From NCBI RefSeq assembly GCF_002871915.2, contig NZ_CP126958.1, positions 124,001 through 188,000 on the forward strand: a stretch of DNA of 64,000 bases, written 5' to 3'. Shown here piece by piece: positions 1 through 64,000 of this stretch. This DNA comes from Aerococcus loyolae (GTDB lineage Bacteria > Bacillota > Bacilli > Lactobacillales > Aerococcaceae). Within the stretch, counting starts at the first letter, position 1, and the number at the start of each line of letters is the position of its first letter. Made by a program: the position numbers and the translations under genes. The notes beneath the pieces are model-generated. The model had not been told where the DNA came from and made no database searches. It worked only from the letters and a program-made list of their open reading frames with translations.

Positions 1-2
1 CT

Positions 3-458
3 TTCTCTAACGGTTTATGTAAGATTAAACTTACCGGTAAAGAATTAAGAGAAAACTTGGAAAAAAATGCCGAATATTTTGCCTTAGATGACCAAGGCAA
101 GCTAGTAATTAGTGAGGACTACCTCAATCCTAAAGTTGAAGTTTATAACTATGATATTTATTCTGGGATTGACTACACGATTGATGTGTCTAAAGACCGA
201 GGCCAGCGGATTGTTCAACTCGATTATCAGGGGCAAGAAGTTAAAGATGATGATGAATTATACCTAGCCATTAACCAATATCGGATGGCGGGAGGCGGTA
301 ACTTCCCGCATTTCTCTAGAGATAAGGTCCTAGAAGAACTGACTACCGACATTCCTAATTTAATCATCAATTATTTCGCTGACCATGACCTTGTTGAAGT
401 CCCAGAAAACGACAATTATCAAGTGATAGGTTATCAAGCAATCAGTGACGATATTTAG
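3..458 (+). CDS. 5'-nucleotidase / 2',3'-cyclic nucleotide phosphodiesterase, C-terminal fragment
   Basis: The reading frame is open from the first bases of the window, so the gene starts upstream and only about 151 C-terminal residues are seen. They contain the hallmarks of the 5'-nucleotidase C-terminal (substrate-specificity) domain: GIDYTIDVS, then RIVQLDYQGQ, then an ALNxYR-like stretch (LAINQYRMAGGGNFP) with the glycine-rich turn that follows the second base-stacking aromatic. Family members are usually exported enzymes that dephosphorylate extracellular nucleotides for salvage; the signal peptide and metallophosphoesterase domain would lie outside the window. The gene ends 23 bp before a LacI-type regulator on the same strand, which may belong to the same transcript. 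Identity is good at family level; substrate is not resolvable. Confidence 0.75.
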   Translation, partial: FSNGLCKIKLTGKELRENLEKNAEYFALDDQGKLVISEDYLNPKVEVYNYDIYSGIDYTIDVSKDRGQRIVQLDYQGQEVKDDDELYLAINQYRMAGGGNFPHFSRDKVLEELTTDIPNLIINYFADHDLVEVPENDNYQVIGYQAISDDI

Positions 459-481
459 ATCAAGGTGTTGAAGGTGAGTAG

Positions 482-1459
482 ATGACAACTTTAAAGGATA
501 TTGCCAAGGCAACAGGTTATTCTGTATCAACGATTTCTAGAGTATTGAGAGAAGATCCTACCCTATCCGTTAAAAGCTCTACCCGTCAAGAGATTAATGC
601 TGTGGCGCAGGCCATGAACTATGCCATTCGTGGCGTCAGTAGCTATGCCTATGATATTCTCGTTATCCATAAAGATGACCATTTCCGCGACCATATTGAC
701 AATGCCTACTATTTTAATATGCGTTTTGGCATCGAGTCCATCGTTCATGAATATGGTTACAGCTGTTATTTTGTTCCTATTAGTCGCTTAAAGAAATTTA
801 AACGGACTTTTGATGGCATCCTTTTATTGGGCAATTTTACTCAGGAAGAGCAAAAAGAGATCCTTACTTCTTACCACAATTGTCCCATTGTTACGGTTTG
901 TTTAATGAATTTTTTCCCTGATCACATGGATCAGGTGGCCTATGATATTGAAAAAGCCATGGAACTTTTACTAGACCAGGTCGCTGATGAAGGTTATCAT
1001 TCCTTAGTCTATGTGTCTGGTGAGGAAATTGACCAGGCCCATTTGATGAGTAGTAAGGAACAAATCCTACGGGCTATCTTGCCGAAGTACCCGACCATTG
1101 ACTGCCAACAAATTATTTCCATCAAACAAAGTTCCTATTCCGGCACACAAGCCGCTAAGAAATTCTTTAGTCAAAGCGAGGCCTTGCCTGATGTTATCAT
1201 CTGTTCCAATGATCCCATCGCCTTTGGCTTTTTAGGGGTCATGCAAGATTTAAACATTGATCTGCCACTCCTATCCATCAACGGTGATTCCTATGGGGAA
1301 GTGACGACCCCACAACTGACTAGTGTGGATGTGAGAACTGAAGAAATCGGTCAGGTCGCAGTGGAAAGGTTGTTAGAGCGTTTGAAGGATCCCCAAGCCC
1401 CCTATCAAAAAATCCTAATCCAACCCCAAATGCTCTTGCGGCAAAGTCATTTGCCCTAG
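482..1459 (+). CDS. LacI/GalR-family transcriptional regulator
   Basis: 325-residue protein with the normal LacI layout. Residues 1-22 form the helix-turn-helix (TLKDIAKATGYSVSTISRVL), followed by a hinge-helix region to about residue 60. The periplasmic-binding-protein-like core spans about 60-320 and contains the typical ICSNDPIAFGFLGVMQ and TTPQLTSVDVRTEEIGQVAVERLL segments. Such proteins repress sugar or nucleoside genes until a small ligand binds. The start is supported by AAGGTGAG 7-14 bases upstream. It lies directly behind the nucleotidase fragment. Its last 16 codons plus stop are part of a 61-bp sequence repeated exactly at 6006-6066, which suggests that the DNA downstream was inserted here. 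The ligand and target genes cannot be read from the sequence. Confidence 0.88.
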   Translation: MTTLKDIAKATGYSVSTISRVLREDPTLSVKSSTRQEINAVAQAMNYAIRGVSSYAYDILVIHKDDHFRDHIDNAYYFNMRFGIESIVHEYGYSCYFVPISRLKKFKRTFDGILLLGNFTQEEQKEILTSYHNCPIVTVCLMNFFPDHMDQVAYDIEKAMELLLDQVADEGYHSLVYVSGEEIDQAHLMSSKEQILRAILPKYPTIDCQQIISIKQSSYSGTQAAKKFFSQSEALPDVIICSNDPIAFGFLGVMQDLNIDLPLLSINGDSYGEVTTPQLTSVDVRTEEIGQVAVERLLERLKDPQAPYQKILIQPQMLLRQSHLP

Positions 1460-1469
1460 TCCCAGCTAG
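1409..1469 (+). repeat. 61-bp direct repeat, copy 1 (3' end of the LacI gene)
   Basis: These 61 bases (16 final codons, stop and 10 following bases of the LacI gene) recur without a mismatch at 6006-6066. The offset between copies is 4597 bp. Copy 1 is the functional one because it is in frame with the regulator. Confidence 0.95.
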
Positions 1470-1514
1470 CATGCTAGACTAAAAAGTTTTATTTGGCATA
1501 CCATACCGATGAGA

Positions 1515-1676
1515 GTGTGACAAAAGTCAAAAGAGCCCTGAAGAGCTACGCATACTATATCTGCAACTCGCTTACGCTTCGAACAGCTATAGCAACTGAA
1601 ACAAACTATGGAAGATAGGCGCAAGCCTATCGCACATAGTTCGTGAAGTGGACGTCAGGGCTGACTTTTGGAACAC
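1515..1676 (+). repeat. Small inverted-repeat element (MITE-like) with nested hairpins
   Basis: The ends of this roughly 160-bp stretch are imperfect inverted repeats: a left arm at 1515-1541 reading GTGTGACAAAAGTCA then GCCCTGA, matched by a right arm at 1655-1676 whose complement reads GTGTTCCAAAAGTCA then GCCCTGA. Inside is a second nested hairpin, AACTATG (1604-1610) with CATAGTT (1635-1641) enclosing GATAGGC-GCAA-GCCTATC (1614-1631). It carries no convincing ORF. It could be a non-autonomous mobile element or a structured RNA; no other copy is seen in this window. Confidence 0.55.
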
Positions 1677-1850
1677 ATTTTGATTAGAAGGTTCGTATTT
1701 TGAAATGAGTCTGGGACAAAAGCCTCAAAACAAAAAGGGTTAAGAAGTTAGTTTTCACTAATTTCTTAACCCTTTTACTTAAAATTAGGTATTAAAAAAG
1801 CACCCTGTTATAATATTAGTAACCACACTAAAGATTAAGGGGTGCTTCTT

Positions 1851-3380
1851 ATGTACATACAATATAACATGAATCAAACAACACTTCCACTAGAATTATC
1901 TGCATGTATCGATCCAGATCATATTGTATTTTCAATCTATAATTTTATTGAATCTCTGGATGAAAAATACTTTGAAAGCTTCAGTACGCAGGACGGTCGT
2001 CCTGCCTATCATCCAAAACCTTTAATCATGGCACTTCTATACGCTTATAGTAAAGGCGTATTTAGCGGAAGAAAAATAGAGGAACTGATGGTTGAAAATT
2101 TACCCATGCAGTGGCTAGTCGCTCAACAAGTTATTAGCTATCGAACGATTAATCGCTTCCGTTCTTCAGAAAATTGCAGATCTTTATTAGAAAATCTATT
2201 CGTTGAGTTTACCACTCAGTTAAAGTTAGAGAAATTAATTCATTTAGAAAATTGCTTTATAGATGGAACTAAAATTGAAGCGAATGCCAATAAATATTCT
2301 TTTGTTTGGAAAAAGGCAACTGAAAAATATGCAGAGCGATTAAAAGTGACCTCACGTGAATATTACTTTAATGAAATTCAACCGATGGTTGATGCTGGCA
2401 TCCAATATGATGAAAATTTAGATCTAGAAGAAACGATGCTTCAAGAGATATCTAAAGTGCTTAAGGAAGAAATCGATAAACTCACTGAAGATATTGAGGA
2501 AACTCCTGTAAAAGGGCCAGATCAACGTAAACAAGAACGTCGTCGTTTGAAAAAACATTACCGTAAAGTGAGTCAAGATTTTCTACCTCGCAAACAAAAG
2601 TATGCCAAACAGTTTGAAACATTTAACGGAAGAAATAGCTATTCAAAAACAGATCCTGATGCTACGTTCATGCGAATGAAAGATGACCATATGATGAATG
2701 GGCAATTGAAAGCGGGATATAATATCCAAGTAGCGACTGAAAACCAATTTGTCCTTCATTATGATATTTTCCACAATCCGACGGATACGCGGACTTTACA
2801 ACCCTTTGTTGAAAGTTTTCCTAATTCCCCGAAATGCATTGTAGCTGATGCTGGTTATGGTAGCGAAGAAAACCTTACTTATTTAGATAACCATAAAATT
2901 AACCACTTGATTAAATATAATCGGTTTGATAAAGAGCAGAAAAAGAAACATAAAAAATCAGCTAAAAATATGGATAATTGGAGTTACGATAAGCAAAGTA
3001 ATACTTTTACACATCCTGATGGCACGGTTTATTTCTTTAGTCATCTCCAAAAACGAAAAAATAAAATGAGTGGTTATATTTCTGAAATTCAGGTTTATAA
3101 GCCTTTGGATCCAGAAAATGCGCCGCAAAAGGCGCTTTACTATAATAAAAACTATCAGGAATTAAAGAATATAGAAACACAGAAGCTTTTATCTGAAGAA
3201 GGATCTAGGCTCTTTTTCAAACGGAAAATTGACGTTGAACCAGTTTTTGGCCAGATAAAGGCTATTTTAGGGTTCACTCGATTTAACCTCAGAGGGAAAA
3301 CAAAGGTTAAAACTGATGTTGGATTGGCCTTCATGGCCAATAATTTGAAAAAATATAGCAAAATAAAAGCAAGAAAATAA
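1851..3380 (+). CDS. IS1182-family transposase
   Basis: 509-residue DDE transposase. The N-terminal third contains the DUF772-type segment (RPAYHPKPLIMALLYAY and GRKIEELM) that defines IS1182/ISL-type enzymes. The catalytic part includes CFIDGTKIEANANKY (first Asp), a KCIVADAGYGSEEN block (second Asp) and a C-terminal FFKRKIDVEPVFGQIK block (catalytic Glu), ending with RFNLRGK. The ATG at 1851 is preferred over an upstream in-frame GTG at 1842 because AAGGGG sits 8 bases before it. Full length with no frameshift, so the enzyme is probably active. Confidence 0.93.
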   Translation: MYIQYNMNQTTLPLELSACIDPDHIVFSIYNFIESLDEKYFESFSTQDGRPAYHPKPLIMALLYAYSKGVFSGRKIEELMVENLPMQWLVAQQVISYRTINRFRSSENCRSLLENLFVEFTTQLKLEKLIHLENCFIDGTKIEANANKYSFVWKKATEKYAERLKVTSREYYFNEIQPMVDAGIQYDENLDLEETMLQEISKVLKEEIDKLTEDIEETPVKGPDQRKQERRRLKKHYRKVSQDFLPRKQKYAKQFETFNGRNSYSKTDPDATFMRMKDDHMMNGQLKAGYNIQVATENQFVLHYDIFHNPTDTRTLQPFVESFPNSPKCIVADAGYGSEENLTYLDNHKINHLIKYNRFDKEQKKKHKKSAKNMDNWSYDKQSNTFTHPDGTVYFFSHLQKRKNKMSGYISEIQVYKPLDPENAPQKALYYNKNYQELKNIETQKLLSEEGSRLFFKRKIDVEPVFGQIKAILGFTRFNLRGKTKVKTDVGLAFMANNLKKYSKIKARK

Positions 3381-3427
3381 GAGAATCTACAAATCACGCT
3401 TAAGTAATTTGTAGATTCTCTTTTTTT
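3381..3427 (+). terminator. Intrinsic terminator of the IS1182 transposase
   Basis: A perfect 14-bp stem, GAGAATCTACAAAT (3381-3394) and ATTTGTAGATTCTC (3407-3420), is followed by seven T residues, immediately behind the transposase stop codon. Confidence 0.9.
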
Positions 3428-3453
3428 ATAGTCCGTAGACTTTTGTCCCAGAC

Positions 3454-4350
3454 TCATTTTTTATTTCTAAGAGTCCTTAGATATTTTTTGATTAAATCAA
3501 TCTTAGGGGAGTTCTTGAGATAAATTAATTGGACTGAATAGGGGCTAGGACGGTTTTCGATGGGGAGGTAGCTGATTTCATTTTGAAGGGGCAGGTCAAT
3601 CAGTCCACCGCAGTAATGGGCGATAGCCTGGCCAGTAGCGACAAGCACTTGAATGTGCTGGAAACTCTGTTCGCGACGGATTTGTAATTGGTTGAAGGGA
3701 ATTTCGATAGACCTGAGGAAACCTTCTTGGATATAGGTGGAATCCTCTGATGTGTAGAACAGGATGGGGTAATCTTTGAAAGCAGCTAGAGGAAAGGACT
3801 TTCCTTGGGCGATCGGGTTCTTTTTACTGATTCCCATTAAAATATTATCTGAATAAATCGTTTTTAATTTGAAACGCTTATCATCGAGTTTTAGTGGGTT
3901 GTTTTGATAAACAATCAAATAAGCGATATCAATGAGACCAAATTTCACATCGGATATTAAGTTTTCGATGGCTTGTTCATGGATGGAAAATTGGACATCT
4001 AATTGTTCTTTGGTTTGAATGATGTGCTGGGTGACTAGTAAACCCTCAAAAGGGGAGTGGTAACCGATATTGAGTGACTGATATAGGGCTTTATCCTCTC
4101 CTTGGAGTAAATGAATCGTGGTATCTAAATTATTGATCATGTCTTTGACGTAGTTATAGAAACGCTGTCCTACCGGGGTGAGATGGATACGGTTCTTCTC
4201 GCGGACAAATAATTGGAAACCAATTTCTTCCTCTAATTTTGCGATGCTGATTGATACGGCTCGTTGACTAACAAAATTATTATCTGCCACTTTTTGGAAA
4301 CTTTTTCTTTCGACACTTTCTTGAAAGTAATTTAATTGTTGAAAATTCAT
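3454..4350 (-). CDS. LysR-family transcriptional regulator
   Basis: 298-residue LysR protein. Residues 1-60 are the winged HTH (MNFQQLNYFQESVERKSFQ ... FVSQRAVSISIAKLEEEIG ... LFVREKNRIHLTPVG), and about 90-295 form the effector-binding domain. It is transcribed away from the flavoprotein gene at 4468 with 117 bp between start codons, the usual LysR arrangement in which the regulator controls both its own gene and its divergent neighbour. The stop codon lies inside the right terminal repeat of the IS1182 element, so the insertion fused to the gene's extreme 3' end; length is normal for the family, so at most a few residues were altered. Effector unknown. Confidence 0.88.
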   Translation of the reverse strand: MNFQQLNYFQESVERKSFQKVADNNFVSQRAVSISIAKLEEEIGFQLFVREKNRIHLTPVGQRFYNYVKDMINNLDTTIHLLQGEDKALYQSLNIGYHSPFEGLLVTQHIIQTKEQLDVQFSIHEQAIENLISDVKFGLIDIAYLIVYQNNPLKLDDKRFKLKTIYSDNILMGISKKNPIAQGKSFPLAAFKDYPILFYTSEDSTYIQEGFLRSIEIPFNQLQIRREQSFQHIQVLVATGQAIAHYCGGLIDLPLQNEISYLPIENRPSPYSVQLIYLKNSPKIDLIKKYLRTLRNKK

Positions 4351-4467
4351 TTCGTCCCTCCCGAAATATTATTTCGACTATCATACATTTTACCCTCTTC
4401 CTCATCCTATAGCAAACGCTTACAATATATGTGAATGAAGTAACAATGCTTATAAGGAGGAATAAAA

Positions 4468-6003
4468 ATGACGACTAAAACTTATGATGCCGTGGTGATC
4501 GGTTTAGGTGGGGCAGGGCTTTCAGCTGCTGTAGAATTGGTGGAAGCAGGTAAATCAGTCTTAGTGCTAGAAAAAGGTGAAGACTGGGGCGGCGCCAGCA
4601 AGTGGGCTGCCGAAGGAATCTTTGCGGTAGAATCCAAACATCAACGCAATGCAGGCTTTTATTCGACCAAAGACCAGGCTTTTAAACATTTAATGGAATG
4701 GTCGCACTGGCGGAATAATGGTCGTTTGGTGAGAAACTTCGTTAACCAATCAGCCGATACCATTGAATGGTTAGAAGACCACGGGATGAAGACCGTCCTT
4801 ACTGGGAATATTCAAGACTATCACTGGGAAGATCCAGGCACCTACCATATGTTTGTCGATAAGTACGATTCTTTTGACCGCTTAGTGGAATATCTCAAAG
4901 AAAAAGGCGGTCAAGTAGAGACCAAAGCCGCTGCTAAAAAGTTAATTATGAATAATGACCAATTAGCTGGGGTCGTCTATGAACAAGATGGTCAGGATAT
5001 CGAGGTAGCCACAAAGACCGTCTTTGTGGCTGATGGGGGCTTTATCGGTAATGAAGAGATGGTTGAAAAGTATGTCGATCAAGACGTGAGTGACTGGTTC
5101 ATCGCCGGAGAATGGAAAGCGACCGGTGACGGTATTCGCATGGTTCACGAAGTAGGTGGCCAAGTTAGAGCCATTGCTAACTTCCAAAACCATAATGCTT
5201 GTGTCTACCCAACCTTTGAAGCTGCTGGTGGCGAAAAGGGCAATTATTCCATCAACCAAATCTATTCCCTTCCCTTGCTCTGGGTAAACCGTCGTGGGGA
5301 GCGCTTCACTGATGAAAAGGCTGTTTATGATAGTGTCCTATGGGGGAACGTGACCATGAAACAAAATGGAAAATACTTCTCCATTGTGGACCAAGCCACT
5401 TTAGACCAACTCAAATCAGAGAAGGTGCCTATGATTAACGCTTATACCCGTTACGGGGCAGTGCGCAACTTTATAGATAACTTAGATGCTGATCAACTGG
5501 ATAATCCAGCCCAAGTTTCAGCGCAAAGAAGCTGCGAAGCGGTGACCGGTCCCTTAGAAAACCTAGACGCTGACTGGCAAAAAGCTATGGATGATGGCTA
5601 TGTACTTAAAGGGGACAGCTTAGAAGACTTAGCGGAAAAAATGGGTGTTCCGGTAGAGAACTTTAAGGACAATGTCCAAGCTTATAACCAAGCGGTTGAA
5701 GATGGCTATGACCCAATCTTTAATAAAGATGCTCGTCTCTTACAATTTAAGGTAGAAGAAGGTCCTTTCTATGCCATCAAGGTACGTTCAGCTGTCCTAG
5801 GAACGATTGGTGGGATTGAAGTGGATGAATACTGCCGAGCAATTGGTGAAAATGAACAAGTCATTGATGGGGTTTATGTTGTTGGGGCCAACGCTTCCGG
5901 TATGTATGATAATTCATACTCTGATATCGAAGGAGTTACCTGTGCCTTTGCCTGGGGATCAGGACGGATGGCAGCCCACCAAGCTCTTGACTATCTTAAA
6001 TAA
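4468..6003 (+). CDS. FAD-dependent oxidoreductase, fumarate reductase/ketosteroid dehydrogenase-like flavoprotein
   Basis: 511-residue FAD_binding_2-family protein. The dinucleotide-binding motif is at residues 9-18 (GLGGAGLSAA), followed by LEKGEDWGGASKWAAEG. The C-terminal FAD-contacting segment reads VIDGVYVVGANASGMYDNSYSD then GVTCAFAWGSGRMAA. There is no N-terminal FMN-binding domain, heme motif or signal peptide, so it is a soluble single-cofactor flavoprotein. Members reduce or dehydrogenate carbon-carbon bonds in varied substrates (fumarate, ketosteroids, enoates). An AAGGAGG ribosome site precedes the ATG. The divergent LysR gene is the likely regulator. A copy of the 3' end of the LacI gene begins two bases after its stop codon. 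Substrate is not inferable. Confidence 0.85.
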   Translation: MTTKTYDAVVIGLGGAGLSAAVELVEAGKSVLVLEKGEDWGGASKWAAEGIFAVESKHQRNAGFYSTKDQAFKHLMEWSHWRNNGRLVRNFVNQSADTIEWLEDHGMKTVLTGNIQDYHWEDPGTYHMFVDKYDSFDRLVEYLKEKGGQVETKAAAKKLIMNNDQLAGVVYEQDGQDIEVATKTVFVADGGFIGNEEMVEKYVDQDVSDWFIAGEWKATGDGIRMVHEVGGQVRAIANFQNHNACVYPTFEAAGGEKGNYSINQIYSLPLLWVNRRGERFTDEKAVYDSVLWGNVTMKQNGKYFSIVDQATLDQLKSEKVPMINAYTRYGAVRNFIDNLDADQLDNPAQVSAQRSCEAVTGPLENLDADWQKAMDDGYVLKGDSLEDLAEKMGVPVENFKDNVQAYNQAVEDGYDPIFNKDARLLQFKVEEGPFYAIKVRSAVLGTIGGIEVDEYCRAIGENEQVIDGVYVVGANASGMYDNSYSDIEGVTCAFAWGSGRMAAHQALDYLK

Positions 6004-6005
6004 GT

Positions 6006-6066
6006 AAAATCCTAATCCAACCCCAAATGCTCTTGCGGCAAAGTCATTTGCCCTAGTCCCAGCTAG
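6006..6066 (+). repeat. 61-bp direct repeat, copy 2 (displaced 3' end of the LacI gene)
   Basis: Exact repeat of 1409-1469. Here it is not attached to a LacI gene: it follows the flavoprotein stop codon by two bases and precedes luxS. The likely ancestral order was LacI gene then luxS, with the DNA between the copies added later. Confidence 0.95.
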
Positions 6067-6132
6067 ACCCATAGCTCATTATCACTGCCTGTGTTATTAT
6101 TAATAATGAAAGTGATAAAGGAGCGTGGAAAT

Positions 6133-6618
6133 ATGGCAAAAGTTGAAAGTTTTGATTTAGACCACAACAAAGTAAAACCCCCTTATGTGCGGGTGGCTGG
6201 TCGTGAAGAGGGTCAACATGGTGACCAAATTACCAAGTTTGATATTCGTTTAGTTCAACCTAATGAACAAGCGATTCCTACTGCAGCCCTCCATACCATT
6301 GAACATATGTCAGCGGCTTATATCCGTGACTATCTGGATGGGGTGATTGATCTATCCCCAATGGGCTGTCGCACCGGTTTCTATCTAATCATGTGGGGCC
6401 AAGCGGAGCCAGAAGAAGTGGCGGTAGCTTATACTAAAGTTTTACGGGACATCATTAAGAGCGATTGGTCCGATGTGCAAGGAACTGAAGCCGTTTCTTG
6501 TGGGAACTACCGGGATCATTCCCTCTTTGGTGCCCAAGAATGGGCCAAGAAGATCCTTGACCAAGGCTTCTCCAAAGACCCCTTTGACCGTCAAGTGGTC
6601 CAAGTGACTGAAGATTAG
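6133..6618 (+). CDS. luxS: S-ribosylhomocysteine lyase (autoinducer-2 synthase)
   Basis: 161-residue LuxS. The enzyme splits S-ribosylhomocysteine into homocysteine and DPD, the precursor of autoinducer-2, completing the activated methyl cycle. The metal-binding HTIEH motif is at residues 54-58, the catalytic Cys is in GCRTGFY (Cys79) and the third metal ligand is in SCGNYRDHS (Cys123). The ATG at 6133 is chosen over an upstream start at 6091 because AAAGGAG lies 10 bases before it and LuxS proteins begin near this point ([10 protein letters not shown]). Length matches the family. It stands alone on its strand and is followed by a bidirectional terminator. Confidence 0.97.
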
Positions 6619-6647
6619 TTTAGGCCAGCAAAACTTAATTTAAGCAC

Positions 6648-6689
6648 AAAAAAAGCGTTATTCCCAAATCGTGGGTCTAACGCTTTTTT
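6648..6689 (+). terminator. Bidirectional terminator between luxS and the aldo/keto reductase
   Basis: Stem AAAAAGCGTTA / TAACGCTTTTT with an inner CCCA/TGGG extension. A-rich and T-rich flanks allow it to stop transcription from both converging genes. Confidence 0.88.
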
Positions 6690-6696
6690 CTGTCTT

Positions 6697-7533
6697 CTAG
6701 AAGGGTTTACTATCAGGATCGGGAGCTTCGATGTCAGCGACTGTATCCAGTAATTCCACATCGCGGGCGGTCAGTTGGATATCAAAGACATCTAAGTTGG
6801 CCTTGATATTTTCTGGGGTTTTTGACCGCGGAAGTGGCACAAAGCCATGGTTCAAGGACCAGGCCAGGGCGATTTGAGCCACGGAGTAACCTAACCGTTG
6901 GGCAATGGCTTGGACTTCCTCATTGTCGAAGATTTCACCTGACCCCAGCGGACTATAACCTTCTAAGAGAATGTTATGTTTCTTACAATACTTCACGATC
7001 TCGTCTTGGGTGAGTCCTGGGGTTAACTTAATTTGGTTAACCATAGGGATAACCTTAGCCGTTTCTAAGAGGGCATCTAGGTGGTAGGGGAGGAAGTTAG
7101 AGACCCCGATGGCCTTGGCTTGGCCTTTTTCATAGATAGTTTCTAGAGCCCGCCAGACTTCGGCGTTCCGTTCTTTATAGCCGGGTTCTTCTCGGTAAGG
7201 CTTGGGATTAGGCCAGTGGATGAGGAGCAGGTCGACATAGTCAGTCCCCAATTTCTCTAAGGATTCTTCAAAGGAAGCTAGGGTATCTTCGTAACCGACT
7301 TTATCGTTCCAAACTTTTGTGGTTAAGAAGATGTCTTTCCGGGGCACGGGACTCTGTTTGATGGCTTGTCCCACTTCGCGTTCGTTCCCGTAGTACTGGG
7401 CAGTATCGATATGGCGGTAACCCACTTCCAAGGCATAGGAGACCGCATTGACCGCCATGTCGCCTTCTAATTTCCAGGTACCAAAACCGATGGCAGGAAT
7501 TTCAACACTATTAGATAACTTATAGGTTTTCAT
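6697..7533 (-). CDS. Aldo/keto reductase
   Basis: 278-residue NADPH-dependent aldo/keto reductase of the 2,5-diketogluconate reductase/prostaglandin F synthase type. The catalytic tetrad is visible as Asp43 and Tyr48 (HIDTAQYYGNE), Lys73 (LTTKVW) and His106 (LLIHWP). The cofactor region near the C terminus reads PLPRSKTPENIKAN. The TIM-barrel length is normal. It is transcribed alone, convergent with luxS. The family reduces a broad range of aldehydes and ketones; the physiological substrate cannot be read from the sequence. Confidence 0.92.
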   Translation of the reverse strand: MKTYKLSNSVEIPAIGFGTWKLEGDMAVNAVSYALEVGYRHIDTAQYYGNEREVGQAIKQSPVPRKDIFLTTKVWNDKVGYEDTLASFEESLEKLGTDYVDLLLIHWPNPKPYREEPGYKERNAEVWRALETIYEKGQAKAIGVSNFLPYHLDALLETAKVIPMVNQIKLTPGLTQDEIVKYCKKHNILLEGYSPLGSGEIFDNEEVQAIAQRLGYSVAQIALAWSLNHGFVPLPRSKTPENIKANLDVFDIQLTARDVELLDTVADIEAPDPDSKPF

Positions 7534-7623
7534 TGAACCTTTCCTTTCTCTTTTTTGTCAGACTGCTTGAAGTTGACTTCATAGTAACACGGATCCGGGG
7601 AGAGACATAACAGTTTGATCTGA

Positions 7624-8388
7624 TCAACGCTGAATGGAAGAAGAATCCTTTTCAATAAAGTGGCGATCGAAAAACTCAACCATGGCTTTAGTGGTCTCGA
7701 TATCCACCAGGTGGCCAGCGTCTTCAGCTAGAAAATGGATATGGGCCTTGGGATTTTGCTTAACAAAGGCTTCCGTCTGGGAAAAGGGTACGCGTTGGTC
7801 TTGGCGGCCGTGCCAGATAAACAAGGGACGTTGGCCTAAGCGCTCACTGTGTCTAGACAGGTCATAATTTTCTAGCCAGGCGATGAGGTCAAAGTAATCA
7901 TCAGGCATGAAACGCTGAGCGGCTTGGGCATGATGGTATAAACGCTCAGCATAGGCTAGCGGTTGGGGTGTTCCCATGAGGACCGCTGCTGCTTGGATCT
8001 CAGGGTGTTGGCTTAGGAGGGCAAAGCTGGTCATCCCACCCATTGATACTCCGGCAACCGCTACTTGGTCATTGGCCAGCTGGCGTTCTTGAAAGAAGTT
8101 GACGATATAGGCAAATTCAAAAAGATTGCTTTGGATACTCTGCCAGAAGGTCTGCGAAGGAATGCCTTGGACCGGGACTTGGCGCTCGCCGTGGTTAGCG
8201 GCATCAGGAACAATGACCCGGCTGCCTAAGCGGGCCAGGCGGCGAGCGGCGGTGAGGTTTAATTCCTTGTGTGACCGCCAACCGTGGTAATAAATAATTA
8301 GAGGTAAGACGTCATGGACCTGGTCTTTGGGCGCGCACTCCAATAAAGGAATGGTGCCGAGCCAACGATGGCGAATAGTGATGGACAC
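7624..8388 (-). CDS. Alpha/beta hydrolase, YitV-like esterase
   Basis: 254-residue alpha/beta-hydrolase. The oxyanion segment is YYHGWRSHK, a conserved DAANHGER segment follows, the nucleophile elbow is GVSMGG, and late acid and base positions are suggested by WHGRQDQRVPF and DAGHLVD. No signal peptide. This resembles the small cytoplasmic esterases typified by Bacillus YitV. A second, diverged member of the same family is encoded at 48243-48980. Its substrate is unknown. Confidence 0.82.
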   Translation of the reverse strand: MSITIRHRWLGTIPLLECAPKDQVHDVLPLIIYYHGWRSHKELNLTAARRLARLGSRVIVPDAANHGERQVPVQGIPSQTFWQSIQSNLFEFAYIVNFFQERQLANDQVAVAGVSMGGMTSFALLSQHPEIQAAAVLMGTPQPLAYAERLYHHAQAAQRFMPDDYFDLIAWLENYDLSRHSERLGQRPLFIWHGRQDQRVPFSQTEAFVKQNPKAHIHFLAEDAGHLVDIETTKAMVEFFDRHFIEKDSSSIQR

Positions 8389-8567
8389 AAAACATCTGCC
8401 TTTCTATCAGAAATTTCGATTTGGGACTTTTAAATAAGGATAAAACAAAGTGGGAGAAAAGTATAAAAAAGCGCCTTTCCGAAGAATTATTTCACCAGGC
8501 GGTATTGAGAAACAGACAGGCTTTTGCCATGATATAATAGAAAGGACCAAAGAGAGAGGATGTCAAT

Positions 8568-9947
8568 ATGGCAAAGAAAAAATGGCAAGCGCCAGTTAAG
8601 AAGAATCAAATACTCGATGTCACCATCAGAGACCTGACTTATGAAGGCATGGGGGTGGCCAAGATCGATCGCTACCCCCTCTTCATTCAAAATGCCTTGG
8701 TGGGGGAAGACTGCCAGGTCAAGGTGGTCAAAGTGCTTAAGAAGTTTGCCTTTGCTATTGTTCTCAAGCGCTATAATGACGCAGATAGTCGCGTTCCCCT
8801 CCGTGATGAAAATGGCTTAAGGACGGGGACTATGCCCCTCCAACACATGGCCTATCCTACCCAGCTGGATTTCAAGCGCCAACAGGTGGTTAACAGCTTA
8901 CAAAAACAAGGTCTGCTTGACCAAACCCAAGTCCTAGAAACCATCGGCATGGAAGAGCCTTGGCACTACCGTAATAAGGCTCAAATTCCGATTGGTCAAG
9001 CGGACGGCCAGCTCTATACTGGCTTTTACCGCAAGGGGTCGCATAAATTGGTCCCCATGACCGATTACCAAATTCAACTGCCCGGGATTGACCAGACCCT
9101 ACAAAAAGTAGTGACTATCCTTAACCAGTACCCCATCTCTGCCTATGAAGAAGACAGCCACCAAGGCTTACTCCGTCACTTGATCGTTCGCCAAGGCTAC
9201 TATACCGGGCAAATCATGTTGGTGATTGTGATTAATGGGAATAAGCTTCCTGATGAAGAGGAAATCATCGCAGCACTCAAAGCTGAAATTCCTGACTTAG
9301 TTTCTATTGTGATTAATTCTAACCAGAAAAATACCAATGTTATCATGGGCCAAGACCAACGGGTGGTCTATGGTGAGGACCTTTATGAGGACCGCATGTT
9401 TGACTTGACCTTTCGGATTTCCTCCAAGTCCTTCTTCCAGGTCAATACCAGCCAGGCGGAAAAACTCTACCATCAAGCCCTAAAAGCCGCCGATCTCAAG
9501 GGCGATGAAGTGGTGGTGGACGCTTATTGTGGGATTGGGACCATTTCACTTTGCCTCGCCCAAGTTGCTAAAGAGGTCTACGGGGTCGAAGTCGTTCCTG
9601 ATGCTATTGACCAAGCTCGGGAAAACGCCCAGCTCAATGGCTTGGATAATGTGACCTTCCAAGCGGGTAAAGCAGAAGAAGTCATCCAGGACTGGGTCCA
9701 AGCGGGACTTAAACCCGATGTTGTTGTCGTTGACCCCCCACGCAAGGGGCTAGCGGAAGACTTTATCCAGTCAGTCTTAGAGGTCCAACCAGAAAAAATC
9801 GTCTATGTCTCCTGCAATCCTGCCACTCTAGCCCGTGACTTGGCCAAATTTGTCGACCAGGGTTATCAATTAGGTAAGGTTCAACCCGTAGATATGTTCC
9901 CGCAAACCCACCATGTTGAGGCGATCGTGGGGCTGACGCGGAAATAA
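8568..9947 (+). CDS. 23S rRNA (uracil-C5)-methyltransferase, RlmCD/RumA family (first copy)
   Basis: 459 residues. Residues 10-70 form a TRAM RNA-binding domain (TIRDLTYEGMGVAKID), the middle is the family's central domain, and the C-terminal half is a SAM-dependent Rossmann methyltransferase (VVDAYCGIGTISLCLA). The catalytic region reads VVDPPRKGL then YVSCNPATL with the nucleophilic Cys at about residue 416. The Cys cluster that binds an iron-sulfur centre in E. coli RlmD is not seen, as in other Gram-positive homologues. A TATAAT box (8533-8538) lies upstream. A paralogue sits at 25892-27289, so the two may divide uracil positions. Confidence 0.93.
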   Translation: MAKKKWQAPVKKNQILDVTIRDLTYEGMGVAKIDRYPLFIQNALVGEDCQVKVVKVLKKFAFAIVLKRYNDADSRVPLRDENGLRTGTMPLQHMAYPTQLDFKRQQVVNSLQKQGLLDQTQVLETIGMEEPWHYRNKAQIPIGQADGQLYTGFYRKGSHKLVPMTDYQIQLPGIDQTLQKVVTILNQYPISAYEEDSHQGLLRHLIVRQGYYTGQIMLVIVINGNKLPDEEEIIAALKAEIPDLVSIVINSNQKNTNVIMGQDQRVVYGEDLYEDRMFDLTFRISSKSFFQVNTSQAEKLYHQALKAADLKGDEVVVDAYCGIGTISLCLAQVAKEVYGVEVVPDAIDQARENAQLNGLDNVTFQAGKAEEVIQDWVQAGLKPDVVVVDPPRKGLAEDFIQSVLEVQPEKIVYVSCNPATLARDLAKFVDQGYQLGKVQPVDMFPQTHHVEAIVGLTRK

Positions 9948-10170
9948 TTATGAAATGATGCAGTAAGAGCGAACTGCTGAGTGCGTCGTATTAATATCAC
10001 AGGCTTAAGCGAAAAGAGATTAATAAAAAGAACCTATGTCAGAAATTTTTAAGAAGTCGATTAAAAAGAAGGATGCTAAGTTCTTTCAAAGACTGCCAAA
10101 AGCTCGACTAGTGAATAGTTTTTAAAAAATTAGATCTTTGATATAGTAAATAAAAGGGGATGCATGATAT

Positions 10171-10386
10171 ATGGCACTATTTGATAAAAAAGATGAAAAG
10201 AAATATGAACGAATTGTAGAAGATTTTAATCTTGAAGGCCTTAATAAGGATGATTTGGAAGTACTATTGAACAACTCAGATGCAGCATCTGGTGGCTTAA
10301 GTGCTTTGTATGTCCAAAATTATATCATCATGAGACAACTGGATAGACTAAATAAAAATATAGAACAATTGATGAAAAAACAATAA
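10171..10386 (+). CDS. Small hypothetical protein, predicted coiled coil
   Basis: 71 residues, highly charged. The N-terminal half is rich in Lys, Asp and Glu; the C-terminal part (LYVQNYIIMRQLDRLNKNIEQLM) has a heptad-like pattern that could form a short coiled coil. No membrane segment or metal motif. AAGGGGAT precedes the ATG. It lies 22 bp before the RDD-family membrane protein gene and is probably co-transcribed. I do not recognise the family. Confidence 0.6.
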   Translation: MALFDKKDEKKYERIVEDFNLEGLNKDDLEVLLNNSDAASGGLSALYVQNYIIMRQLDRLNKNIEQLMKKQ

Positions 10387-10408
10387 GTATAAATTTAAAA
10401 AAGAAAAG

Positions 10409-10942
10409 ATGTTTAGCCCCAAGAGAGAAATTATGTTTATGAAAAATAATCCAATAGCATTTAAAAGTCGCATGAAAGAATTATTTTTTGATTATTTAGT
10501 CATCCTTTTGTATTTAGCATTACTATTTGTAGTAATGATGGTAGCATATCACCTATTTTTTAAAGGGATTCCGAAAATGAATGAGTTACAAGCGCAGGTC
10601 ATTGCTTTGTTAACATCAGTTATTCCGATAATTTTGCTTTTTGCCTATTTGGATTATTCAAAAGATGGCAGTATAGGTAAACGAAAAGCTGGTTTAAAAC
10701 TCGTTTATAGAGATAAATCTTTTCAAGCAAGTCTTATCAGAAACGTGATCAAATTTTTACCATGGCAAATAAGCCATATGAGCACGATTCATGGAATCTA
10801 TACTGACTTTGACGCATGGGCTATGGGGCTGTTTTTTGTAAGCATCGGATTTGCTGTCTTACTATTATTAATGGGGCTTATGCGCAATGATAAAAGACAT
10901 TTAGGCGATTTGTTGGCGCATACTCAAGTACAGAAGCAATAG
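10409..10942 (+). CDS. RDD-family membrane protein
   Basis: 177-residue integral membrane protein with about three hydrophobic segments (approximately 28-50, 62-80 and 140-160). The RDD features are present: FKSRMKELFFDYLVIL near the first helix, then the hallmark SIGKRKAGLKLV loop, and a C-terminal RHLGDLLAHTQV. RDD proteins are widespread and poorly characterised; some are linked to sodium transport. The start is uncertain: an internal ATG at 10433 is also possible and neither has a strong ribosome site. Confidence 0.75.
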   Translation: MFSPKREIMFMKNNPIAFKSRMKELFFDYLVILLYLALLFVVMMVAYHLFFKGIPKMNELQAQVIALLTSVIPIILLFAYLDYSKDGSIGKRKAGLKLVYRDKSFQASLIRNVIKFLPWQISHMSTIHGIYTDFDAWAMGLFFVSIGFAVLLLLMGLMRNDKRHLGDLLAHTQVQKQ

Positions 10943-11028
10943 AAATTGGTTAGCAAAATAAGCATTAAAATTTTAGGGAAGGACAACAAGTCCAGTCCAT
11001 TTACCAAGAGCGAGGAATCATTAAAAAA

Positions 11029-11049
11029 ACACTCTCGCTCGGAGAGTGT
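11029..11049 (-). terminator. Terminator of the toxin-antitoxin operon
   Basis: On the minus strand, ACACTCTC / GAGAGTGT with a five-base loop is followed by a run of seven T residues (11022-11029 on the plus strand reads as A). It sits three bases beyond the toxin stop codon. Confidence 0.85.
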
Positions 11050-11051
11050 CA

Positions 11052-11366
11052 TTAGATTAAATATTCCCATTGTCTTGATGCGTGTAGAATACGATGAATG
11101 AGCACAGTGTGTTGACTGTTATTAATGATATAGAAAATGAGATAGTTTTTATAGCCTGTGTAACGATAGCCCTTACCAGCTAGGTAATCATCTCTGACGA
11201 GTTGAAATTTTTCAGGCATAAAAGCTAATTGTTCCATAGCTTTTTCAATGCCATTAAGAAATTTATCAGCTGTGTGAGGAGAAGTTAAGTCAGTTTGAAT
11301 ATAGCGAACGATTTCTTTGAGGTCAGCTTGAGCCGAGTCAGTGACTTCAATCCCGTAATCATTCAT
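11052..11366 (-). CDS. RelE/ParE-family toxin
   Basis: 104-residue basic protein with the RelE/ParE fold signature: an N-terminal helix pair (VTDSAQADLKEIVRYI), the KFLNGIEKAMEQLAFMPE segment, and C-terminal beta strands (GYKNYLIFYIIN then VLIHRILHASRQW). RelE members cut mRNA on the ribosome while ParE members poison gyrase; sequence alone does not separate them here. The gene overlaps the upstream antitoxin gene by 8 bp, as is usual for type II modules. Confidence 0.9.
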   Translation of the reverse strand: MNDYGIEVTDSAQADLKEIVRYIQTDLTSPHTADKFLNGIEKAMEQLAFMPEKFQLVRDDYLAGKGYRYTGYKNYLIFYIINNSQHTVLIHRILHASRQWEYLI

Positions 11367-11625
11367 GTTCCAGCTCTTTTCTTAAATTATTCATGACGTC
11401 TTTAAGTGGTTTTGTACGTCCTGCGGCAACATCCTGCTCTCCGGCTTTTAATAAGGCATAAAGTTCATGCTTGCCAACGAGTTGTTCGTAGGATTGAATA
11501 CTCATCACAGCTAAATCGCCACGGCCATTTTTAGTGATAAAAACCGGAGAATTGGTTTCGTTACAAAAGTTAGAAATATCATTGTAGTTATTTCTTAAAT
11601 CTGTACTTGATTGAATCTTAGGCAT
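11359..11625 (-). CDS. Phd/YefM-family antitoxin
   Basis: 88-residue antitoxin. The N-terminal Phd/YefM DNA-binding domain reads STDLRNNYNDISNFC then PVFITKNGRGDLAVMSIQSYEQL, and the C-terminal tail (about residue 55 onward) should neutralise the toxin. It is the first gene of the pair and lies just behind an inverted repeat likely to be its own operator. A related tail sequence (ELxxxL..G...AG.TKP) appears in the orphan protein at 17085. Confidence 0.9.
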   Translation of the reverse strand: MPKIQSSTDLRNNYNDISNFCNETNSPVFITKNGRGDLAVMSIQSYEQLVGKHELYALLKAGEQDVAAGRTKPLKDVMNNLRKELEHE

Positions 11626-11641
11626 TTAAATCACTCCTTAT

Positions 11642-11666
11642 AAAGAAATAATACCATTATTTCTTT
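11642..11666 (-). promoter_or_regulatory. Probable autoregulatory operator of the toxin-antitoxin operon
   Basis: Perfect 10-bp inverted repeat AAAGAAATAA (11642-11651) and TTATTTCTTT (11657-11666) separated by five bases, 17 bp upstream of the antitoxin start and within the expected promoter. Phd-type antitoxins bind such dyads for autorepression. Confidence 0.65.
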
Positions 11667-11997
11667 AGATCGGCAAAGAAAGGTATTCCTAGCCTAGCTT
11701 ATTGCCCATACCTTCAATAAGTCCTTGAAAAAATATATTAATCAATGAAAATTGAAATAAGAAACTAGCAAGAAGCTCCAACAATGGGGCTTTTTTTAAT
11801 GAGATAAATTTTAATAAATAGTAGTTAAATGAATAATAATATAAGTTAATCTTTTACAATGATAAATTATGATTTGTTTAATGTACACGCTTGATCGGTA
11901 AATGATAATTCATTTTTAAAAGTCCCATGATAGAATAACTTAATCATAAAGAACTTAAATACTATTGATATTAGATTTAAGTAAAGGAGGAAAAAAG
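11667..11997 (+). other. Intergenic region upstream of the ECF operon
   Basis: AT-rich and without a supported gene. It contains one plus-strand hairpin terminator of a type repeated in this window (AAGCTCC / GGGGCTT, about 11772-11797, then seven T), although no plus-strand gene ends nearby. The ECF operon promoter must lie between about 11860 and 11970; I cannot pick a convincing -35. A strong AAAGGAGG at 11983-11990 serves the first gene. No riboswitch fold was recognised. Confidence 0.5.
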
Positions 11998-12552
11998 ATG
12001 AATAAACATTTTACTACACGAAACATTGTTGCAGTCGCTATTGGAGCAGCCCTATTTGGGATTTTGATGACTTATGGAGGGATTCCGGTTTTTACCAATA
12101 CCAAGTTATCCACGGCTTATATCGTTCCTATCGTCGTTGGCGCCCTCTTTGGACCGGTTCAAGCAGGCCTAGTTGGTTTGATCGGGAATGTTTTTGCGGA
12201 TGCCTTAGGCGGAAGTGGTTTCTGGTTGGATTGGACCGTTGGGAATATGTTTGCTTGCTTCTTTATCGGTGCCTTACAACTTTATGGGGCCGATATTCGT
12301 CGGGGGATATTTACAGCTAAACACGCGGTGATTTATGCCTTGGTATCGGTTGTAGGATTAGAACTTTCTTTTGGTTTGATCACCCCGCTCTTGACTAAGG
12401 TCTTCTACGGTGGTGAGTTGGCCATTACCATCACTCAAGCCCAAGTGGCGGTATTAACCAATGCCATCGTCGTCCTTGTTGTTGGGATTCCATTGCTCTT
12501 TACTCTAGCTAAACGTTATCGGGGGACAACAAATTTGGTGGATGAGGACTAA
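11998..12552 (+). CDS. ECF transporter S component, UPF0397 family
   Basis: 184-residue membrane protein with about five to six hydrophobic helices. Its sequence resembles the UPF0397 S components that accompany fused ATPases in Gram-positive bacteria (IVAVAIGAALFGILMTYGG, VVGALFGPVQAGLVGLIGN, GSGFWLDWTVGNMFACFFIG). S components capture the vitamin or nutrient substrate and dock on the energy-coupling module. The ATG at 11998 is preferred to upstream starts because AAAGGAGG lies 7 bases before it. The stop overlaps the next start (TAATG). Substrate unknown; the two SAM-hydrolysing-family genes at the end of the operon hint at a purine, methionine or SAM-related compound. Confidence 0.85.
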   Translation: MNKHFTTRNIVAVAIGAALFGILMTYGGIPVFTNTKLSTAYIVPIVVGALFGPVQAGLVGLIGNVFADALGGSGFWLDWTVGNMFACFFIGALQLYGADIRRGIFTAKHAVIYALVSVVGLELSFGLITPLLTKVFYGGELAITITQAQVAVLTNAIVVLVVGIPLLFTLAKRYRGTTNLVDED

Positions 12553-14282
12553 TGAAGCACACTAGCCTTTCACCAATCATTCAATTTAAAGATTTTTCTT
12601 TTACCTATGCGTCTGCCAAGGAACCAGCCCTTAAAGACATTAACTTGGAAATTTATCCGGGCGAAAAGATTCTGATTTTAGGGGCTAGCGGGAGCGGAAA
12701 ATCCACCCTGGGGCAGTGCATCAATGGACTGATTCCTAACCAGTTTGACGGGACCATCACTGGAACAGCGACTGTGGCTGGACACGCGGTGGGGTCTTCA
12801 TCAGTTTTTGATTTGTCCCAAGAAGTCGGCTCTGTCTTACAGGATAGTGATGCTCAGTTTGTGGGGATTAACGTGGCTGAAGATATTGCCTTTGCCCTGG
12901 AAAACCGTAATACTCCCAGGTCTATGATGCGAACCTTCGTTGCTAAAGTCGCCAGGCGGGTCGGGGTGGTTGACCAGTTACAGTCCCTACCCTATTCTCT
13001 ATCCGGCGGTCAGAAGCAAAAAGTTTCTGTGGCCGGGATTCTGGGGGAGAAAAACCAAATTTTACTCTTTGATGAGCCCTTAGCAGCCTTAGATCCTCAG
13101 ATGGGCCTATCTATGGTTGAACTCATCGATTCCTTGAATCAAGAGGATGGGAAGACCGTGATCATTATCGAACATCGCTTTGAAGACGTCCTTCATCGTC
13201 CCATTGATCGGGTGGTCTTGTTAGACCAAGGGCGGATTGTGACCGTGATGACGCCAGATGAACTGATTGCTTCCGACCTCTTGATTCAATATGGCATTCG
13301 CGAGCCGCTTTATATCAGTGCCTTGAAGAATATGTACGGGGGCTTGAAGCAAAAGCAAGGCTTGACTCAGTTGGAGACCCTCGACCTCGCTCCCTACCAA
13401 GGCAAACAGCCTTGGCTAGATGATGAGAACACTGCTTCTAAAGAAGCTGAGACAAGTGATCAGGATCCGCAAAGTGAGTCTGATCAGGTCATTATCCGTC
13501 TAGAGGACTTGCGTTTTGGCTATGATCCCAAGCAGCCGCTTATTCAAATCCCTGAGCTAAGCATTAGACGGGGAGAACGCATCGCCATTGTGGGTGAGAA
13601 TGGGTCGGGAAAATCTACCTTGGCCAAGCTCTTAACCGGTGTCTTAAAACCACAAGCAGGTAAGATTGAGCGCCTAGGTAACCCGGTTACTATCCAAGAA
13701 ATTGCCCAACTGATTGGTTATGTCATGCAGAATCCTAATCAAATGCTGGTGACGGATTCAGTCTATCGGGAGATCGCCTTGGGATTGGAATACCGTCAAG
13801 TTGATCAGGCTGAAATCGATTCGCGGGTCCAGCAAGTCCTCCAAGTCACTGGGCTCTATTCCAAGCGGAACTGGCCCATTTCAGCCCTAAGTTACGGGCA
13901 GAAGAAGCGCTTATCAGTAGCCATTGTGCTTGCCCTAGAGCCTACTTGTATTATCCTGGACGAGCCAACTGCTGGACAAGACTATGCCCATTACCGGGAA
14001 ATTATGGAATTTATTGACGACTTGAACCAGACCTATCAAATGACCATGATTTTTATCACTCATGATATGCATCTGGCCCTGGAATACACTGACCGGGGTT
14101 TGGCCATTGAAGACGGGCATTTAATTGCGGACCGGCCGATTTTTGACATTTTAGCGGATGACCAGCTGGTTGAGCGGGCTTCCTTGAAGAAAACGTCCAT
14201 TTTTGAATTTGCCCATCGTCTGAATTTACCGGTGGCTAACTTTGTCCAAGCCTTCATCAAAAGCGAAAGGGAGGGGAAGTAG
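12552..14282 (+). CDS. ECF transporter energy-coupling ATPase, fused A1-A2 (YkoD-like)
   Basis: 576 residues with two complete ABC ATPase domains in one chain. Domain 1 (about 8-245) has Walker A GASGSGKST, signature LSGGQKQK and Walker B ILLFDEP; domain 2 (about 310-560) has Walker A GENGSGKST, signature LSYGQKKR and Walker B CIILDEP. A linker rich in Asp, Glu and Ser (about 285-310) joins them. Many ECF systems use two separate ATPases; the fused form is typical with UPF0397 S components. It powers uptake together with the T component, whose start codon directly follows this stop. Confidence 0.93.
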   Translation: MKHTSLSPIIQFKDFSFTYASAKEPALKDINLEIYPGEKILILGASGSGKSTLGQCINGLIPNQFDGTITGTATVAGHAVGSSSVFDLSQEVGSVLQDSDAQFVGINVAEDIAFALENRNTPRSMMRTFVAKVARRVGVVDQLQSLPYSLSGGQKQKVSVAGILGEKNQILLFDEPLAALDPQMGLSMVELIDSLNQEDGKTVIIIEHRFEDVLHRPIDRVVLLDQGRIVTVMTPDELIASDLLIQYGIREPLYISALKNMYGGLKQKQGLTQLETLDLAPYQGKQPWLDDENTASKEAETSDQDPQSESDQVIIRLEDLRFGYDPKQPLIQIPELSIRRGERIAIVGENGSGKSTLAKLLTGVLKPQAGKIERLGNPVTIQEIAQLIGYVMQNPNQMLVTDSVYREIALGLEYRQVDQAEIDSRVQQVLQVTGLYSKRNWPISALSYGQKKRLSVAIVLALEPTCIILDEPTAGQDYAHYREIMEFIDDLNQTYQMTMIFITHDMHLALEYTDRGLAIEDGHLIADRPIFDILADDQLVERASLKKTSIFEFAHRLNLPVANFVQAFIKSEREGK

Positions 14283-15125
14283 ATGCATGATCAATTGATT
14301 ATCCGTTATGAAATTGGCGATGGTTACTTTGACCGCTTGGCGGGTTCAACCAAGCTATGGGTCTTTGTGACTGCGCTAGCCTTAATGATGGTTTCTTTCG
14401 ACCTACGGATTATCCTCCCCCTTTTTCTCATTCATACTTGGATTTTTAAGCAGGTTTATCGGGAAAGTCGGGCGCTGAAGTTTATCTTTCGTTTTATGTT
14501 AATTATGAACTTGATTAATGTCTTGCTATACTATCTGGCTAATCCCTTAACTGGGACCGAGTTGGCTGGACAGGTAACGGTCTTGTATCGCTTTAATGAT
14601 TACTTTGTTCTTACCTATGAGACCCTAGTTTATTTCTTTGCCAGAATTATGAAGATGATCGGTAGTTTGATTATTAGTTTGTGCTTTATCCTAACTATTA
14701 CCCCTACCCAGTTAGCGAGTGGTTTGTATGCCATGGGCGTGCCTTACCAAATTGGCACCATGTTCTCCTTGGGGCTGAGATATATGCCTGATATCTTCCG
14801 TGATTTTACGGCGATCAAGGAATCCATGCAGATGCGGGGCTTGGAGCTCAATCCTAAGCGGGCCGGCCTCTTCAAACGACTCAAGGCCAATACCGCCATT
14901 CTCTTGCCCTTAATTATTGTCTCCTTTGACCAGGTGGAAACCATTTCCAGTGCCATGGATCTGAGAGGCTATGGACAAGGGAAAAAACGGACTTACTACG
15001 GCGATCTTGAGCCTGGGAACCACGATAAACAGATGCGACTCTTGGCCATCGTTCAAGGGGGAATCTTTGTTATTTATATGTGGCTACGATTGACAGGAAG
15101 AGTTCATGAATTGTGGGTTATTTAG
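14283..15125 (+). CDS. ECF transporter T component (transmembrane energy-coupling protein)
   Basis: 280-residue EcfT/CbiQ-family membrane protein. Hydrophobic helices occur at about 25-60, 75-90, 115-140 and 250-275. The two coupling-helix motifs that contact the ATPases are visible as SMQMRGLELNPKR and SSAMDLRGYGQGKKRT (Ala/Met-x-Arg-Gly type). It begins directly after the ATPase stop codon without a gap, which fits translational coupling. The downstream DUF62 genes begin 80 bp later on the same strand. Confidence 0.92.
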   Translation: MHDQLIIRYEIGDGYFDRLAGSTKLWVFVTALALMMVSFDLRIILPLFLIHTWIFKQVYRESRALKFIFRFMLIMNLINVLLYYLANPLTGTELAGQVTVLYRFNDYFVLTYETLVYFFARIMKMIGSLIISLCFILTITPTQLASGLYAMGVPYQIGTMFSLGLRYMPDIFRDFTAIKESMQMRGLELNPKRAGLFKRLKANTAILLPLIIVSFDQVETISSAMDLRGYGQGKKRTYYGDLEPGNHDKQMRLLAIVQGGIFVIYMWLRLTGRVHELWVI

Positions 15126-15205
15126 CTAAGCGATGACTAGTACGGCGACTTGTATTCACTGTTCCAGTGATTTGACGCCATGATAGAAGGGAGACCATTA
15201 ACATA

Positions 15206-16054
15206 GTGAAAGCTATTTTAGTATTTCAGACCGATTTTACCTATAAAGAGGCTGCTGTCAGCGCCATGTATGGCGTGGTCAAGTCAGTTGACCGTGAACT
15301 AGAAATTATTACCGGGACTCATGAGATTCCCAACTATGATATCTGGAGCGGTTCTTTCCGGCTCTACCAACCCATGCAATTTTGGCCCAAGGGCACCATT
15401 TTCGTCTCGGTCATTGACCCGGGTGTGGGCACGAGTCGAAGAGCTTGTATTGCCCAGACCAAAAACGGCTACACCATTGTGACCCCTGATAACGGGAGTT
15501 TGACCCATGTCGCTGAGCACTTTGGCATTGAACGGGTGGTTGAGATAGATATTGACCGTCACCGCCTCAAAGGTCAGGGGACGGAAGGGATCTCAGTCTT
15601 TCATGGCCGTGATGTCTTTGCTTATTGTGCCGCCCAGCTAGCGAGCGGGCAAGTTGCCTTTGAAGATTTTGGGAATGAATATCCGGTAGATGAGATTGTC
15701 ACTTTCGACTTGATCGAGCCGGTGCAAGCCAAGGATCGGTTGACAGGCATGGGGGAAATTATTGATCCTAACTTTGGTAATTATTGGACCAATATTCCCT
15801 TTGCTTGGTTAAAAGATCAAGCCGGGAAGTCAGTTTGGGTCATTGTTCGTTCGGCTAGTGGAGAAGTAGTCTTCGATGAGCCGATTCAAATTCATAAGAC
15901 CTTTGGCGAGGTGAGTCTAGGTGAATTAACGATTTACCAGAATGAATTTGCTAACTTGAGTCTAGCCATTAACCAGGGCAGTTTTATCTCTAAATATGAC
16001 CTGCCTTATGGGGTTGGTGTCAGTGTTGAAGTAGTATTGAGTGAGGAGGAATAG
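15206..16054 (+). CDS. SAM hydroxide adenosyltransferase (DUF62), putatively active
   Basis: 282-residue DUF62-family enzyme; characterised members hydrolyse S-adenosylmethionine to adenosine and methionine. Conserved blocks are present: FQTDF at the N terminus, IDPGVGTSRRA with the catalytic Arg, TPDNGSLTHV that binds the nucleoside, and FHGRDVFAY with the catalytic His. The C-terminal barrel contains FGNYWTNI. A GTG start at 15206 is supported by GAAGGGAG upstream. It follows the ECF transporter and three bases separate its stop from the next gene, a diverged paralogue. The context suggests handling of, or a regulatory link to, the transporter's substrate. Confidence 0.88.
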   Translation: MKAILVFQTDFTYKEAAVSAMYGVVKSVDRELEIITGTHEIPNYDIWSGSFRLYQPMQFWPKGTIFVSVIDPGVGTSRRACIAQTKNGYTIVTPDNGSLTHVAEHFGIERVVEIDIDRHRLKGQGTEGISVFHGRDVFAYCAAQLASGQVAFEDFGNEYPVDEIVTFDLIEPVQAKDRLTGMGEIIDPNFGNYWTNIPFAWLKDQAGKSVWVIVRSASGEVVFDEPIQIHKTFGEVSLGELTIYQNEFANLSLAINQGSFISKYDLPYGVGVSVEVVLSEEE

Positions 16055-16057
16055 AGA

Positions 16058-16933
16058 ATGGTTGTTGATTTCAGTAAATTACCGGCTTTTCGTCAGCAAT
16101 TAGTGTTTCAAAGTGACTTTGGACTGAATGATGGGGCGGTATCGGCCATGACGGGAGTGGTGGTGACAGTTGATGAGAGCTTGAGCATCCATCACTTAAC
16201 CCATAATATTCCACCTTATGATATTTATTTGGCTGGCTACCGATTGTATCAGACCTATTCCTACTGGCCTGAGGGGACCATCTTCGTATCGATTGTGGAC
16301 CCGGGTGTGGGCTACAAGCAAAAGTCAGTCATTGCCTTATTAGACAGTGGCCACTATATCGTTACTCCTAATAATGGCACCCTGTCCTTTCTAGCCAAGT
16401 ATGTGGGAATCCAGGCAGTCTGGGAAATTGACAAGGAGAAAAACTTGTTACCCTCGACCAACCAGTCCTATACCTTCTATGGCCGTGACTTGTATGCCTA
16501 TACGGCAGCTCGCTTAGCTAGTGGTCAGCTGGACTTGAGTGAGGTGGGCGAAGAACTTGATATCAGTGAGCTCAAGCTCTATGAGATTGATGATTTCCAC
16601 ATTGATTCAGAGGAAGGCCTGCTCAGCGGTCACGTTGCCATTCACGATGAACGTTTCGGCTCGCTCTGGACTAATATTCCTTATGAGTCTTTGCAAGACT
16701 TAGCAGTGAAAATTGGAGACCAAATCCATCTCAAGATCAACCACCAAGGGCAGACGGTCTATGATGACGTCGTGCCTGTAGTCCAATCTTTCCAATCTGT
16801 GCCTCAGAGTCGGGCATTGATTTACTGTAACTCGCTCAAGAATTTGGCAGTGGCCCTCAACCAGAACAGTTTTGCCCAAGCCTACAAGGTCGGTTACGGG
16901 TCCGATTGGCAAGTCACTTTTTCAAAAGATTAA
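16058..16933 (+). CDS. DUF62-family paralogue lacking catalytic residues
   Basis: 291 residues and clearly homologous along its length to the preceding protein (FQSDFG, VDPGVG, TPNNGTL, FYGRDLYAY, FGSLWTNI). Two positions considered catalytic in DUF62 enzymes differ: the Arg after PGVG is replaced (PGVGYKQK instead of PGVGTSRR) and the His of FHGRD is Tyr. The nucleoside-binding Asn and the fold-defining Asp of SDF are kept. This suggests a protein that binds an adenosyl compound without hydrolysing SAM, or a partner subunit of the active enzyme. It is the last gene of the ECF operon, followed by a terminator. Confidence 0.82.
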   Translation: MVVDFSKLPAFRQQLVFQSDFGLNDGAVSAMTGVVVTVDESLSIHHLTHNIPPYDIYLAGYRLYQTYSYWPEGTIFVSIVDPGVGYKQKSVIALLDSGHYIVTPNNGTLSFLAKYVGIQAVWEIDKEKNLLPSTNQSYTFYGRDLYAYTAARLASGQLDLSEVGEELDISELKLYEIDDFHIDSEEGLLSGHVAIHDERFGSLWTNIPYESLQDLAVKIGDQIHLKINHQGQTVYDDVVPVVQSFQSVPQSRALIYCNSLKNLAVALNQNSFAQAYKVGYGSDWQVTFSKD

Positions 16934-16959
16934 ATGGGTATGGATATTTGTGAATTGAA

Positions 16960-16990
16960 AGAAGCTCCAGAAATGGGGCTTTTTCTTTTT
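16960..16990 (+). terminator. Terminator of the ECF-DUF62 operon
   Basis: AAGCTCC / GGGGCTT hairpin followed by TTTTCTTTTT, a member of the repeated terminator family described under findings. Confidence 0.82.
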
Positions 16991-17084
16991 GGCGAAAAAG
17001 GATAAATTGGTTGATGTTTGTAGCAGATAGGCTGTTTTGATAAAATTTAATTAAGAAGAATTTGTAAAGAGGAAGAACGCTTTT

Positions 17085-17303
17085 ATGGAAAACTTTGAAA
17101 ACTTATACCTTTCTCAAGTTCATTCGCAAGAAAGCTGTCCTGCTGATGCTACACTAGCGTATAGAAGATCGCTAAATAAAGATGCCTCGGCAAAAGATGA
17201 ATTGCACAGAGAGTTAGAAAAGGGATATCAATCATTCCTAGCTGGCGATACTAAACCCGCAGATGAAGTTTTTGCTTCTTTGCGCGAGGAATTTGATCTA
17301 TGA
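17085..17303 (+). CDS. Orphan antitoxin-like protein
   Basis: 72 residues. The C-terminal half (DELHRELEKGYQSFLAG then DTKPADEVFASLREEF) matches the tail pattern of the Phd-type antitoxin at 11359 (ELYALLKAGEQDVAAG then RTKPLKDVMNNLRKEL). The N-terminal half does not show a clear Phd DNA-binding domain. The stop codon overlaps a potential ATG (ATGA), as would be expected for a coupled toxin gene, but the toxin frame is broken. It is probably the surviving half of a decayed type II module, so its present role is doubtful. Confidence 0.5.
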   Translation: MENFENLYLSQVHSQESCPADATLAYRRSLNKDASAKDELHRELEKGYQSFLAGDTKPADEVFASLREEFDL

Positions 17304-17427
17304 GCTTCTAGTCTCTATTTCTCATGAAGTTGAGGAAAATTGCAAGAAATTTATTCTTATATTGCTTTTAGTCTTTTGCCATATGAAATTTTCAACAGTC
17401 AAAATAAATAAAACTGGTCAATTTTAG
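17300..17427 (+). pseudogene. Decayed toxin gene remnant
   Basis: Starting at an ATG overlapping the antitoxin-like stop, the frame ends after three codons (MSF then stop). After a shift, the neighbouring frame reads LLVSISHEVEENCKKFI, which resembles the N-terminal helix of RelE/ParE toxins, and runs to a stop at 17425-17427. The total is far shorter than a real toxin. The reading is inferred from a short match only. Confidence 0.35.
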
Positions 17428-17516
17428 ATGCGATAGCCTTTAAAAATTACGCATCATTGAAAAGAAACAAAAAATATTAGATAAAATGAATAATATTGTT
17501 TTCTGTATAGAATGAT

Positions 17517-17718
17517 TTGCTATAATAGACTTAATTTAAGAAAGTCGAGGAAAAGGACATGGTAATTTTAATCTAAGCATCTGAGCAAAAACCTTCCTAA
17601 TGATAAAGGGAGTAGTATGCACTCAGATACTTGGTTAAATGAACCATGTCTTTTTGTGTACCCGTTTTTAGCTCAGATTGATCGCTGATGTAGCACTAAA
17701 CTTATAGGAGAGCTAAAT
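17517..17718 (+). promoter_or_regulatory. Attenuator leader of the ABC-F gene
   Basis: An extended -10 promoter (TGCTATAAT, 17518-17526) starts a leader of about 185 bases. It encodes a five-residue peptide (17559-17576) and then folds into a long imperfect stem: GACATGGT (17556-17563) with ACCATGTC (17643-17650) and ATCTGAG (17579-17585) with CTCAGAT (17622-17628), ending in TTTTT. This is a terminator. A second GCTCAGAT at 17671-17678 could pair with the same ATCTGAGC arm and so prevent the terminator. Drug-stalled ribosomes on the leader peptide would switch between the forms, as known for other antibiotic-resistance ABC-F genes. Confidence 0.75.
17559..17576 (+). CDS. Leader peptide MVILI
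   Basis: ATG-GTA-ATT-TTA-ATC-TAA, preceded by GAGGAAAAGG at suitable spacing and lying inside the 5' arm of the attenuator. Very short hydrophobic leader peptides of this kind control other ABC-F genes (for example upstream of msrD). Its translation is inferred, not shown. Confidence 0.6.
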   Translation: MVILI

Positions 17719-19260
17719 ATGGAAGTAATAAAATTATTAGAAGTTTCGAAGATGATTGCATATCGTCAATTATTTCAAATTGACCAGCTAATAGTTAACC
17801 AGGGAGATAAGATAGGACTTATAGGCAAGAACGGTGTGGGAAAATCAACCTTATTAGGCATGCTGGTGGGACGAGACCAGGACTATACCGGGCAAATTGT
17901 TATCCATCAAGACTATGCCTATCTTCCTCAGCTCAAAGAAACGACTGTGGAATCTGGCGGAGAGCAAGAGAGAAGATTATTGGAGGAAGTCTTTAACCAA
18001 GGGGCAGAACTCCTCATTCTCGATGAACCGACTTCAAATTTAGATGTTGAAAATATTGATTGGTTAATTCAAACTTTGACAAAATATTCGGGCACTATCC
18101 TGATGGTTTCTCATGATCGTCAAGTATTAAATCGAGTAGTGGATCAAATTTGTGAGCTCGACCAAGGGAAACTGACTAAGTATGTAGGTAACTATGATGA
18201 CTATCAAAGAGCCAAGCAAAAATCAGTTCAAGGACAGGAAGTCGCTTATAAAAATTATCAAAAGAAAGTGCATCAATTAGAGGAAGAGATCCAAGAAAGA
18301 AATCGGCGGGCGCAAAATTTTAAAAAGAAGAAAAAGAACCTTTCTCGCTCAGATTATAAGGTAAGTGGCTACGCAGGGAAATATGATGGCCAGCAGAAAG
18401 GTTTAGCTAGGTCGGCTAAAGCCTTGCAGAGAAGAATTGACCAGCTTGACCCAGTCGCACCTCCCAAGAAAGAACGGCAGTATCGCTTTAAAGCTCTTGG
18501 TAATTTAGCGGTTAAAGCGGGGCAGAGCTTGCTTGGCTTAGAAGCGGGTCAAGTTCATGTCGCTGAACGTTTATTATTTACTTTTCCAGAATTTAAATTG
18601 CAGGCAGGGGATAAAGTCGCTATCCAGGGACCCAACCAAGCAGGGAAAACCACCTTTCTAGGTCAGTTATTCCATCACCAGTTCCCCGGCTATTATATGG
18701 CAGATTTAAATATTGGCTATTTTAGGCAAAATTTTGATCAGCTCCACTTGAATAAAAGTATTCTAGAAAATGTTAGTGAAGAAAGTTTACAGTCGGATGA
18801 CTTGATTCATCAGGTTCTAGCTTCTCTGGGCTTCGATCAAAACAAACTGACAGACAAGGTCAATCACCTATCGGGAGGCGAGCGCGTTCGCTTGGCTTTC
18901 GCTAAATTATTATTAGGAGACTACCATCTCTTGCTATTGGACGAACCGACTAATTATTTAGATATCCAAACCCTTGAAAGAGTTGAGGACTTTATCAGAA
19001 GCCATCCTGCTGCTATCCTATTGGTTTCCCATGACCAAGAATTCGTCAATCATTGCGTGGATAAACAATATCTCATTAAAAACAAAAAGCTACTGAGTCC
19101 TTCTTATCAGAAAGACAATCAGGATCAAGTAGAAAAAGAAATTAGCCGCCTAGATTTTCGCCTCAATCAGATGATTGCCGATAAAAGGGTAGGTTTAGAG
19201 GAAATTAGAGAAGTTCAAAATAAGATGAAGCTATTAAAAGAAAAACATAAGATGAAATAA
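17719..19260 (+). CDS. ABC-F ribosomal protection protein, Vga/Msr/Lsa-like
   Basis: 513 residues, two ABC domains and no membrane segment. Domain 1 (1-165) has Walker A GKNGVGKST, a strongly shortened helical subdomain, signature ESGGEQER and Walker B LLILDEPTSNLD, the shortened form seen in Vga and Msr proteins. A charged interdomain linker (about 170-260, rich in Lys, Glu and Gln) would reach the peptidyl-transferase centre. Domain 2 has Walker A GPNQAGKTT, signature LSGGERVR and Walker B LLLLDEPTNYLD. Such proteins displace macrolides, lincosamides, streptogramins or pleuromutilins from ribosomes. The regulated leader supports a drug-inducible role. AGGAGAG precedes the ATG. Exact drug range is unknown. 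Confidence 0.88.
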   Translation: MEVIKLLEVSKMIAYRQLFQIDQLIVNQGDKIGLIGKNGVGKSTLLGMLVGRDQDYTGQIVIHQDYAYLPQLKETTVESGGEQERRLLEEVFNQGAELLILDEPTSNLDVENIDWLIQTLTKYSGTILMVSHDRQVLNRVVDQICELDQGKLTKYVGNYDDYQRAKQKSVQGQEVAYKNYQKKVHQLEEEIQERNRRAQNFKKKKKNLSRSDYKVSGYAGKYDGQQKGLARSAKALQRRIDQLDPVAPPKKERQYRFKALGNLAVKAGQSLLGLEAGQVHVAERLLFTFPEFKLQAGDKVAIQGPNQAGKTTFLGQLFHHQFPGYYMADLNIGYFRQNFDQLHLNKSILENVSEESLQSDDLIHQVLASLGFDQNKLTDKVNHLSGGERVRLAFAKLLLGDYHLLLLDEPTNYLDIQTLERVEDFIRSHPAAILLVSHDQEFVNHCVDKQYLIKNKKLLSPSYQKDNQDQVEKEISRLDFRLNQMIADKRVGLEEIREVQNKMKLLKEKHKMK

Positions 19261-19486
19261 GTTATAGAGTACAAACTATTTGAAAAATCCGAATAGTTAG
19301 CAGAAAAGGAAAAAGAAATTGAGAATGTAGAGATCACGCTCATCTTAGCTCACTATTATCCGAAAACAAAAATTATTGTGGATTTACTATTCGATTAAAC
19401 GGCTGATAAGCTTTATACTGATTATGTACGGATGAAAAAGCCCTTAGTACACGCTTATTTAAAATAAAGCTAGAGAAGGTGAAGAC

Positions 19487-20623
19487 ATGTCTTTAGAAAA
19501 TGAACATATTTTTAGAAATATCCAAAAATTTCTCGACCAGTATAGTGGAGAGTTTGAGGATGGTGAAGCAGCTATTACTCATGCTATAAGCTTGCATAAT
19601 GCGGGTTTATTGTCCTTTGAAGACGAGGATGGGACCGGTCGAGCTATGGACTTATTTGAAACGGCTATGTATACCGAGGATCCAGCCCAACAAGCGGCCT
19701 TGATTGAAGAAGCATACGCCTTAGATTCTGACAACCTAGATATTTATTGTGCTTGGGCGCTCAGTCATTTTCCAGATTTTGAGGCGATACCAATGCTTCA
19801 AGCTAAGGCAGATGACTACTTCAAAGCCCACCGCAAGGAAATCAAAGAGTCTGGCTATCTTGCTGTAGAAAATCGACCTTATTTCCGTATACAAAATACC
19901 TTGTTAGATTTATACAAGGAAGGTTTGTTTATGGAGGAAGCTGAAAAAATCGCCAAACATATCCTGCGTTATAATCCCAATGACAATATGGGAGTTCGCT
20001 ATAAGCTCATGGCGATTTACGTCAATTCTTTTCAACATAAGCAGGCTAAAGCACTTTTCAAAAGAGATTCCAACTATCGATCAGATGATCAAATGTTGTT
20101 CTACATGGCCACCAGCCTTATCTTAGCAAGAGACTTCAATCTTGCTAAGCAACGTATTAAAAACTTACAAGACATCAATTCGGATATAGTTTATTTCTTT
20201 GAAGATGAAGTCTTTAATGAATTTAAGGTTTTTGTCAACTTGCCTGAAGCGGACTATCGTCTTAATTCTAAGCAGTCTTTGGCTATCGCTTTAAACGAGA
20301 TCTTACCACTCTTTACCCAGTCTAGCCTTCTCTATCAGCATTTTAAACAAAGTTTAAAGGAACTTATTCCTGATTATTTTGATGACGTCCAGGCTCAAAA
20401 AGAAAAAAATATCATGTCCTATTTCCAAGCCGATAAACTATCGGGTAAGGGGATTTTCACTAATATTGCTAGCCAATATGTCCGTGCCTTACTCTTAGAA
20501 GATTTGGAAACTGCCGAGGACTTTAAAACGAAAACGGAAAAAGAAGTTTTAGCCATTAATGGTATCGGAAAAGGTACAATTAATAAGTTAAAGGCAAATG
20601 GGGTCCGCTTTAAGGGAAATTAA
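19487..20623 (+). CDS. TPR-like helical protein with C-terminal helix-hairpin-helix motif
   Basis: 378 residues. The bulk (about 40-300) is helical with tetratricopeptide-like spacing (RAMDLFETAMYTED, AALIEEAYALDSDNLDIYCAWAL, EEAEKIAKHILRYNPNDNMGVRYKLMAIYV, AKQRIKNLQ), resembling the ST7-like TPR proteins of Firmicutes. The last 30 residues (EVLAINGIGKGTINKLKANG) form a helix-hairpin-helix of the kind that binds DNA or RNA backbone. No signal peptide. The combination suggests a scaffold recruited to nucleic acid; the actual role is unknown. It stands alone between the ABC-F gene and a GNAT gene. Confidence 0.65.
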   Translation: MSLENEHIFRNIQKFLDQYSGEFEDGEAAITHAISLHNAGLLSFEDEDGTGRAMDLFETAMYTEDPAQQAALIEEAYALDSDNLDIYCAWALSHFPDFEAIPMLQAKADDYFKAHRKEIKESGYLAVENRPYFRIQNTLLDLYKEGLFMEEAEKIAKHILRYNPNDNMGVRYKLMAIYVNSFQHKQAKALFKRDSNYRSDDQMLFYMATSLILARDFNLAKQRIKNLQDINSDIVYFFEDEVFNEFKVFVNLPEADYRLNSKQSLAIALNEILPLFTQSSLLYQHFKQSLKELIPDYFDDVQAQKEKNIMSYFQADKLSGKGIFTNIASQYVRALLLEDLETAEDFKTKTEKEVLAINGIGKGTINKLKANGVRFKGN

Positions 20624-20700
20624 CTCAAAAAGCTCACTTTCTAGGCGCTTTGCGATTGATAAAAAGTTTATATTAGCTTCAAAATTCCTTATAAGAGGTA

Positions 20701-20764
20701 TATAATTTAGCCTAATAAAATGCTAGTCCAGCAAGTATTCTAAGGATTACTTGAGGCATTTTTA
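20701..20764 (+). promoter_or_regulatory. Promoter and terminator-like hairpin in the GNAT leader
   Basis: TATAAT at 20701-20706 is followed within 12 bases by a hairpin: AAAATGC (20717-20723) with GCATTTT (20756-20762) and an inner perfect CAAGTA (20732-20737) / TACTTG (20748-20753), ending in T residues. Lying between promoter and gene, it looks like an attenuator, but a plain terminator for upstream transcripts with a fortuitous TATAAT is possible. Confidence 0.4.
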
Positions 20765-20792
20765 TATCTTTATCAATAGGAGATGAGAGTCT

Positions 20793-21227
20793 ATGATAAG
20801 GCCCATTCAAGAGACCGATGCCAAAGCGATTCAGAAATTATGCCAAGTAGCACTCGGCTACGATGCTGATCTGAATCTTGTCCAATCACAAATCAAAAAA
20901 TTATCCCAAGACCATGATCATCATATTATCGCTGTTTATGCAGAGGAGACTTCTTCTAGAGCGCTTGCTTTTGTTCACGCTGAGATCTATGAAGGGCTCT
21001 ACAGTGAAACGGGTTTAAATATTCTTGGCCTTGCGGTAAGTCCTGACTACAAAGGACAAGGCATCGGCAAACAGCTCATAACCTTTATCGAAAATTATGC
21101 GATCAAGCATCAACTCCATTACATCCGCTTAAATTCAGCGGTCCATCGTGTGGAAGCTCATCAATTTTACCAAAGTATTGGCTATACTCACGACCGCACC
21201 CAAAAGCGCTTTACTAAAACATTTTGA
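20793..21227 (+). CDS. GNAT-family N-acetyltransferase
   Basis: 144 residues with the GNAT fold: N-terminal IRPIQETDAKAIQKLC, then LGLAVSPDYKGQGIGKQLI containing the acetyl-CoA-binding Q/R-x-x-G-x-G loop, then the C-terminal VHRVEAHQFYQSIGYTHD motif. AGGAGATGAG precedes the start. It transfers an acetyl group from acetyl-CoA to an amine on an unknown small molecule or protein. A hairpin in its leader suggests possible attenuation. Confidence 0.85.
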   Translation: MIRPIQETDAKAIQKLCQVALGYDADLNLVQSQIKKLSQDHDHHIIAVYAEETSSRALAFVHAEIYEGLYSETGLNILGLAVSPDYKGQGIGKQLITFIENYAIKHQLHYIRLNSAVHRVEAHQFYQSIGYTHDRTQKRFTKTF

Positions 21228-21264
21228 TGATTTTATCAGTCTATTATGAATATTTACCAGGATA

Positions 21265-21300
21265 GGCCAGCGACCTCGCTCAACTTGAGGTCACTGTTTT
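21265..21300 (+). terminator. Terminator after the GNAT gene
   Basis: GACCTC (21272-21277) pairs with GAGGTC (21287-21292), extended by AGC/ACT context, followed by GTTTTTG. The next gene's TATAAT (21304-21309) directly follows. Confidence 0.72.
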
Positions 21301-21355
21301 TGTTATAATGGCAGGGAAGATAGACGGATAGGCCAATCCTTAAGGAGGACTAGCC

Positions 21356-22003
21356 ATGTCTTATTTCCAATTAACAGTCAAGAAGTTTTTTCTAAAAGAT
21401 GGCAGTTTAGATCTTTATGCCTTCCTTTTTGGCTTACTCTTTTTGTTTACTTTTGCTTTTATGCAATTGCCAGCTTGGCTAATTATTCTGGCCTCGACTG
21501 TTTTAGCTTCCAGTGTGTTTAGGTATATTACCACCGATGAACTGTTTCATGAGGAATTCGTCAAGCTCAGCTCACCCTGGGAAGTTATCGACTATATATT
21601 AAGTAAAAATCTCTTCATTTTTCTTTTTGAACTTATTTTATGGTTTAGCGCTTTTCTCTTGCTAAGTTTTCTAAAGGTCTTTGGTTTTTATCCCCAAGCA
21701 ATCGTGGACAAGGGGAGTCTACTCATTCAGCTGCTCTTTGTCCTGGGAACAGAAAATATTATCTTACTTTTCTTCAATAATTCGGTGAAAAGTTATCAGA
21801 AAGGCTTACGCAGGAACAGCAAGGAAGATATAGCCACTGGTCTTGAAAACTTTAAAAGTCTCTTGCCTTCTATTGCTTCCAATAGCATGATTGCTCTTTT
21901 GTGTTTTCTTCTTAAAAAAAACTTAGGCCTCTGTTTGGCCCTAGGGTATTATGGAATTTGTTTAGTTATCTTTGTCATTGTTAGGACAAAGTGGATGGTA
22001 TAA
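21356..22003 (+). CDS. Hypothetical integral membrane protein
   Basis: 215 residues, very rich in Phe and Leu, with about five predicted membrane helices (approximately 22-40, 42-58, 92-112, 120-142, 170-210). No signature motif is recognised. TAAGGAGG precedes the ATG and its own TATAAT box lies 47 bp upstream. A charged loop (KSYQKGLRRNSKEDIA) separates the last two hydrophobic blocks. Function unknown. Confidence 0.65.
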   Translation: MSYFQLTVKKFFLKDGSLDLYAFLFGLLFLFTFAFMQLPAWLIILASTVLASSVFRYITTDELFHEEFVKLSSPWEVIDYILSKNLFIFLFELILWFSAFLLLSFLKVFGFYPQAIVDKGSLLIQLLFVLGTENIILLFFNNSVKSYQKGLRRNSKEDIATGLENFKSLLPSIASNSMIALLCFLLKKNLGLCLALGYYGICLVIFVIVRTKWMV

Positions 22004-22023
22004 AACTGGCGAAGCTTTTCCAC

Positions 22024-22075
22024 AAAAAAAGACACAGAGCGTGTAGTTAGAGCTACATGAATCTGTGTCTCTTTT
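22024..22075 (+). terminator. Bidirectional terminator
   Basis: AGACACAG (22030-22037) / CTGTGTCT (22063-22070) with an inner GTAG/CTAC stem, flanked by A7 on the left and CTTTTATTT on the right. It serves the membrane-protein gene and the converging isochorismatase gene. Confidence 0.85.
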
Positions 22076-22122
22076 ATTTGTATCAGTTTCTCTGAAATAC
22101 CTTGAATTACCTAGCCATTTTA

Positions 22123-22680
22123 TTAAGCTTGACGCTCTTTGACTAAGTTAGAAATCGCTTTGAAGTGTGGGTTTTTGGCATCTTCAAGGAGACGGTAGAG
22201 TAAGCTCTCACTGGATAGGAGAGTTGCCCCATCTGCTTGCAGTTGGCTGAGGGCCCATTCATGTTCTTGAGCACTTCTAGCGGTTACGGCGTCACGGACC
22301 AAGGTCACTTGCACTTGAGGATAATTCTCTAATAATTGATGAGCGGTTTGTTCGATACAGATAGGCGTTTCCATCCCGATAATTACCACATGTTCAATGG
22401 CAGGGGTGATGTGGTTAAGAACTTCGGAAATGCAGGCATTGAAACGAGTCTTGGCGTAAACCGGTGTCTCAGTCAGATAGCTCTTGATGGCAGGATCGGT
22501 AGCGCCTAAACCTTGAGGATATTGCTCGGTGACCACTTTTTTAACGCCTAAGTGGTTTAAACCCTCCAGAAGAAATTGCAGGTTAGCCAGATAAGTATCG
22601 GAATCATGCATTGCGGGAAGCAGTTTTTCTTGAATATCGATCACAAGGACTAGGGTATTATCAACGTTCATTGAAGTCAT
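22123..22680 (-). CDS. Isochorismatase-family hydrolase
   Basis: 185-residue cysteine hydrolase. The family triad can be placed at Asp15 (VLVIDIQEKL), Lys77 (YAKTRF) and Cys108 (GMETPICIEQT), with the cis-peptide region just before the Cys. Family members cleave amides or enol ethers, including nicotinamide and related compounds; this short type is often annotated only at family level. AAAGGAAG sits 6 bases before the ATG. It is the third gene in a minus-strand row with the MFS and XRE-MurA genes, 106 bp after the MFS gene, and may be co-transcribed. Confidence 0.88.
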   Translation of the reverse strand: MTSMNVDNTLVLVIDIQEKLLPAMHDSDTYLANLQFLLEGLNHLGVKKVVTEQYPQGLGATDPAIKSYLTETPVYAKTRFNACISEVLNHITPAIEHVVIIGMETPICIEQTAHQLLENYPQVQVTLVRDAVTARSAQEHEWALSQLQADGATLLSSESLLYRLLEDAKNPHFKAISNLVKERQA

Positions 22681-22786
22681 AGTGAACTTCCTTTCTAAGA
22701 ATCTTATTTACCTTTATTATAACAAGCACAGGATCTGATGCCTAATTTCCGGTCTAGGATGTTTACAGGAAAGAAATCCTATTTGA

Positions 22787-23989
22787 TTAGTCTCTGCTAG
22801 TTGCTTGTTCCTTATTTTGCTTGTGAAAGAGACGGTGAATGGTCAAGATGGCAATAAGATAAATGAGGAGTTGCCCATAGCCCACATAAGCAAAGATTTG
22901 CCAACTTTTTAAATCAATGAGTGATGCGACAAAGCTTCCCAGAGGTGCAAAAATACCGACGATAGTAAAAATGAGAGAGAAAATCCGTCCTAAGAAATTG
23001 GAAGCGACTGAGACCTGCATGTGGGACATGAAACTGACATTAAACATAGAGACGGTTGTGGCAAAAATAGCAAATAAGATTAGTATCATGACTTGATAAT
23101 TTTTGAAGACGTCTAATAAGATTAAGGCGATGGCTCCTGGCAAGAGAAGATGGAAGAAGCCTTGCCCTGCAATTTTCAATTTCATCGTCGCAATAAGCAA
23201 GGCACCTAAAATACTCCCTAGGGATTGGGCAACTAGAATATAGGCATAGATATTAGAAAACTGTGAGAAGGTTGATGTAAAGGGAAGGTAAAAGTTATAG
23301 ACCGCCTCTAAAAAATTAAGGAAAGCGGTAGCGCAGAGAATAATCAAGAGCATCTTATCCCGATAAAGATATAATAAACCCTCCTTTAGACCGGCTAACA
23401 AGGGGAGGGGCTGGTTTTTGATAGTATGCAAAATATAGAAATGATATTCGCAAAAAACCGATACGAAAAAAGATAGGGAATTAATCAGCATGCCATATTT
23501 AAAACCAAATTGCTTAATAACAAAGACAGCGACTAGGGGAGCACCAACGCCGACAATTTCGGCTATGATTTTAGAGAAGGAATTATAGCGATAGATTCCC
23601 TTTCTTGACAAGAGGTCTTTGATGATGGCCTTATAGGAAGGGCCATTAAAACTAAATAGGAGAGCCAGGAGGCCGTTAACGATGACTAGGGCCCAGATAT
23701 TTTGCGGGTCATAAAATAAAAAAAGTAAAAATGTGGCGATAGCGGCAATTAAATCGGTCAGGATTAAGACCTGTTTGCGGTTAGAAAAATCGGCGATGTA
23801 GCCGGCAAAGAGATTAAAGAGCAGACGAATAATGGATTCGCTAGACTGGTAGAGCATCATAAAAAAAGAGGATCGGCTAGCCAACTGAGCGATTAGCAGC
23901 TTATTGGCATAGTCAAAAATGATGTTACCAAAGTTTGTCGTTTGTCCCCGTACCAGCAGAAAAAGTGTATTCTTATGTTCTTTGTTCAT
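22787..23989 (-). CDS. MFS exporter, MefA-like
   Basis: 400 residues with about 12 hydrophobic segments. Motif-A-like loop IADFSNRKQVLI follows helix 2, and the overall layout (LFNLFAGYIADFSNRKQVLILTDL) resembles macrolide-efflux MefA and related drug exporters of the MFS. It starts 86 bp after the XRE-MurA regulator gene on the same strand, so regulator and exporter likely form an operon. The predicted role is export of a toxic compound, possibly one sensed through the MurA-like domain; that link is inference. Confidence 0.8.
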   Translation of the reverse strand: MNKEHKNTLFLLVRGQTTNFGNIIFDYANKLLIAQLASRSSFFMMLYQSSESIIRLLFNLFAGYIADFSNRKQVLILTDLIAAIATFLLFLFYDPQNIWALVIVNGLLALLFSFNGPSYKAIIKDLLSRKGIYRYNSFSKIIAEIVGVGAPLVAVFVIKQFGFKYGMLINSLSFFVSVFCEYHFYILHTIKNQPLPLLAGLKEGLLYLYRDKMLLIILCATAFLNFLEAVYNFYLPFTSTFSQFSNIYAYILVAQSLGSILGALLIATMKLKIAGQGFFHLLLPGAIALILLDVFKNYQVMILILFAIFATTVSMFNVSFMSHMQVSVASNFLGRIFSLIFTIVGIFAPLGSFVASLIDLKSWQIFAYVGYGQLLIYLIAILTIHRLFHKQNKEQATSRD

Positions 23990-24075
23990 GGGATGAGTCC
24001 TCCAAATGAGTATAAAGTGTTGAAAATCTTGCTTATCTTGTGTGACTAGTCCGCCACAAAGATTAAGGCTTTGAT

Positions 24076-25662
24076 CTAAAGTTCATTACATTGAATTTCT
24101 CCTTGGTATCCTAATAGGCTTAAGATGTCTTGTATATTTCCAAAAGCACGTAGAAGCTGGTCAAAATTCAATAAAGTAGCCGACTTAAGCTGGGTTTGGG
24201 TGATTCCCATCAGTATCGCCATGCCAGCGTACATATCTTTTAAATCAAAGATTTGCTCTGATTGGGAATGACTAGGACTTTTTCCTTGGCTTTTTAGGGC
24301 ACCATTTTCCAGCTCCTTGATCAGGATCCCCAGCTTGTTTAATTCAGAAAGATGGCTGGTTCGCTGGCTAAAGACTTCATCGAATAAAATGGCGGGAATA
24401 TTTTTTGAGGCCAAAAATTCCGACAGAATAGGCCCTAGGTCCGTACTGATGAAGGGAGCAGCCCCTAAGGGAAGAAATTCAAAATAATCTAAATCAATGG
24501 GAGCTGTTTTTTGAAATTGTAGGCTATGGTTATTTTCATACATACTAAGACCTAATTTTTGGAAAAACTTTTGATAACTCGCGGGAATATCCTTGGTCCT
24601 TAAGTTATCAAAGAGGATATGGTCGAGTTTATTCCAAAATAAAAGGACATAAGCAACCAACATAGACATATCAGGAGGTAAGTGAATCTCAGTCTCATTC
24701 AGTTCAATAAAGTCCACCTTAGGAATGATGATCTTATCAGGACTGAGATAACAGACCCGGCGATTACTTGCCTGTTGCAGTAGTTGGATCAGATAGCTAA
24801 TGGTTGGGTCTGGAGACAAGCCATTTATCCGGATCTCATTGGGATAAACATAAGCGAGGTTGATCGCGTTAAAGAAGGCGCCGACGCTTTTACTTCCGTC
24901 AGCATAACAATTCAAGCGAATATTCTGATTCAAGCGGTCCTTTTTTTGAGCATAGAAAATTTTTTGACTTGAATCAAAGCGATAGCTTGCTATGGTAGAA
25001 AGAATGTCCAAGTGCAGATCGATGGGACGAAAACAGAAATCATCGCCGCCTGGAAAGCTAAACAGAAGTTCCCGATAACGATAAGTTAACCCGGAAATAA
25101 TGCCGATGCTTGCACGACTGATTTGATTGAGGGAGATAATATCTCGCGGAATATGATGGGAGCGAATATGCAGGGTATCTCCATGTGTAGAAATCTCAGA
25201 CCAGCCATGATATCCCAATTCATATAAGATATTAAGGAAGTCAAAGGCGCGTGGACAGTTTTTAAGGGTTAGGTCATGTTTATTCATAAATAAATGGGAA
25301 AGCAAGAGGTGGATAGCAATCACTCGATCGCCTTCGATCTTTATGTGGAGGGGTTGAGCAGCAGGAAAAGAATGACCAACTTGTTTCTCCAAATGGACTC
25401 GGAAATGTTTGGGAACTTGTCTGGCTTGTATCTTAGTGGGTGATTCCTTGACAGAGGGTTCTGCTTGGTCAAGATGGCTTTCTAAGTCTTCAAAAGAGAT
25501 TTCTAATAATTTGGCATAGGATAGTAAATCGCTTACATTGATTTCCCGAGACCCGTTCTCCCAGTTAGAAATTGCTTGCCGACTAAGTTTTAACTGATGA
25601 GCGACAAATTCTTGGGTAAATCCCATGGCTAGGCGGCGTTGTTTTAAAAAATCACCAAGCAT
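24076..25662 (-). CDS. XRE-family regulator fused to a full-length MurA-like (EPSP synthase fold) domain
   Basis: 528 residues. Residues 1-62 are an XRE helix-turn-helix (LKQRRLAMGFTQEFVAHQ, SRQAISNWENGSR). Residues about 100-525, the size of a whole MurA, align with UDP-GlcNAc enolpyruvyl transferase: SRASIGIISGL (MurA MRAS block), FPGGDDFCFRPIDLHL (MurA PGGCxIGxRPxDLH), KSVGA, then FISTDLGPILS (PTDMQAQ) and FDEVFSQRTSHLSELNKLG (ENRFMHVPELxRMG), ending near DLKDMYAGMAIL. Catalytic sites have drifted: the Cys115 position is Asp207, the Lys22-Asn23 pair reads Arg-Val (113-114), and the Arg397 position is not Arg. Arg212, Asp408 and Arg434 are kept. The domain is therefore probably a ligand sensor for a UDP-sugar, enolpyruvyl compound or fosfomycin-like drug. 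AAAGGAG precedes the ATG. Confidence 0.85.
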   Translation of the reverse strand: MLGDFLKQRRLAMGFTQEFVAHQLKLSRQAISNWENGSREINVSDLLSYAKLLEISFEDLESHLDQAEPSVKESPTKIQARQVPKHFRVHLEKQVGHSFPAAQPLHIKIEGDRVIAIHLLLSHLFMNKHDLTLKNCPRAFDFLNILYELGYHGWSEISTHGDTLHIRSHHIPRDIISLNQISRASIGIISGLTYRYRELLFSFPGGDDFCFRPIDLHLDILSTIASYRFDSSQKIFYAQKKDRLNQNIRLNCYADGSKSVGAFFNAINLAYVYPNEIRINGLSPDPTISYLIQLLQQASNRRVCYLSPDKIIIPKVDFIELNETEIHLPPDMSMLVAYVLLFWNKLDHILFDNLRTKDIPASYQKFFQKLGLSMYENNHSLQFQKTAPIDLDYFEFLPLGAAPFISTDLGPILSEFLASKNIPAILFDEVFSQRTSHLSELNKLGILIKELENGALKSQGKSPSHSQSEQIFDLKDMYAGMAILMGITQTQLKSATLLNFDQLLRAFGNIQDILSLLGYQGEIQCNEL

Positions 25663-25891
25663 AGGCTGAGCTCCTTTCTTTAAATTTGAGTTTTACTATA
25701 CTCCCTTGACTAGGAATTTCAAGAAATTCTTGGCAACGATTCGTGGCTCTAGCCTGCCATTGTAGGGAGTCAGCCAGGCCATTTTAATTAAGAATGAATC
25801 AAGAGCTTGCGCCTGAGTTGAGATTATGCTTTACTAAACAGGATGAATTTTTCAGAGCGATACAAAATGAAGCAATAGAGGGGATTTGCCG

Positions 25892-27289
25892 ATGAAGCAA
25901 CGTTATCCAAGTGAACAATTAGCAGTCGAAGTGACGGGATTATCTGAGAAGGGGCTGGGCCTAGCCCAATATCGTTTTCCTGATACGGAAAGGGGCAAGG
26001 GCAGAAAGCTAAAGCTCCAGATTCCTAAGGCTCTGCCGGGGGATAAGTTATTAGTTACTGTACCCAATGCCAGAGGAAGAAGACGAGCAACGCGGACCTA
26101 TGACCGGATTATTGAACCGGCACCTAGTCGAATCGGAGGCTATGAATTAAATGGTCCTCAAATTGGGGGCGCTCCCCTGCAATACATGAACTATGGCGAC
26201 CAATTGGCTTATAAGCGCGCCCTCACCCAGGGCTTCTTGGCTGACCAGGGCTTTGATCCCAGCTTAGTGGGTGAGGTATGGGGAATGGACGATCCTTACC
26301 ACTACCGCAATAAGCTCGAATTGAGCTTCTCCATTGACGGCGACTTGGGCTTCTTCGTTCAGGGGGACCAGTACCAGATTGTTGATTGGCAGAAGAATAT
26401 TCTGGCCCCAGAAATCTTCATGACCCTAAAAGAAGAAGTTCAAGCCTGGCAAAAGGCCTGGAACTTAGCAGGTTACGAAAAACAGTCTAAGCAAGGTTTG
26501 CTCAGGCAGTTACTCTTGCGCCAAGGCCACCAAAGTGGGGAAGTCATGGTAGCAATTTTCGCCCAAGAAGAATCGGCAGAGCTTGATCAAGGCGTTATTG
26601 AAGATCTGATCCAACGTCTACAGGTTTATCCTGAAATTAAGAGCTTGATGTGGATTAAGAATACCGCCATTGCGGACCGGATGGGGGCTGACAAGGTGGA
26701 AGTCCTGGCTGGCCGTGATTATATTCGTGATGAATTGGCTGGTTTCAATTACCGACTTTACTTCGATACCTTCTTCCAACCTAACCCCCTCCAGGCCCAA
26801 CGGATGATTGATTTAGCCTGTGACTGGGCCGATCTCGACCAAGATAGTCTAGTGATTGACCTTTTCTGTGGGGTAGGTAGCTTTAGTCTGCCTCTGGCTA
26901 AACGGGCCAAGGCCCTAGTGGGGATTGAGATTGTGGAACAGTCGATTGAGTCGGCTAAGCGTAATGCGCGAGATAACGGGATCACTAATGCCCACTTTAT
27001 CGCTCGTGATGCCCGGCACGGTTTGGCTGAAATTGAGGAAGAATGGGGTCAGGCGGACCTGCTCTTACTTGACCCGCCCCGGAATGGTGCCGGTGGGAAA
27101 ATCATGCGTCGGATCGGCCGGATGGGCTTGGAGAAGATTATCTATGTTTCTTGCAACCCCAAGACCCTAGCCGCAGATTTAGTCTGGCTTAGAGACTTCG
27201 GTTATGAGATTATTAAATTCCAATTAATCGATCAATTTCCTCATACTCAGCATGTTGAGTGCGTGGTATTGATTGAAAAGAAAAGCTGA
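25892..27289 (+). CDS. 23S rRNA (uracil-C5)-methyltransferase, RlmCD/RumA family (second copy)
   Basis: 465 residues. An N-terminal TRAM-like domain (VEVTGLSEKGLGLAQYRF) is followed by the central domain and a SAM methyltransferase domain (VIDLFCGVGSFSLPLA). Catalytic motifs are LLLDPPRNGAGG and YVSCNPKTLAADL with Cys at about residue 421. The ATG at 25892 is preferred to a TTG six bases earlier because GAGGGGA then has proper spacing. Compared with the copy at 8568 it has a longer, Arg-rich N-terminal region (RGRRRATRTYDR). Two such genes per genome are common in Gram-positive bacteria; which uracil each modifies is unknown. Confidence 0.9.
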   Translation: MKQRYPSEQLAVEVTGLSEKGLGLAQYRFPDTERGKGRKLKLQIPKALPGDKLLVTVPNARGRRRATRTYDRIIEPAPSRIGGYELNGPQIGGAPLQYMNYGDQLAYKRALTQGFLADQGFDPSLVGEVWGMDDPYHYRNKLELSFSIDGDLGFFVQGDQYQIVDWQKNILAPEIFMTLKEEVQAWQKAWNLAGYEKQSKQGLLRQLLLRQGHQSGEVMVAIFAQEESAELDQGVIEDLIQRLQVYPEIKSLMWIKNTAIADRMGADKVEVLAGRDYIRDELAGFNYRLYFDTFFQPNPLQAQRMIDLACDWADLDQDSLVIDLFCGVGSFSLPLAKRAKALVGIEIVEQSIESAKRNARDNGITNAHFIARDARHGLAEIEEEWGQADLLLLDPPRNGAGGKIMRRIGRMGLEKIIYVSCNPKTLAADLVWLRDFGYEIIKFQLIDQFPHTQHVECVVLIEKKS

Positions 27290-27323
27290 TAGGGATAGGA
27301 TTTGTAGAGGTTTATGAAGTTGA

Positions 27324-27352
27324 AGGGAGCTCCTGAGAAGGGGCTTTTTTCT
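27324..27352 (+). terminator. Terminator after the second RlmCD-type gene
   Basis: GGGAGCTCC-TGAGAA-GGGGCT followed by TTTTTT. Member of the repeated terminator family. Confidence 0.82.
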
Positions 27353-27525
27353 GTTGGGTAGAGAAAAATGGTAGAAATGTGGATATGCGTATGGGGGAAC
27401 TGGTCGACTCATTGATATATTATAACTGTTAACTTAATAATTGCAGAAATTACTCATGTTATTCAATCGTTTTTCTTCTAAGATGGGGTCAGAATAAAGA
27501 AATACTCATCAAAGGAGGAAGTATC

Positions 27526-27897
27526 ATGAATGTCATAACAGTCGCAGGTCTCACTAAGAATTTTGAGCACAAAACGCTCTTTAACGACTTTTCACTTACT
27601 ATTGAGCAGAATACCGCCCACGCCATCGTCGATCCGAATAGTTCGGGTAAAACCAGTCTGCCTCGAACGCTTACTGGTCTTTATTAAACCGATCAAGGAA
27701 ATATTCAAGTTAAAAGTGACCATGCTGTTCTTTTAGAAAACAATTATCTTTATGATGACAAATCGGGTTTAGAAAATTTGAAGCTATTTGGTCTTTATTT
27801 TAGCTTTGAACCTCATGGTTATGAAGACTATGCTGAGTTGTTAGAAATTGTAGATAGATCCAGCGAATATCGGAGCAAGGTTTTGACCTGTCCCTGA
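27526..27897 (+). pseudogene. Truncated and decayed ABC ATPase gene, duplicate of 29031-29693
   Basis: From the ATG, the sequence runs parallel to the intact ATPase gene at 29031 with many substitutions (NVITVAGLTKNFEHKTLFND against NVITVEGLTKNFKNKALFHN). Its Walker A is altered (DPNSSGKTS), an in-frame TAA interrupts it at about codon 54 (GLY-stop-TDQG), and homology ends near 27850, before the signature and Walker B motifs. The upstream 90 bases, including AAAGGAGG and a TTGCAGAAATTACTCATGT block, are also duplicated. It is clearly a relic of a tandem duplication. Confidence 0.88.
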
Positions 27898-27913
27898 GGG
27901 TCCGTGATATCTT
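27883..27913 (+). promoter_or_regulatory. MerR-type promoter with 19-bp spacer
   Basis: TTGACC (27883-27888) and TATCTT (27908-27913) are separated by 19 bp, with a GACC...GGTC dyad centred in the spacer. An elongated spacer with a dyad is the hallmark of promoters activated by DNA untwisting by MerR-family proteins. The MerR gene starts 22 bp downstream, so autoactivation is likely. Confidence 0.72.
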
Positions 27914-27934
27914 TAGATTGAAGGAGGAATTCAT

Positions 27935-28777
27935 ATGTTACGCGGTGAAGTGCAAAAACAAACTGGATTAACACGAAAGGCAATCGAATACTATGAAGAA
28001 AAAGGGCTGGTTGCACCCCATAGGGAAGAAAATGGCTACCGTATCTATAGTGAATTGGATCTTGAAAAATTACATAAGATTGCGACATTAAGAAAGTTAG
28101 GCTTAAATCTGAATGAAGTTGAAGATATCTTGAATAATGAGGACCAGCTTGCGGTTATCCTTCGAGAAAAACAAATAAAAAGCGAGTTAGCTCAGCGCAA
28201 GCACCAGCTGTTGCAAAGACTAATCGCTGGAGCGTCTATTCAAGAAATTAATCAGGAAATAGCCACCATTGAAAAATCTGAAACCATGTACGAGCGGTTA
28301 CAAGCATTATTTCCTGGTTACTTTGGTCAGGCCTTCTTTTATGCCTATCAACCCTTTATGAATGAGTCGGTGCAGCCGGAAAATGAAGTGGCTTTCAAAG
28401 AATATATTCATTATCTGGATACCTTACCCATGATCCACTTTTCCGAAGAAGAAAAGGACTGGATTGAAAAAATGGCTTCAGACATTGACCTATCTATGTT
28501 GGACACAGTGAATGAGAGCAAGCAGGCTGCGGTTGAGGCACCCGCTCAATGGTTTGAAGACAATCAAGAAGCCGTCGAAGCATACCTGGCGTATAAAGAA
28601 AGTGATGATTTTAAAAGCAGCCCCTTATATTCGTTGAACGAAAAGATCAGGAATTATATGCAGAATACTCATTATTATGAAAAGGCGATTCCTTTAATCA
28701 GGCAGTTTAGTCCGAAGTATGATACATATTACAAGAAATTACAGCAGGCAAATGAAATGTTGAAAGATAAACTGTAA
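27935..28777 (+). CDS. MerR-family transcriptional regulator
   Basis: 280 residues. Residues 1-70 are the MerR winged HTH (GEVQKQTGLTRKAIEYYEEKGL, NGYRIYSELDLEKLHKIATLRKLG), followed by a dimerisation helix (about 75-115) and a 165-residue C-terminal region that is probably the ligand-binding domain. I do not recognise a TipAS or GyrI-like signature in it, only helix-rich, acidic sequence. AGGAGGAATT precedes the start. It lies between the decayed and intact copies of the ABC ATPase and probably controls its own gene and perhaps the exporter downstream. Confidence 0.87.
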   Translation: MLRGEVQKQTGLTRKAIEYYEEKGLVAPHREENGYRIYSELDLEKLHKIATLRKLGLNLNEVEDILNNEDQLAVILREKQIKSELAQRKHQLLQRLIAGASIQEINQEIATIEKSETMYERLQALFPGYFGQAFFYAYQPFMNESVQPENEVAFKEYIHYLDTLPMIHFSEEEKDWIEKMASDIDLSMLDTVNESKQAAVEAPAQWFEDNQEAVEAYLAYKESDDFKSSPLYSLNEKIRNYMQNTHYYEKAIPLIRQFSPKYDTYYKKLQQANEMLKDKL

Positions 28778-28845
28778 GTGTAGAGTTTTACGAGAGTAAA
28801 GAATAACTTTTAGAAATATATTGTGTGGATAAATTTAGTGTCAAG

Positions 28846-28872
28846 AGAAGCTCCAGAGATGGAGCTTTTTCT
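28846..28872 (+). terminator. Terminator after the MerR gene
   Basis: GAAGCTCC-AGAGAT-GGAGCTTTTTC hairpin with T run; member of the repeated terminator family. Confidence 0.8.
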
Positions 28873-29030
28873 GTTGGATAAGAAAAGGACTGAAGATACA
28901 GCAATCGATTGATCCATAAGTAATTTTAGCAATGAGCGCTATCATTGCAGAAATTACTCATGTCATTTAAACGCTTATCCTCTATGATGAAGTCAAGATA
29001 AAGAAGTTTTTCATCAAAGGAGTATGTATC

Positions 29031-29693
29031 ATGAATGTCATTACTGTTGAAGGCCTTACGAAGAATTTTAAGAATAAGGCGCTTTTTCATAATTTTTCGC
29101 TAGCCATTGAACAGAACACTGTTCACGCCATCGTCGGTCCTAATGGTTCGGGAAAAACCAGTCTGCTCAGAATACTCACCGGGCTTTATCGACCGGACCA
29201 AGGAGATATTCAAGTTAAAACTGACCACGCCATGCTTTTAGAAAACGATTATCTTTATGATGACAAATCAGGCTTAGAAAATTTAAAGCTGTTTGGTCTT
29301 TATTTTGGCTTTGAACCTCATGGTTATGAAGATTATGCTGAATTGTTGGAAATTAAGGGTGACTTAGATCGTAAGGTGTCAACCTATTCCAAAGGGATGA
29401 AGCGTAAGCTGTCTTTATTGATTATTGTGATGATGCAACGGGGAATTATCTTCCTAGATGAAGTCACTTCCGGAGTGGATCCCATCTCTCGCTTACAAAT
29501 CCGTCAGCTGATTGCCCTCTTGAAGGATAAGGGTAAGACAGTGGTCATCACCTCTCATGACCTGGATGAAATTGAAAAAGTAGCGGACGTGGTCACCATG
29601 ATTAAGAGCGGCACTTTGCTCTTCACCAAGCAGATGTCAGACCTTCAAGGAGAGAGCTTGGAAGATTTGTTTATTGAGGAGGGATTGAAATGA
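29031..29693 (+). CDS. ABC-2 type exporter ATPase
   Basis: 220-residue ATPase with Walker A GPNGSGKTS, signature YSKGMKRKLSL, Walker B IIFLDEVTSGVD and the H-loop TSHDLDE. It drives the two membrane proteins encoded next; its stop overlaps the first permease start by 4 bp. The set ends with a histidine kinase and response regulator, a layout common for exporters of peptides or antibiotics and for self-immunity. A decayed copy of this gene lies 1.5 kb upstream. Confidence 0.92.
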   Translation: MNVITVEGLTKNFKNKALFHNFSLAIEQNTVHAIVGPNGSGKTSLLRILTGLYRPDQGDIQVKTDHAMLLENDYLYDDKSGLENLKLFGLYFGFEPHGYEDYAELLEIKGDLDRKVSTYSKGMKRKLSLLIIVMMQRGIIFLDEVTSGVDPISRLQIRQLIALLKDKGKTVVITSHDLDEIEKVADVVTMIKSGTLLFTKQMSDLQGESLEDLFIEEGLK

Positions 29694-30409
29694 CCCATAA
29701 AGAAGACTTGGCTAAAGCGAGCCAATACTACATCTTACATAGCCAAGATTACCGAATAAATATTATTTTAGCTCTTATCTTTTGTGGACTCTTCTGTGCA
29801 GGTGTCTACAGTTTCAACCTTTTTCCAGGAGATCAAGGAGGAGATATAATTCTTCTCTTAGTCTGGGTTTTAATGTTAGGAATAGGCCTCCTTTTTGGTA
29901 ACTCTATGGTTATTGATTTAACTGTAAAGGACAAATTGAGTCGCCGCTTGGAATTTATCTTAGCTTCAGGTATTCAGGTCAAAGATCTAGTCATAGCATA
30001 CAGCTTCCAAATGTGCCGGTTTTCCATGATTATTCCCTTCATTCTCCTAATGGCCTTTGTCTATTTGCCTATTTTTGATTTTAGTTTTATGTATATCGTC
30101 TTACTTTTTTTCTCAACGACTGCACTGGTGTTTACCTTGATTCTTTACTTTAATCTATTAGCCATCGAGCAAAAACATTTGAAATTCTTTAAGTATTTAC
30201 TTTTTGCGGCCGTTAACCTCTTGATTTACTTTTTAGGTAGTTTTTCTGATGTCTTCCTGAACTTTCTACAAGATCATCAGATTCCCTTAGCCTACTTTAT
30301 TTTAGGGTTGAATGGTTTATTGCTAGTCATCTTCGCCTTTCTGTCCTATTTCAAATTAAGCAAACTTACCAACGAAAGGGTCATCAGACAGGAGGGGACT
30401 TGGTCATGA
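29690..30409 (+). CDS. ABC-2 type exporter membrane subunit 1
   Basis: 239 residues with about six membrane helices. The conserved cytoplasmic loop between helices 2 and 3 reads VKDKLSRRLEFILASGIQVKD, the ABC-2 permease feature that touches the ATPase. It overlaps the ATPase by ATGA and its own stop overlaps the next gene by ATGA, so the three proteins are translationally coupled. Substrate unknown. Confidence 0.82.
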   Translation: MTHKEDLAKASQYYILHSQDYRINIILALIFCGLFCAGVYSFNLFPGDQGGDIILLLVWVLMLGIGLLFGNSMVIDLTVKDKLSRRLEFILASGIQVKDLVIAYSFQMCRFSMIIPFILLMAFVYLPIFDFSFMYIVLLFFSTTALVFTLILYFNLLAIEQKHLKFFKYLLFAAVNLLIYFLGSFSDVFLNFLQDHQIPLAYFILGLNGLLLVIFAFLSYFKLSKLTNERVIRQEGTWS

Positions 30410-31062
30410 AACTGATTCAAGAACAAGTAAAAAGACTACTTGACCGTAATGCTTTGGTCTTGGCGGGTTTTGCCTTGCTAGGAATTATAATGTCGTCAAC
30501 CGTTGACGCTTCAGCCCACAGTGAAGTTGGATTACTGGTTACCTTAATGAAGCAAGAAGAACTGTTAATTCTATTCATTGTTATCGTCACTGAACTCGCA
30601 AAATCTTCAGTGATCCAGGATAAGCAAAGTAAGCGGATGGAATTTTTGTTGGCTAATGGAGTGAGGCCTAGGCAACTAATCGGTCAGTACACAAGCTCCC
30701 TCTATTTAACCACGTTAGTTTTGTTGTTGCCAGCTCTGATGGTTTATGTCATTAGTGCCTTTTTCCAACAAGAGAAGGGATTGTTAGCTTGGTTAGGCGT
30801 TACTCTATTTATTGTGGGGTTATTGGATACCTTGCTGGTTGTTTACTATATACTCTACACCGTAAATCTCAATAAATTGAACGGAATTCAGATGAAGGCG
30901 ATTCTCTTTTCAATTTTGTTGATGATGATATCATTTGCTCTTTATCAATACTATCCTATGATAGAATGCTACTTAGGAATCAAGCTAGTCATATTGACGC
31001 TAGCTATTTTGATTATAAGTCGTTTAACTACCACGGAACGAATTGTAAGGAGTTATTATTAA
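30406..31062 (+). CDS. ABC-2 type exporter membrane subunit 2
   Basis: 218 residues with about six hydrophobic segments and the matching coupling loop IQDKQSKRMEFLLANGVRPRQ, so subunits 1 and 2 are distant paralogues and likely form a heterodimer. ATG at 30406 is chosen over the TTG two codons earlier because it gives the ATGA overlap and a good distance from AGGAGGGG. Three bases separate it from the kinase gene. Confidence 0.82.
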   Translation: MKLIQEQVKRLLDRNALVLAGFALLGIIMSSTVDASAHSEVGLLVTLMKQEELLILFIVIVTELAKSSVIQDKQSKRMEFLLANGVRPRQLIGQYTSSLYLTTLVLLLPALMVYVISAFFQQEKGLLAWLGVTLFIVGLLDTLLVVYYILYTVNLNKLNGIQMKAILFSILLMMISFALYQYYPMIECYLGIKLVILTLAILIISRLTTTERIVRSYY

Positions 31063-31065
31063 GTT

Positions 31066-32232
31066 ATGTATCAAAAAATCTCGATTGTTTTAATTCTACA
31101 TAGTCTGGTTGTACTCTCTTGGGCTTGGTTTTATCACCAACATTTACTCGCCTTATCTGATTGGATGTTGAACTTGATTTCTATTCTGACTTTGGGAACT
31201 GCCTATGGATTTATCGTTAGCTTCTTGTCTAACCGCCAAAAACTAGGCTATCAAGAATATCTGCAAGTACTGATTTCTTTTTTACCCTTGATTTTTATGC
31301 CTATAGTCGGTACGCCTTATAATTATCTAATCGGTATGGTCAGTCTAGGCATGACCAGCTTTTATCTAATTCAGCACTTGAAGTTGGATCAGCTTCAACA
31401 AATTAATTTGTTGCCAATATCTAGATTCATGGTCCAAACTTTTACGATAATTTTCACCCTTTTCTTGATGCTCATGATTTACCTGTTAGATTTAGAGGGA
31501 ACTCTAGTTCACCTATTTGTTCACATGGTTTTCTTGATTTTTGAACTTTGTTTGATTCTCTTCCTTATGGAGAAAGAAAATACCTATGAGAAGTTGTATC
31601 AACTTTATTACTTATCAGACTATCTGGCTCAAGACCGAGATGAATTTGCCCGGATCATCCATGACGACTTGATTCAAGATATTTATGCAGCCAAGAATCT
31701 GCTGACGATGAAGTCACCCGATGTGAGCTACGTTAAGGAAGTCTTGACTCAGTTGGAGGGGAGAACTCGAGAAATTATGAACTTTTACCAAAACCATCTT
31801 TTTGAAAACAGGAATTTGGAGGATAACTTGGCCAGTATCTTGCAATCAATTCAAGCACTCTACCCTCAAAAAGAGTTGAAAATCAATTATCAAGTCAGCT
31901 CGGATTTAGTGCAATCTTTGGATGAAGCGACCATTCGACTCCTATGCATCCTAACTAAGGAATTGGTGAATAATGTCTATAAGCATTCCCAGGGGACTTA
32001 TTTGTCCTATCAAATCAAAGAAGCTAGCCAAGAACTGATTGTTGAAATCGAAAGTGATGGGGCCAGTGCTGAAAATCTTGCTGATATCCAAAATTCCAAA
32101 CGAGGGGTCTTTTTGCTGAAGATGTTAGTGGAGACACAGAGCGGCTCTTTGAATTATCAGTTAAATGGAGATGTTTTATCTACTCGTGTTTGTTTGAAAG
32201 GAGAGAGTCATGAAAATCTTACTTCTGGATGA
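31066..32232 (+). CDS. Sensor histidine kinase, NarL/DesK type
   Basis: 388 residues. The first 170 contain about six membrane helices with short loops, so the signal is probably sensed in or at the membrane. The HisKA_3 dimerisation motif is FARIIHDDLIQDIYAAK with phospho-acceptor His199. The ATPase domain shows LTKELVNNVYKHSQG (N box) and SKRGVFLLKMLV. The gene overlaps its response regulator by 23 bp. Placed after an ABC exporter, it probably detects the exported compound or membrane stress. Confidence 0.9.
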   Translation: MYQKISIVLILHSLVVLSWAWFYHQHLLALSDWMLNLISILTLGTAYGFIVSFLSNRQKLGYQEYLQVLISFLPLIFMPIVGTPYNYLIGMVSLGMTSFYLIQHLKLDQLQQINLLPISRFMVQTFTIIFTLFLMLMIYLLDLEGTLVHLFVHMVFLIFELCLILFLMEKENTYEKLYQLYYLSDYLAQDRDEFARIIHDDLIQDIYAAKNLLTMKSPDVSYVKEVLTQLEGRTREIMNFYQNHLFENRNLEDNLASILQSIQALYPQKELKINYQVSSDLVQSLDEATIRLLCILTKELVNNVYKHSQGTYLSYQIKEASQELIVEIESDGASAENLADIQNSKRGVFLLKMLVETQSGSLNYQLNGDVLSTRVCLKGESHENLTSG

Positions 32233-32806
32233 CCATCATTTGTTCGGACAAAGTTTGAAACATTTGTTTGAGGATCAAATGGAGATAGAAGTTTGTGATT
32301 ATGTTGACAGCCCAGTGGCTCTCTTCCATTCATTGAAGATTAAGACCTACGACTTACTACTGATTGATATTAATCTTAAAGCTGACTTAACAGGCTTTGA
32401 TGTCATTCGTAAGCTCAAGAAAGACGGATACTCGCTTCCCATTGTTGTTCTGACAGCTTATGATCTGGCGAACTACCAAAGTCTGGGCTATGAATTGGGA
32501 GTGAGAGATTTTATCAACAAATCGATTGAGATTAATGACTTAGTTCAGCGTCTACAAACAGCAGTTCATAAAACTAAGATACAAGATCGTCCCTTCATCA
32601 TTGACCCCTTAACATCTAGAGAAATTGAAATCTTACAAAAGCTCGTCCAAGGTCAAACAAAGAAAGACGTGGCGAGCGAGCTTTTTATTAGTGAACGGAC
32701 GCTATATAATCACTTAACCAATATTTATAGTAAGCTGGATGCGACTAATTTGATTGAAGCTTACAATAAAGCAATGAAAATTGGCTATATTGTACCCAAA
32801 ATGTAA
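32210..32806 (+). CDS. LuxR-type response regulator
   Basis: 198 residues. Receiver domain 1-120 with the acidic pair DD7-8, phospho-acceptor Asp53 (LLIDINL), Thr84-region VLTAYD and Lys104. The C-terminal LuxR/GerE HTH is at about 133-195 (LTSREIEILQKLVQGQTKKD, FISERTLYNHLTNIYSKL). It is the partner of the overlapping kinase and most likely controls the exporter operon. Confidence 0.92.
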   Translation: MKILLLDDHHLFGQSLKHLFEDQMEIEVCDYVDSPVALFHSLKIKTYDLLLIDINLKADLTGFDVIRKLKKDGYSLPIVVLTAYDLANYQSLGYELGVRDFINKSIEINDLVQRLQTAVHKTKIQDRPFIIDPLTSREIEILQKLVQGQTKKDVASELFISERTLYNHLTNIYSKLDATNLIEAYNKAMKIGYIVPKM

Positions 32807-32827
32807 AAGTCGTGAGGAGGAAGCAAA

Positions 32828-33049
32828 ATGAAAAACAAGGGGAAATGTCCTAAATGTGGCGGAAGTGGGATTCTATTGATTGCCGGTGGAACGGGTGCTT
32901 ATGGGGCTGGAAATAATATTTTGTTAGGAAGCACCGTTTTTTCTGCAGTACCGGTCAACCGTTATCTTTGTAGTCAATGCGGATATTCAGAGGAATGGGT
33001 GGACTTAGAACACCTGTCTAAGTTGAAGAAAAAGTATGGAGAAAGATAA
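32828..33049 (+). CDS. Small zinc-ribbon protein
   Basis: 73 residues with two CxxC knuckles (CPKCGG near residues 8-13 and CSQCGY near 48-53) separated by a glycine-rich stretch (GGTGAYGAGNN). Likely a zinc ribbon. TGAGGAGG precedes the ATG; it follows the response regulator by 21 bp and is probably the tail of that operon. Function unknown. Confidence 0.65.
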   Translation: MKNKGKCPKCGGSGILLIAGGTGAYGAGNNILLGSTVFSAVPVNRYLCSQCGYSEEWVDLEHLSKLKKKYGER

Positions 33050-33090
33050 GCAAGCGGTAGATCACAATTGCTCAATTTGGAGGATTTGTT

Positions 33091-33348
33091 ATGGAATATT
33101 TAAAGGCACTTTGGCCACTGATTCTGGTTGCAATTCTTGTTGTTTATCTAGTGAATGTTGTGAAGCAAAAAAACAATCGAAAAAACAACCAGAAACAGGG
33201 TGAAAGCGAATGTATATATGAAGTAGCCACCGTCGTCGTTGGGCTCTGTCTAGGTGCAGGGATTGGTATCATTTTTGATCAATTAGCAGTCGGAGCGGGA
33301 TTGGGATGGATGGTGGGGTTGGTTATCGGTCTTAGAAGTAAGCCATGA
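33091..33348 (+). CDS. Small glycine-zipper membrane protein
   Basis: 85 residues: an N-terminal helix (LWPLILVAILVVYLVNVV), a basic Asn/Lys-rich linker, then a glycine-patterned hydrophobic hairpin (VVGLCLGAGIGIIFDQLAVGAGLGWMVGL). Two other small proteins in the window (46166 and 50653) share the same N-helix, polar linker and GIIF/GALL hairpin plan. Function unknown. Confidence 0.55.
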   Translation: MEYLKALWPLILVAILVVYLVNVVKQKNNRKNNQKQGESECIYEVATVVVGLCLGAGIGIIFDQLAVGAGLGWMVGLVIGLRSKP

Positions 33349-33434
33349 TGCTTCGAAACAATTGAATCACACTGGAATCAAATGAACTCGACTGAATAAG
33401 GCGGAAAGCCATCATTTCTAAAAACATCTTCAAT

Positions 33435-33896
33435 CTAGATCAACAAGAAAAAACCAGACGAAGTAACCTCTATTCTGGCAAGCGAAAGAAGAAACGACTC
33501 CATCAAGGGAAATACACTTTAACAGGAAAGTGTTTTGCAGTCATTGCGGCGATATCTTTCGATGCATCAAGTGGAATAGCCGGGGAAGTAAGGCAACAGT
33601 GTGGCGGTGTGTAACTCGAGTGAAGAATCATACCCAATGTCCTGCTAGAACAATCAAAGAGGAAGCGCTACATCGAGCTTAGAGAACAGAAACAAGAGCT
33701 AACGATTCAGAATGCAAGCAATGAAGAGAAACGAAGGAGATTATCAGATATTAAAGCCTTCTTAAAGACTTAGCATCAAGAGATTGCCGAGTATGATGAA
33801 AGCTTAGTTCATCGACTGATTGAGAAGATTATAGCTGAAGATGACCAGCTTGAAATTACCTTGAAAACGGGAGAAATTGTAAGGATAGACAAATAA
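33435..33896 (+). pseudogene. Large serine recombinase, decayed C-terminal remnant
   Basis: Pieced across frames and stops, the stretch encodes the C-terminal part of a large serine recombinase: [20 protein letters not shown] and WRCV with zinc-ribbon cysteines, then [13 protein letters not shown], an EKRRRLSDIKAFL coiled-coil part, and a closing SLVHRLIEKIIAEDDQLEIT then LKTGEIVRIDK. At least one frameshift and an internal TAG are present, and the catalytic N-terminal domain is missing. It marks a former mobile element at the left end of the accessory island. Its last codons are partly repeated at 36821-36870. Confidence 0.82.
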
Positions 33897-33898
33897 GA

Positions 33899-34058
33899 GA
33901 GACCTAGAGCTATGTTGCGGCAATGACATAGTTCTGTGTCTCTCTTTTTGGTATAATGGTCTAGAAATAAATAATCGTGAGTGAATCGTGCGAAATAAAA
34001 TGGAAATGCTGATTTAACGCGGTTTATATCAAGGATAATCGTGAGCAAATCGTATGAT
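33899..34058 (+). promoter_or_regulatory. Terminator, promoter and 11-bp repeats upstream of the RhuM gene
   Basis: Behind the recombinase relic come a GAGAGAC/GTCTCTC hairpin with T5 (33896-33949), a TATAAT box (33952-33957), and two pairs of 11-bp units: AATCGTGAGTG-AATCGTGCGAA (33973-33994) and AATCGTGAGCA-AATCGTATGAT (34037-34058). The same series precedes the AlbA_2 gene at 37148. The repeats lie downstream of the -10 box, so a bound protein would block transcription or the repeats act in the RNA. Confidence 0.7.
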
Positions 34059-34074
34059 GAGGAGGCGAATATGA

Positions 34075-35085
34075 ATGACAAATCAGGATAGCAACGGAGA
34101 GATCATCATCTACCAAAGTGAAGATGGAACTAGTAAATTAGACGTTAAACTTGAAGATGAAACAGTTTGGTTGAATGTTCCACAGCTTGTAGATCTTTTT
34201 CAATCCTCCAGATCAAATATTTTGGGACATATTAAAAATATATATAACGAAGGAGAATTGGATAAGGAATCAACATGTCGGAAATTCCGACAAGTTCAAA
34301 TAGAGGGTGATCGAGAGGTTAGAAGAGGGATAAATTTCTACAATCTCGATATGATTATCTCCCTTGGCTACCGCATCCAATCTAAAGTCGCCACTCACTT
34401 TCGTCGTTGGGCCACTGAACGTCTGAAAGAATATATTGTTAAGGGCTTTACTATGGATGATGAGCGACTAAAAGGGCAAGCGGGCGGTAATTATTGGAAA
34501 GAATTGTTGGATCGCATCCGCGATATTCGTTCCTCAGAGAAGGTTATGTACCGTCAAGTCCTGGATTTATATGCAACCAGTGTTGACTATGATCCCAAGA
34601 GTCAGGAGTCTATTGCCTTCTTCAAGATGGTTCAAAACAAATTGCATTTTGCGGCTCACGGACATACGGCAGCTGAAGTTATTTATCAAAGAGCCGATGC
34701 GAGACAACCCTTTATGGGGTTGACTACTTTTTCTGGAGCTATGCCGACTATGAAGGATATTCAAGTGGCTAAGAACTACTTAACGGAAGATGAATTGAAG
34801 ATTTTGAACAATTTAGTTTCTGGGTATTTTGATTTTGCCGAAGTTCAAGCCATACAACATAATCCCATGTATATGAGCGATTACGTTGAACATTTGGATC
34901 GTGTCCTCAGCGTGACTGGCCGACCTGTTTTACAATCCGCAGGTAAGATCAGTCATCAACAGGCTATGGATAAAGCGAAGAAAGAGTATCGTGAGTATCA
35001 AAAGAATACCTTGTCTCCAGTGGAAGAGGATTACTTACAGGTGATAAAAGCATTGGAGCAAGAGGTCAAGAATGAAGAGAAATAG
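34075..35085 (+). CDS. RhuM-family protein
   Basis: 336 residues matching the RhuM family first named in a Salmonella pathogenicity island: IIIYQSEDGTSKLDVKLEDE, then VWLNVPQLVDLFQSSRSN, RRGINFYNLDMIISLGYRIQS and FRRWATERLKEYIVKGF. The N-terminal half resembles a DNA-binding domain used in phage antirepressors; the C-terminal half is helical (EVQAIQHNPMYMSDYVEHLD). Molecular function is not established; members are frequent in mobile and defence-associated loci. GGAGG sits 8 bases before the ATG. It shares its upstream control region with the AlbA_2 gene 3 kb away. Confidence 0.88.
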   Translation: MTNQDSNGEIIIYQSEDGTSKLDVKLEDETVWLNVPQLVDLFQSSRSNILGHIKNIYNEGELDKESTCRKFRQVQIEGDREVRRGINFYNLDMIISLGYRIQSKVATHFRRWATERLKEYIVKGFTMDDERLKGQAGGNYWKELLDRIRDIRSSEKVMYRQVLDLYATSVDYDPKSQESIAFFKMVQNKLHFAAHGHTAAEVIYQRADARQPFMGLTTFSGAMPTMKDIQVAKNYLTEDELKILNNLVSGYFDFAEVQAIQHNPMYMSDYVEHLDRVLSVTGRPVLQSAGKISHQQAMDKAKKEYREYQKNTLSPVEEDYLQVIKALEQEVKNEEK

Positions 35086-35192
35086 GAAAACTTACCAACC
35101 ATACTACTTATCCACCATACCAAAATCAATCCAAGCTTTATCCACGATTCATGTTGAATGTGTTACACAACTAGTCAAAATTAATTAATTGA

Positions 35193-36580
35193 GGTAAATT
35201 GCAATATCAAGTGCATATTTATTTTAAAAAATCCCAGTGTCATGCCAAATAACTAAAAAGCTGATAAAGTCAATAATTCTTGGCCCGTTTTTCTCTAGCT
35301 TAAAGTGCTTGATTATCATTTAGAGATTCAGGGTGGGGCTGTCAAGGTGGAGAGCGAAGCGGACCTTGACTGGCCCACACTGAATCTCTATGCTTTGTTA
35401 AGCACTTTAGCCTGCTTCTTTAAGCGTTTCCTGAAGTTTCGCAACTTCTAGGTTATAACAGTCGTTAGGGGTTTGATAATCTAAGACCTTTCTAAAGCGA
35501 TTATTTATTGTATTCGTATAGTGTGCGAGTTCCTGGTATGTCAGCTTTTTAAAGCTTGTCCCTTTGGGCAAGAATTCTCTTAACATGCGATTATGTCTCT
35601 CATTACTGCCTTTTTCCCAAGCTGAATAGGCATGGGCGAAAAAGACTTCCAAATCCTTCAGAGCATACTCAAGCTGAGATAGTTTAGAAAATTCACTGCC
35701 GTTATCGGTCGTTAAGGTTTTAAAACACGCTTGACCCTCTTTAAGAATCACCTTTTTAACCGATTTTACAATGGAATCTGCATCCCACTTCCAAGTCTTC
35801 TTGGTGAGGAATTTTCGCGTTTTCCGTTCAACTAGAGTAATAAGACATGGCTCTCCTTTAGTCTTCTTTCCTATCACGAGGTCAAGCTCCCAGTGACCAA
35901 ATTCTTCTCTTGAAAGGACGTCTGGGCATCGCTGATCAATGCTTTTTCCAAATACCTTTTTATTCGTCCCACGCGGTTCACTAGGTTGTTTTCTTGGACG
36001 AATCCTTGTTTTCATAGGAAGATCAATATTCCTCACATTTAATAAACCAAGATTGATATATTTATACATGGTTTTGGTGCAAGGAACTCTTTCTAAAGGG
36101 TGTTTTCTGCGGTAATCATGAATAAACGTATCAACACTGAAAATACGGTCTTCTTTAGGTGTCAGTAAGGCTTCCTCAAAGGCTTTAATGAAGTTAGATT
36201 TTCCATACAAAGCGCCTCTGGCTTTAGAATTTGACCGATTATCTTTATAAACACGCGAGCCAGTTTCTGCAAGATAGACATCAACGTAGGTATGATCATA
36301 GTTCATTTGACGTGTTTTTCCACGTTTTAGTTCACGAGATATGGTGCATTGATTGACGCCAACGGCGTCAGCAATCTCTTTCTGTTTATGTCCTTCTTGG
36401 TGCATTGCTTGGATAATTCCGCGTTTTTCTGCAGAAAGGTGTGTATATGATCTAGGTTTCGTGTTAGAATGTTTCATAGCCAGTGAGTGCTCCTTTACTT
36501 GGGTTTAGACGCTTTTAAGTATAGAGCATCACTGGTTTTTTGTCGTCCTTTTCTCTATGCACTTCATTTTACAATTTACC
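35193..36580 (-). mobile_element. IS30-family insertion sequence
   Basis: One transposase gene flanked by imperfect 25-bp inverted repeats at 35193-35217 and 36556-36580 (22 of 25 positions match: GGTAAATTG, AA, AT, AAGTGCATA). Directly outside both ends is the same 13-bp sequence ATTAATTAATTGA (35180-35192 and 36581-36593), a probable target duplication of a palindromic site. A long nested hairpin lies at about 35299-35409 (AAAGTGCTT ... AAGCACTTT enclosing GAGATTCAG ... CTGAATCTC), overlapping the transposase stop. Removing the element rejoins the DNA downstream of the RhuM gene. Confidence 0.85.
35407..36477 (-). CDS. IS30-family transposase
   Basis: 356 residues. N-terminal HTH (LSAEKRGIIQAMHQEGHKQK, GVNQCTISRELKRG) followed by an integrase-like core with the DDE residues in HWELDLVIG, TLTTDNGSEF and KGSNERHNRMLREFLPKG, the last being the classic IS30 signature. 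The frame is intact and full length, so it is probably functional. AGGAGCACTCACTGGCT precedes the ATG. Confidence 0.95.
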   Translation of the reverse strand: MKHSNTKPRSYTHLSAEKRGIIQAMHQEGHKQKEIADAVGVNQCTISRELKRGKTRQMNYDHTYVDVYLAETGSRVYKDNRSNSKARGALYGKSNFIKAFEEALLTPKEDRIFSVDTFIHDYRRKHPLERVPCTKTMYKYINLGLLNVRNIDLPMKTRIRPRKQPSEPRGTNKKVFGKSIDQRCPDVLSREEFGHWELDLVIGKKTKGEPCLITLVERKTRKFLTKKTWKWDADSIVKSVKKVILKEGQACFKTLTTDNGSEFSKLSQLEYALKDLEVFFAHAYSAWEKGSNERHNRMLREFLPKGTSFKKLTYQELAHYTNTINNRFRKVLDYQTPNDCYNLEVAKLQETLKEAG

Positions 36581-36663
36581 ATTAATTAATTGAATGCTTA
36601 GTTACAGATAAATCTTATTGAGTTCGATGGATAGTTGAAAAAGAAATGGAATGATATAGCTTG

Positions 36664-36695
36664 TAGAAGAAGCTCCTGAAAGGGGCTTTTTGTTT
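36664..36695 (+). terminator. Terminator closing the RhuM cassette
   Basis: GAAGCTCCTGAAAGGGGCTTTTTG hairpin with T run. If the IS30 element is ignored, this is the first terminator downstream of the RhuM gene. Confidence 0.78.
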
Positions 36696-36758
36696 TTTAA
36701 AAAGAAAACGGGAAAAAAAGTAATTCGAAGCTAAAACTTTATAAATAGTTTTTTATAA

Positions 36759-36798
36759 CATAGTTACCGTTTCATTCAAGATATAAACGGTAACTATG
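36759..36798 (+). repeat. Perfect 14-bp inverted repeat
   Basis: CATAGTTACCGTTT (36759-36772) and AAACGGTAACTATG (36785-36798) are exact complements around a 12-base loop, with no T run after them. It lies just before a second copy of the serine recombinase 3' end, so it could be an operator or a recombination-related site. Confidence 0.6.
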
Positions 36799-36820
36799 AT
36801 CAGACAGTGGGGGGAGCTAA

Positions 36821-37118
36821 TCAGCTTGAAACCACTTTGAAAGCGAGAGGAGTTGTCAGAATAGAAAATAAGAGAGGTCTAGAGCTATCTTGTATCGATA
36901 ACATAGTCTATGTTTCTCTTTTTGGTATAATAACTTAGAAAGAATTAATCGTGAGTGAATCGTGCGAAAATCGTGCGAAAATCGTGTGAAATAATATCAG
37001 AATGTTGATTTAATGCGGTTTAGATTAAGAATTAATCGTGAGTGAATCGTGCGAAAATCGTGCGAAATAATATCAAAACATTGATTTAATGCGATTTATA
37101 TCAAAATAATCGTGAGTA
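36821..37118 (+). promoter_or_regulatory. Recombinase 3'-end copy, promoter and 11-bp repeats upstream of the AlbA_2 gene
   Basis: 36821-36870 repeats the end of the serine recombinase relic (QLETTLKARGVVRIENK against QLEITLKTGEIVRIDK). A hairpin with T5 and a TATAAT (36926-36931) follow. Then come 11-bp units in exact register: four at 36947-36990, three at 37034-37066 and one at 37108-37118 (AATCGTGAGTG, AATCGTGCGAA, AATCGTGTGAA). Spacers between clusters share GATTTAATGCGGTTTA-like sequence. The gene starts 30 bp further on. Confidence 0.72.
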
Positions 37119-37147
37119 AATTGATATAAAGAACGGGGGGCATTCAA

Positions 37148-38647
37148 GTGAAAGAGTCCGAAGTATTAGAAATTAGTGAAGGAAGATATGTCGAGCTTAA
37201 AAAGGCTAAAAATAAAATTCCTGATTCCTTTTGGGAAACATATTCTGCCTTTGCAAATACAGATGGCGGTATAGTTATTTTTGGCGTGGATGAAAAATCA
37301 AGGCAAGTTGTGGGAATAGAACAACCAGAAAAAATGAGGGACGATCTATTTAATATGGTAAATAACCCACAAAAAGTAAGTACTAATCTGATTAACGATG
37401 ATGATGTGCATATTATAAATGTAGACAATGGTGTTCAAATAATGATGGTAAAGATTTCAGAGGCACCTTATCAACTGAAACCAGTTTATTTAAAAGGTAA
37501 TCCGCAACTCGCTTTTGAGAGATTAGGTGAAGGTGACAGAAGGTTGACACCTGATAAATATAAAGAATTAGTCGTAGGGTCTCAACCTGAGACAGACAAT
37601 GAATTGCTATTAAATTATGATTTGTCAGATTTATACATCGATGATTTGGAAGTTTATCGAAAAGAATTATACGAACAAACGAATAATACTCGATACAAGA
37701 ACATAGATTTTAGAGAATTATTAATAGAAGTAGGCGCTCTTCGAAAGGATCGACAAGGTGACGGTCAATTTCATTTGACGGTGGGAGGCTTACTATTCTT
37801 TGGAAAATATACGGCTATTACTGATCGTTTTCCAGGCTTTCAGTTAGATTATTTTGAGAAGGAATCCTCACTTGATGTAGATTGGAAAGACCGAATATCG
37901 TCAGGGGACGCGGCGTTTCCCCAATTAAATGTATACAGCTTTTATAGAATGACACTAGATAAATTAAATGGAACGCTTAAAGATGAGTTTATGTTGGACG
38001 AAAATACCAAATCTAGGCTTCCTTTTAGAACAGATTTGTATACAGCTGTTAGGGAAGCTCTAGTTAACTCACTAATGCATGCTTATTATGATTCGAACAG
38101 TCCCATCACGATAACAGCTTATCCAGATTACTATGAATTCTCTAATCCAGGGAAAATGAGAGTTACTGAGGAAGAATTTGTACACGGTGGTCATTCAGAT
38201 ATCAGGAACCACACAATGTCTACAATTATGCGAAGAATAGGTATTTCTGAGAAAGCTGGAAGCGGAGGCCCGAGAATATTTGATGTTGCTTCCAAATATA
38301 ATTTGAAATTACCTGAGGTTATTAGGGAGCAATATAAAACAACATTGAGAATTTGGAAAGTTGACTTGGAGAAAACATTTGAAGGGTATTCAGAAGATCA
38401 GAAAAAGATACTTTATTATTTAATTGAAAATCAATCGATTGCTAGAAGCGAGGCAAAGGATCAACTTTCGATGGATAATTATACCTTTAGAACGACGATC
38501 AATCAGCTTTTGGAGAAAGATATGGTTGATGTTATGGGAAAAGGGAGAGCTACTCGATATATTTTGAAACTCTCATCACCAGAACAGTCCTATAATATGA
38601 AAAGAATTTTAAGATTTATAGAAGATAACATTATTAATAGAGGTTAG
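37148..38647 (+). CDS. AlbA_2 (Schlafen-type) and GHKL ATPase domain protein
   Basis: 499 residues. The N-terminal AlbA_2 domain (about 10-130) contains RYVELKKAKNKIPDSFWETY and FANTDGGIVIFGVDE. The middle holds a GHKL-type ATP-binding domain of the HATPase_c_4 kind (AVREALVNSLMHAYYDSNSP, DYYEFSNPGKM). The C terminus is a winged helix (LSMDNYTFRTTINQLLEKDM). Such proteins are annotated as RecG-like or transcriptional regulators and are common in defence islands. The GTG start follows GAACGGGGGG. It may itself bind the 11-bp repeats ahead of it, which would make it the regulator of both cassettes; that is inference. Confidence 0.85.
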   Translation: MKESEVLEISEGRYVELKKAKNKIPDSFWETYSAFANTDGGIVIFGVDEKSRQVVGIEQPEKMRDDLFNMVNNPQKVSTNLINDDDVHIINVDNGVQIMMVKISEAPYQLKPVYLKGNPQLAFERLGEGDRRLTPDKYKELVVGSQPETDNELLLNYDLSDLYIDDLEVYRKELYEQTNNTRYKNIDFRELLIEVGALRKDRQGDGQFHLTVGGLLFFGKYTAITDRFPGFQLDYFEKESSLDVDWKDRISSGDAAFPQLNVYSFYRMTLDKLNGTLKDEFMLDENTKSRLPFRTDLYTAVREALVNSLMHAYYDSNSPITITAYPDYYEFSNPGKMRVTEEEFVHGGHSDIRNHTMSTIMRRIGISEKAGSGGPRIFDVASKYNLKLPEVIREQYKTTLRIWKVDLEKTFEGYSEDQKKILYYLIENQSIARSEAKDQLSMDNYTFRTTINQLLEKDMVDVMGKGRATRYILKLSSPEQSYNMKRILRFIEDNIINRG

Positions 38648-38775
38648 ATTGCTACTACACGCATTATTTACTCATACTTTAGTTTCAACATACCAAAACC
38701 AACCCATAGCTTATGGGCGACACATGCTGAATCAGTCGTTTCGTTGGATAAGAAATAAAGCTATCGAAAAATTGC

Positions 38776-38806
38776 AGAAGAGGCTCCTGAAAGGGGCTTT
38801 TTTGCT
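38776..38806 (+). terminator. Terminator closing the AlbA_2 cassette
   Basis: AGAGGCTCCTGAAAGGGGCTTTTTT hairpin with T6; same family and same relative position as the terminator after the RhuM cassette. Confidence 0.8.
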
Positions 38807-38867
38807 AACTTATGCAATACGTCTAAACCAGTAAATCTTTATAAGCAGAAAACACTTGATTATGTTA

Positions 38868-38911
38868 TTAATATGCATTATCATTATATATATAATGATA
38901 ATGCATATTAA
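38868..38911 (+). promoter_or_regulatory. 44-bp perfect palindrome, probable operator of the RelB-fusion gene
   Basis: Two 22-bp halves are exact complements; the left half runs 38868-38889 and begins TTAATATGCATTATC. The palindrome overlaps a plausible promoter (TTGATT at 38856-38861, 17 bp, TATCAT at 38879-38884) and ends 13 bp before the start codon. RelB/DinJ-type ribbon-helix-helix proteins bind such symmetrical operators, so autorepression is expected. Confidence 0.75.
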
Positions 38912-38924
38912 GGCGGGTGATTAT

Positions 38925-39674
38925 ATGAAAAATATCCAAGTAAGAGTGAATTCGCATATAAAAGATAAATCTGATGAAATTTTTGAGGCGTTAGGAACGA
39001 CTACAAACGAAGCAATAAAAATATTTTTGAGCGCAGCTATTAATGAAAAAGGTTTTCCGTTTAAAGTTAAGCTACCAAAAAATAATACTTTGGAGGAATA
39101 TGTTAACGATCACATGCTTCCTTTAAGTGATAAAGAAATCGATGAGGGTTATTTCTTGGTTGAGGGTTCTTTTAGCAAATCAACAGAGTTTTCACAAGGA
39201 GTTTATCTCGAAAATGTTAAAATAAAAGGTTTTCTATTTGAAGAACAAGAGGATAGTATTACAGTAGCAGAAGCTAAAATTATGACAATCAATGGTAGTC
39301 GGGAACATATAGCTGAGGTGGCTGACGCGTTTTCGGGTGATACAGAGCTTGTTGGTAGCACAATGATGTACGATAGTAAAATTGTAGAAGGGTACAGTAA
39401 AATAGCTATTCTGGATGAATTCTTTGTTTTTTCACAATATGCTACAGCTAAAACAAGAGTGAAATTGTTTGCGGAATATGTACTCCCTTATTTAGCGGAT
39501 CGCGATATTGAATATGTAGGATTTATGAACGCTGGGTTATGGAGAACTGAGAGTGCTGAAGAGAGAAGGGCACAGACCAAAGCTTTGAAAGAATTAGATA
39601 TAGTAACAGAAAAATTCAGCTCAGAGAACTGGGCAGAAAGCGTGAATATTATAGAGATTGTTGAGAATTTGTAG
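38925..39674 (+). CDS. RelB/DinJ-like domain fused to an unknown C-terminal domain
   Basis: 249 residues. Residues 1-52 look like a RelB/DinJ antitoxin ribbon-helix-helix (KNIQVRVNSHIKDKSDEIFE, TTTNEAIKIFLSAAINEKGFPF). The next 190 residues are unlike any family I know; they include SITVAEAKIMTINGSREHIAE, STMMYDSKIVEGYSKIAI and a helical DEFFVFSQYATAKTRVKLFAEYVLPYL. Ordinary DinJ proteins are about 90 residues and are followed by a YafQ/RelE toxin gene; none is present here. The ATG at 38925 is chosen because translation further upstream would run through the palindromic operator. It could be a self-contained regulator. Confidence 0.65.
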   Translation: MKNIQVRVNSHIKDKSDEIFEALGTTTNEAIKIFLSAAINEKGFPFKVKLPKNNTLEEYVNDHMLPLSDKEIDEGYFLVEGSFSKSTEFSQGVYLENVKIKGFLFEEQEDSITVAEAKIMTINGSREHIAEVADAFSGDTELVGSTMMYDSKIVEGYSKIAILDEFFVFSQYATAKTRVKLFAEYVLPYLADRDIEYVGFMNAGLWRTESAEERRAQTKALKELDIVTEKFSSENWAESVNIIEIVENL

Positions 39675-39686
39675 AATTTTATAAGA

Positions 39687-39714
39687 GTAAGCTCCTGAAA
39701 GGGGGCTTTTTTAT
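39687..39714 (+). terminator. Terminator after the RelB-fusion gene
   Basis: AAGCTCCTGAAAGGGGGCTTTTTT hairpin with T run. It lies 15 bp before the truncated permease and marks the right end of the accessory island. Confidence 0.8.
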
Positions 39715-39729
39715 TATGGAGAAAAATAG

Positions 39730-41094
39730 TTGGAACTAGTGGTGGTCCTAGTCGCGGTCATCTATCCGGCGCGCAAGATCGCGAAGATCGATATTATTGA
39801 AGGACTCAAGGGGAATTTTAGCCTGTCTAAGAAGAAGGGCAAGAAGCGAAGTCCCAAATTCTGGAAAGAACTTCGGCTGAACAATATGGCCAGTATCAAG
39901 TCCCAGCGCTATATCTCAGCTATTGGCATTCTGATTGTGGCCATCTTCTGTATCGTCTATGCCATTGCCGACTACAACCGGGACTTCTATGCCTTTGATG
40001 ATGGCTACGATCTTACGGTCCACTACTACAATGACACCGGTGAACTGCCCCCTATCCTGCCAGAAATTCTTGCTGACTATGAGGGGGAGGGCTATATTTC
40101 TAAGGAAAAGAACCTAGCCATTGAACCTAACTTAGAGCTATCCCAAACCGCCCAATCACTGGGCCTGGATGAGCAATTGGAGCAAATGATGGCTGACACC
40201 AAGCCCCAATACATCAGGGGAATTCTGGTCGCCCTCGAAAATGACGGCCTCCAAAAACTGGGCGGCAGGTCAGGGGAATTTACCCTCTACAACCAGGTCC
40301 AAGCAGATCCCAACGAGCCCCTTGCTCAAGCTGAAAAAGTGCCGTATTTTGATCATCCTGATCAATTAGAGGTTAGTATTAATGAGAAGCAGCGCAGCCT
40401 TCCTATTGCGCATAGCATTGATGATCTTGGCCCCTACCAGACCCGGGTCCTGCCCTTTAATGTTATGGTCTATACGGATTTTGAGACTTATCAAGAGCTG
40501 ATGGAAGAGGTTCAAGACGATAAAAATTATAATTATCCCTTCGAATTGAAGTTGAAACTGCCCAAAGGACAAGCTAGCCGGGCCAAGGAGGAAATCACCA
40601 GCCGCATCGAAAATACCATAACTTATAATGAAAGCTTCAAGGTTTTCACAGATGAGGAGATCCAGGCCGAACAATTTACAGATATTCAAAGCTTCAAGCT
40701 GATCATCTATGGGATTGCGGCCATCATCTTCCTGATGAATATCACCAACGGCTATTCCTCCATCAACCTCAGCCTGATGAACCGGCGCAAAGAAATCGGG
40801 ACCCTCTATTCGATTGGGATGGATATCCAAGCCTTGAGAAATCATTTCAGTCGCGAATTCCTCTTCGAACAAGGGAAGTCCTTCCTCTTGTCTGTCTTGA
40901 TTACCTTAGGGATTATGTTAGGGATAGCTGGTCTATTCAAGAGTGTTGATATGAAGGCCTTAATCTTATACTTCCCTTATCTGGTCTTCCTAGGATTTGC
41001 GGTTCTAGTCTATGGCTTGAACTTGCTCATTTACTGGACAGGTCTCAGTGCTATTCTAAACCATGAACCGATTGATTTGATCCGGGGAATATAA
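39730..41094 (+). pseudogene. 5'-truncated FtsX-family ABC transporter permease
   Basis: The frame opens directly after an in-frame TAG and begins inside a protein: VVVLVAVIYPARKIAKIDII is the closing helix and coupling segment of a first FtsX domain. What remains is one helix (RYISAIGILIVAIFCIVYAI), a large extracellular domain of about 240 residues, and a complete C-terminal FtsX domain with three helices (LIIYGIAAIIFLMNI, NRRKEIGTLYSIGMD). Whole permeases of this layout have about 800 or more residues, so roughly the first half and any ATPase gene are lost. The junction coincides with the end of the AT-rich island; the GC content rises at once. No ribosome site precedes it. Confidence 0.82.
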
Positions 41095-41112
41095 TAAAGA
41101 TTGATTAAAAAG

Positions 41113-41162
41113 TAACCGACTTTTTGAGACTGTTTTTAGGACGAGAAAAGTTGGTTTTTTTA
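41113..41162 (+). terminator. Terminator after the permease remnant
   Basis: AACCGACTTTT (41113-41123) pairs with AAAAGTTGGTT (41146-41156), followed by T7. Confidence 0.75.
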
Positions 41163-41281
41163 TTGAGGAGAAAGTCGCATTGAGGGGCATGATACTTTTC
41201 TGGTTTATTTTCTCATGGTAAGCTAAAAGCGTAAATTGTAGCTCGTGGGAAACCCACTATTCCGTTAAGGAGGTTACTGAC

Positions 41282-41704
41282 ATGAAATCATTGAAAGAAT
41301 TAGAAGAAGCTCAACAGGCCGCCCAGGAAGTGTTGATTCATTTAGATAAGGGGATTGAATTGCTCCAATCGGCTTCCAAATGGGGGATGTGGGATTTACT
41401 GGGTGGTGACTTTCTGCCTAGTTTGATCAAGCGGCGAAAAATTCAGGCGGCAAACCAAGAAATAGAGGCTCTTGCCCAATCCTTAAGATTTTTAAACCAA
41501 GAGTTAGCGGATGTCAGCATGGCCTTGCCCCAAGGAATAGCTGATGGTTTAAAAGATAACTTCTTTGATACCTGGTTTGACAATGTCTTTACCGATGCTA
41601 AGGTTCAATCAGATATCAAAGACCAGCTCCAGGCTCTGCAAAGGATGCGACGGTCGATCAATCAATTAAAGGCAAAATTGGACCAGCAGATCAAGGCCTA
41701 TTAA
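41282..41704 (+). CDS. Hypothetical cytoplasmic protein, helical
   Basis: 140 residues predicted mostly alpha-helical. It opens with a coiled-coil-like segment (LKELEEAQQAAQEVLIHLDKG) and has a conserved-looking centre (WGMWDLLGGDFLPSLIKRRK) and a further amphipathic C-terminal helix (LQALQRMRRSINQLKAKLDQ). Family not recognised, although the layout resembles small proteins found across Lactobacillales. TTAAGGAGG precedes the ATG. It is alone on its strand. Confidence 0.6.
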   Translation: MKSLKELEEAQQAAQEVLIHLDKGIELLQSASKWGMWDLLGGDFLPSLIKRRKIQAANQEIEALAQSLRFLNQELADVSMALPQGIADGLKDNFFDTWFDNVFTDAKVQSDIKDQLQALQRMRRSINQLKAKLDQQIKAY

Positions 41705-41775
41705 TAAGAAGTAAGCGAGAAAAAATCTTTTAATCAAGTTACCGGCTACTTACTTAGTTTAAGCAATGTGCCCAT

Positions 41776-41824
41776 AAAAAAAGACGAACTGCCTGTTCAT
41801 TGTGAGCAGGGGTTCGTCTTTTTT
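41776..41824 (-). terminator. Bidirectional terminator
   Basis: AAAAAAGACGAAC (41776-41788) / GTTCGTCTTTTTT (41812-41824) with inner CCTG/CAGG. It lies between two converging genes. Confidence 0.88.
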
Positions 41825-41840
41825 ATTGTTTACAGTGGAC

Positions 41841-43058
41841 TTATGCTTGGTACTGCCCTCTCGCTTTCGGCCAGACTGCTTCTTGACCGGGCTTGTCCAC
41901 CAATTTCTTACCCCAAGTCTCCAGGACTTGGTTGACGTAGGGGAGGATATTATGACAGTATTCCACACAACCAAGGTAGTGGCCGTCAGCGTCATAGATC
42001 CCCTTAAAGGTACAGACGATCCATTCGCCTGGAGAAGTAGAAGAAATAAAGAATTTTTCACTAGTCTTCTCTTTAGATTTAAGTGCAGCTAGGATATCTT
42101 TGACCTTTTGATGTTCTTCTTCGGGGTAATTAGAGTTAATGTCGAGTCCGACTGAGCTGACAGTCTTAGGGTTCAACATTTCATCGACATCGTTCTTATA
42201 ATTGAAATAAAGTAGGCGGTCGTCTTGGTCATAGTAGGCCACTTCTACAGGGATCTGTTTTAGGAAATGGTTCAGGTGAGAAACCGTAAGAATGCCGCGA
42301 TCTAAGCAGACATAGTCTTGACCACTGGCGGGGTCCTTGGCCTCGATTGCTTGGTCGAGCCAGTGGTTGTCAGGATAGACTTGACTTTCCAATCGGTGGG
42401 GGGCTTGGGCTCCCTGGGTCCAGTCGTCATACTTCTTATCGACAAAGCGGGATGAGCGACTGTCTAAGATTACCTGAGGCTTCGACTTGGGATCGGCCGC
42501 TTGGTCGTCGACCATTTCTTGGCCGGTCATCTGGCAGTAATACTTCAAAATCGGCAGGTTATCCTGTACCCATTCCATGGTGCCTTCATAGCTCCCATCA
42601 GGATTATAGAAGGCCCGGTGGTTATGGGTGACGAAACGCTCGGTCTCGCTCCAATTCGACCGCAAAACCACCCGGGGGACTTGGTGGGTGCGCATTTCAT
42701 AGATGAGTTTAGCAACACTCTCAGCCACTCGTTCGGGGTGGATATTGAAGAGGGCCTCACCTACCGCTTCGGGATTGCGTTTGGCGACCATGTCTTCTTT
42801 GGGCTTGTGACGGTTGTAGAAGAGGTATTGGTTATTGGCGTCGCAAGTGGTTACCTCATGGTCAATATTGGCTAAGAGCTGGTTAATTTGGTCAACGCTT
42901 AATACTCCGCAATCGAGCTTGACTGCATCACTAGCACGGGCTGCCTGGGTTTTCTCGGCGGCCACTTCTACCCAGTTGTCTAGGGAACGGTCGATGTCAG
43001 TGATGGGGCTTTCCACTGGGTGTTCTACTTTCAGATCTTCAATTTCTGTATATTTCAA
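41841..43058 (-). CDS. Tandem PAS-domain protein in an iron-transport operon
   Basis: 405 residues without membrane segment, kinase or HTH. Two copies of a roughly 140-residue unit are visible: unit 1 from DCGVLSVDQINQLLANIDHEV through FYNPDGSYEGTMEWVQDNLP (about 49-175) and unit 2 from DRGILTVSHLNHFLKQIPVEV through IYDADGHYLGCVEYCHNILP (about 248-380). Each looks like a PAS domain of the kind found in DUF438-type proteins, which can bind heme or flavin. It is the last gene of the importer operon, 22 bp after the ATPase. A role in sensing, storing or processing the imported iron compound is inference. Confidence 0.72.
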   Translation of the reverse strand: MKYTEIEDLKVEHPVESPITDIDRSLDNWVEVAAEKTQAARASDAVKLDCGVLSVDQINQLLANIDHEVTTCDANNQYLFYNRHKPKEDMVAKRNPEAVGEALFNIHPERVAESVAKLIYEMRTHQVPRVVLRSNWSETERFVTHNHRAFYNPDGSYEGTMEWVQDNLPILKYYCQMTGQEMVDDQAADPKSKPQVILDSRSSRFVDKKYDDWTQGAQAPHRLESQVYPDNHWLDQAIEAKDPASGQDYVCLDRGILTVSHLNHFLKQIPVEVAYYDQDDRLLYFNYKNDVDEMLNPKTVSSVGLDINSNYPEEEHQKVKDILAALKSKEKTSEKFFISSTSPGEWIVCTFKGIYDADGHYLGCVEYCHNILPYVNQVLETWGKKLVDKPGQEAVWPKARGQYQA

Positions 43059-43080
43059 TGCTTGGCCTTCCTTTCATGGC

Positions 43081-43854
43081 TTAATAAAAGTCTAAAACAA
43101 AGTGACCATTGGGATGATAGAGACGGTCGGACTGGACTTGGTAGGTCGCTTCAATAGTGTCTTGGCTGAGAACATCAGCGGGCTTTCCGCCGACGACTAA
43201 TTGGCCTTCCGAGAGCAGATAGGCATAATCGCAGTAGCGGAGAACCTGGTTGAGGTCGTGGAGGATCATGACCACTGTGAGACCTTCTTCCTTATTGAGC
43301 TGACTAATCAGGTTCAGGAAGTGAATTTGATTACGGATGTCCAGGTAGGTCGTCGGTTCATCGAGAAAGAGGAGGTCAGGCTCTTGGGCCAGGGCGAGGG
43401 CCAGCCAGACTAACTGCCGCTGACCGCCCGAGAGTTCCTGGAGCTGTTTATCGCGATAATCACTTAAACCGACCAGGTCAAGCACGCGGTCGACAATATC
43501 TTGGTCGGCCTTTGAGGATGAGGTCAACCAAGACTGGTAGGGGCTCCTTCCCAGGCTAACAATATCCCTAACCGAAAGCAAGAGCTGGTTGCGGTGGCTT
43601 TGTTGGACTACGGCAATCTTTTTGGCCCGTTCTTTTAAGGGGATATCTTGCAAGTCTTCCCCTTCAAAAATAACCTGGCCGCTTGCTAGAGTCTTGCGCC
43701 CATTTAAGCAGTCAAAGAGGGTGGTCTTGCCTGACCCGTTAGGACCGATTAATCCGGTAACACTTCCCGCTTCAACAGTCAGTGAAATATGACTCAAGTG
43801 AAAGTCCGACTGTCTTCCATAAGAAAAACTGATATCTTGGGCTGTTAATAAGAT
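43081..43854 (-). CDS. Iron-siderophore/heme-type ABC importer ATPase, apparent ATC start
   Basis: FecE/FhuC-like ATPase. Walker A GPNGSGKTT, signature LSGGQRQLVW, Walker B LLFLDEPTTYLD and H-loop MILHDLNQ. The first standard start codon in frame is a TTG at 43797, but the frame stays open and coding upstream: TILLTAQDISFSYGRQSDF supplies the first beta strands expected of the family. Immediately before lies a near-perfect Shine-Dalgarno (GGAGGTGATC). The only initiator-like codon at the right distance is ATC at 43852-43854, with an in-frame TGA upstream. So either initiation occurs at ATC, or an ATG was mutated. The gene follows the permease almost without a gap. Confidence 0.85.
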   Translation of the reverse strand: MLLTAQDISFSYGRQSDFHLSHISLTVEAGSVTGLIGPNGSGKTTLFDCLNGRKTLASGQVIFEGEDLQDIPLKERAKKIAVVQQSHRNQLLLSVRDIVSLGRSPYQSWLTSSSKADQDIVDRVLDLVGLSDYRDKQLQELSGGQRQLVWLALALAQEPDLLFLDEPTTYLDIRNQIHFLNLISQLNKEEGLTVVMILHDLNQVLRYCDYAYLLSEGQLVVGGKPADVLSQDTIEATYQVQSDRLYHPNGHFVLDFY

Positions 43855-43860
43855 GGTCGA

Positions 43861-44850
43861 TCACCTCCGAGTCGATTGGCGGTAAAGCAGGTAGAGGAAG
43901 AAAGGTCCTCCAATTAAGGACATGGTGGTCCCAATAGGAATTTCCAAAGGAGCGATGATCGTCCGCGATAGCGTATCGGCCAGAATAAGTAAAATTGCTC
44001 CCAGAATTCCGGTAAAGGGGATCAAGCGACTATGCTTGCCACCAACCAGTAAACGGGCCACATGGGGGATAATTAATCCCACAAAGCCGATCATCCCCAC
44101 AAAGGAAACCGTAATGGCAGCCAGATAAACGCCCACCAGCGCCACCATTAAGGCAATGACCTTGGGCGGATAGCCTAAGGAATGAATCAGTCCATCTTCT
44201 AATTGAAGTAAGTCCATCTTGGGGTGGATAAAGAAAAGACAGAGATAAGCCGGTAGGGCATAGAGGAAGAGTAGGAGAATATCCTGCCAACTATGACCAC
44301 TGAGATTACCGTTTAACCAGAGGATGGCTCCATGGAGGCGGTCACTATTCATGGTAACGATAACGCTTTGTAAACCGCCCAAAACTGAGCGGATGGCTAG
44401 ACCCGTCAGGACAATCCGTATCGAAGAATAGGATGACTGAAAGGCCAAGAGGCCGACCAAAAGGAAGGCCCCCACCCCGCCGACAAAGGCGAAAAGGGGA
44501 ACCATGGCGGTCTGCTCTGGGAACAGGATCAAAATCACCACTGCTAGTAAGCTAGCTCCCGCGTTAATCCCTAGGATATTGCTATCGGTGATCGGGTTTT
44601 TGAGCACGCTTTGGATCAGTAGTCCGGAAAGTCCCAGGTTGAGACCTGCTAGGAGGGTAATGGCGATCCGGGGATAGCGAATACTCCAGAGGATTTGTCC
44701 CCGCTTAGTGGCTTGGCCGGTGAAAGAGGATAAGATGTCTTCCAGATTGACGGGGATACTCCCTAACCGCATGCCGATCAGGGCAAAGATAGCTAGCACC
44801 ACCAATAAAAACAGAAAGAGCAGCCAGCGACTTCTGTTTCGCTTAATCAC
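43861..44850 (-). CDS. FecCD-family ABC importer permease
   Basis: 329 residues with the FecCD/BtuC plan of about nine to ten helices. Conserved parts are LNLGLSGLLIQSVLKNPI, GINAGASL and GMIGFVGLIIPHVARLLVG, the latter being the loop that meets the ATPase. Such permeases form homodimers for ferric siderophore, heme or cobalamin import. GTG start one base after the stop of the binding-protein gene. The gene ends inside the ribosome site of the ATPase gene. Confidence 0.93.
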   Translation of the reverse strand: MIKRNRSRWLLFLFLLVVLAIFALIGMRLGSIPVNLEDILSSFTGQATKRGQILWSIRYPRIAITLLAGLNLGLSGLLIQSVLKNPITDSNILGINAGASLLAVVILILFPEQTAMVPLFAFVGGVGAFLLVGLLAFQSSYSSIRIVLTGLAIRSVLGGLQSVIVTMNSDRLHGAILWLNGNLSGHSWQDILLLFLYALPAYLCLFFIHPKMDLLQLEDGLIHSLGYPPKVIALMVALVGVYLAAITVSFVGMIGFVGLIIPHVARLLVGGKHSRLIPFTGILGAILLILADTLSRTIIAPLEIPIGTTMSLIGGPFFLYLLYRQSTRR

Positions 44851-44851
44851 C

Positions 44852-45886
44852 CTAATCTTCTCCTAAGAGGGCTTTCTTAACGGTTGCGAGGTCATCAGCT
44901 AATCCTAAGCCCCCATTGATACTAATGTCATTAGAGGTTAGGGAAATAATGTGGTTGTTTTTACCTGCCTTGGTTTCTTGCCAGATAGGTTTTTGCAACT
45001 CTGCTTCAATTTGTTCTTGGGAAGTGTTTTCGTCAGCGGTACCCTTATTCTTTAAGTTAAAGACATTGGAGAGGGAATAGCTAATAATGTAGTCAGGGTC
45101 GGCATCGATGATGGCTTCAGAAGAGAAGTTTACTAAACTACCATCGGTGATCACGTCACTTCCGGCTTCTAGGGATTCGTCAGCAATATTTTTGAGACCG
45201 AATTTTTCTAAAATAGAAGCTAGATAGCTGTCATCAGAGGCTACGGAACTGCCTTCTTCGGAGTTAAAGATAATGACGAAGGTCTTTCCGTTCAAGTCTT
45301 CGGTGCCTTTTAAGACTTCTTCTTCTTTGGCATTGATGTCATTAACAATGCTTTGGGCCTTGTCTTGGCGGCCAGCTAATTTACCAATGTCTAAGAGGGT
45401 TTGTTTGACATCATCATAGCGGGTATAGTCAAAGTAAACCGGTTCAACCCCAGTCCCTTCCACTTGTTGGCGGGTCATGCCTTCCAGTTTCTTGTTATTC
45501 AAGTAGTAGTCCGCCTCGGTTGCTGCCAAGGTTTCTAAGTCAATTTTAGGACCGCTACCGACTTTAGGGAGGTCACGATAGGCTTCAGGCAATTGTTCGG
45601 GGGCGTGGGAGGTGACCCCAACCAGGGGAATATCTAAGGCATCGGTCATTTCCGCTAAGGAGAGGGTCCCAGCCACTAGGGCAGGTTGTTCTTCGCTCCA
45701 GTCAGCTTTTTCGGCTGACTCTTCATTTTCTTTAGGGGCCTCTGCTTGTGACTCTTGGTTAGCCACTTCTTCACTCTGGTCAGAGGAAGCGGCTTGGTCA
45801 TCCTTATTATTGCCACCGTTTGAACAAGCGGCCAAAAGTGCCAAGGAAGTGAGGGCAGTCAAGGTAATTTGTAATTTCTTTTTCAT
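44852..45886 (-). CDS. Iron-compound-binding lipoprotein of an ABC importer
   Basis: 344 residues. A lipoprotein signal peptide ends in LLAAC with Cys21 as the lipidated residue, followed by an acidic Ser/Glu linker (about 25-62). The rest is a class III (FecB/TroA-type) binding fold: PALVAGTLSLAEMTDALDIP, VGSGPKIDLETLAATEADYY and ADPDYIISYSL, resembling YclQ-type siderophore receptors. It is the first gene of the SBP-permease-ATPase-PAS operon. I see no convincing Fur box in the upstream 270 bp, though iron regulation would be expected. Confidence 0.9.
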   Translation of the reverse strand: MKKKLQITLTALTSLALLAACSNGGNNKDDQAASSDQSEEVANQESQAEAPKENEESAEKADWSEEQPALVAGTLSLAEMTDALDIPLVGVTSHAPEQLPEAYRDLPKVGSGPKIDLETLAATEADYYLNNKKLEGMTRQQVEGTGVEPVYFDYTRYDDVKQTLLDIGKLAGRQDKAQSIVNDINAKEEEVLKGTEDLNGKTFVIIFNSEEGSSVASDDSYLASILEKFGLKNIADESLEAGSDVITDGSLVNFSSEAIIDADPDYIISYSLSNVFNLKNKGTADENTSQEQIEAELQKPIWQETKAGKNNHIISLTSNDISINGGLGLADDLATVKKALLGED

Positions 45887-46088
45887 TTGACAATCTCCTA
45901 TCTCAAATATTTATTATTTATATATTATTTTATCATGAAGTATACATACAATGTAAGCCTTATCAAAAGTCGAGCGATATAAAAGCCCTATATTGTTCGC
46001 TGTTTAACAAACTTGCTTGCTTTTAGTTGGCTACTATGATTCTTTTTGAAAAAAGAGGATCGAATGGTGAAAAACCTGTCGCTTATAT

Positions 46089-46117
46089 TTGACGTGTCAA
46101 TTATTTATGACTATACT
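46089..46117 (+). promoter_or_regulatory. Strong vegetative promoter
   Basis: TTGACG (46089-46094), 17 bp, TATACT (46112-46117). The -35 box is part of a TTGAC-GT-GTCAA dyad that could be an operator. It drives the small gene at 46166. Confidence 0.75.
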
Positions 46118-46165
46118 GGTAGTGAAAGATGAAATATGAATGATTGAATAGGGAGATGATCAAAA

Positions 46166-46438
46166 ATGGAAATTACCACTATGAAACTGATTGCAATTAT
46201 TGTCATCCTAGTATTGCTCGCTGGACTCGCGATTTATGGGATTCGTAAAGCTAAAAAGACTACTTCATCTCATGACCATAAGGCTAACCGCAAAGAAAAA
46301 GAAGCCGATGACCATATTGGTGTGGGAATCGCTCTTGGTTTAGGCGTAGGGGCTTGCTTCGGGGCACTTTTAGATAATATGCCCCTGGGGATTGGCATTG
46401 GCTTATGTATTGGTACCGCTATTGGAGTGAATTATTAA
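46166..46438 (+). CDS. Small glycine-zipper membrane protein
   Basis: 90 residues: an N-terminal helix (LIAIIVILVLLAGLAIYGI), a His/Lys/Glu-rich linker, and a glycine-zipper hairpin (GVGIALGLGVGACFGALLD, then GIGIGLCIGTAIG). It has the same plan as the proteins at 33091 and 50653. GGGAG precedes the ATG and a strong promoter lies 50 bp upstream. Function unknown. Confidence 0.6.
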   Translation: MEITTMKLIAIIVILVLLAGLAIYGIRKAKKTTSSHDHKANRKEKEADDHIGVGIALGLGVGACFGALLDNMPLGIGIGLCIGTAIGVNY

Positions 46439-46479
46439 GCTTTCAGTTTTTAGGGTGGTATGATCTCATGCCCCTCTAC

Positions 46480-47028
46480 TTAGATTTCAGCTCGATAGAG
46501 GAAGCAATCCTTCTCGTGGGAATAAATGATTCCGCAGGCTTGGAGATAGGAGTAGATAATGGTGGGACCGACAAAGGCCATCCCTCTCTTTTTGAGGTCT
46601 TTAGCAATAGCATCTGATAAAGGAATGGTAGTTCTTCCTAACTCCACGCGTCGCTGACCTCGGGTAAAACGGCATAAATAAGCATAAAAGGAGTCGTATT
46701 CCTCCTGAATCCTTCGAAAGACTCGGGCATTTTGAATGCTGGCTCTAATTTTGGCTTGGTGGCGGATGATTTTCTCGTTAGCTAGTAATTCTTGCACTTT
46801 ATCCTCACCATATTGGGCCACCTTATTGACATCGAAATGGTCATAGGCCTGGCGGAAGGCTGATCTTTTGTTTAAAACGGTCTCCCAGGAAAGCCCGGCT
46901 TGAAAGGATTCTAAAATTAACATTTCAAAAAGATAATCATCCTGGAAGTTAGCCAGCCCCCATTCCTGGTCATGGTAGTTGATGTATAAGGGATTAGCTA
47001 AATTGCACCAGTGGCAGCGTTGCATCAC
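46480..47028 (-). CDS. tag: DNA-3-methyladenine glycosylase I
   Basis: 182 residues of the Tag family, which excises 3-methyladenine from alkylated DNA. Visible are the N-terminal RCHWC zinc-ligand region, YHDQEWGLANFQDDYLFE, the active-site FQAGLSWETVLNKR and the FVGPTIIYSYLQACG block with C-terminal His/Cys ligands. Length is typical. It overlaps the upstream ogt-type gene by 4 bp (ATGA), forming a two-gene alkylation-repair operon. Confidence 0.95.
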   Translation of the reverse strand: MMQRCHWCNLANPLYINYHDQEWGLANFQDDYLFEMLILESFQAGLSWETVLNKRSAFRQAYDHFDVNKVAQYGEDKVQELLANEKIIRHQAKIRASIQNARVFRRIQEEYDSFYAYLCRFTRGQRRVELGRTTIPLSDAIAKDLKKRGMAFVGPTIIYSYLQACGIIYSHEKDCFLYRAEI

Positions 47029-47561
47029 TTATGACCTCCTTTGGGCCAGGTAAATTGACGCATGTCCTGACCTTCTAACTTGAGCAGTTGGTATTTATTC
47101 TCTAAGCCACCAGCATAGCCGGTAAGTTTCCTATCCTTGCCCACTACCCGGTGGCAGGGGATGATGAGGCAAATCGGGTTCCAACCGACCGCCCCACCCA
47201 CCGCTTGGGCTGACATACTAGTGATATGGCGTTTTCTAGCAATCCTATCAGCAATGTCCTGGTAGGTCATGACTCGGCCGTAGGGGATCCTTAACATGAT
47301 CTCCGCTACCTCTTGGCGGAAGGGGGTAGGGTCTTGAAGCCGGAATTTAGGAATAAATTGAGGATTTTCTCCAGCAAAATAAGCATCTAACCAGACGATA
47401 CTTTCTTGGAAAGGTCGGCTGGTTTTTTCAGCGTGGCTAAGATCGTGTGACTTGGCATCCTTTGATCCCGCAAAATAAAGCCCCGTCAAGGCTTGACCAT
47501 CACTAGTTAGGATAATATCATCGAAGGCTTCGGGGGAGGAATAGGTCCAGGTAAAAAGCAA
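47025..47561 (-). CDS. ogt: Methylated-DNA-protein-cysteine S-methyltransferase
   Basis: 178 residues. The acceptor site is the classic PCHRVVG, preceded by YGRVMTYQDIADRI and the Arg-finger helix with AVGGAVGWNP. The protein removes alkyl groups from O6-alkylguanine by irreversible transfer to the Cys. A TTG start is assumed: AAAGGAGGGG lies at good distance and no better in-frame ATG exists. It is the first gene of the ogt-tag operon. Confidence 0.94.
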   Translation of the reverse strand: MLFTWTYSSPEAFDDIILTSDGQALTGLYFAGSKDAKSHDLSHAEKTSRPFQESIVWLDAYFAGENPQFIPKFRLQDPTPFRQEVAEIMLRIPYGRVMTYQDIADRIARKRHITSMSAQAVGGAVGWNPICLIIPCHRVVGKDRKLTGYAGGLENKYQLLKLEGQDMRQFTWPKGGHK

Positions 47562-47759
47562 AGTGTGCCCCTCCTTTTTGTGGAAAAACGGTTTATCAAG
47601 CGATCAATCTTATTGTAACATGTCATTTTTGGCGAACCCTGGTCTGCCAGATAATGATTGCTCTTTTATCCTTGACAAGATCTATTTATATTCGTTTTTT
47701 GTTATAATAGAAGTAGAAAGATAAGTAAAGCTTAACTAGAAAAAGCAGGAGTGAGTCTT

Positions 47760-48050
47760 ATGAAAAATGGTTTATTTATTCGCTTAGTCGCTTATTTTAT
47801 TAGTAGCTTTTTTACCTTTGTTGTCTACTTCTTATTGACGGATTATTTTGGGATTGAACTCACTCAATTTCCCGGCGTTCTACTAGGGATCTATTTAGCG
47901 CTGGCTTGGTTCCTCTTTCCGAAAGTCGTTTTAACCCTCCCATATGATTCTGAGGCGGGTTATATGGTTACCAGTAAGATTCTCTATCCAATATATTTCT
48001 TAATTAGTCCAATCTTATTCTTATATTGGCACTTTAAACGAGTGCTTTAG
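47760..48050 (+). CDS. Hypothetical small membrane protein
   Basis: 96 residues with about three hydrophobic helices (approximately 4-25, 36-55 and 72-92) and no recognisable motif. ATG at 47760 is favoured over GTG at 47751 because AGGAG overlaps the GTG and lies 8 bases before the ATG. A TATAAT at 47703-47708 is the probable -10. Function unknown. Confidence 0.6.
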   Translation: MKNGLFIRLVAYFISSFFTFVVYFLLTDYFGIELTQFPGVLLGIYLALAWFLFPKVVLTLPYDSEAGYMVTSKILYPIYFLISPILFLYWHFKRVL

Positions 48051-48090
48051 AATTGTTGGAAAAAGGCGTGCTTAATTAACTAGTAAAAAC

Positions 48091-48124
48091 AAAAATCCGC
48101 CGAGAAAGTTAGGGCGGATTTTTT
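48091..48124 (+). terminator. Intrinsic terminator
   Basis: AAAAATCCGCC / GGCGGATTTTTT hairpin with T6 run. Confidence 0.88.
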
Positions 48125-48242
48125 CAAATTCACTTCAAGAATCAAACGGGGCTGAGCCGGGAAGACTACTTTGGCTTTCAGACATGGTAAAATATTTTGG
48201 AGAGAGAGTCGTTCAGAGAAAAATAGAAAGGGATGGGAGTAC

Positions 48243-48980
48243 ATGGAAGGTGCCTTTACTGTGAATTTTACCCAGATTGAGGGGATACCTGTGGTGGAGA
48301 TCTATTCACAAGACCATGAATCTAAAGCTATCGTGATTGGCTACCATGGTTATAAATTGAATAAGGAAGCTTTGATTAAACAAGGGCTGATCTACGCTGC
48401 CAGCGGTTTCCATGTCTTCCTGCCCGATGCACCCCTCCATGGTGACCGCCAAGTCGATCCCTTCCCCGAAACTTCCATTAAGATTATGCCTGGAATTATT
48501 GTGCAAAGTTTTACCGAGTTTCCCCTCCTACTGGCTGCGATTCAAGAACGCCAGACCGTTGACCGGGTCTTTGTCTATGGGGCCTCTATGGGTGGCATTA
48601 TGGCTGCTATGATTGGGACGGCTTATGCGGAAACATTAAGCGGGTTAGCCATTCACATTGCTGGAATTAATTTAGAGGACCAGCTACAAAGAATTTATGA
48701 GGACCGCTATCCCGAGAACTTGGATTCAGAGGCTTTGGGGATTATCTTAAAGAACAGTCCAACCACTCATCCGGATAAATTCTTAAGCCAACCGGTTTAT
48801 GTCTTTAATGGCGGCTCTGATGACGCCAAAATCTTGAAGCTGAACCAACGCGATATTCAACAGTTAAGGGCTGACTTTCCCAAAGCCCGCTTGGAATGGA
48901 CGATATTAGATGAAGTCGGCCACCGGGTCCCGAGTCAAATTAGCCGACAAACAGCAGCATTCTTTAAGTCTAGCTTCTAA
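48243..48980 (+). CDS. Alpha/beta hydrolase, YitV-like esterase (second copy)
   Basis: 245 residues. Key parts are GYHGYKLNKEALIKQGLIYA, LPDAPLHGDRQVDPF, the nucleophile elbow GASMGG and late FNGGSDDAKILKLNQ and DEVGHRV for acid and His. The layout equals that of the hydrolase at 7624-8388 (HG near the N terminus, DAxxHG(D/E)R, G-x-SMGG), so they are paralogues. ATG at 48243 is chosen because of the GGGAG just upstream; a longer frame begins at 48171 without support. Substrate unknown. Confidence 0.8.
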   Translation: MEGAFTVNFTQIEGIPVVEIYSQDHESKAIVIGYHGYKLNKEALIKQGLIYAASGFHVFLPDAPLHGDRQVDPFPETSIKIMPGIIVQSFTEFPLLLAAIQERQTVDRVFVYGASMGGIMAAMIGTAYAETLSGLAIHIAGINLEDQLQRIYEDRYPENLDSEALGIILKNSPTTHPDKFLSQPVYVFNGGSDDAKILKLNQRDIQQLRADFPKARLEWTILDEVGHRVPSQISRQTAAFFKSSF

Positions 48981-49000
48981 ACTTACTAGCCGAAAATCAA

Positions 49001-49045
49001 AAAAGAAGCACAGTTCCTTGATTAAAGGAGAGCTGTGCTTCTTTT
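49001..49045 (+). terminator. Bidirectional terminator
   Basis: AAAAGAAGCACAG / CTGTGCTTCTTTT hairpin with a short inner extension, between the converging hydrolase and RHH genes. Confidence 0.88.
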
Positions 49046-49049
49046 ACTT

Positions 49050-49244
49050 TTATTCAATATCCAAATCGATGCGGTCGTTCATGGTTTCGCTAACATATTT
49101 GCCGTCTTTCTTACGCTGCTTGACACATTCGGTAAGCAGGTATTCGATTTGCCCGTTAAGGGAGCGGAAGTCATCCTCGGCCCAGGCAGCTAATTGCTCA
49201 TAGAGCTTTTGCGAGATGCGGAGCGGGACTTGTTTCTTAGCCAT
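49050..49244 (-). CDS. Arc-like ribbon-helix-helix protein
   Basis: 64 residues with an Arc/MetJ-type pattern: KQVPLRISQKLYEQLAAWAE (beta strand then helix) and DDFRSLNGQIEYLLTECVKQ (second helix, with the Arc-like S-x-N-x-x-I-E). Its ATG overlaps the SPFH stop codon (TAATG), so the two are translationally coupled. Arc-like partners are commonly found behind this type of SPFH gene; a DNA-binding or adaptor role is likely but not shown. Confidence 0.75.
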   Translation of the reverse strand: MAKKQVPLRISQKLYEQLAAWAEDDFRSLNGQIEYLLTECVKQRKKDGKYVSETMNDRIDLDIE

Positions 49245-50275
49245 TAGTAAAGACTTCCCGAGTTCACGATGGGGGAGACTTCGCTATTGCCACAGAGCAC
49301 GACTAAGAGGTTGGAAACCATGGCTGCCTTGCGTTCCTCATCTAAGTCGACGACTTGCTTGTCTTCAAGCTTGTCCAGAGCCATCTCTACCATGCCAACC
49401 GCGCCATCAACGATCATAGCCCGGGCGTCAATGAGGGCAGAAGCTTGTTGGCGTTGTAGCATGGCTGCGGCGATTTCAGGCGCATAGGAGAGATGGGTGA
49501 TGCGGGCTTCGACAATTTCCAACCCGGCAAAGTCCACCCGATTTTGGATTTCTTCCTTAATTCTAAGGGCAACAATTTCACTCGACCCACGCAGGGACCC
49601 GTCATCGGGTTCACCATCTCCGGTGGTATCAATTTCGAATTGCGGATTCACATCATATGGATATTGGCGAATAATGTTACGGAGGGCAGAATCGGTTTGT
49701 AAGGACAGGTATTCTTTATAATTGTCAACATTGAAAACGGCCTTTGCGGTGTCGCTTACCCGCCAAATGACTGCAATGCCAATTTCAACCGGGTTCCCCA
49801 AGTAGTCATTGATTTTTTGCTTACTGTTGTTTAAGGTCATGGCCTTGAGCGAGATTTTCTTGCTAGGGCCAAGCGAAATTTCCATTCCATTTTGATCTTT
49901 GGTTGACTTCTTTTCGGCTTTTCGGACGTCTCCACTTTGACCGAGATAGGTGCCGGCCGCGGGATTGATGGCTTGGCAGAAGGGGTTAACAAAGTAAAAA
50001 CCTTCGCCCTTAAGGGTACCGATATATCTACCAAAAAGGGTCAAAACTAATGATTCTTGTGGGCTTAACACTTTAAGTCCAAAGAGAATTAACCAGGCTA
50101 AGGCCAGGTAGGCGATCGCTAGTAGGTTAACTAGGGGGTGTACTTGGAGGATCAGGAGGATGGCAGCGAGGACAAGACCGATAATATAAGTGATCAGTAC
50201 GGTCATCCCGTTTTTCTTACCTGTTAAAACAATTTCCGTAATTCCAGTGTCTAGTTTCTTATCTGTATTAGCCAT
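49244..50275 (-). CDS. SPFH/Band 7 (stomatin-like) membrane protein
   Basis: 343 residues. Two N-terminal helices (about 25-45 and 48-68) anchor it, followed by the SPFH domain from [20 protein letters not shown] through [20 protein letters not shown] and [20 protein letters not shown], ending in a helical oligomerisation region ([19 protein letters not shown]). SPFH proteins build large rings that organise membrane microdomains or shield partners. It is the first gene of a two-gene operon with an Arc-like protein. Confidence 0.9.
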
Positions 50276-50652
50276 GGGAGTCTTCCTTTCTAATAAGACC
50301 AGTGACGATTAGCCCCTGATAGGTAAATGACCAGGTTGACCGGCTGAGAATGAATGGCCATTGCTATCCTAGGGCTAAAAAGAACTTTTACCTTTGAACT
50401 CAGCTTTTAAGTGTCTATCTATTTGATATCTTTATGATATCACTTTGAAATGGAACAAGCAAGAAAAGAGCGATTAAATCCAAAAAATACCGTCAAAGAG
50501 CCTTTAAATTAATTTAAAAATTAATTTTGGGCTAGTTTTTGGAGATAAATTAGTATATGCGTATACAAATTTAGTTTTGTATAGAATTAAACATGAGCGT
50601 TATTTGAGCAAGGGCTAAGTAGTCGAGCGAGTGAATAGAGGAGGAAGAAGGC
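50276..50652 (+). other. Divergent intergenic region with dyads
   Basis: No gene is supported. It must hold the promoters of the SPFH operon (minus) and the small membrane gene (plus). Symmetrical sites seen are GATATC-TTTAT-GATATC at about 50426-50442, GTATA-TGCG-TATAC (50553-50566) and TATACAAA (50562-50569) with TTTGTATA (50576-50583). The last two overlap and look like operator sequence for a dimeric regulator. Confidence 0.5.
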
Positions 50653-50883
50653 ATGTTGGAACTGATCGGCGTAGGAATAGTGGTTTATTATCTGGTGGGC
50701 TGGAGAAATCAGAGAAGTCAAAGCGCTACTGATTCCAAGGATGACACCAAGCAGCCTTTTTTGAGTTCGCTTAGCTGGTCGCTCTGTTTACTGGCCTGCA
50801 TGGGGATTATTTTCCATAAGTTGCCTCTCTACTTAGGTCTGGGTTTGCTTCTCCTAGTCATTGATTATTTTGATAGGGCTTAG
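50653..50883 (+). CDS. Small membrane protein
   Basis: 76 residues: N-terminal helix (LELIGVGIVVYYLVGW), polar linker with Asp, Lys and Ser, then a hydrophobic hairpin (WSLCLLACMGIIFHKLPLYLG). The plan matches the proteins at 33091 and 46166, although it has fewer glycines. AGAGGAGGAAG precedes the ATG. Function unknown. Confidence 0.55.
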   Translation: MLELIGVGIVVYYLVGWRNQRSQSATDSKDDTKQPFLSSLSWSLCLLACMGIIFHKLPLYLGLGLLLLVIDYFDRA

Positions 50884-50916
50884 ACAGTGGGTTAAAGCAC
50901 AAAGAGTAATAATAAG

Positions 50917-50963
50917 AAAACGGTATAGCTGGCTTTGATAGCTAGCTATACCGTTATTTTTAT
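50917..50963 (-). terminator. Bidirectional terminator at the end of the trp operon
   Basis: AACGGTATAGCTGGCT / AGCTAGCTATACCGTT is a long near-perfect stem with A4 before it and T-rich sequence after, between the small membrane gene and trpA. Confidence 0.9.
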
Positions 50964-51733
50964 TTTATGGCTTGGACAATGGATCGAGTAAAGTCACGGA
51001 TTGGTTGTTCGGCTTGGTCCTGGTGTTGGTCGATTAGTTTAATGATAGCAGACCCGATAATTACCCCATCAGAGAGGTCAGCCATTTTTTTAGCCTGGCT
51101 CGGATTTGACACCCCAAAACCGATGGCGGATGGAATATCAGGGTTGGCTTGGCGAATGGCTTGGACCATGGCGTCGAGGTCCGTTTGAATGTTTTGTCTA
51201 GTTCCGGTCACTCCCAGTGAAGATACCATATAAAGAAAGCCTTCTGCTTCTTTGGCAATTTTATGGATGCGGTCATGGGAGGTGGGGGCAACCAGAGAAA
51301 TCAAGGCGACATCATATTTTTGACTGTAAGGGAGGAGTTCGCCTTTTTCTTCGTAAGGTACATCAGGCAGGATTAAGCCTTGGATGCCCACCTCTTGGCA
51401 GCGGCGCATAAATTTATCAGGGCCGTAACCAAAGACGATATTGGCGTAGGTCATAAAGACTAGGGGAATGTCGATTTTCTTTTGGAGGCGTTCAACCATA
51501 GCGAAGACGTCATCGGTACGCAGGCCAGCCTTTAAGGCGGTTTCGATAGCATGTTGGATGACTGGACCTTCCGCGGTAGGATCGGAGAAGGGAATGCCGA
51601 TCTCAATTAAACTGGCACCTTCTTCAGCCATGGCTTGGATATACTTTTCCGTGCTAGCTAGGTCAGGGTAGCCGGCGGTAATGTAAGGGATAAAGGCTTT
51701 TTTATTTTGGAAAACGGATTGAATACTAGTCAT
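50960..51733 (-). CDS. trpA: Tryptophan synthase alpha subunit
   Basis: 257 residues. The alpha subunit cleaves indole-3-glycerol phosphate to indole, which is channelled to TrpB. The catalytic Glu is in [20 protein letters not shown] and the catalytic Asp in the same block; phosphate-binding sequences include [10 protein letters not shown] and [16 protein letters not shown] at 51733 ([11 protein letters not shown]) is used because it gives an 8-bp overlap with the trpB end and family-typical length; a longer frame to 51784 overlaps trpB coding sequence. Last gene of the operon. Confidence 0.96.
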
Positions 51734-52910
51734 AAATTTCTTCCCCCCGGTAACGTGCAATGGCGGCACAATCCTTATCACCACGACCAGACAAGGTAAT
51801 ACAGATAATCTGGTCGGGGCGCATGGTTTTAGCTAATTTGATGGCATAGGCAACGGCGTGAGCGGATTCGATGGCGGGAATAATCCCTTCTACCCGGCTA
51901 AGGTATTCAAAAGCTTGGACCGCTTCCTCATCCGTGATGGGCACGTATTGGGCCCGTTTTCTGGCAGCCAAATTGGCGTGTTCAGGGCCAATCCCTGGGT
52001 AGTCGAGACCCGCAGAGATGGAATAGACGGGATTGACCTGGCCATCCGCGTCTTGGGCGATAATGGTCTTCATGCCGTGGTAGACTCCTGGACGTCCTAC
52101 TTGCATGGTGGCAGCGGTATCTGGACTATCGACCCCATGACCCGCGCCCTCGCAACCGAATAATTGTACTTCAGGGTCATCGATAAAGGCGGCAAAAGAC
52201 CCAATCGCGTTGGACCCGCCTCCCACACAGGCTAGTACTGCATCCGGCAAGCGGCCTTCGCGTTGGAGAATTTCTTGACGCATTTCTCTTGAAATCACAC
52301 TTTGGAAGTCACGTACCATGGTTGGAAAGGGGTGGGGGCCCATGGCCGAGCCGATGCAATAGTGGGTGTCTTCCATCCGTCGGCTCCACTCTTTCATGGT
52401 TTCATTGACGGCATCCTTTAAGGTCCCAGTCCCTGAATCAACGGCTACCACTTGGGCGCCGAGTAACTTCATTCGGTAAACATTTAAGGCCTGGCGTTCA
52501 GTATCGTGCTTACCCATGTAAACCACACAGTCGAGGTTTAACAAAGCACAGGCTGTAGCGGTAGCAACACCGTGTTGGCCAGCTCCGGTTTCAGCAATGA
52601 TCCGGGTTTTACCCATTTTTTTAGCCAGGAGGACTTGGCCGAGGACGTTGTTTATCTTATGGGCCCCAGTATGGTTGAGATCTTCACGTTTGAGATAGAT
52701 CTTTGGTCCCCCTAAGTCTTCCGTCATATTCTTGGCGTAATAGAGTAGGCTGGGGCGGCCAGCGTAATTGTTTAATAAATCGGTCAATTCGCTTTGAAAT
52801 TCAGGATCATTCTTATATTTATTATAAGCAGCTTCTAATTCGATGACAGAAGGCATCAGCGTTTCTGCTACGAATTGTCCACCGTATTCTCCAAATCTTC
52901 CTTTAGACAT
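51726..52910 (-). CDS. trpB: Tryptophan synthase beta subunit
   Basis: 394 residues. It joins indole and serine using PLP; Lys85 in [18 protein letters not shown] forms the Schiff base. Further landmarks are [26 protein letters not shown] for phosphate binding, and the C-terminal [10 protein letters not shown]-terminal [17 protein letters not shown] is typical of TrpB1. It overlaps trpF and trpA by 8 bp each. Confidence 0.98.
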
Positions 52911-53508
52911 TTTTTACCATCCTTACTATTTCTTTGATTTTATCTGGGTCTTTGTATCCTTGACTTTCTACCCCGGTCGAGAGGTCCAAGCCAGCGGGGT
53001 GGACTTGGTTCATAGCGGCTTGTATATTGGTGGCATTGAGGCCTCCGGCGAGGATAAAGGGGCGGTTGAAATCCTCTAAGAGCTTCCAGTTAAAGGACTT
53101 GCCGCTGCCGGCCTCCTTATAGTCGAGGAGAATCTGGTCAGCGGGACTGGCTTGAGCCCTTGCTAAGTCGCTAGCCTCACTAATAGCAAAGGCCTTCCAG
53201 ATGGGTTTGTTAGTGAGATTTTGTAAATAGATAATGTCAGCTGGGCTTTCTTGGCCGTGCAGTTGGGCAATGTCGATAACGCCTTCATTTAATAAGTCAG
53301 CAATAACTTCTAATGGGTAGTTGACGAAGACGCCCACTTTTTGAATCTTGGGGTCGACGGATTGACTCAAGTCTTTGAGGGTGGAGAGGCTAAGAGAGCG
53401 CTGACTTTTGGGATAGTCGACAATGAAACCGACATAGTCAATGGGTAGGGGGTTACAGTAGCTGATATCGACTAGCCGCTTGAGGCCGCATATTTTAAGC
53501 TTGGGCAT
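52903..53508 (-). CDS. trpF: Phosphoribosylanthranilate isomerase
   Basis: 201 residues. It performs the Amadori rearrangement of phosphoribosylanthranilate. The catalytic Cys is in KICGLKR and the catalytic Asp in [16 protein letters not shown]-terminal [15 protein letters not shown] and [15 protein letters not shown] bind phosphate. It overlaps trpC by 14 bp and trpB by 8 bp. Confidence 0.95.
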
Positions 53509-54295
53509 GGTGGCTGACCTTTCGAAAGGCTTGGATAAGGGCGCTGGGGTCAGCTTGACGCATCAAGGCTTCGCCCACCAAGACGGCATCGGCACCAATT
53601 TCAGTCAGGGACTGAATATCTTCTGGACCTTGTACCCCGCTTTCTGCGACAAAGAGGACCGAATCTGGAATCCGACTCCTTAGCTCGGCCGCATGGTTGA
53701 AGTCGACAGAGAAGTCCTTCAAGTTGCGATTATTAACTCCGATAATCTTAGCGCCACAGGCTAGGGCTAGGTCGATTTCTTCCGTGTTATGGGTTTCTAC
53801 TAGGGCACTGAGGCCCAGGTCATGGCAGATGCTAAGATAGTTTGATAACTTCTTGGAGTCTTGGTCTAAAAGGGAGCAGATAATCAAGACCGCATTGGCG
53901 CCCATGATTTTAGCTTCATAGATCTGATAGGGGTCGACGGTAAAGTCTTTTCTAAGCATGGGCAGGTTAACGGATTGGCGAATTTCTTCAAAGATTTCCT
54001 TAGACCCCATAAACCATTTGGGTTCAGTCAATACCGAGATGGCATCCACCTGATTGTCTTGGTAGTGCTTGGCAATGTCTAAGTAGGGAAAGTCTGGAGA
54101 AATTACTCCTTTAGAGGGGGAAGCTTTCTTGATTTCAGCAATCAGGCTCAGTCCGTCCTTAGCCAAGGCCTGTTCAAAGATAGGCTCTCCCTTAGCTAGG
54201 CCGATAGCGCGTTCTTTAAGGGCTTCCAGGGGGAACTTGGACTGACTGGCTTGGACCCGTTCCTTACTATGTAAGGCTAACTGCTTCAAGATCAT
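53495..54295 (-). CDS. trpC: Indole-3-glycerol phosphate synthase
   Basis: 266 residues. Landmarks are SLIAEIKKASPSKGVI (substrate and catalytic lysines), VDAISVLTEPKWFMG, LPMLRKDFTVDPYQIYEA, IIGVNNRNLKDF and FVAESGVQGPEDI. ATG at 54295 is chosen because AAGGAG lies at the right distance and IGPS proteins begin here (ILKQLALHSKERV). It overlaps the end of trpD by 29 bp. Confidence 0.96.
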   Translation of the reverse strand: MILKQLALHSKERVQASQSKFPLEALKERAIGLAKGEPIFEQALAKDGLSLIAEIKKASPSKGVISPDFPYLDIAKHYQDNQVDAISVLTEPKWFMGSKEIFEEIRQSVNLPMLRKDFTVDPYQIYEAKIMGANAVLIICSLLDQDSKKLSNYLSICHDLGLSALVETHNTEEIDLALACGAKIIGVNNRNLKDFSVDFNHAAELRSRIPDSVLFVAESGVQGPEDIQSLTEIGADAVLVGEALMRQADPSALIQAFRKVSHHAQA

Positions 54296-55310
54296 GGGTG
54301 ACTCCTTCCTGACTAGCGGAAATATAGTCCTGTAAAAGTTGGTAGGCAGCGCCAGAATCAATGATTTGACGGGCCAGTTCAATTCCTGCGTCTAGGCTAT
54401 CGACTTTTCTAGCAGCGTAGAGACCAGCTGCGGCATTGAGGAGGGTGATGTCCCGTTTGGCGCCGTGTTCTTGGCCGGTTAGGATGTCGATAGTGATTTG
54501 GGCGTTGTCTGCTGGCGTTCCGCCGACAATGTCAGCTTTTTGGTAGTTAGGGAAACCGTAGTCTTCCGGTTTGATGGTGAAGCTTTCTTCATAGTCACAG
54601 TCGAAGAAGAGGGCGGAAGTCGGTGCGGAGATAGAGATTTCATCCATCCCGTCTTGGCCGTAAATTACTAGTCCGCGTTCAACCCCTAAGTTCTTAATGA
54701 CCTTGGCCATGGGGTGGATCAGGTCTTCTTGGTAGACCCCCAGTACTTGGTATTTGGGTTTGGCCGGATTAGTGATGGGACCTAGGATATTGAAAATCGT
54801 TTTAATCCCCAAGTCTTGCCGGACCCCGCTAACATTTTTCATAGAGAGGTGGTAGTTTTGGGCAAAGAGGAAGCAGATACCGACTTGGTCAAGTAATTGA
54901 TTGGCTAGGTCAGGATCCTGGTAGAGGTTGATGCCTAGCGCTTCAATACAGTCCGCCGCACCGGATTTAGAAGAGGCTGACCGGTTACCGTGTTTGGTAA
55001 CGGGGACGCCAGCTGCGGCAATAATTAGGGAAGCGGTCGTTGAAATATTGAAGGAATAGGATTGGTCGCCACCGGTTCCGACAATTTCTAAGGTATCCCG
55101 TTGCGTATCGATACTTTTGGCTTGGTCACGCATGGCCGCTGCAGATCCTGCGATTTCTTGGTCACTGGCGCCTTTGATGGCTAGGGCGGTCAGGTAGGCA
55201 GCCATTTGCGCTTGGCTGACTTGGCCAGACATCATGGCCTTAACCGCTTGGTAGGATTCTTGGTAAGATAAGTCTTGATGATTAATTAATTGTTCGATTG
55301 CTGCTTTCAT
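54267..55310 (-). CDS. trpD: Anthranilate phosphoribosyltransferase
   Basis: 347 residues. PRPP-binding landmarks are EIVGTGGDQSYSFNIST and KHGNRSASSKSGAADCIEALG, followed by FNILGPITNPAKP and VYGQDGMDEIS. It is the first gene of the operon; AAGGAGAGAAC precedes its ATG and two T-box leaders lie upstream. Anthranilate synthase genes (trpE, trpG) are not here, so anthranilate must come from elsewhere in the genome or from outside. Confidence 0.96.
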   Translation of the reverse strand: MKAAIEQLINHQDLSYQESYQAVKAMMSGQVSQAQMAAYLTALAIKGASDQEIAGSAAAMRDQAKSIDTQRDTLEIVGTGGDQSYSFNISTTASLIIAAAGVPVTKHGNRSASSKSGAADCIEALGINLYQDPDLANQLLDQVGICFLFAQNYHLSMKNVSGVRQDLGIKTIFNILGPITNPAKPKYQVLGVYQEDLIHPMAKVIKNLGVERGLVIYGQDGMDEISISAPTSALFFDCDYEESFTIKPEDYGFPNYQKADIVGGTPADNAQITIDILTGQEHGAKRDITLLNAAAGLYAARKVDSLDAGIELARQIIDSGAAYQLLQDYISASQEGVTHDLEAVSLT

Positions 55311-55341
55311 AATGTTCTCTCCTTTTTAGCTCTTGATAGAC

Positions 55342-55630
55342 AAAAAACTTGCCCTTATAACTAACTTCATTGCTGATTAGTTATAAGGACAAGTTGTTTA
55401 ACCTGCGGTACCACCTTGATTGGCATCCCTTGATGCCCACTTAGGAGCGGTCACTCTGATGACCACCCGGCTGCTGATAACGCCAGCCTTGCGTCTTGCT
55501 TCTCGCTTTAGTTAAAGCCCTTGACAAGCCTTCCAAAGGTCCATCGCTAAGGCCAACTAAACGTCTCCCATCAACACGTTCTTGCTTTAAGTTAGCTACT
55601 TAGCTATTCCTTCGTCATAAGTTTGATTTG
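55342..55630 (-). promoter_or_regulatory. T-box leader, proximal to trpD
   Basis: On the minus strand the T-box core AAGGTGGTACCGCAGG (55402-55417) is followed by a terminator: AACTTGTCCTTATAACTAA pairing with TTAGTTATAAGGGCAAGTT (55346-55395), then T6. Upstream is about 200 nt of structured leader including GACGAAGGAATAG and an AAGTAG element. T-boxes bind uncharged tRNA and then prevent termination. I could not place its specifier codon with confidence; tryptophan is expected from the gene context. Confidence 0.85.
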
Positions 55631-55635
55631 CAAAT

Positions 55636-55925
55636 AAAAAAGCGTTTATCCATAAAACATTAAAAAGTTAATGTTCTAAGGACAAGCGCTTTTCAACCTG
55701 CGGTGCCACCTTAATTGATCGCCTGGACGATCCTCTCGAGATAAGCCAAGCAGCTTATCCCTTAACCCAGCTAACGGGGGTCAATCCGTTATGGCTACTC
55801 TCCAGTTCACCATACCCTCCAAGGCCCATCCATTAAACTAATCAGACGCTCTCACCCTTCGTCCTCGCTAATGATTAGTGGATTAATGTTACTTCCTCTT
55901 TAACGGTTTCTCGATTTCATCCATC
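55636..55925 (-). promoter_or_regulatory. T-box leader, distal, with UGG specifier
   Basis: Core AAGGTGGCACCGCAGG (55697-55712) precedes a terminator with AACATTAA-AAAG-TTAATGTT at its tip and AAGCGCTTGTCC/GGATAAACGCTT arms, then T6 (55636-55692). Stem I is closed by CCGTTA / TAACGG, and its 3' side carries GTGAACTGGAGAGTAG, in which UGG is in the specifier position, matching tRNA-Trp. Together with the proximal T-box this is a tandem arrangement that tightens control of trpDCFBA. Confidence 0.85.
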
Positions 55926-56026
55926 ATAGCCAAGTCTATTGATAAAAGCAAGATAAATTTAATATTTGTGAATTTTGATTATGTGATCTAAATTGATCGA
56001 CTGGGCCGATTCGTGTTAATAATAGT

Positions 56027-56752
56027 TTACTGACAATAATAGCTAATGGCTTTTTGGACAAACTTGGCCGTGCCTTCGCCAGCAAAGTCATCGATGTTTT
56101 TGGTGAAATCTCCACCGCTAGCATACATTTTTCCTAGTTCCATTAAGATATCATTAGAGCAAGGATAAAAGTGGTCACTGATAAAATCTTGTAATTTTTT
56201 TACTAACTTTTGAGCATTTTGGGACTTATAATTTTGGCTTTTGATCTGGGAGAATTCGACAAATATCATCATTAACTGTTGATGGATCGTCTTTTTTTGA
56301 ATGTTAGATTGCTGGCTTTGCCTTTCTTGGTAGTGACGATATTCCTTGGTATCCCCCCAGTAATCCTTAGCTTGTTGCGTATAGTGATCGATGTTTCTTC
56401 TATCAAAGGCCTGAAAATTGACAGAGTCTACGCCCAACACCTTGATTCCCTTGGCAAAAAGAATGAGATTTTCTAAGTGTTCCTTTTTTAAGGTTAACAG
56501 CTGGATTTGCTGGTCTAAGGCCAAGTCTTTATCAAAGTTTTTACTATTGATGATCTCCTTAATCTCTTTTAAAGAGAATTCTAATTCCTTAAATAATAAA
56601 ATATATTGTAACTTTTTCAGGTCTTGATGACTGTATAGTCTATAGCCAGAAGCAGTACGTTTAGAAGGCTTTAGCAGGTTGATTTTGTCATAATAATGCA
56701 AGGTCCTGATACTTATGCCTGCCAATTCGCTAACTTCTTTAACTGTTTTCAT
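56027..56752 (-). CDS. MerR-family regulator with TipAS ligand-binding domain
   Basis: 241 residues. MerR HTH at 1-70 (VKEVSELAGISIRTLHYYDK, SGYRLYSHQDLKKLQYILLF), dimerisation helix to about 110, then a TipAS domain: YTQQAKDYWGDTKEYRHYQE (matching the WGNTxAY signature) and LGKMYASGGDFTKNIDDFAG near the C terminus. TipAS domains bind thiopeptides and other drugs, as in TipAL and Mta. Third gene in a minus-strand row behind an AAA ATPase and a stand-alone TipAS protein, so it probably regulates that row. Confidence 0.9.
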   Translation of the reverse strand: MKTVKEVSELAGISIRTLHYYDKINLLKPSKRTASGYRLYSHQDLKKLQYILLFKELEFSLKEIKEIINSKNFDKDLALDQQIQLLTLKKEHLENLILFAKGIKVLGVDSVNFQAFDRRNIDHYTQQAKDYWGDTKEYRHYQERQSQQSNIQKKTIHQQLMMIFVEFSQIKSQNYKSQNAQKLVKKLQDFISDHFYPCSNDILMELGKMYASGGDFTKNIDDFAGEGTAKFVQKAISYYCQ

Positions 56753-56813
56753 ATGATCACTTCCTAACTATCAATTAATTGTCTGGCTTTTTGACTAGAT
56801 AAAAGGCTATTTA

Positions 56814-57695
56814 TTAATTAGACCGACCAATATTTTCTTTGGCTTTTTTAATCAATTCAATGGCGTTGGAAAAATCATCATAAGTCACCATACAATCTTT
56901 TCCATCTCTAGCAACAGCTGTGGAAGAAGCTGATATAACGACATTAAGAAGATCGCCCCCAGAAAAGCCAGCTGTTTCTAAAATAATTTTATCGCTTTCC
57001 GCTTTATTAATACTTACTGGCAATTTGTCTGGTAAAAACTGTTTAAAAATAACAGCTCTAGCTTCTTTTTCGGGGAGGGAAAATTCAATATGGCCTAAAA
57101 TTCTTCTGATAAAGGCAGGGTCATAGTTCTCCCCAAAATTTGTTGTAAAGATGACAATTCCCGAAAAATTATCCAGCTCTAATAAAAGAACTGACTTTGT
57201 GACATTAACCGCTTGGTCTGTACTTTGATTGACCTGGGCTAATCGTTTACTTAAGAGGGAATCAGCTTCATCAAAAATAAGAACAGCATCTGTTTCAGTG
57301 GCCTTGGCAAAAATAGCTTTAATATTTTTAGGGGTTTCGCCGACAAATTTGGATTCAATTTCAGCATAATTTGCCCTTAATATATCTTTCCCTAGTTCAT
57401 GAGCTATGGCCTCTGCTGTAGCACTCTTGCCGGTACCTGGAGGGCCATAAAGGTTAATAGCTGTCCTTCCGCCACTAGGATCGATCTCTTTTAAGCCAAA
57501 GGTATTATATAATAGATCGTGATGTTTAATTTTAGCGAGTAAGCTATTGATTTGTTCTCGTGTTGACTTACTTAAAATGATATCATCTAAGCTTTTTTGA
57601 GGTTTTTCAATGGAAAATATGTCTGAATGACTTGGTTTATTATTCAGTTGGTCAGGAGAGACGTATCTCCCTTTATTCGATCTGGTCTTGCTCAT
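56814..57695 (-). CDS. AAA-family ATPase
   Basis: 293 residues with one AAA module: Walker A GPPGTGKSATAE (about residues 83-94), a pore-loop-like NYAEIESKFVGETPKNI, Walker B AVLIFDEADSLLSKR, sensor 1 TTNFGENYD, Arg fingers in AFIRRILGHIEFSLP, and a small helical lid with ETAGFSGGDLLNVV (sensor 2 region). The N-terminal 45 residues are basic and low in hydrophobics. It resembles the single-module CDC48/SpoVK-like remodelling ATPases. It starts 16 bp after the stand-alone TipAS gene and is followed by the TipAS-type MerR gene, so it may remodel or unfold a target in response to a TipAS ligand. That function is inference. Confidence 0.85.
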   Translation of the reverse strand: MSKTRSNKGRYVSPDQLNNKPSHSDIFSIEKPQKSLDDIILSKSTREQINSLLAKIKHHDLLYNTFGLKEIDPSGGRTAINLYGPPGTGKSATAEAIAHELGKDILRANYAEIESKFVGETPKNIKAIFAKATETDAVLIFDEADSLLSKRLAQVNQSTDQAVNVTKSVLLLELDNFSGIVIFTTNFGENYDPAFIRRILGHIEFSLPEKEARAVIFKQFLPDKLPVSINKAESDKIILETAGFSGGDLLNVVISASSTAVARDGKDCMVTYDDFSNAIELIKKAKENIGRSN

Positions 57696-57711
57696 TGGTC
57701 CATCTTACTTT

Positions 57712-58167
57712 CTAGTGTTTTTCTTCTAAGGTGTTTAATTGTTCTTGCAGCCAAATTTCTTCTAAGGAATCGACATAGTTATTAATTGCTCCAAACAGAA
57801 AATCAGGCAAATTGGGGTCGAATTGTGCTAAATTCTTCCTAAAACGCTCGTCGTCACGATATACATAACTTAAGCCTCTAAGAATTTCTAATGAGGGTTC
57901 ATAGGACATACCGATAAAGCGATGCCATCTCTGCATAGCTTTTTGCAGTTCTTGACTGTCAGCCTCCTCATTCTTTAATTGGGCCAGGGTTTCAAAGACT
58001 GCCTGGCTCTCCTTAATCATGTTTTCTGCTTCTGCTTGATCATAAGACTGCCAATTCATTTCTGCTTCATGTAATTTTTCTGATCCCCATTTATTCTTTA
58101 CTTCTTGTTTTCCCTTTTTTCTCTTGATGGCAAGAGCTTTTTTCTGTTTTTTATTCGCTTTTTTCAT
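57712..58167 (-). CDS. Stand-alone TipAS-like domain protein
   Basis: 151 residues. A Lys-rich start (KKANKKQKKALAIKRKKGK) is followed by a complete TipAS-like domain with no DNA-binding HTH: VKNKWGSEKLHEAE (WGNTxAY position), then MQRWHRFIGMSYEPSLEIL and VYRDDERFRKNLAQFDPNLP (matching MYVxDERFxxNID), ending LFGAINNYVDSLEE. ATG at 58167 has AGGAGGAGCTC just upstream; a longer frame to 58212 is unsupported. It is the first gene of the TipAS-AAA-MerR unit. It may sequester a drug or act as an adaptor for the ATPase. Confidence 0.72.
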   Translation of the reverse strand: MKKANKKQKKALAIKRKKGKQEVKNKWGSEKLHEAEMNWQSYDQAEAENMIKESQAVFETLAQLKNEEADSQELQKAMQRWHRFIGMSYEPSLEILRGLSYVYRDDERFRKNLAQFDPNLPDFLFGAINNYVDSLEEIWLQEQLNTLEEKH

Positions 58168-58363
58168 TGAGCTCCTCCTAGTCAATATCAGTTCAATATT
58201 CTCTATTCGCAAACAATAGTCTCTTTCAATATAAAGTATGACGTAAGGTAAGGGTCAAGAAATATTTTTAAAAGTGAATCTTTCCTAGTTAATCAGACTT
58301 TTTATGATTAGGAAGAGAATGTTATACTTAATAAACCGAGATGTCAGGAAAGGAGCGGTGGAG

Positions 58364-59056
58364 ATGGCTGAGAGAATATTTGTGGTTGAGGATGATCCGG
58401 TGATTGCAGCCGGCCTGGAGCGGGAACTGACCAAGTGGCACTATCAGGTCAAAAGGGCAGAAAACTTTGAAGCTATTGACCAAGAATGTCGAGCTTTTGA
58501 CCCCCATTTAGTCCTCTTAGATTTGAACTTGCCATCCTATGATGGTTATTACTGGTGTCAGATGATCCGTAAAGACAGTGCGGTTCCCATTCTTTTCCTA
58601 TCGGCCCGCGATACCAGTATGGACCAGGTCATGGCCATGCAGGTAGGGGGCGACGATTATGTCACCAAACCCATCGACCTCCCCCTCTTACTGGCCAAGG
58701 TCCAAGCCCTCTTACGCCGGGCCTATCGTTATAGTTCAGCCAGTGAGCTCTTGTCTTTTGCTGGAGTCCAACTGGATCCCACTAAGGCTAGGCTGCTGTA
58801 CCAAGGTCAGGCTAGCGATTTAACTGCTACTGAACTGCTGATTCTCAAGCAACTCTTTCAAGCTCAAGGGGACTATGTCAGCCGGGAAAGCTTGATGGAA
58901 GAATGTTGGTTGGGGGAGAGTTATATTGATGATAATACCTTAGCGGTCAATATTTCCCGCTTGCGTAAGAAATTGACCCAGCTGGGGCTGGCAGACTTTA
59001 TCAAGACCAAGAAGCGGGTAGGCTATGCCTTAAATGAGGAGGTTGCTAGTCAGTGA
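58364..59056 (+). CDS. OmpR-family response regulator, BceR-like
   Basis: 230 residues. Receiver domain with the DD10-11 acidic pair, phospho-acceptor Asp53 (LVLLDLNLPSYDG), FLSARD and the Lys in YVTKPID. The C-terminal OmpR winged HTH spans about 128-225 (LTATELLILKQLF, DNTLAVNISRLRKKL, IKTKKRVGYAL). ATG at 58364 follows AAAGGAG. It overlaps the kinase gene by 4 bp and leads a BceRSAB-type module. Confidence 0.92.
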   Translation: MAERIFVVEDDPVIAAGLERELTKWHYQVKRAENFEAIDQECRAFDPHLVLLDLNLPSYDGYYWCQMIRKDSAVPILFLSARDTSMDQVMAMQVGGDDYVTKPIDLPLLLAKVQALLRRAYRYSSASELLSFAGVQLDPTKARLLYQGQASDLTATELLILKQLFQAQGDYVSRESLMEECWLGESYIDDNTLAVNISRLRKKLTQLGLADFIKTKKRVGYALNEEVASQ

Positions 59057-59958
59057 AAGACTTTCTTAAGCGTCAAGGCTTGACCCTTTTTACTATGGCT
59101 TTTACCTTTCTGGTCTTAGTATTAGCGGTCCTACTCTTTGATTTAGATGCCCTGGTCGCCCGTTTTCTCTTGCTTTTCTTGGGCTTCTTTTATGGACTGA
59201 CCTTGGTGTTGGCTTACTGGCTGGCAGGGCGGCAGGTGGACTACCACCAACTCTATCTGGACAGTCAGGCCAAGGCTGAGGCTGACCGGGTCCAAGCTGA
59301 CCTGGTCAAGCAAGAACAACAGGGCTATTTCTTGACTTGGCTCCACCAGATTAAGACGCCAATCGCAGCGGCTAAGCTCCTCATCCAAGACCTAGACCCT
59401 CAGAGGAAGGATGACTTGGAAGCCCAGCTACTAGCTATCGAAAATTACACCACCATGGTTCTTACTTATTTGAAGGTAAGTAATGAGCAGAAGAACCTGC
59501 AGATTAAGGCCGTCAGTCTGGATGCCCTTATTGCTCCCTTACTTAAAAAGTACCGACGAATCTTTATTAATAGTCATACCCGGCTTCATTACCAAGCCAT
59601 CACTGATCAAGTGATGACCGATCCCACAGCTTCTGAAATTATGATTGAACAGGTCCTCAATAATGCTCTCAAGTATGCATCTGGGCGAGAGATTTGGATT
59701 ACTTATCAAGCGGACCAGGCTTGTCTAACTATTAGGGACAATGGCCGGGGAATCAAGGCCAGTGACCTACCCAAGGTCTTTGACCAGGGCTATTCGGCCT
59801 TCTTAGCCAAGTCTTTGCGGCGGTCAACCGGGATTGGTCTCTTTCTGGTCAAGCAACTGGCTGACCGTTTGGACCAGCCGGTAGAATTAGACTCGACTTG
59901 GGGTGAGGGGACCACAGTTAGGATTTACTTTCACCAAGATGCCTTCCGCGCGTCTTAG
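59053..59958 (+). CDS. Sensor histidine kinase, BceS-like
   Basis: 301 residues. Two membrane helices at 9-29 and 36-57 are joined by only a few residues, so there is almost no extracellular domain: an intramembrane-sensing kinase that reads the state of its ABC transporter. The H box is FLTWLHQIKTPIAA with His98; the ATPase domain has MIEQVLNNALKYASG, IRDNGRGIKASDLPKVFDQG and STGIGLFLVKQL. GTG start overlaps the regulator's stop. Confidence 0.92.
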   Translation: MKDFLKRQGLTLFTMAFTFLVLVLAVLLFDLDALVARFLLLFLGFFYGLTLVLAYWLAGRQVDYHQLYLDSQAKAEADRVQADLVKQEQQGYFLTWLHQIKTPIAAAKLLIQDLDPQRKDDLEAQLLAIENYTTMVLTYLKVSNEQKNLQIKAVSLDALIAPLLKKYRRIFINSHTRLHYQAITDQVMTDPTASEIMIEQVLNNALKYASGREIWITYQADQACLTIRDNGRGIKASDLPKVFDQGYSAFLAKSLRRSTGIGLFLVKQLADRLDQPVELDSTWGEGTTVRIYFHQDAFRAS

Positions 59959-60060
59959 CTTACAATTTTGTAAGATTGGGTCCTGCTTTTGTTAGTTTAG
60001 ATAAAGGCAGGGCGCTTTTTTTCTTTCTATAATAAAGTCAAAGAATGGAGGAAAGAAGAA

Positions 60061-60810
60061 ATGCTATTAAACGTCATTCATTTAGAAAAAATATATGGCC
60101 AAGGTGGCAATGCCACGACGGCCTTAAGAGACGTGACCTTTCAAGCAGAAGCTGGCGAGTTCGTGGCCATTATGGGGGAGTCCGGCTCCGGGAAGTCTAC
60201 CCTCTTGAATATTATTGCCACCTTGGATAAGGCGACGGGAGGCCAAGTCTTCTTAAATAACCAATCCTTGGCGGCCTTAGGAGAAAGTGATCTCGCTGCC
60301 TTTCGCCGCCAGGAGTTGGGCTTTGTCTTCCAAGACTTTAATATGCTGGACACTTTCACCAACCGGGATAATATTCTCCTACCCTTGGTGCTTTCCAATA
60401 TGGATTACCCGGAAATGGAGCGACGTTTAGCTAAAATTGCGCCCTTACTCGGGATCGAAGACCTTTTGGACAAATATCCCTATCAGATTTCTGGTGGGCA
60501 ACAGCAGCGGGTGGCCATTGGTCGGGCCATTATTACCCAACCCAGCCTAATTCTTGCTGATGAACCCACTGGGGCTTTGGATTCTAAAAACAGTGAAGCA
60601 ATCATGAAGCTCTTTACTCAGTTAAACCAGCAAGGCATGACCATCTTCATGGTGACCCATTCCTTGCGCTGTGCGGCTTATGCTAAGCGCGTCCTCTTTA
60701 TTAAGGATGGGGTGGTCTACCATGAAATTTACCGGGGTGAGGATTCTTTGGCTAACTTCCAGGAGAAGATCGCCGATAGTCTCTCCTTTTTAAACCGGGA
60801 GGAGGGCTAG
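60061..60810 (+). CDS. BceA-like ABC transporter ATPase
   Basis: 249 residues with Walker [10 protein letters not shown], signature [14 protein letters not shown], Walker [13 protein letters not shown] and H-loop VTHSL. It is followed one base later by the large permease. A hairpin with T run and a TATAAT (60029-60034) between the kinase and this gene suggest that the transporter has its own promoter, usually activated by the BceR-type regulator. Family members protect against bacitracin and other lipid-II-binding peptides. Confidence 0.93.
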
Positions 60811-60811
60811 T

Positions 60812-62797
60812 ATGAACCGACGCCTAATCTGGCAGTTAGCCAAACGTAATTTAAAGGTCAGCAAGATGATTATCCTGCCTTTTCTCTTGGTGAATGTGCT
60901 TTTATTTGCCTTACAGTATGTGATGATTTCCTTAATCGGCAACCAATTTGTCCTCGAGCGAAATCCTTATTTCTCAACAGTGATGGCCTTTGCGGCTGGT
61001 ATTAGTTTCTTCTTAGCCCTAGCTTTTATCCTCTATGCCAACAACTTTATCCAGAAGCGGCGTAGCCAGGAGTTTGCCCTCTATAGTGTTTTGGGTATGG
61101 AAAAGCGGCATATGAAGTCTCTCCTTGCTAGGGAAAGTCTCTTACAACTGGGATTTATCCTTCCTTTATCCCTAGTTGGTGGCCATCTCATTGGAACCTT
61201 TGCCTTTATGGCTGTCAACAAAGTTATGCGCCAATCGGGGATGACCTTAATGGATTATCCCTTTAAGTGGGAGGTTGCTTTGATAACTATTCTTGAGGTT
61301 CTTTTGGTGCATGGCCTGATTTATCTATTAAACCGGGTCCGCATTCAGAAAAACAATCCCCTTGAACTCATGCAGAGCGGTCAGGCAGGAGAAAAAGAGC
61401 CTAAGGGTAATGTCTTTGTAGCTATCCTCGGTCTGGCTTTGGTGGGGATCGGCTATTATATTTCCCTAACCACCACCAATATTATGCAGGTCATTTATCA
61501 ATTGCTCCTAGCTATCGTCTTAGTGGTCTTGGGAACTTATTGCCTCTATCATTCCCTATCGATTATTGTTTTAAAGGGACAGATGAAACGCAAGTCCTAT
61601 TATTATCAACCTAAACATTTTCTCAGCCTTTCCGGGATGCTTTACCGGATGAAGGCCAATGCTTGGAGTTTGGCCTCCATTGCCGTTCTTTCGACCGGGG
61701 TTATGTTGGTCTTAGGTTTAACCGTTTCAACCCAGCGCGGGATTGAGAGCTTGATCGATCGTTACCAAGCCAGAGACTATAAAATTGAATTGCGGGGGTC
61801 AGTGGTTGAGGAATCCTTAGATCAACAACTCCAACGTTTAGAGACAGCAGTTGATGAATTTAGTCACTTAGCCCCTTTGGAAGAGGTTAACTACCAGTTG
61901 AGCTTTGGCCAGTTAGCTCTTAGCCAAGTGAAGGAAAACAGCTTATTCTTACAAGCCTTTACCTCAAATAACCAAGTCACCGAGGGCCTTGTTTTCTTTG
62001 GTGAAAGTTTGGATGGCTATAACCAAAATTATAGTAGTCAGGAAAGTTTGGCCTCTGACCAGGTCTTAATGGCCACTAGCCAAGACCAATTGGACAAGGT
62101 AGACCAAATTAAATTGGGGGATAAGACTTACCAAGTCAAGCATATGCCTAAGGACCGTTTGCCTGTAGTTGCGGGACTAGATGCTTTAATGGTCGTTTTC
62201 CCTAGCCAAGAGGACTTAACTCAAGCCTACCAAGCGACCAACACGAGCCAAGAGATTGGGTATATGAAGAGTCCTATAAGTTATAACGTAACTTTTGACG
62301 CTAAGGGCAATAAGGAAGACATTGACAAGCACCTAGATGATTATGAAGGAAAAGGGATTGAGATCACTTCTAAAACCGTCTTTCGAAAATTATTTTATCA
62401 GCTAAATGGCGGTTTTATTAGTATCGGAGCGATTGTTTCCTTAGTTCTATTGATTGGCTGTTTCTTAATGCTCTACTATAAGCAACTCTCTGAAGGCCAG
62501 GAAGATAGGAAAAACTACCGGATTATGCGCCAGGTAGGTTTACCCAAGTCGTTGATCAAGTCAACCATTCGCCAGCAGATTTTCTGGGTCTTTGTTCTAC
62601 CGCTTTTGACTGCTGTGGTTCATATTGCTTTTGCCTATCCGATTTTACGCCAGGGCTTAGGTCTGATCGCTATCAAGGACCGGACCCTCATTTTAAGCAG
62701 CTTCTTTGCGGTCATTGTCTGCTTCAGCCTGGTTTATTATCTCATGTACATCTTGACTTCTAAGGCTTATTACCGCATGGTCACTGCTGACCAGTAA
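60812..62797 (+). CDS. BceB-like ABC transporter permease
   Basis: 661 residues, the usual BceB size. Ten membrane helices are suggested: helix 1 (MIILPFLLVNVLLFALQYVM), FtsX-like helices 2-4 with RRSQEFALYSVLGMEKRHM, helices 5-7, a large extracellular domain between about 300 and 530 that should contact peptide-bound lipid intermediates, and helices 8-10 with KNYRIMRQVGLPKSLIK. With the kinase and regulator it forms a flux-sensing resistance module. The peptide specificity is unknown. Confidence 0.93.
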   Translation: MNRRLIWQLAKRNLKVSKMIILPFLLVNVLLFALQYVMISLIGNQFVLERNPYFSTVMAFAAGISFFLALAFILYANNFIQKRRSQEFALYSVLGMEKRHMKSLLARESLLQLGFILPLSLVGGHLIGTFAFMAVNKVMRQSGMTLMDYPFKWEVALITILEVLLVHGLIYLLNRVRIQKNNPLELMQSGQAGEKEPKGNVFVAILGLALVGIGYYISLTTTNIMQVIYQLLLAIVLVVLGTYCLYHSLSIIVLKGQMKRKSYYYQPKHFLSLSGMLYRMKANAWSLASIAVLSTGVMLVLGLTVSTQRGIESLIDRYQARDYKIELRGSVVEESLDQQLQRLETAVDEFSHLAPLEEVNYQLSFGQLALSQVKENSLFLQAFTSNNQVTEGLVFFGESLDGYNQNYSSQESLASDQVLMATSQDQLDKVDQIKLGDKTYQVKHMPKDRLPVVAGLDALMVVFPSQEDLTQAYQATNTSQEIGYMKSPISYNVTFDAKGNKEDIDKHLDDYEGKGIEITSKTVFRKLFYQLNGGFISIGAIVSLVLLIGCFLMLYYKQLSEGQEDRKNYRIMRQVGLPKSLIKSTIRQQIFWVFVLPLLTAVVHIAFAYPILRQGLGLIAIKDRTLILSSFFAVIVCFSLVYYLMYILTSKAYYRMVTADQ

Positions 62798-62848
62798 TTG
62801 AGTTGGCCATTTTAGACTGTTAAAGTGATGCCAAAGGAGGTGACAGTT

Positions 62849-63583
62849 ATGACTGATGAATATCGAAAGGAAGAGAAGGGTTGGGGACAGCGCTTCTTGG
62901 ATATTTTGAAGTGGTTGGCCTTGAGGGTTTGGGGAACCCTGCCTTTTGGATTAATGTTTGTGGTTAACAGCCGTTCCCACATGTTCTCTTGGCCCGTAGT
63001 GGCTGAGTTGACCTTATTAGTTCTGATTTTTGCCTATCTGACCTATCGCTTTCTTTATAAGTTTTATTACAAGCGTGCCCAAGGCAAAGATAACTTTGAC
63101 CGCGTGGGGTGGAAAGATATTGGCATTAGCTTTCTCTATTATCTTGGTTTTCGCGTGATGGTGGTAGGCCTGACTATGGCTAACCAGGCCCTCTATGGCA
63201 GTGAGCTATCGGCCAATGACCAGCTACTATTTTCGGGGGATCCCAACCTAGTGTCGCCGATATCCAATATTGCCTTTTTCCTAATGATGGGCTTTGTGGT
63301 GCCTTTCCTAGAAGAATTAGTCTTCCGTGGCATCTTCCAGAACCTTTTCTTCAAGGCTGAGAGTTTCTGGTGGCCCCTAGTCTTGAGTTCGCTGATTTTT
63401 GGTCTCAACCACATGTCCAATAACATCATTGAGTCGCTCATGTATATTCTCCTGGGTGTCGCTCTCTATCTAGCTTACCGGCGGCGCAAGAACATTAAGG
63501 ACGCCATCTTACTCCATATGATGAACAACGGAATCGCGGCGATTATGCTTTTAGGATCCTATCTTTACCAAGTTTTCGGCTAA
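62849..63583 (+). CDS. CPBP-family intramembrane metalloprotease
   Basis: 244 residues with about six to eight helices. The CPBP motifs are EELVFRG (Glu155, Glu156, Arg160), IFGLNHM (His188) and HMMNNGIA (His223, Asn227). Relatives include type II CAAX-like and bacteriocin-immunity (Abi) proteases. ATG at 62849 is chosen because AAAGGAGGTGA precedes it. It follows BceB by 51 bp and may belong to that transcript, in keeping with a role in peptide immunity or processing. Confidence 0.9.
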   Translation: MTDEYRKEEKGWGQRFLDILKWLALRVWGTLPFGLMFVVNSRSHMFSWPVVAELTLLVLIFAYLTYRFLYKFYYKRAQGKDNFDRVGWKDIGISFLYYLGFRVMVVGLTMANQALYGSELSANDQLLFSGDPNLVSPISNIAFFLMMGFVVPFLEELVFRGIFQNLFFKAESFWWPLVLSSLIFGLNHMSNNIIESLMYILLGVALYLAYRRRKNIKDAILLHMMNNGIAAIMLLGSYLYQVFG

Positions 63584-63587
63584 TGTA

Positions 63588-63622
63588 CTACTCTCAGTCT
63601 CCATAGGCTGGGAGTTTTTTTA
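63588..63622 (+). terminator. Terminator after the CPBP gene
   Basis: ACTCTCAG / CTGGGAGT hairpin with a 10-base loop followed by T7. Confidence 0.82.
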
Positions 63623-63742
63623 CTGAATGCGCTTGACTAGTTCTTCAGGGCAGTCTTCCTTTCAAATGATTGAAAAGACTGTCTTTTTACTGTGTAAAAA
63701 TATTTGCAGGTAAGATTTTTCATCTAGCGGAATGGTTTTTAC

Positions 63743-63771
63743 TTGAAAATGAAAGCGCTTTATATTAAATT
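63743..63771 (+). promoter_or_regulatory. Promoter with cre-like site for the lactate-oxidase-like gene
   Basis: TTGAAA (63743-63748), 17 bp, TAAATT (63766-63771). The spacer contains ATGAAAGCGCTTTAT (63749-63763), close to the CcpA cre consensus. A site between -35 and -10 would give catabolite repression. AAGGAGG lies just before the start codon further on. Confidence 0.55.
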
Positions 63772-63815
63772 ATATGGGAAGGCTATTTTACTTATTCAAA
63801 AGGAGGAAAAATCAT

Positions 63816-64000
63816 ATGGCAGATTATGTTGCAGGTACTGAAGTTAAGGACTTAAAAATCGTTAACTTATATGATGTAGAAGATGAGGCTAGAGAAATTA
63901 TCCCTGAAGCAGGATATGGTTATATTCGTTCCGGTGCAGGGGATGAATTTACTTTAAGAAGAAATGTAACCTGCTTTAATAGTAAGGGAATCTTACCTCG
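63816..64000 (+). CDS. FMN-dependent alpha-hydroxy-acid oxidase, lactate-oxidase-like (5' part only)
   Basis: The first 61 residues are present before the window ends. VNLYDVEDEAREIIPEAGYG and YIRSGAGDEFTLRRNVTCFN match the N terminus of L-lactate oxidase (Aerococcus lactate oxidase has VNTYDLEEEASKVVP and GFNYIAGASGDEWT at the same place), including the Tyr that contacts the substrate. The enzyme would oxidise L-lactate to pyruvate with formation of hydrogen peroxide, a trait of aerococci. AAGGAGG precedes the ATG and a cre-like site lies in the promoter. Assignment rests on the N terminus only; other alpha-hydroxy-acid oxidases are possible. Confidence 0.85.
   Translation, partial: MADYVAGTEVKDLKIVNLYDVEDEAREIIPEAGYGYIRSGAGDEFTLRRNVTCFNSKGILP

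Follow-up and report, generated by a model that had tools for sequence, protein, structure and literature searches.

How does an enolpyruvyl-transferase fold come to carry the DNA-binding domain of a transcription regulator, and what might such a protein do beside an exporter gene in Aerococcus? The window analysed here, a stretch of 64,000 nucleotides, encodes a protein (HTH-EPT) that joins an XRE helix-turn-helix to a MurA-type enolpyruvyl-transferase (EPT) fold. We suggest, with a probability of roughly 0.6, that HTH-EPT is an autoregulating transcription factor using the MurA-family EPT fold as its ligand-binding domain, that it derives from a biosynthetic-type gene cluster, and that the pair retained in the window would sense and export a compound.

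The reading frame of HTH-EPT is uninterrupted over all 528 residues (Table 1). Pfam assigns residues 107-483 to EPSP_synthase, and the HTH_3 match is of the Cro/CI type that characterises XRE transcription regulators. In the predicted model, the helices of the HTH domain lie at residues 2-12, 17-24, 28-35, 43-52 and 57-64, and the remainder has a complete MurA-type EPT fold. Both the Pfam matches and the predicted fold agree with the sequence-only reading, which had described an XRE domain joined to a complete MurA-type domain and had named structure prediction against MurA as a check. In the PDB, the best matches by sequence are MurAs, from which HTH-EPT differs by its extra HTH domain and by an identity of only 16-22% to the solved MurAs among the matches listed. 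The best NCBIfam matches of the EPT part are likewise curated MurA models, with scores far below their cut-offs (TIGR01072, 85.1 bits against 392.7; PRK09369, 93.8 against 297). The anaerobic benzoate regulator model PRK08154 covers only residues 2-70. A role in a defence system was considered and rejected, as PADLOC models match the HTH only. The closest database protein, P0001, is labelled Aerococcus loyolae and differs at two residues, so the window probably comes from this species or a near one. Between the two Aerococcus rows that were compared, identity is 92% in the HTH, 83% in the EPT domain and 60% in the linker.

Table 1. Features of the window and of the related loci, with the residues of HTH-EPT at E. 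coli MurA sites
Feature	Position	Strand	Details
HTH-EPT	24076..25662	-	XRE helix-turn-helix plus MurA-type EPT fold, 528 aa
XRE helix-turn-helix domain	25477..25662	-	residues 1-62; Pfam HTH_3 6-60, E 1.2e-13
MurA-type EPT domain	24088..25350	-	residues 105-525
MurA sites 22, 23, 91, 115, 120			Arg113, Val114, Arg183, Asp207, Arg212
MurA sites 305, 331, 369, 371, 397			Asp408, Arg434, Asp476, Tyr478, Arg505
MFS exporter	22787..23989	-	counterpart of the Streptococcus/Lapidilactobacillus cluster exporters
Candidate operator	25733..25747	-	GCCACGAATCGTTGC; one mismatch to GCAAC-N5-GTTGC; starts -85 from the start codon
Promoter-like site	25695..25722	-	TTGAAA-16-TATAGT, consensus match; candidate operator 10 bp upstream
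Variable stretch, isochorismatase to rlmD	22681-25885		against L036:3702-8049 of a close relative
Cluster loci	L001:10001-17000; L003:9992-16988; L005:10019-16220; L012:302-7431		

Proteins resembling HTH-EPT form a family. A protein search with HTH-EPT returned 19 proteins that scored at least 412 bits, the next scoring 44 bits, and among the best 120 of 225 rows of a profile search at least 23 proteins scored 384 or more, the next score being 86; both searches were confined to about 8000 candidates sharing most words and may have overlooked members. P0122, P0123 and P0124 came from a third search that used free-standing members as seeds. Where database names are given, full-length relatives are called helix-turn-helix domain-containing protein or UDP-N-acetylglucosamine transferase. 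The EPT-domain tree, in which long branches were flagged, places the fusion rows in one clade (14 rows, 95/96). This clade is joined by P0019 at 100/100, and P0122, P0123 and P0124 fall outside. P0019, P0123 and P0124 are taken as free-standing from their protein records alone, and P0122 is 99% identical to the protein of locus L012, whose DNA shows no HTH. P0014 is also listed without an HTH, yet HTH codons lie upstream in its locus, L004. In the Lapidilactobacillus loci L004 (4259) and L005 (9984), the reading frame shifts, beside a run of A, between the first conserved HTH codons and the remainder of the fusion gene, which may reflect decay, slippage or an internal start.

The distribution of the family is sporadic. 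At E 1e-50, matches to HTH-EPT occur in 3 of 284 Streptococcus genomes, leaving 281 without one, and in 3 of 395 genomes of the order. Among genome contigs, an alignment query recovered five loci and a single-protein query none that was confirmed. No close member was found in the plasmid, phage and viral-contig collections. An origin from phages or plasmids was rejected, as plasmid and phage records gave MurA-like or HTH-only matches below 60% identity and viral contigs gave none. Genomes bearing the cluster described below also carry separate EPT-family genes, at three further PF00275 places in G550 and, more weakly, in the five others, where the EPT region matches frames of 419-454 aa; we read these genes as MurA or AroA.

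The neighbourhood of the relatives indicates where the family might come from. The fusion gene stands first in a gene cluster at all five genome-contig loci, in Streptococcus and Lapidilactobacillus, two of which (L001 and the partly masked L002) are near-identical in the cluster region. The check for further HTH plus EPT proteins and their neighbours, proposed from the sequence, has thus yielded both a family and, in five loci, a cluster setting. The cluster encodes an AlaRS-like protein, two ATP-grasp-type proteins, often a GSCFA protein, and an MFS exporter. Its gene content looks suited to the production of a small compound resembling a peptide. The AlaRS-like assignment comes from the predicted fold; a sequence profile against the PDB gave no support for AlaRS identity. 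An ATP-grasp protein of the cluster resembles an L-amino acid ligase (4wd3) and BacD, and ATP-grasp 2 has no Pfam match. All six gene types are present at L012, where a free-standing EPT with Cys115 adjoins the GSCFA gene. L024 holds a relative of the cluster without an EPT, with a LuxR-type regulator gene one gene away on the opposite strand. The AlaRS-like protein had no match in plasmids and no confirmed match in viral contigs; ATP-grasp 2 had four weak ATP-grasp matches in plasmids and none confirmed in viral contigs. We found no description of an AlaRS-like/ATP-grasp cluster among the titles listed from open-licence PMC papers, and PMC11641026 proved unrelated.

Several further observations concern the surroundings of these clusters. 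More distant clusters with AlaRS-like and ATP-grasp-like proteins and an MFS protein occur at L025:3588-11863 and L026:4187-12123, the latter additionally with a radical SAM protein and an Rgg-type regulator gene. The S. parasanguinis cluster is followed downstream by a zeta-toxin-family gene (L001:17954-18619) and preceded upstream by a GntR-type gene and a guaA-like gene, the latter named by eye (L001:7238-9630). This cluster may adjoin a mobile element. An RlmD-like gene adjoins the S. sanguinis cluster (L003:17333-18742).

The window retains a two-gene form of this arrangement. Its MFS exporter is 62.6-68.8% identical to three cluster MFS proteins, exceeds the cut-off of Pfam MFS_1, and has NCBIfam TIGR00900 as its best match, below the cut-off of that model. 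Of 14 cluster proteins searched against the 64-kb window, the three MFS proteins alone matched, all at the exporter gene. Because no other queries match, the window keeps the regulator and the exporter without the intervening genes, which could lie elsewhere in the genome. A consensus scan found no terminator-like or promoter-like site on the minus strand of the 86-bp gap between HTH-EPT and the MFS gene. A possible leftover of ATP-grasp 2 ahead of the MFS start was not significant, as 1.8-5.4% of 120000 random window stretches fit equally well, depending on length.

The surrounding genes are shared with a close relative, G365, with identities of 73% for a 378-aa protein, 86% for the isochorismatase and 93% for rlmD, a gene name assigned by eye. 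Between isochorismatase and rlmD, G365 encodes a MazEF pair, a GntR-type protein, an ABC-transporter ATPase and two further proteins, and the interval has no match to HTH-EPT or the MFS exporter. Because G365 fills this slot with other genes, the slot is variable and the isochorismatase part of the backbone, in a comparison with this one relative. The rlmD gene has other surroundings in G352 and G449. The window itself contains two genes for RlmD-like 23S rRNA methyltransferases (8568-9947 and 25886-27289, by eye).

XRE regulators are expected to have a palindromic site near the promoter, and a candidate site lies ahead of the gene in each of the five cases examined. The palindrome GCAAC-N5-GTTGC begins -85 to -89 from the fusion start codon in all five of these (the window, L001, L003, L004 and L005), which span three genera and include the close relatives L004 and L005; L002 is identical to L001 there. 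The match is exact in L001, L004 and L005; the window copy deviates at one position and that of L003 at two. Among 2000 mononucleotide shuffles per 150-bp upstream region, at most 7 match as well at any locus. With up to one mismatch, the palindrome also occurs at two further places in the window, one unrelated place in L012 and one in L024. It does not precede the clusters of L012 and L024, both of which are without HTH-EPT. We treat the palindrome as a supported hypothesis rather than as proof, because the motif was noticed in the same loci and not predicted beforehand. Promoter-like sites are weak evidence alone, the region holding 11 where shuffled sequence gave 9.7; by eye, L001 and L003 have similar hexamers in this position. 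We also rejected an operator of its own for the MFS gene, as the 86-bp gap holds no copy of the palindrome at up to one mismatch.

The arrangement suggests that HTH-EPT probably switches the adjacent export-pump gene. The proposal of an enzyme-derived regulator with an adjacent exporter had been made from the window sequence, and it gains from the single fusion clade, the palindrome at five of five loci and the exporter beside the gene. The extension of this control to the isochorismatase has to be given up: that gene occupies the same place in G365, whose slot has neither HTH-EPT nor the exporter, and the palindrome was not found before it.

The active site bears on whether the EPT domain is still an enzyme. 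Sites were numbered as in E. coli MurA by alignment to HTH-EPT, and 18 family rows were compared with 7 MurA rows. Arg91, Arg120, Asp305 and Asp369 are present in every family row. Lys22 is kept in 15 (Arg in the window protein, P0002 and P0013), Arg331 in 17, Arg371 in 15 (Tyr in the window protein and P0002) and Arg397 in 16. All eight residues are retained in 14 of the 18 rows, a pattern compatible with either an active enzyme or a sensor; the window protein is not among these rows. Both Aerococcus rows deviate at 10 of 158 EPT columns that are invariant in ten comparison rows (P0006 and P0013 excluded), including Lys22 and Arg371, a count to which we attach no weight as evidence. The Aerococcus rows suggest that decay of the catalytic site may accompany loss of the cluster. 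Site loss is not confined to Aerococcus, because P0006 (Cys371, His397) and P0013 (Arg22, Glu115, Gln331, His397) lose sites too. Calling HTH-EPT a retired enzyme, as the sequence-only reading did, is only partly apt, since 14 rows have all eight sites, although the window protein has lost some. That reading was right about the altered Lys22-Asn23 pair of MurA, here Arg113 and Val114, and mistaken about Arg397, which HTH-EPT retains as Arg505 along with Arg120, Asp305 and Asp369.

Site 115 is Asp in 13 family rows, Cys in three, Asn in one and Glu in one. The alignment to E. coli MurA places Asp207 of HTH-EPT here, as had been claimed. Three of the 7 MurA rows likewise have Asp at this site, and the available excerpts of PMC6801904 and PMC4062475 describe natural Cys-to-Asp MurA enzymes that are insensitive to fosfomycin, as the sequence-only reading had stated. 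Asp115 is a weak sign of a dead enzyme, because MurA rows and these natural enzymes share it. Site 160 was dropped as a marker, being variable among MurA rows. More consistent departures from MurA are found at sites 23 and 329, which we take to be contacts on the GlcNAc side. Asn23, present in 7 of 7 MurA rows, is replaced by Val or Ile in 18 of 18 family rows, and Glu329 is replaced in 17 of 18 (Ser432 in the window protein).

HTH-EPT might be bifunctional, with an EPT domain that still acts as an enzyme on PEP and a non-GlcNAc acceptor, comparable to the use of UMP by NikO, and an HTH that autoregulates. PutA and NadR are examples of enzymes that are also regulators. The 14 rows with intact sites fit such an enzyme, as do Asp115 in MurA rows and in natural enzymes (excerpts of PMC6801904) and the free-standing EPT with Cys115 within a cluster. 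The fold and the cluster setting of the relatives would also suit a NikO-type EPT of a natural-product cluster, with PEP transfer to a nucleotide as a candidate activity. However, Asn23 is gone throughout, two rows have Asn or Glu at site 115, and Arg371 is also lost in the two Aerococcus rows. The MFS gene is furthermore the sole cluster gene in the window, and the L024 cluster exists without any EPT. We consider continued catalysis unlikely, though worth keeping in mind.

The sequence-only reading had favoured a protein that senses the level of cell-wall precursors or a drug against the cell wall. Sensing of UDP-GlcNAc or such a drug is doubtful, given the changes at Asn23 and Glu329 and the biosynthetic-type cluster around the five relatives with known neighbours. 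The absence of matches from nearly all Streptococcus genomes is also unlike a housekeeping sensor, and we judge this reading improbable. A cluster intermediate or product is a more likely effector than UDP-GlcNAc. That the gene is a functionless relic of a lost cluster in present Aerococcus fits the missing cluster genes and the replaced Lys22 and Arg371, but is very improbable given the intact 528-aa frame, the better conservation of HTH and EPT than of the linker, and the operator-like site.

An autoregulating sensor derived from a cluster enzyme could have arisen as follows. The ancestor would have been a free-standing EPT, comparable to NikO, encoded alongside an AlaRS-like protein, ATP-grasp-type proteins and an exporter in a small cluster of biosynthetic type. 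Fusion to an XRE domain would have turned it into the regulator of that cluster. The HTH would bind GCAAC-N5-GTTGC at its own promoter, and the old EPT active site would read a cluster intermediate or product. Binding of this effector would alter transcription of the operon, including the exporter. We infer the ligand, the DNA binding and the direction of regulation from these comparisons. In the Aerococcus of the window, where only regulator and exporter are left, the two would most likely act as a sense-and-export pair against the compound made by cluster carriers. More tentatively, and at somewhat less than even odds, EPT-sensor regulators might govern a compound that streptococci and Lapidilactobacillus make with an AlaRS-like enzyme and ATP-grasp ligases, the regulator-plus-pump pair of Aerococcus might detect and export that foreign compound, and the family might preserve the steps from enzyme through fusion to decayed sensor.

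If correct, the enzymes that have become transcription factors would be joined by one with a new fold. The family would include living intermediates, namely free-standing proteins with Cys115, fused proteins with eight intact sites, and fused proteins with sites lost, which make the transition from enzyme to regulator testable. It would also point to a biosynthetic-type cluster of streptococci and Lapidilactobacillus and suggest that a neighbouring genus may have a gene pair for immunity through export.

Among known systems, bacilysin-type clusters combine the ATP-grasp amino-acid ligase BacD with an exporter. The clusters of HTH-EPT share a BacD-like ATP-grasp protein and an MFS exporter with them, and additionally have the AlaRS-like protein and the EPT. 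NikO, the UMP enolpyruvyl transferase of nikkomycin biosynthesis, has no HTH that we could see, in contrast to HTH-EPT. XRE regulators derived from enzymes are already a known kind, and none with an EPT/MurA domain came up among the titles listed from open-licence PMC papers. In BzdR, an XRE domain joined to a shikimate kinase became a regulator, and loss of catalysis improved the response, according to the available excerpts of PMC3602430. Both ligand and DNA binding have been demonstrated for BzdR. The HTH-EPT family could be a natural counterpart of the BzdR laboratory reconstruction. Both proteins have an N-terminal XRE domain, a linker and an enzyme-derived C-terminal domain. The sensor of BzdR belongs to the shikimate-kinase family and serves aromatic catabolism, whereas HTH-EPT has a domain of the EPSP_synthase family (EPT/MurA) and its family is tied to a cluster of the biosynthesis-export type.
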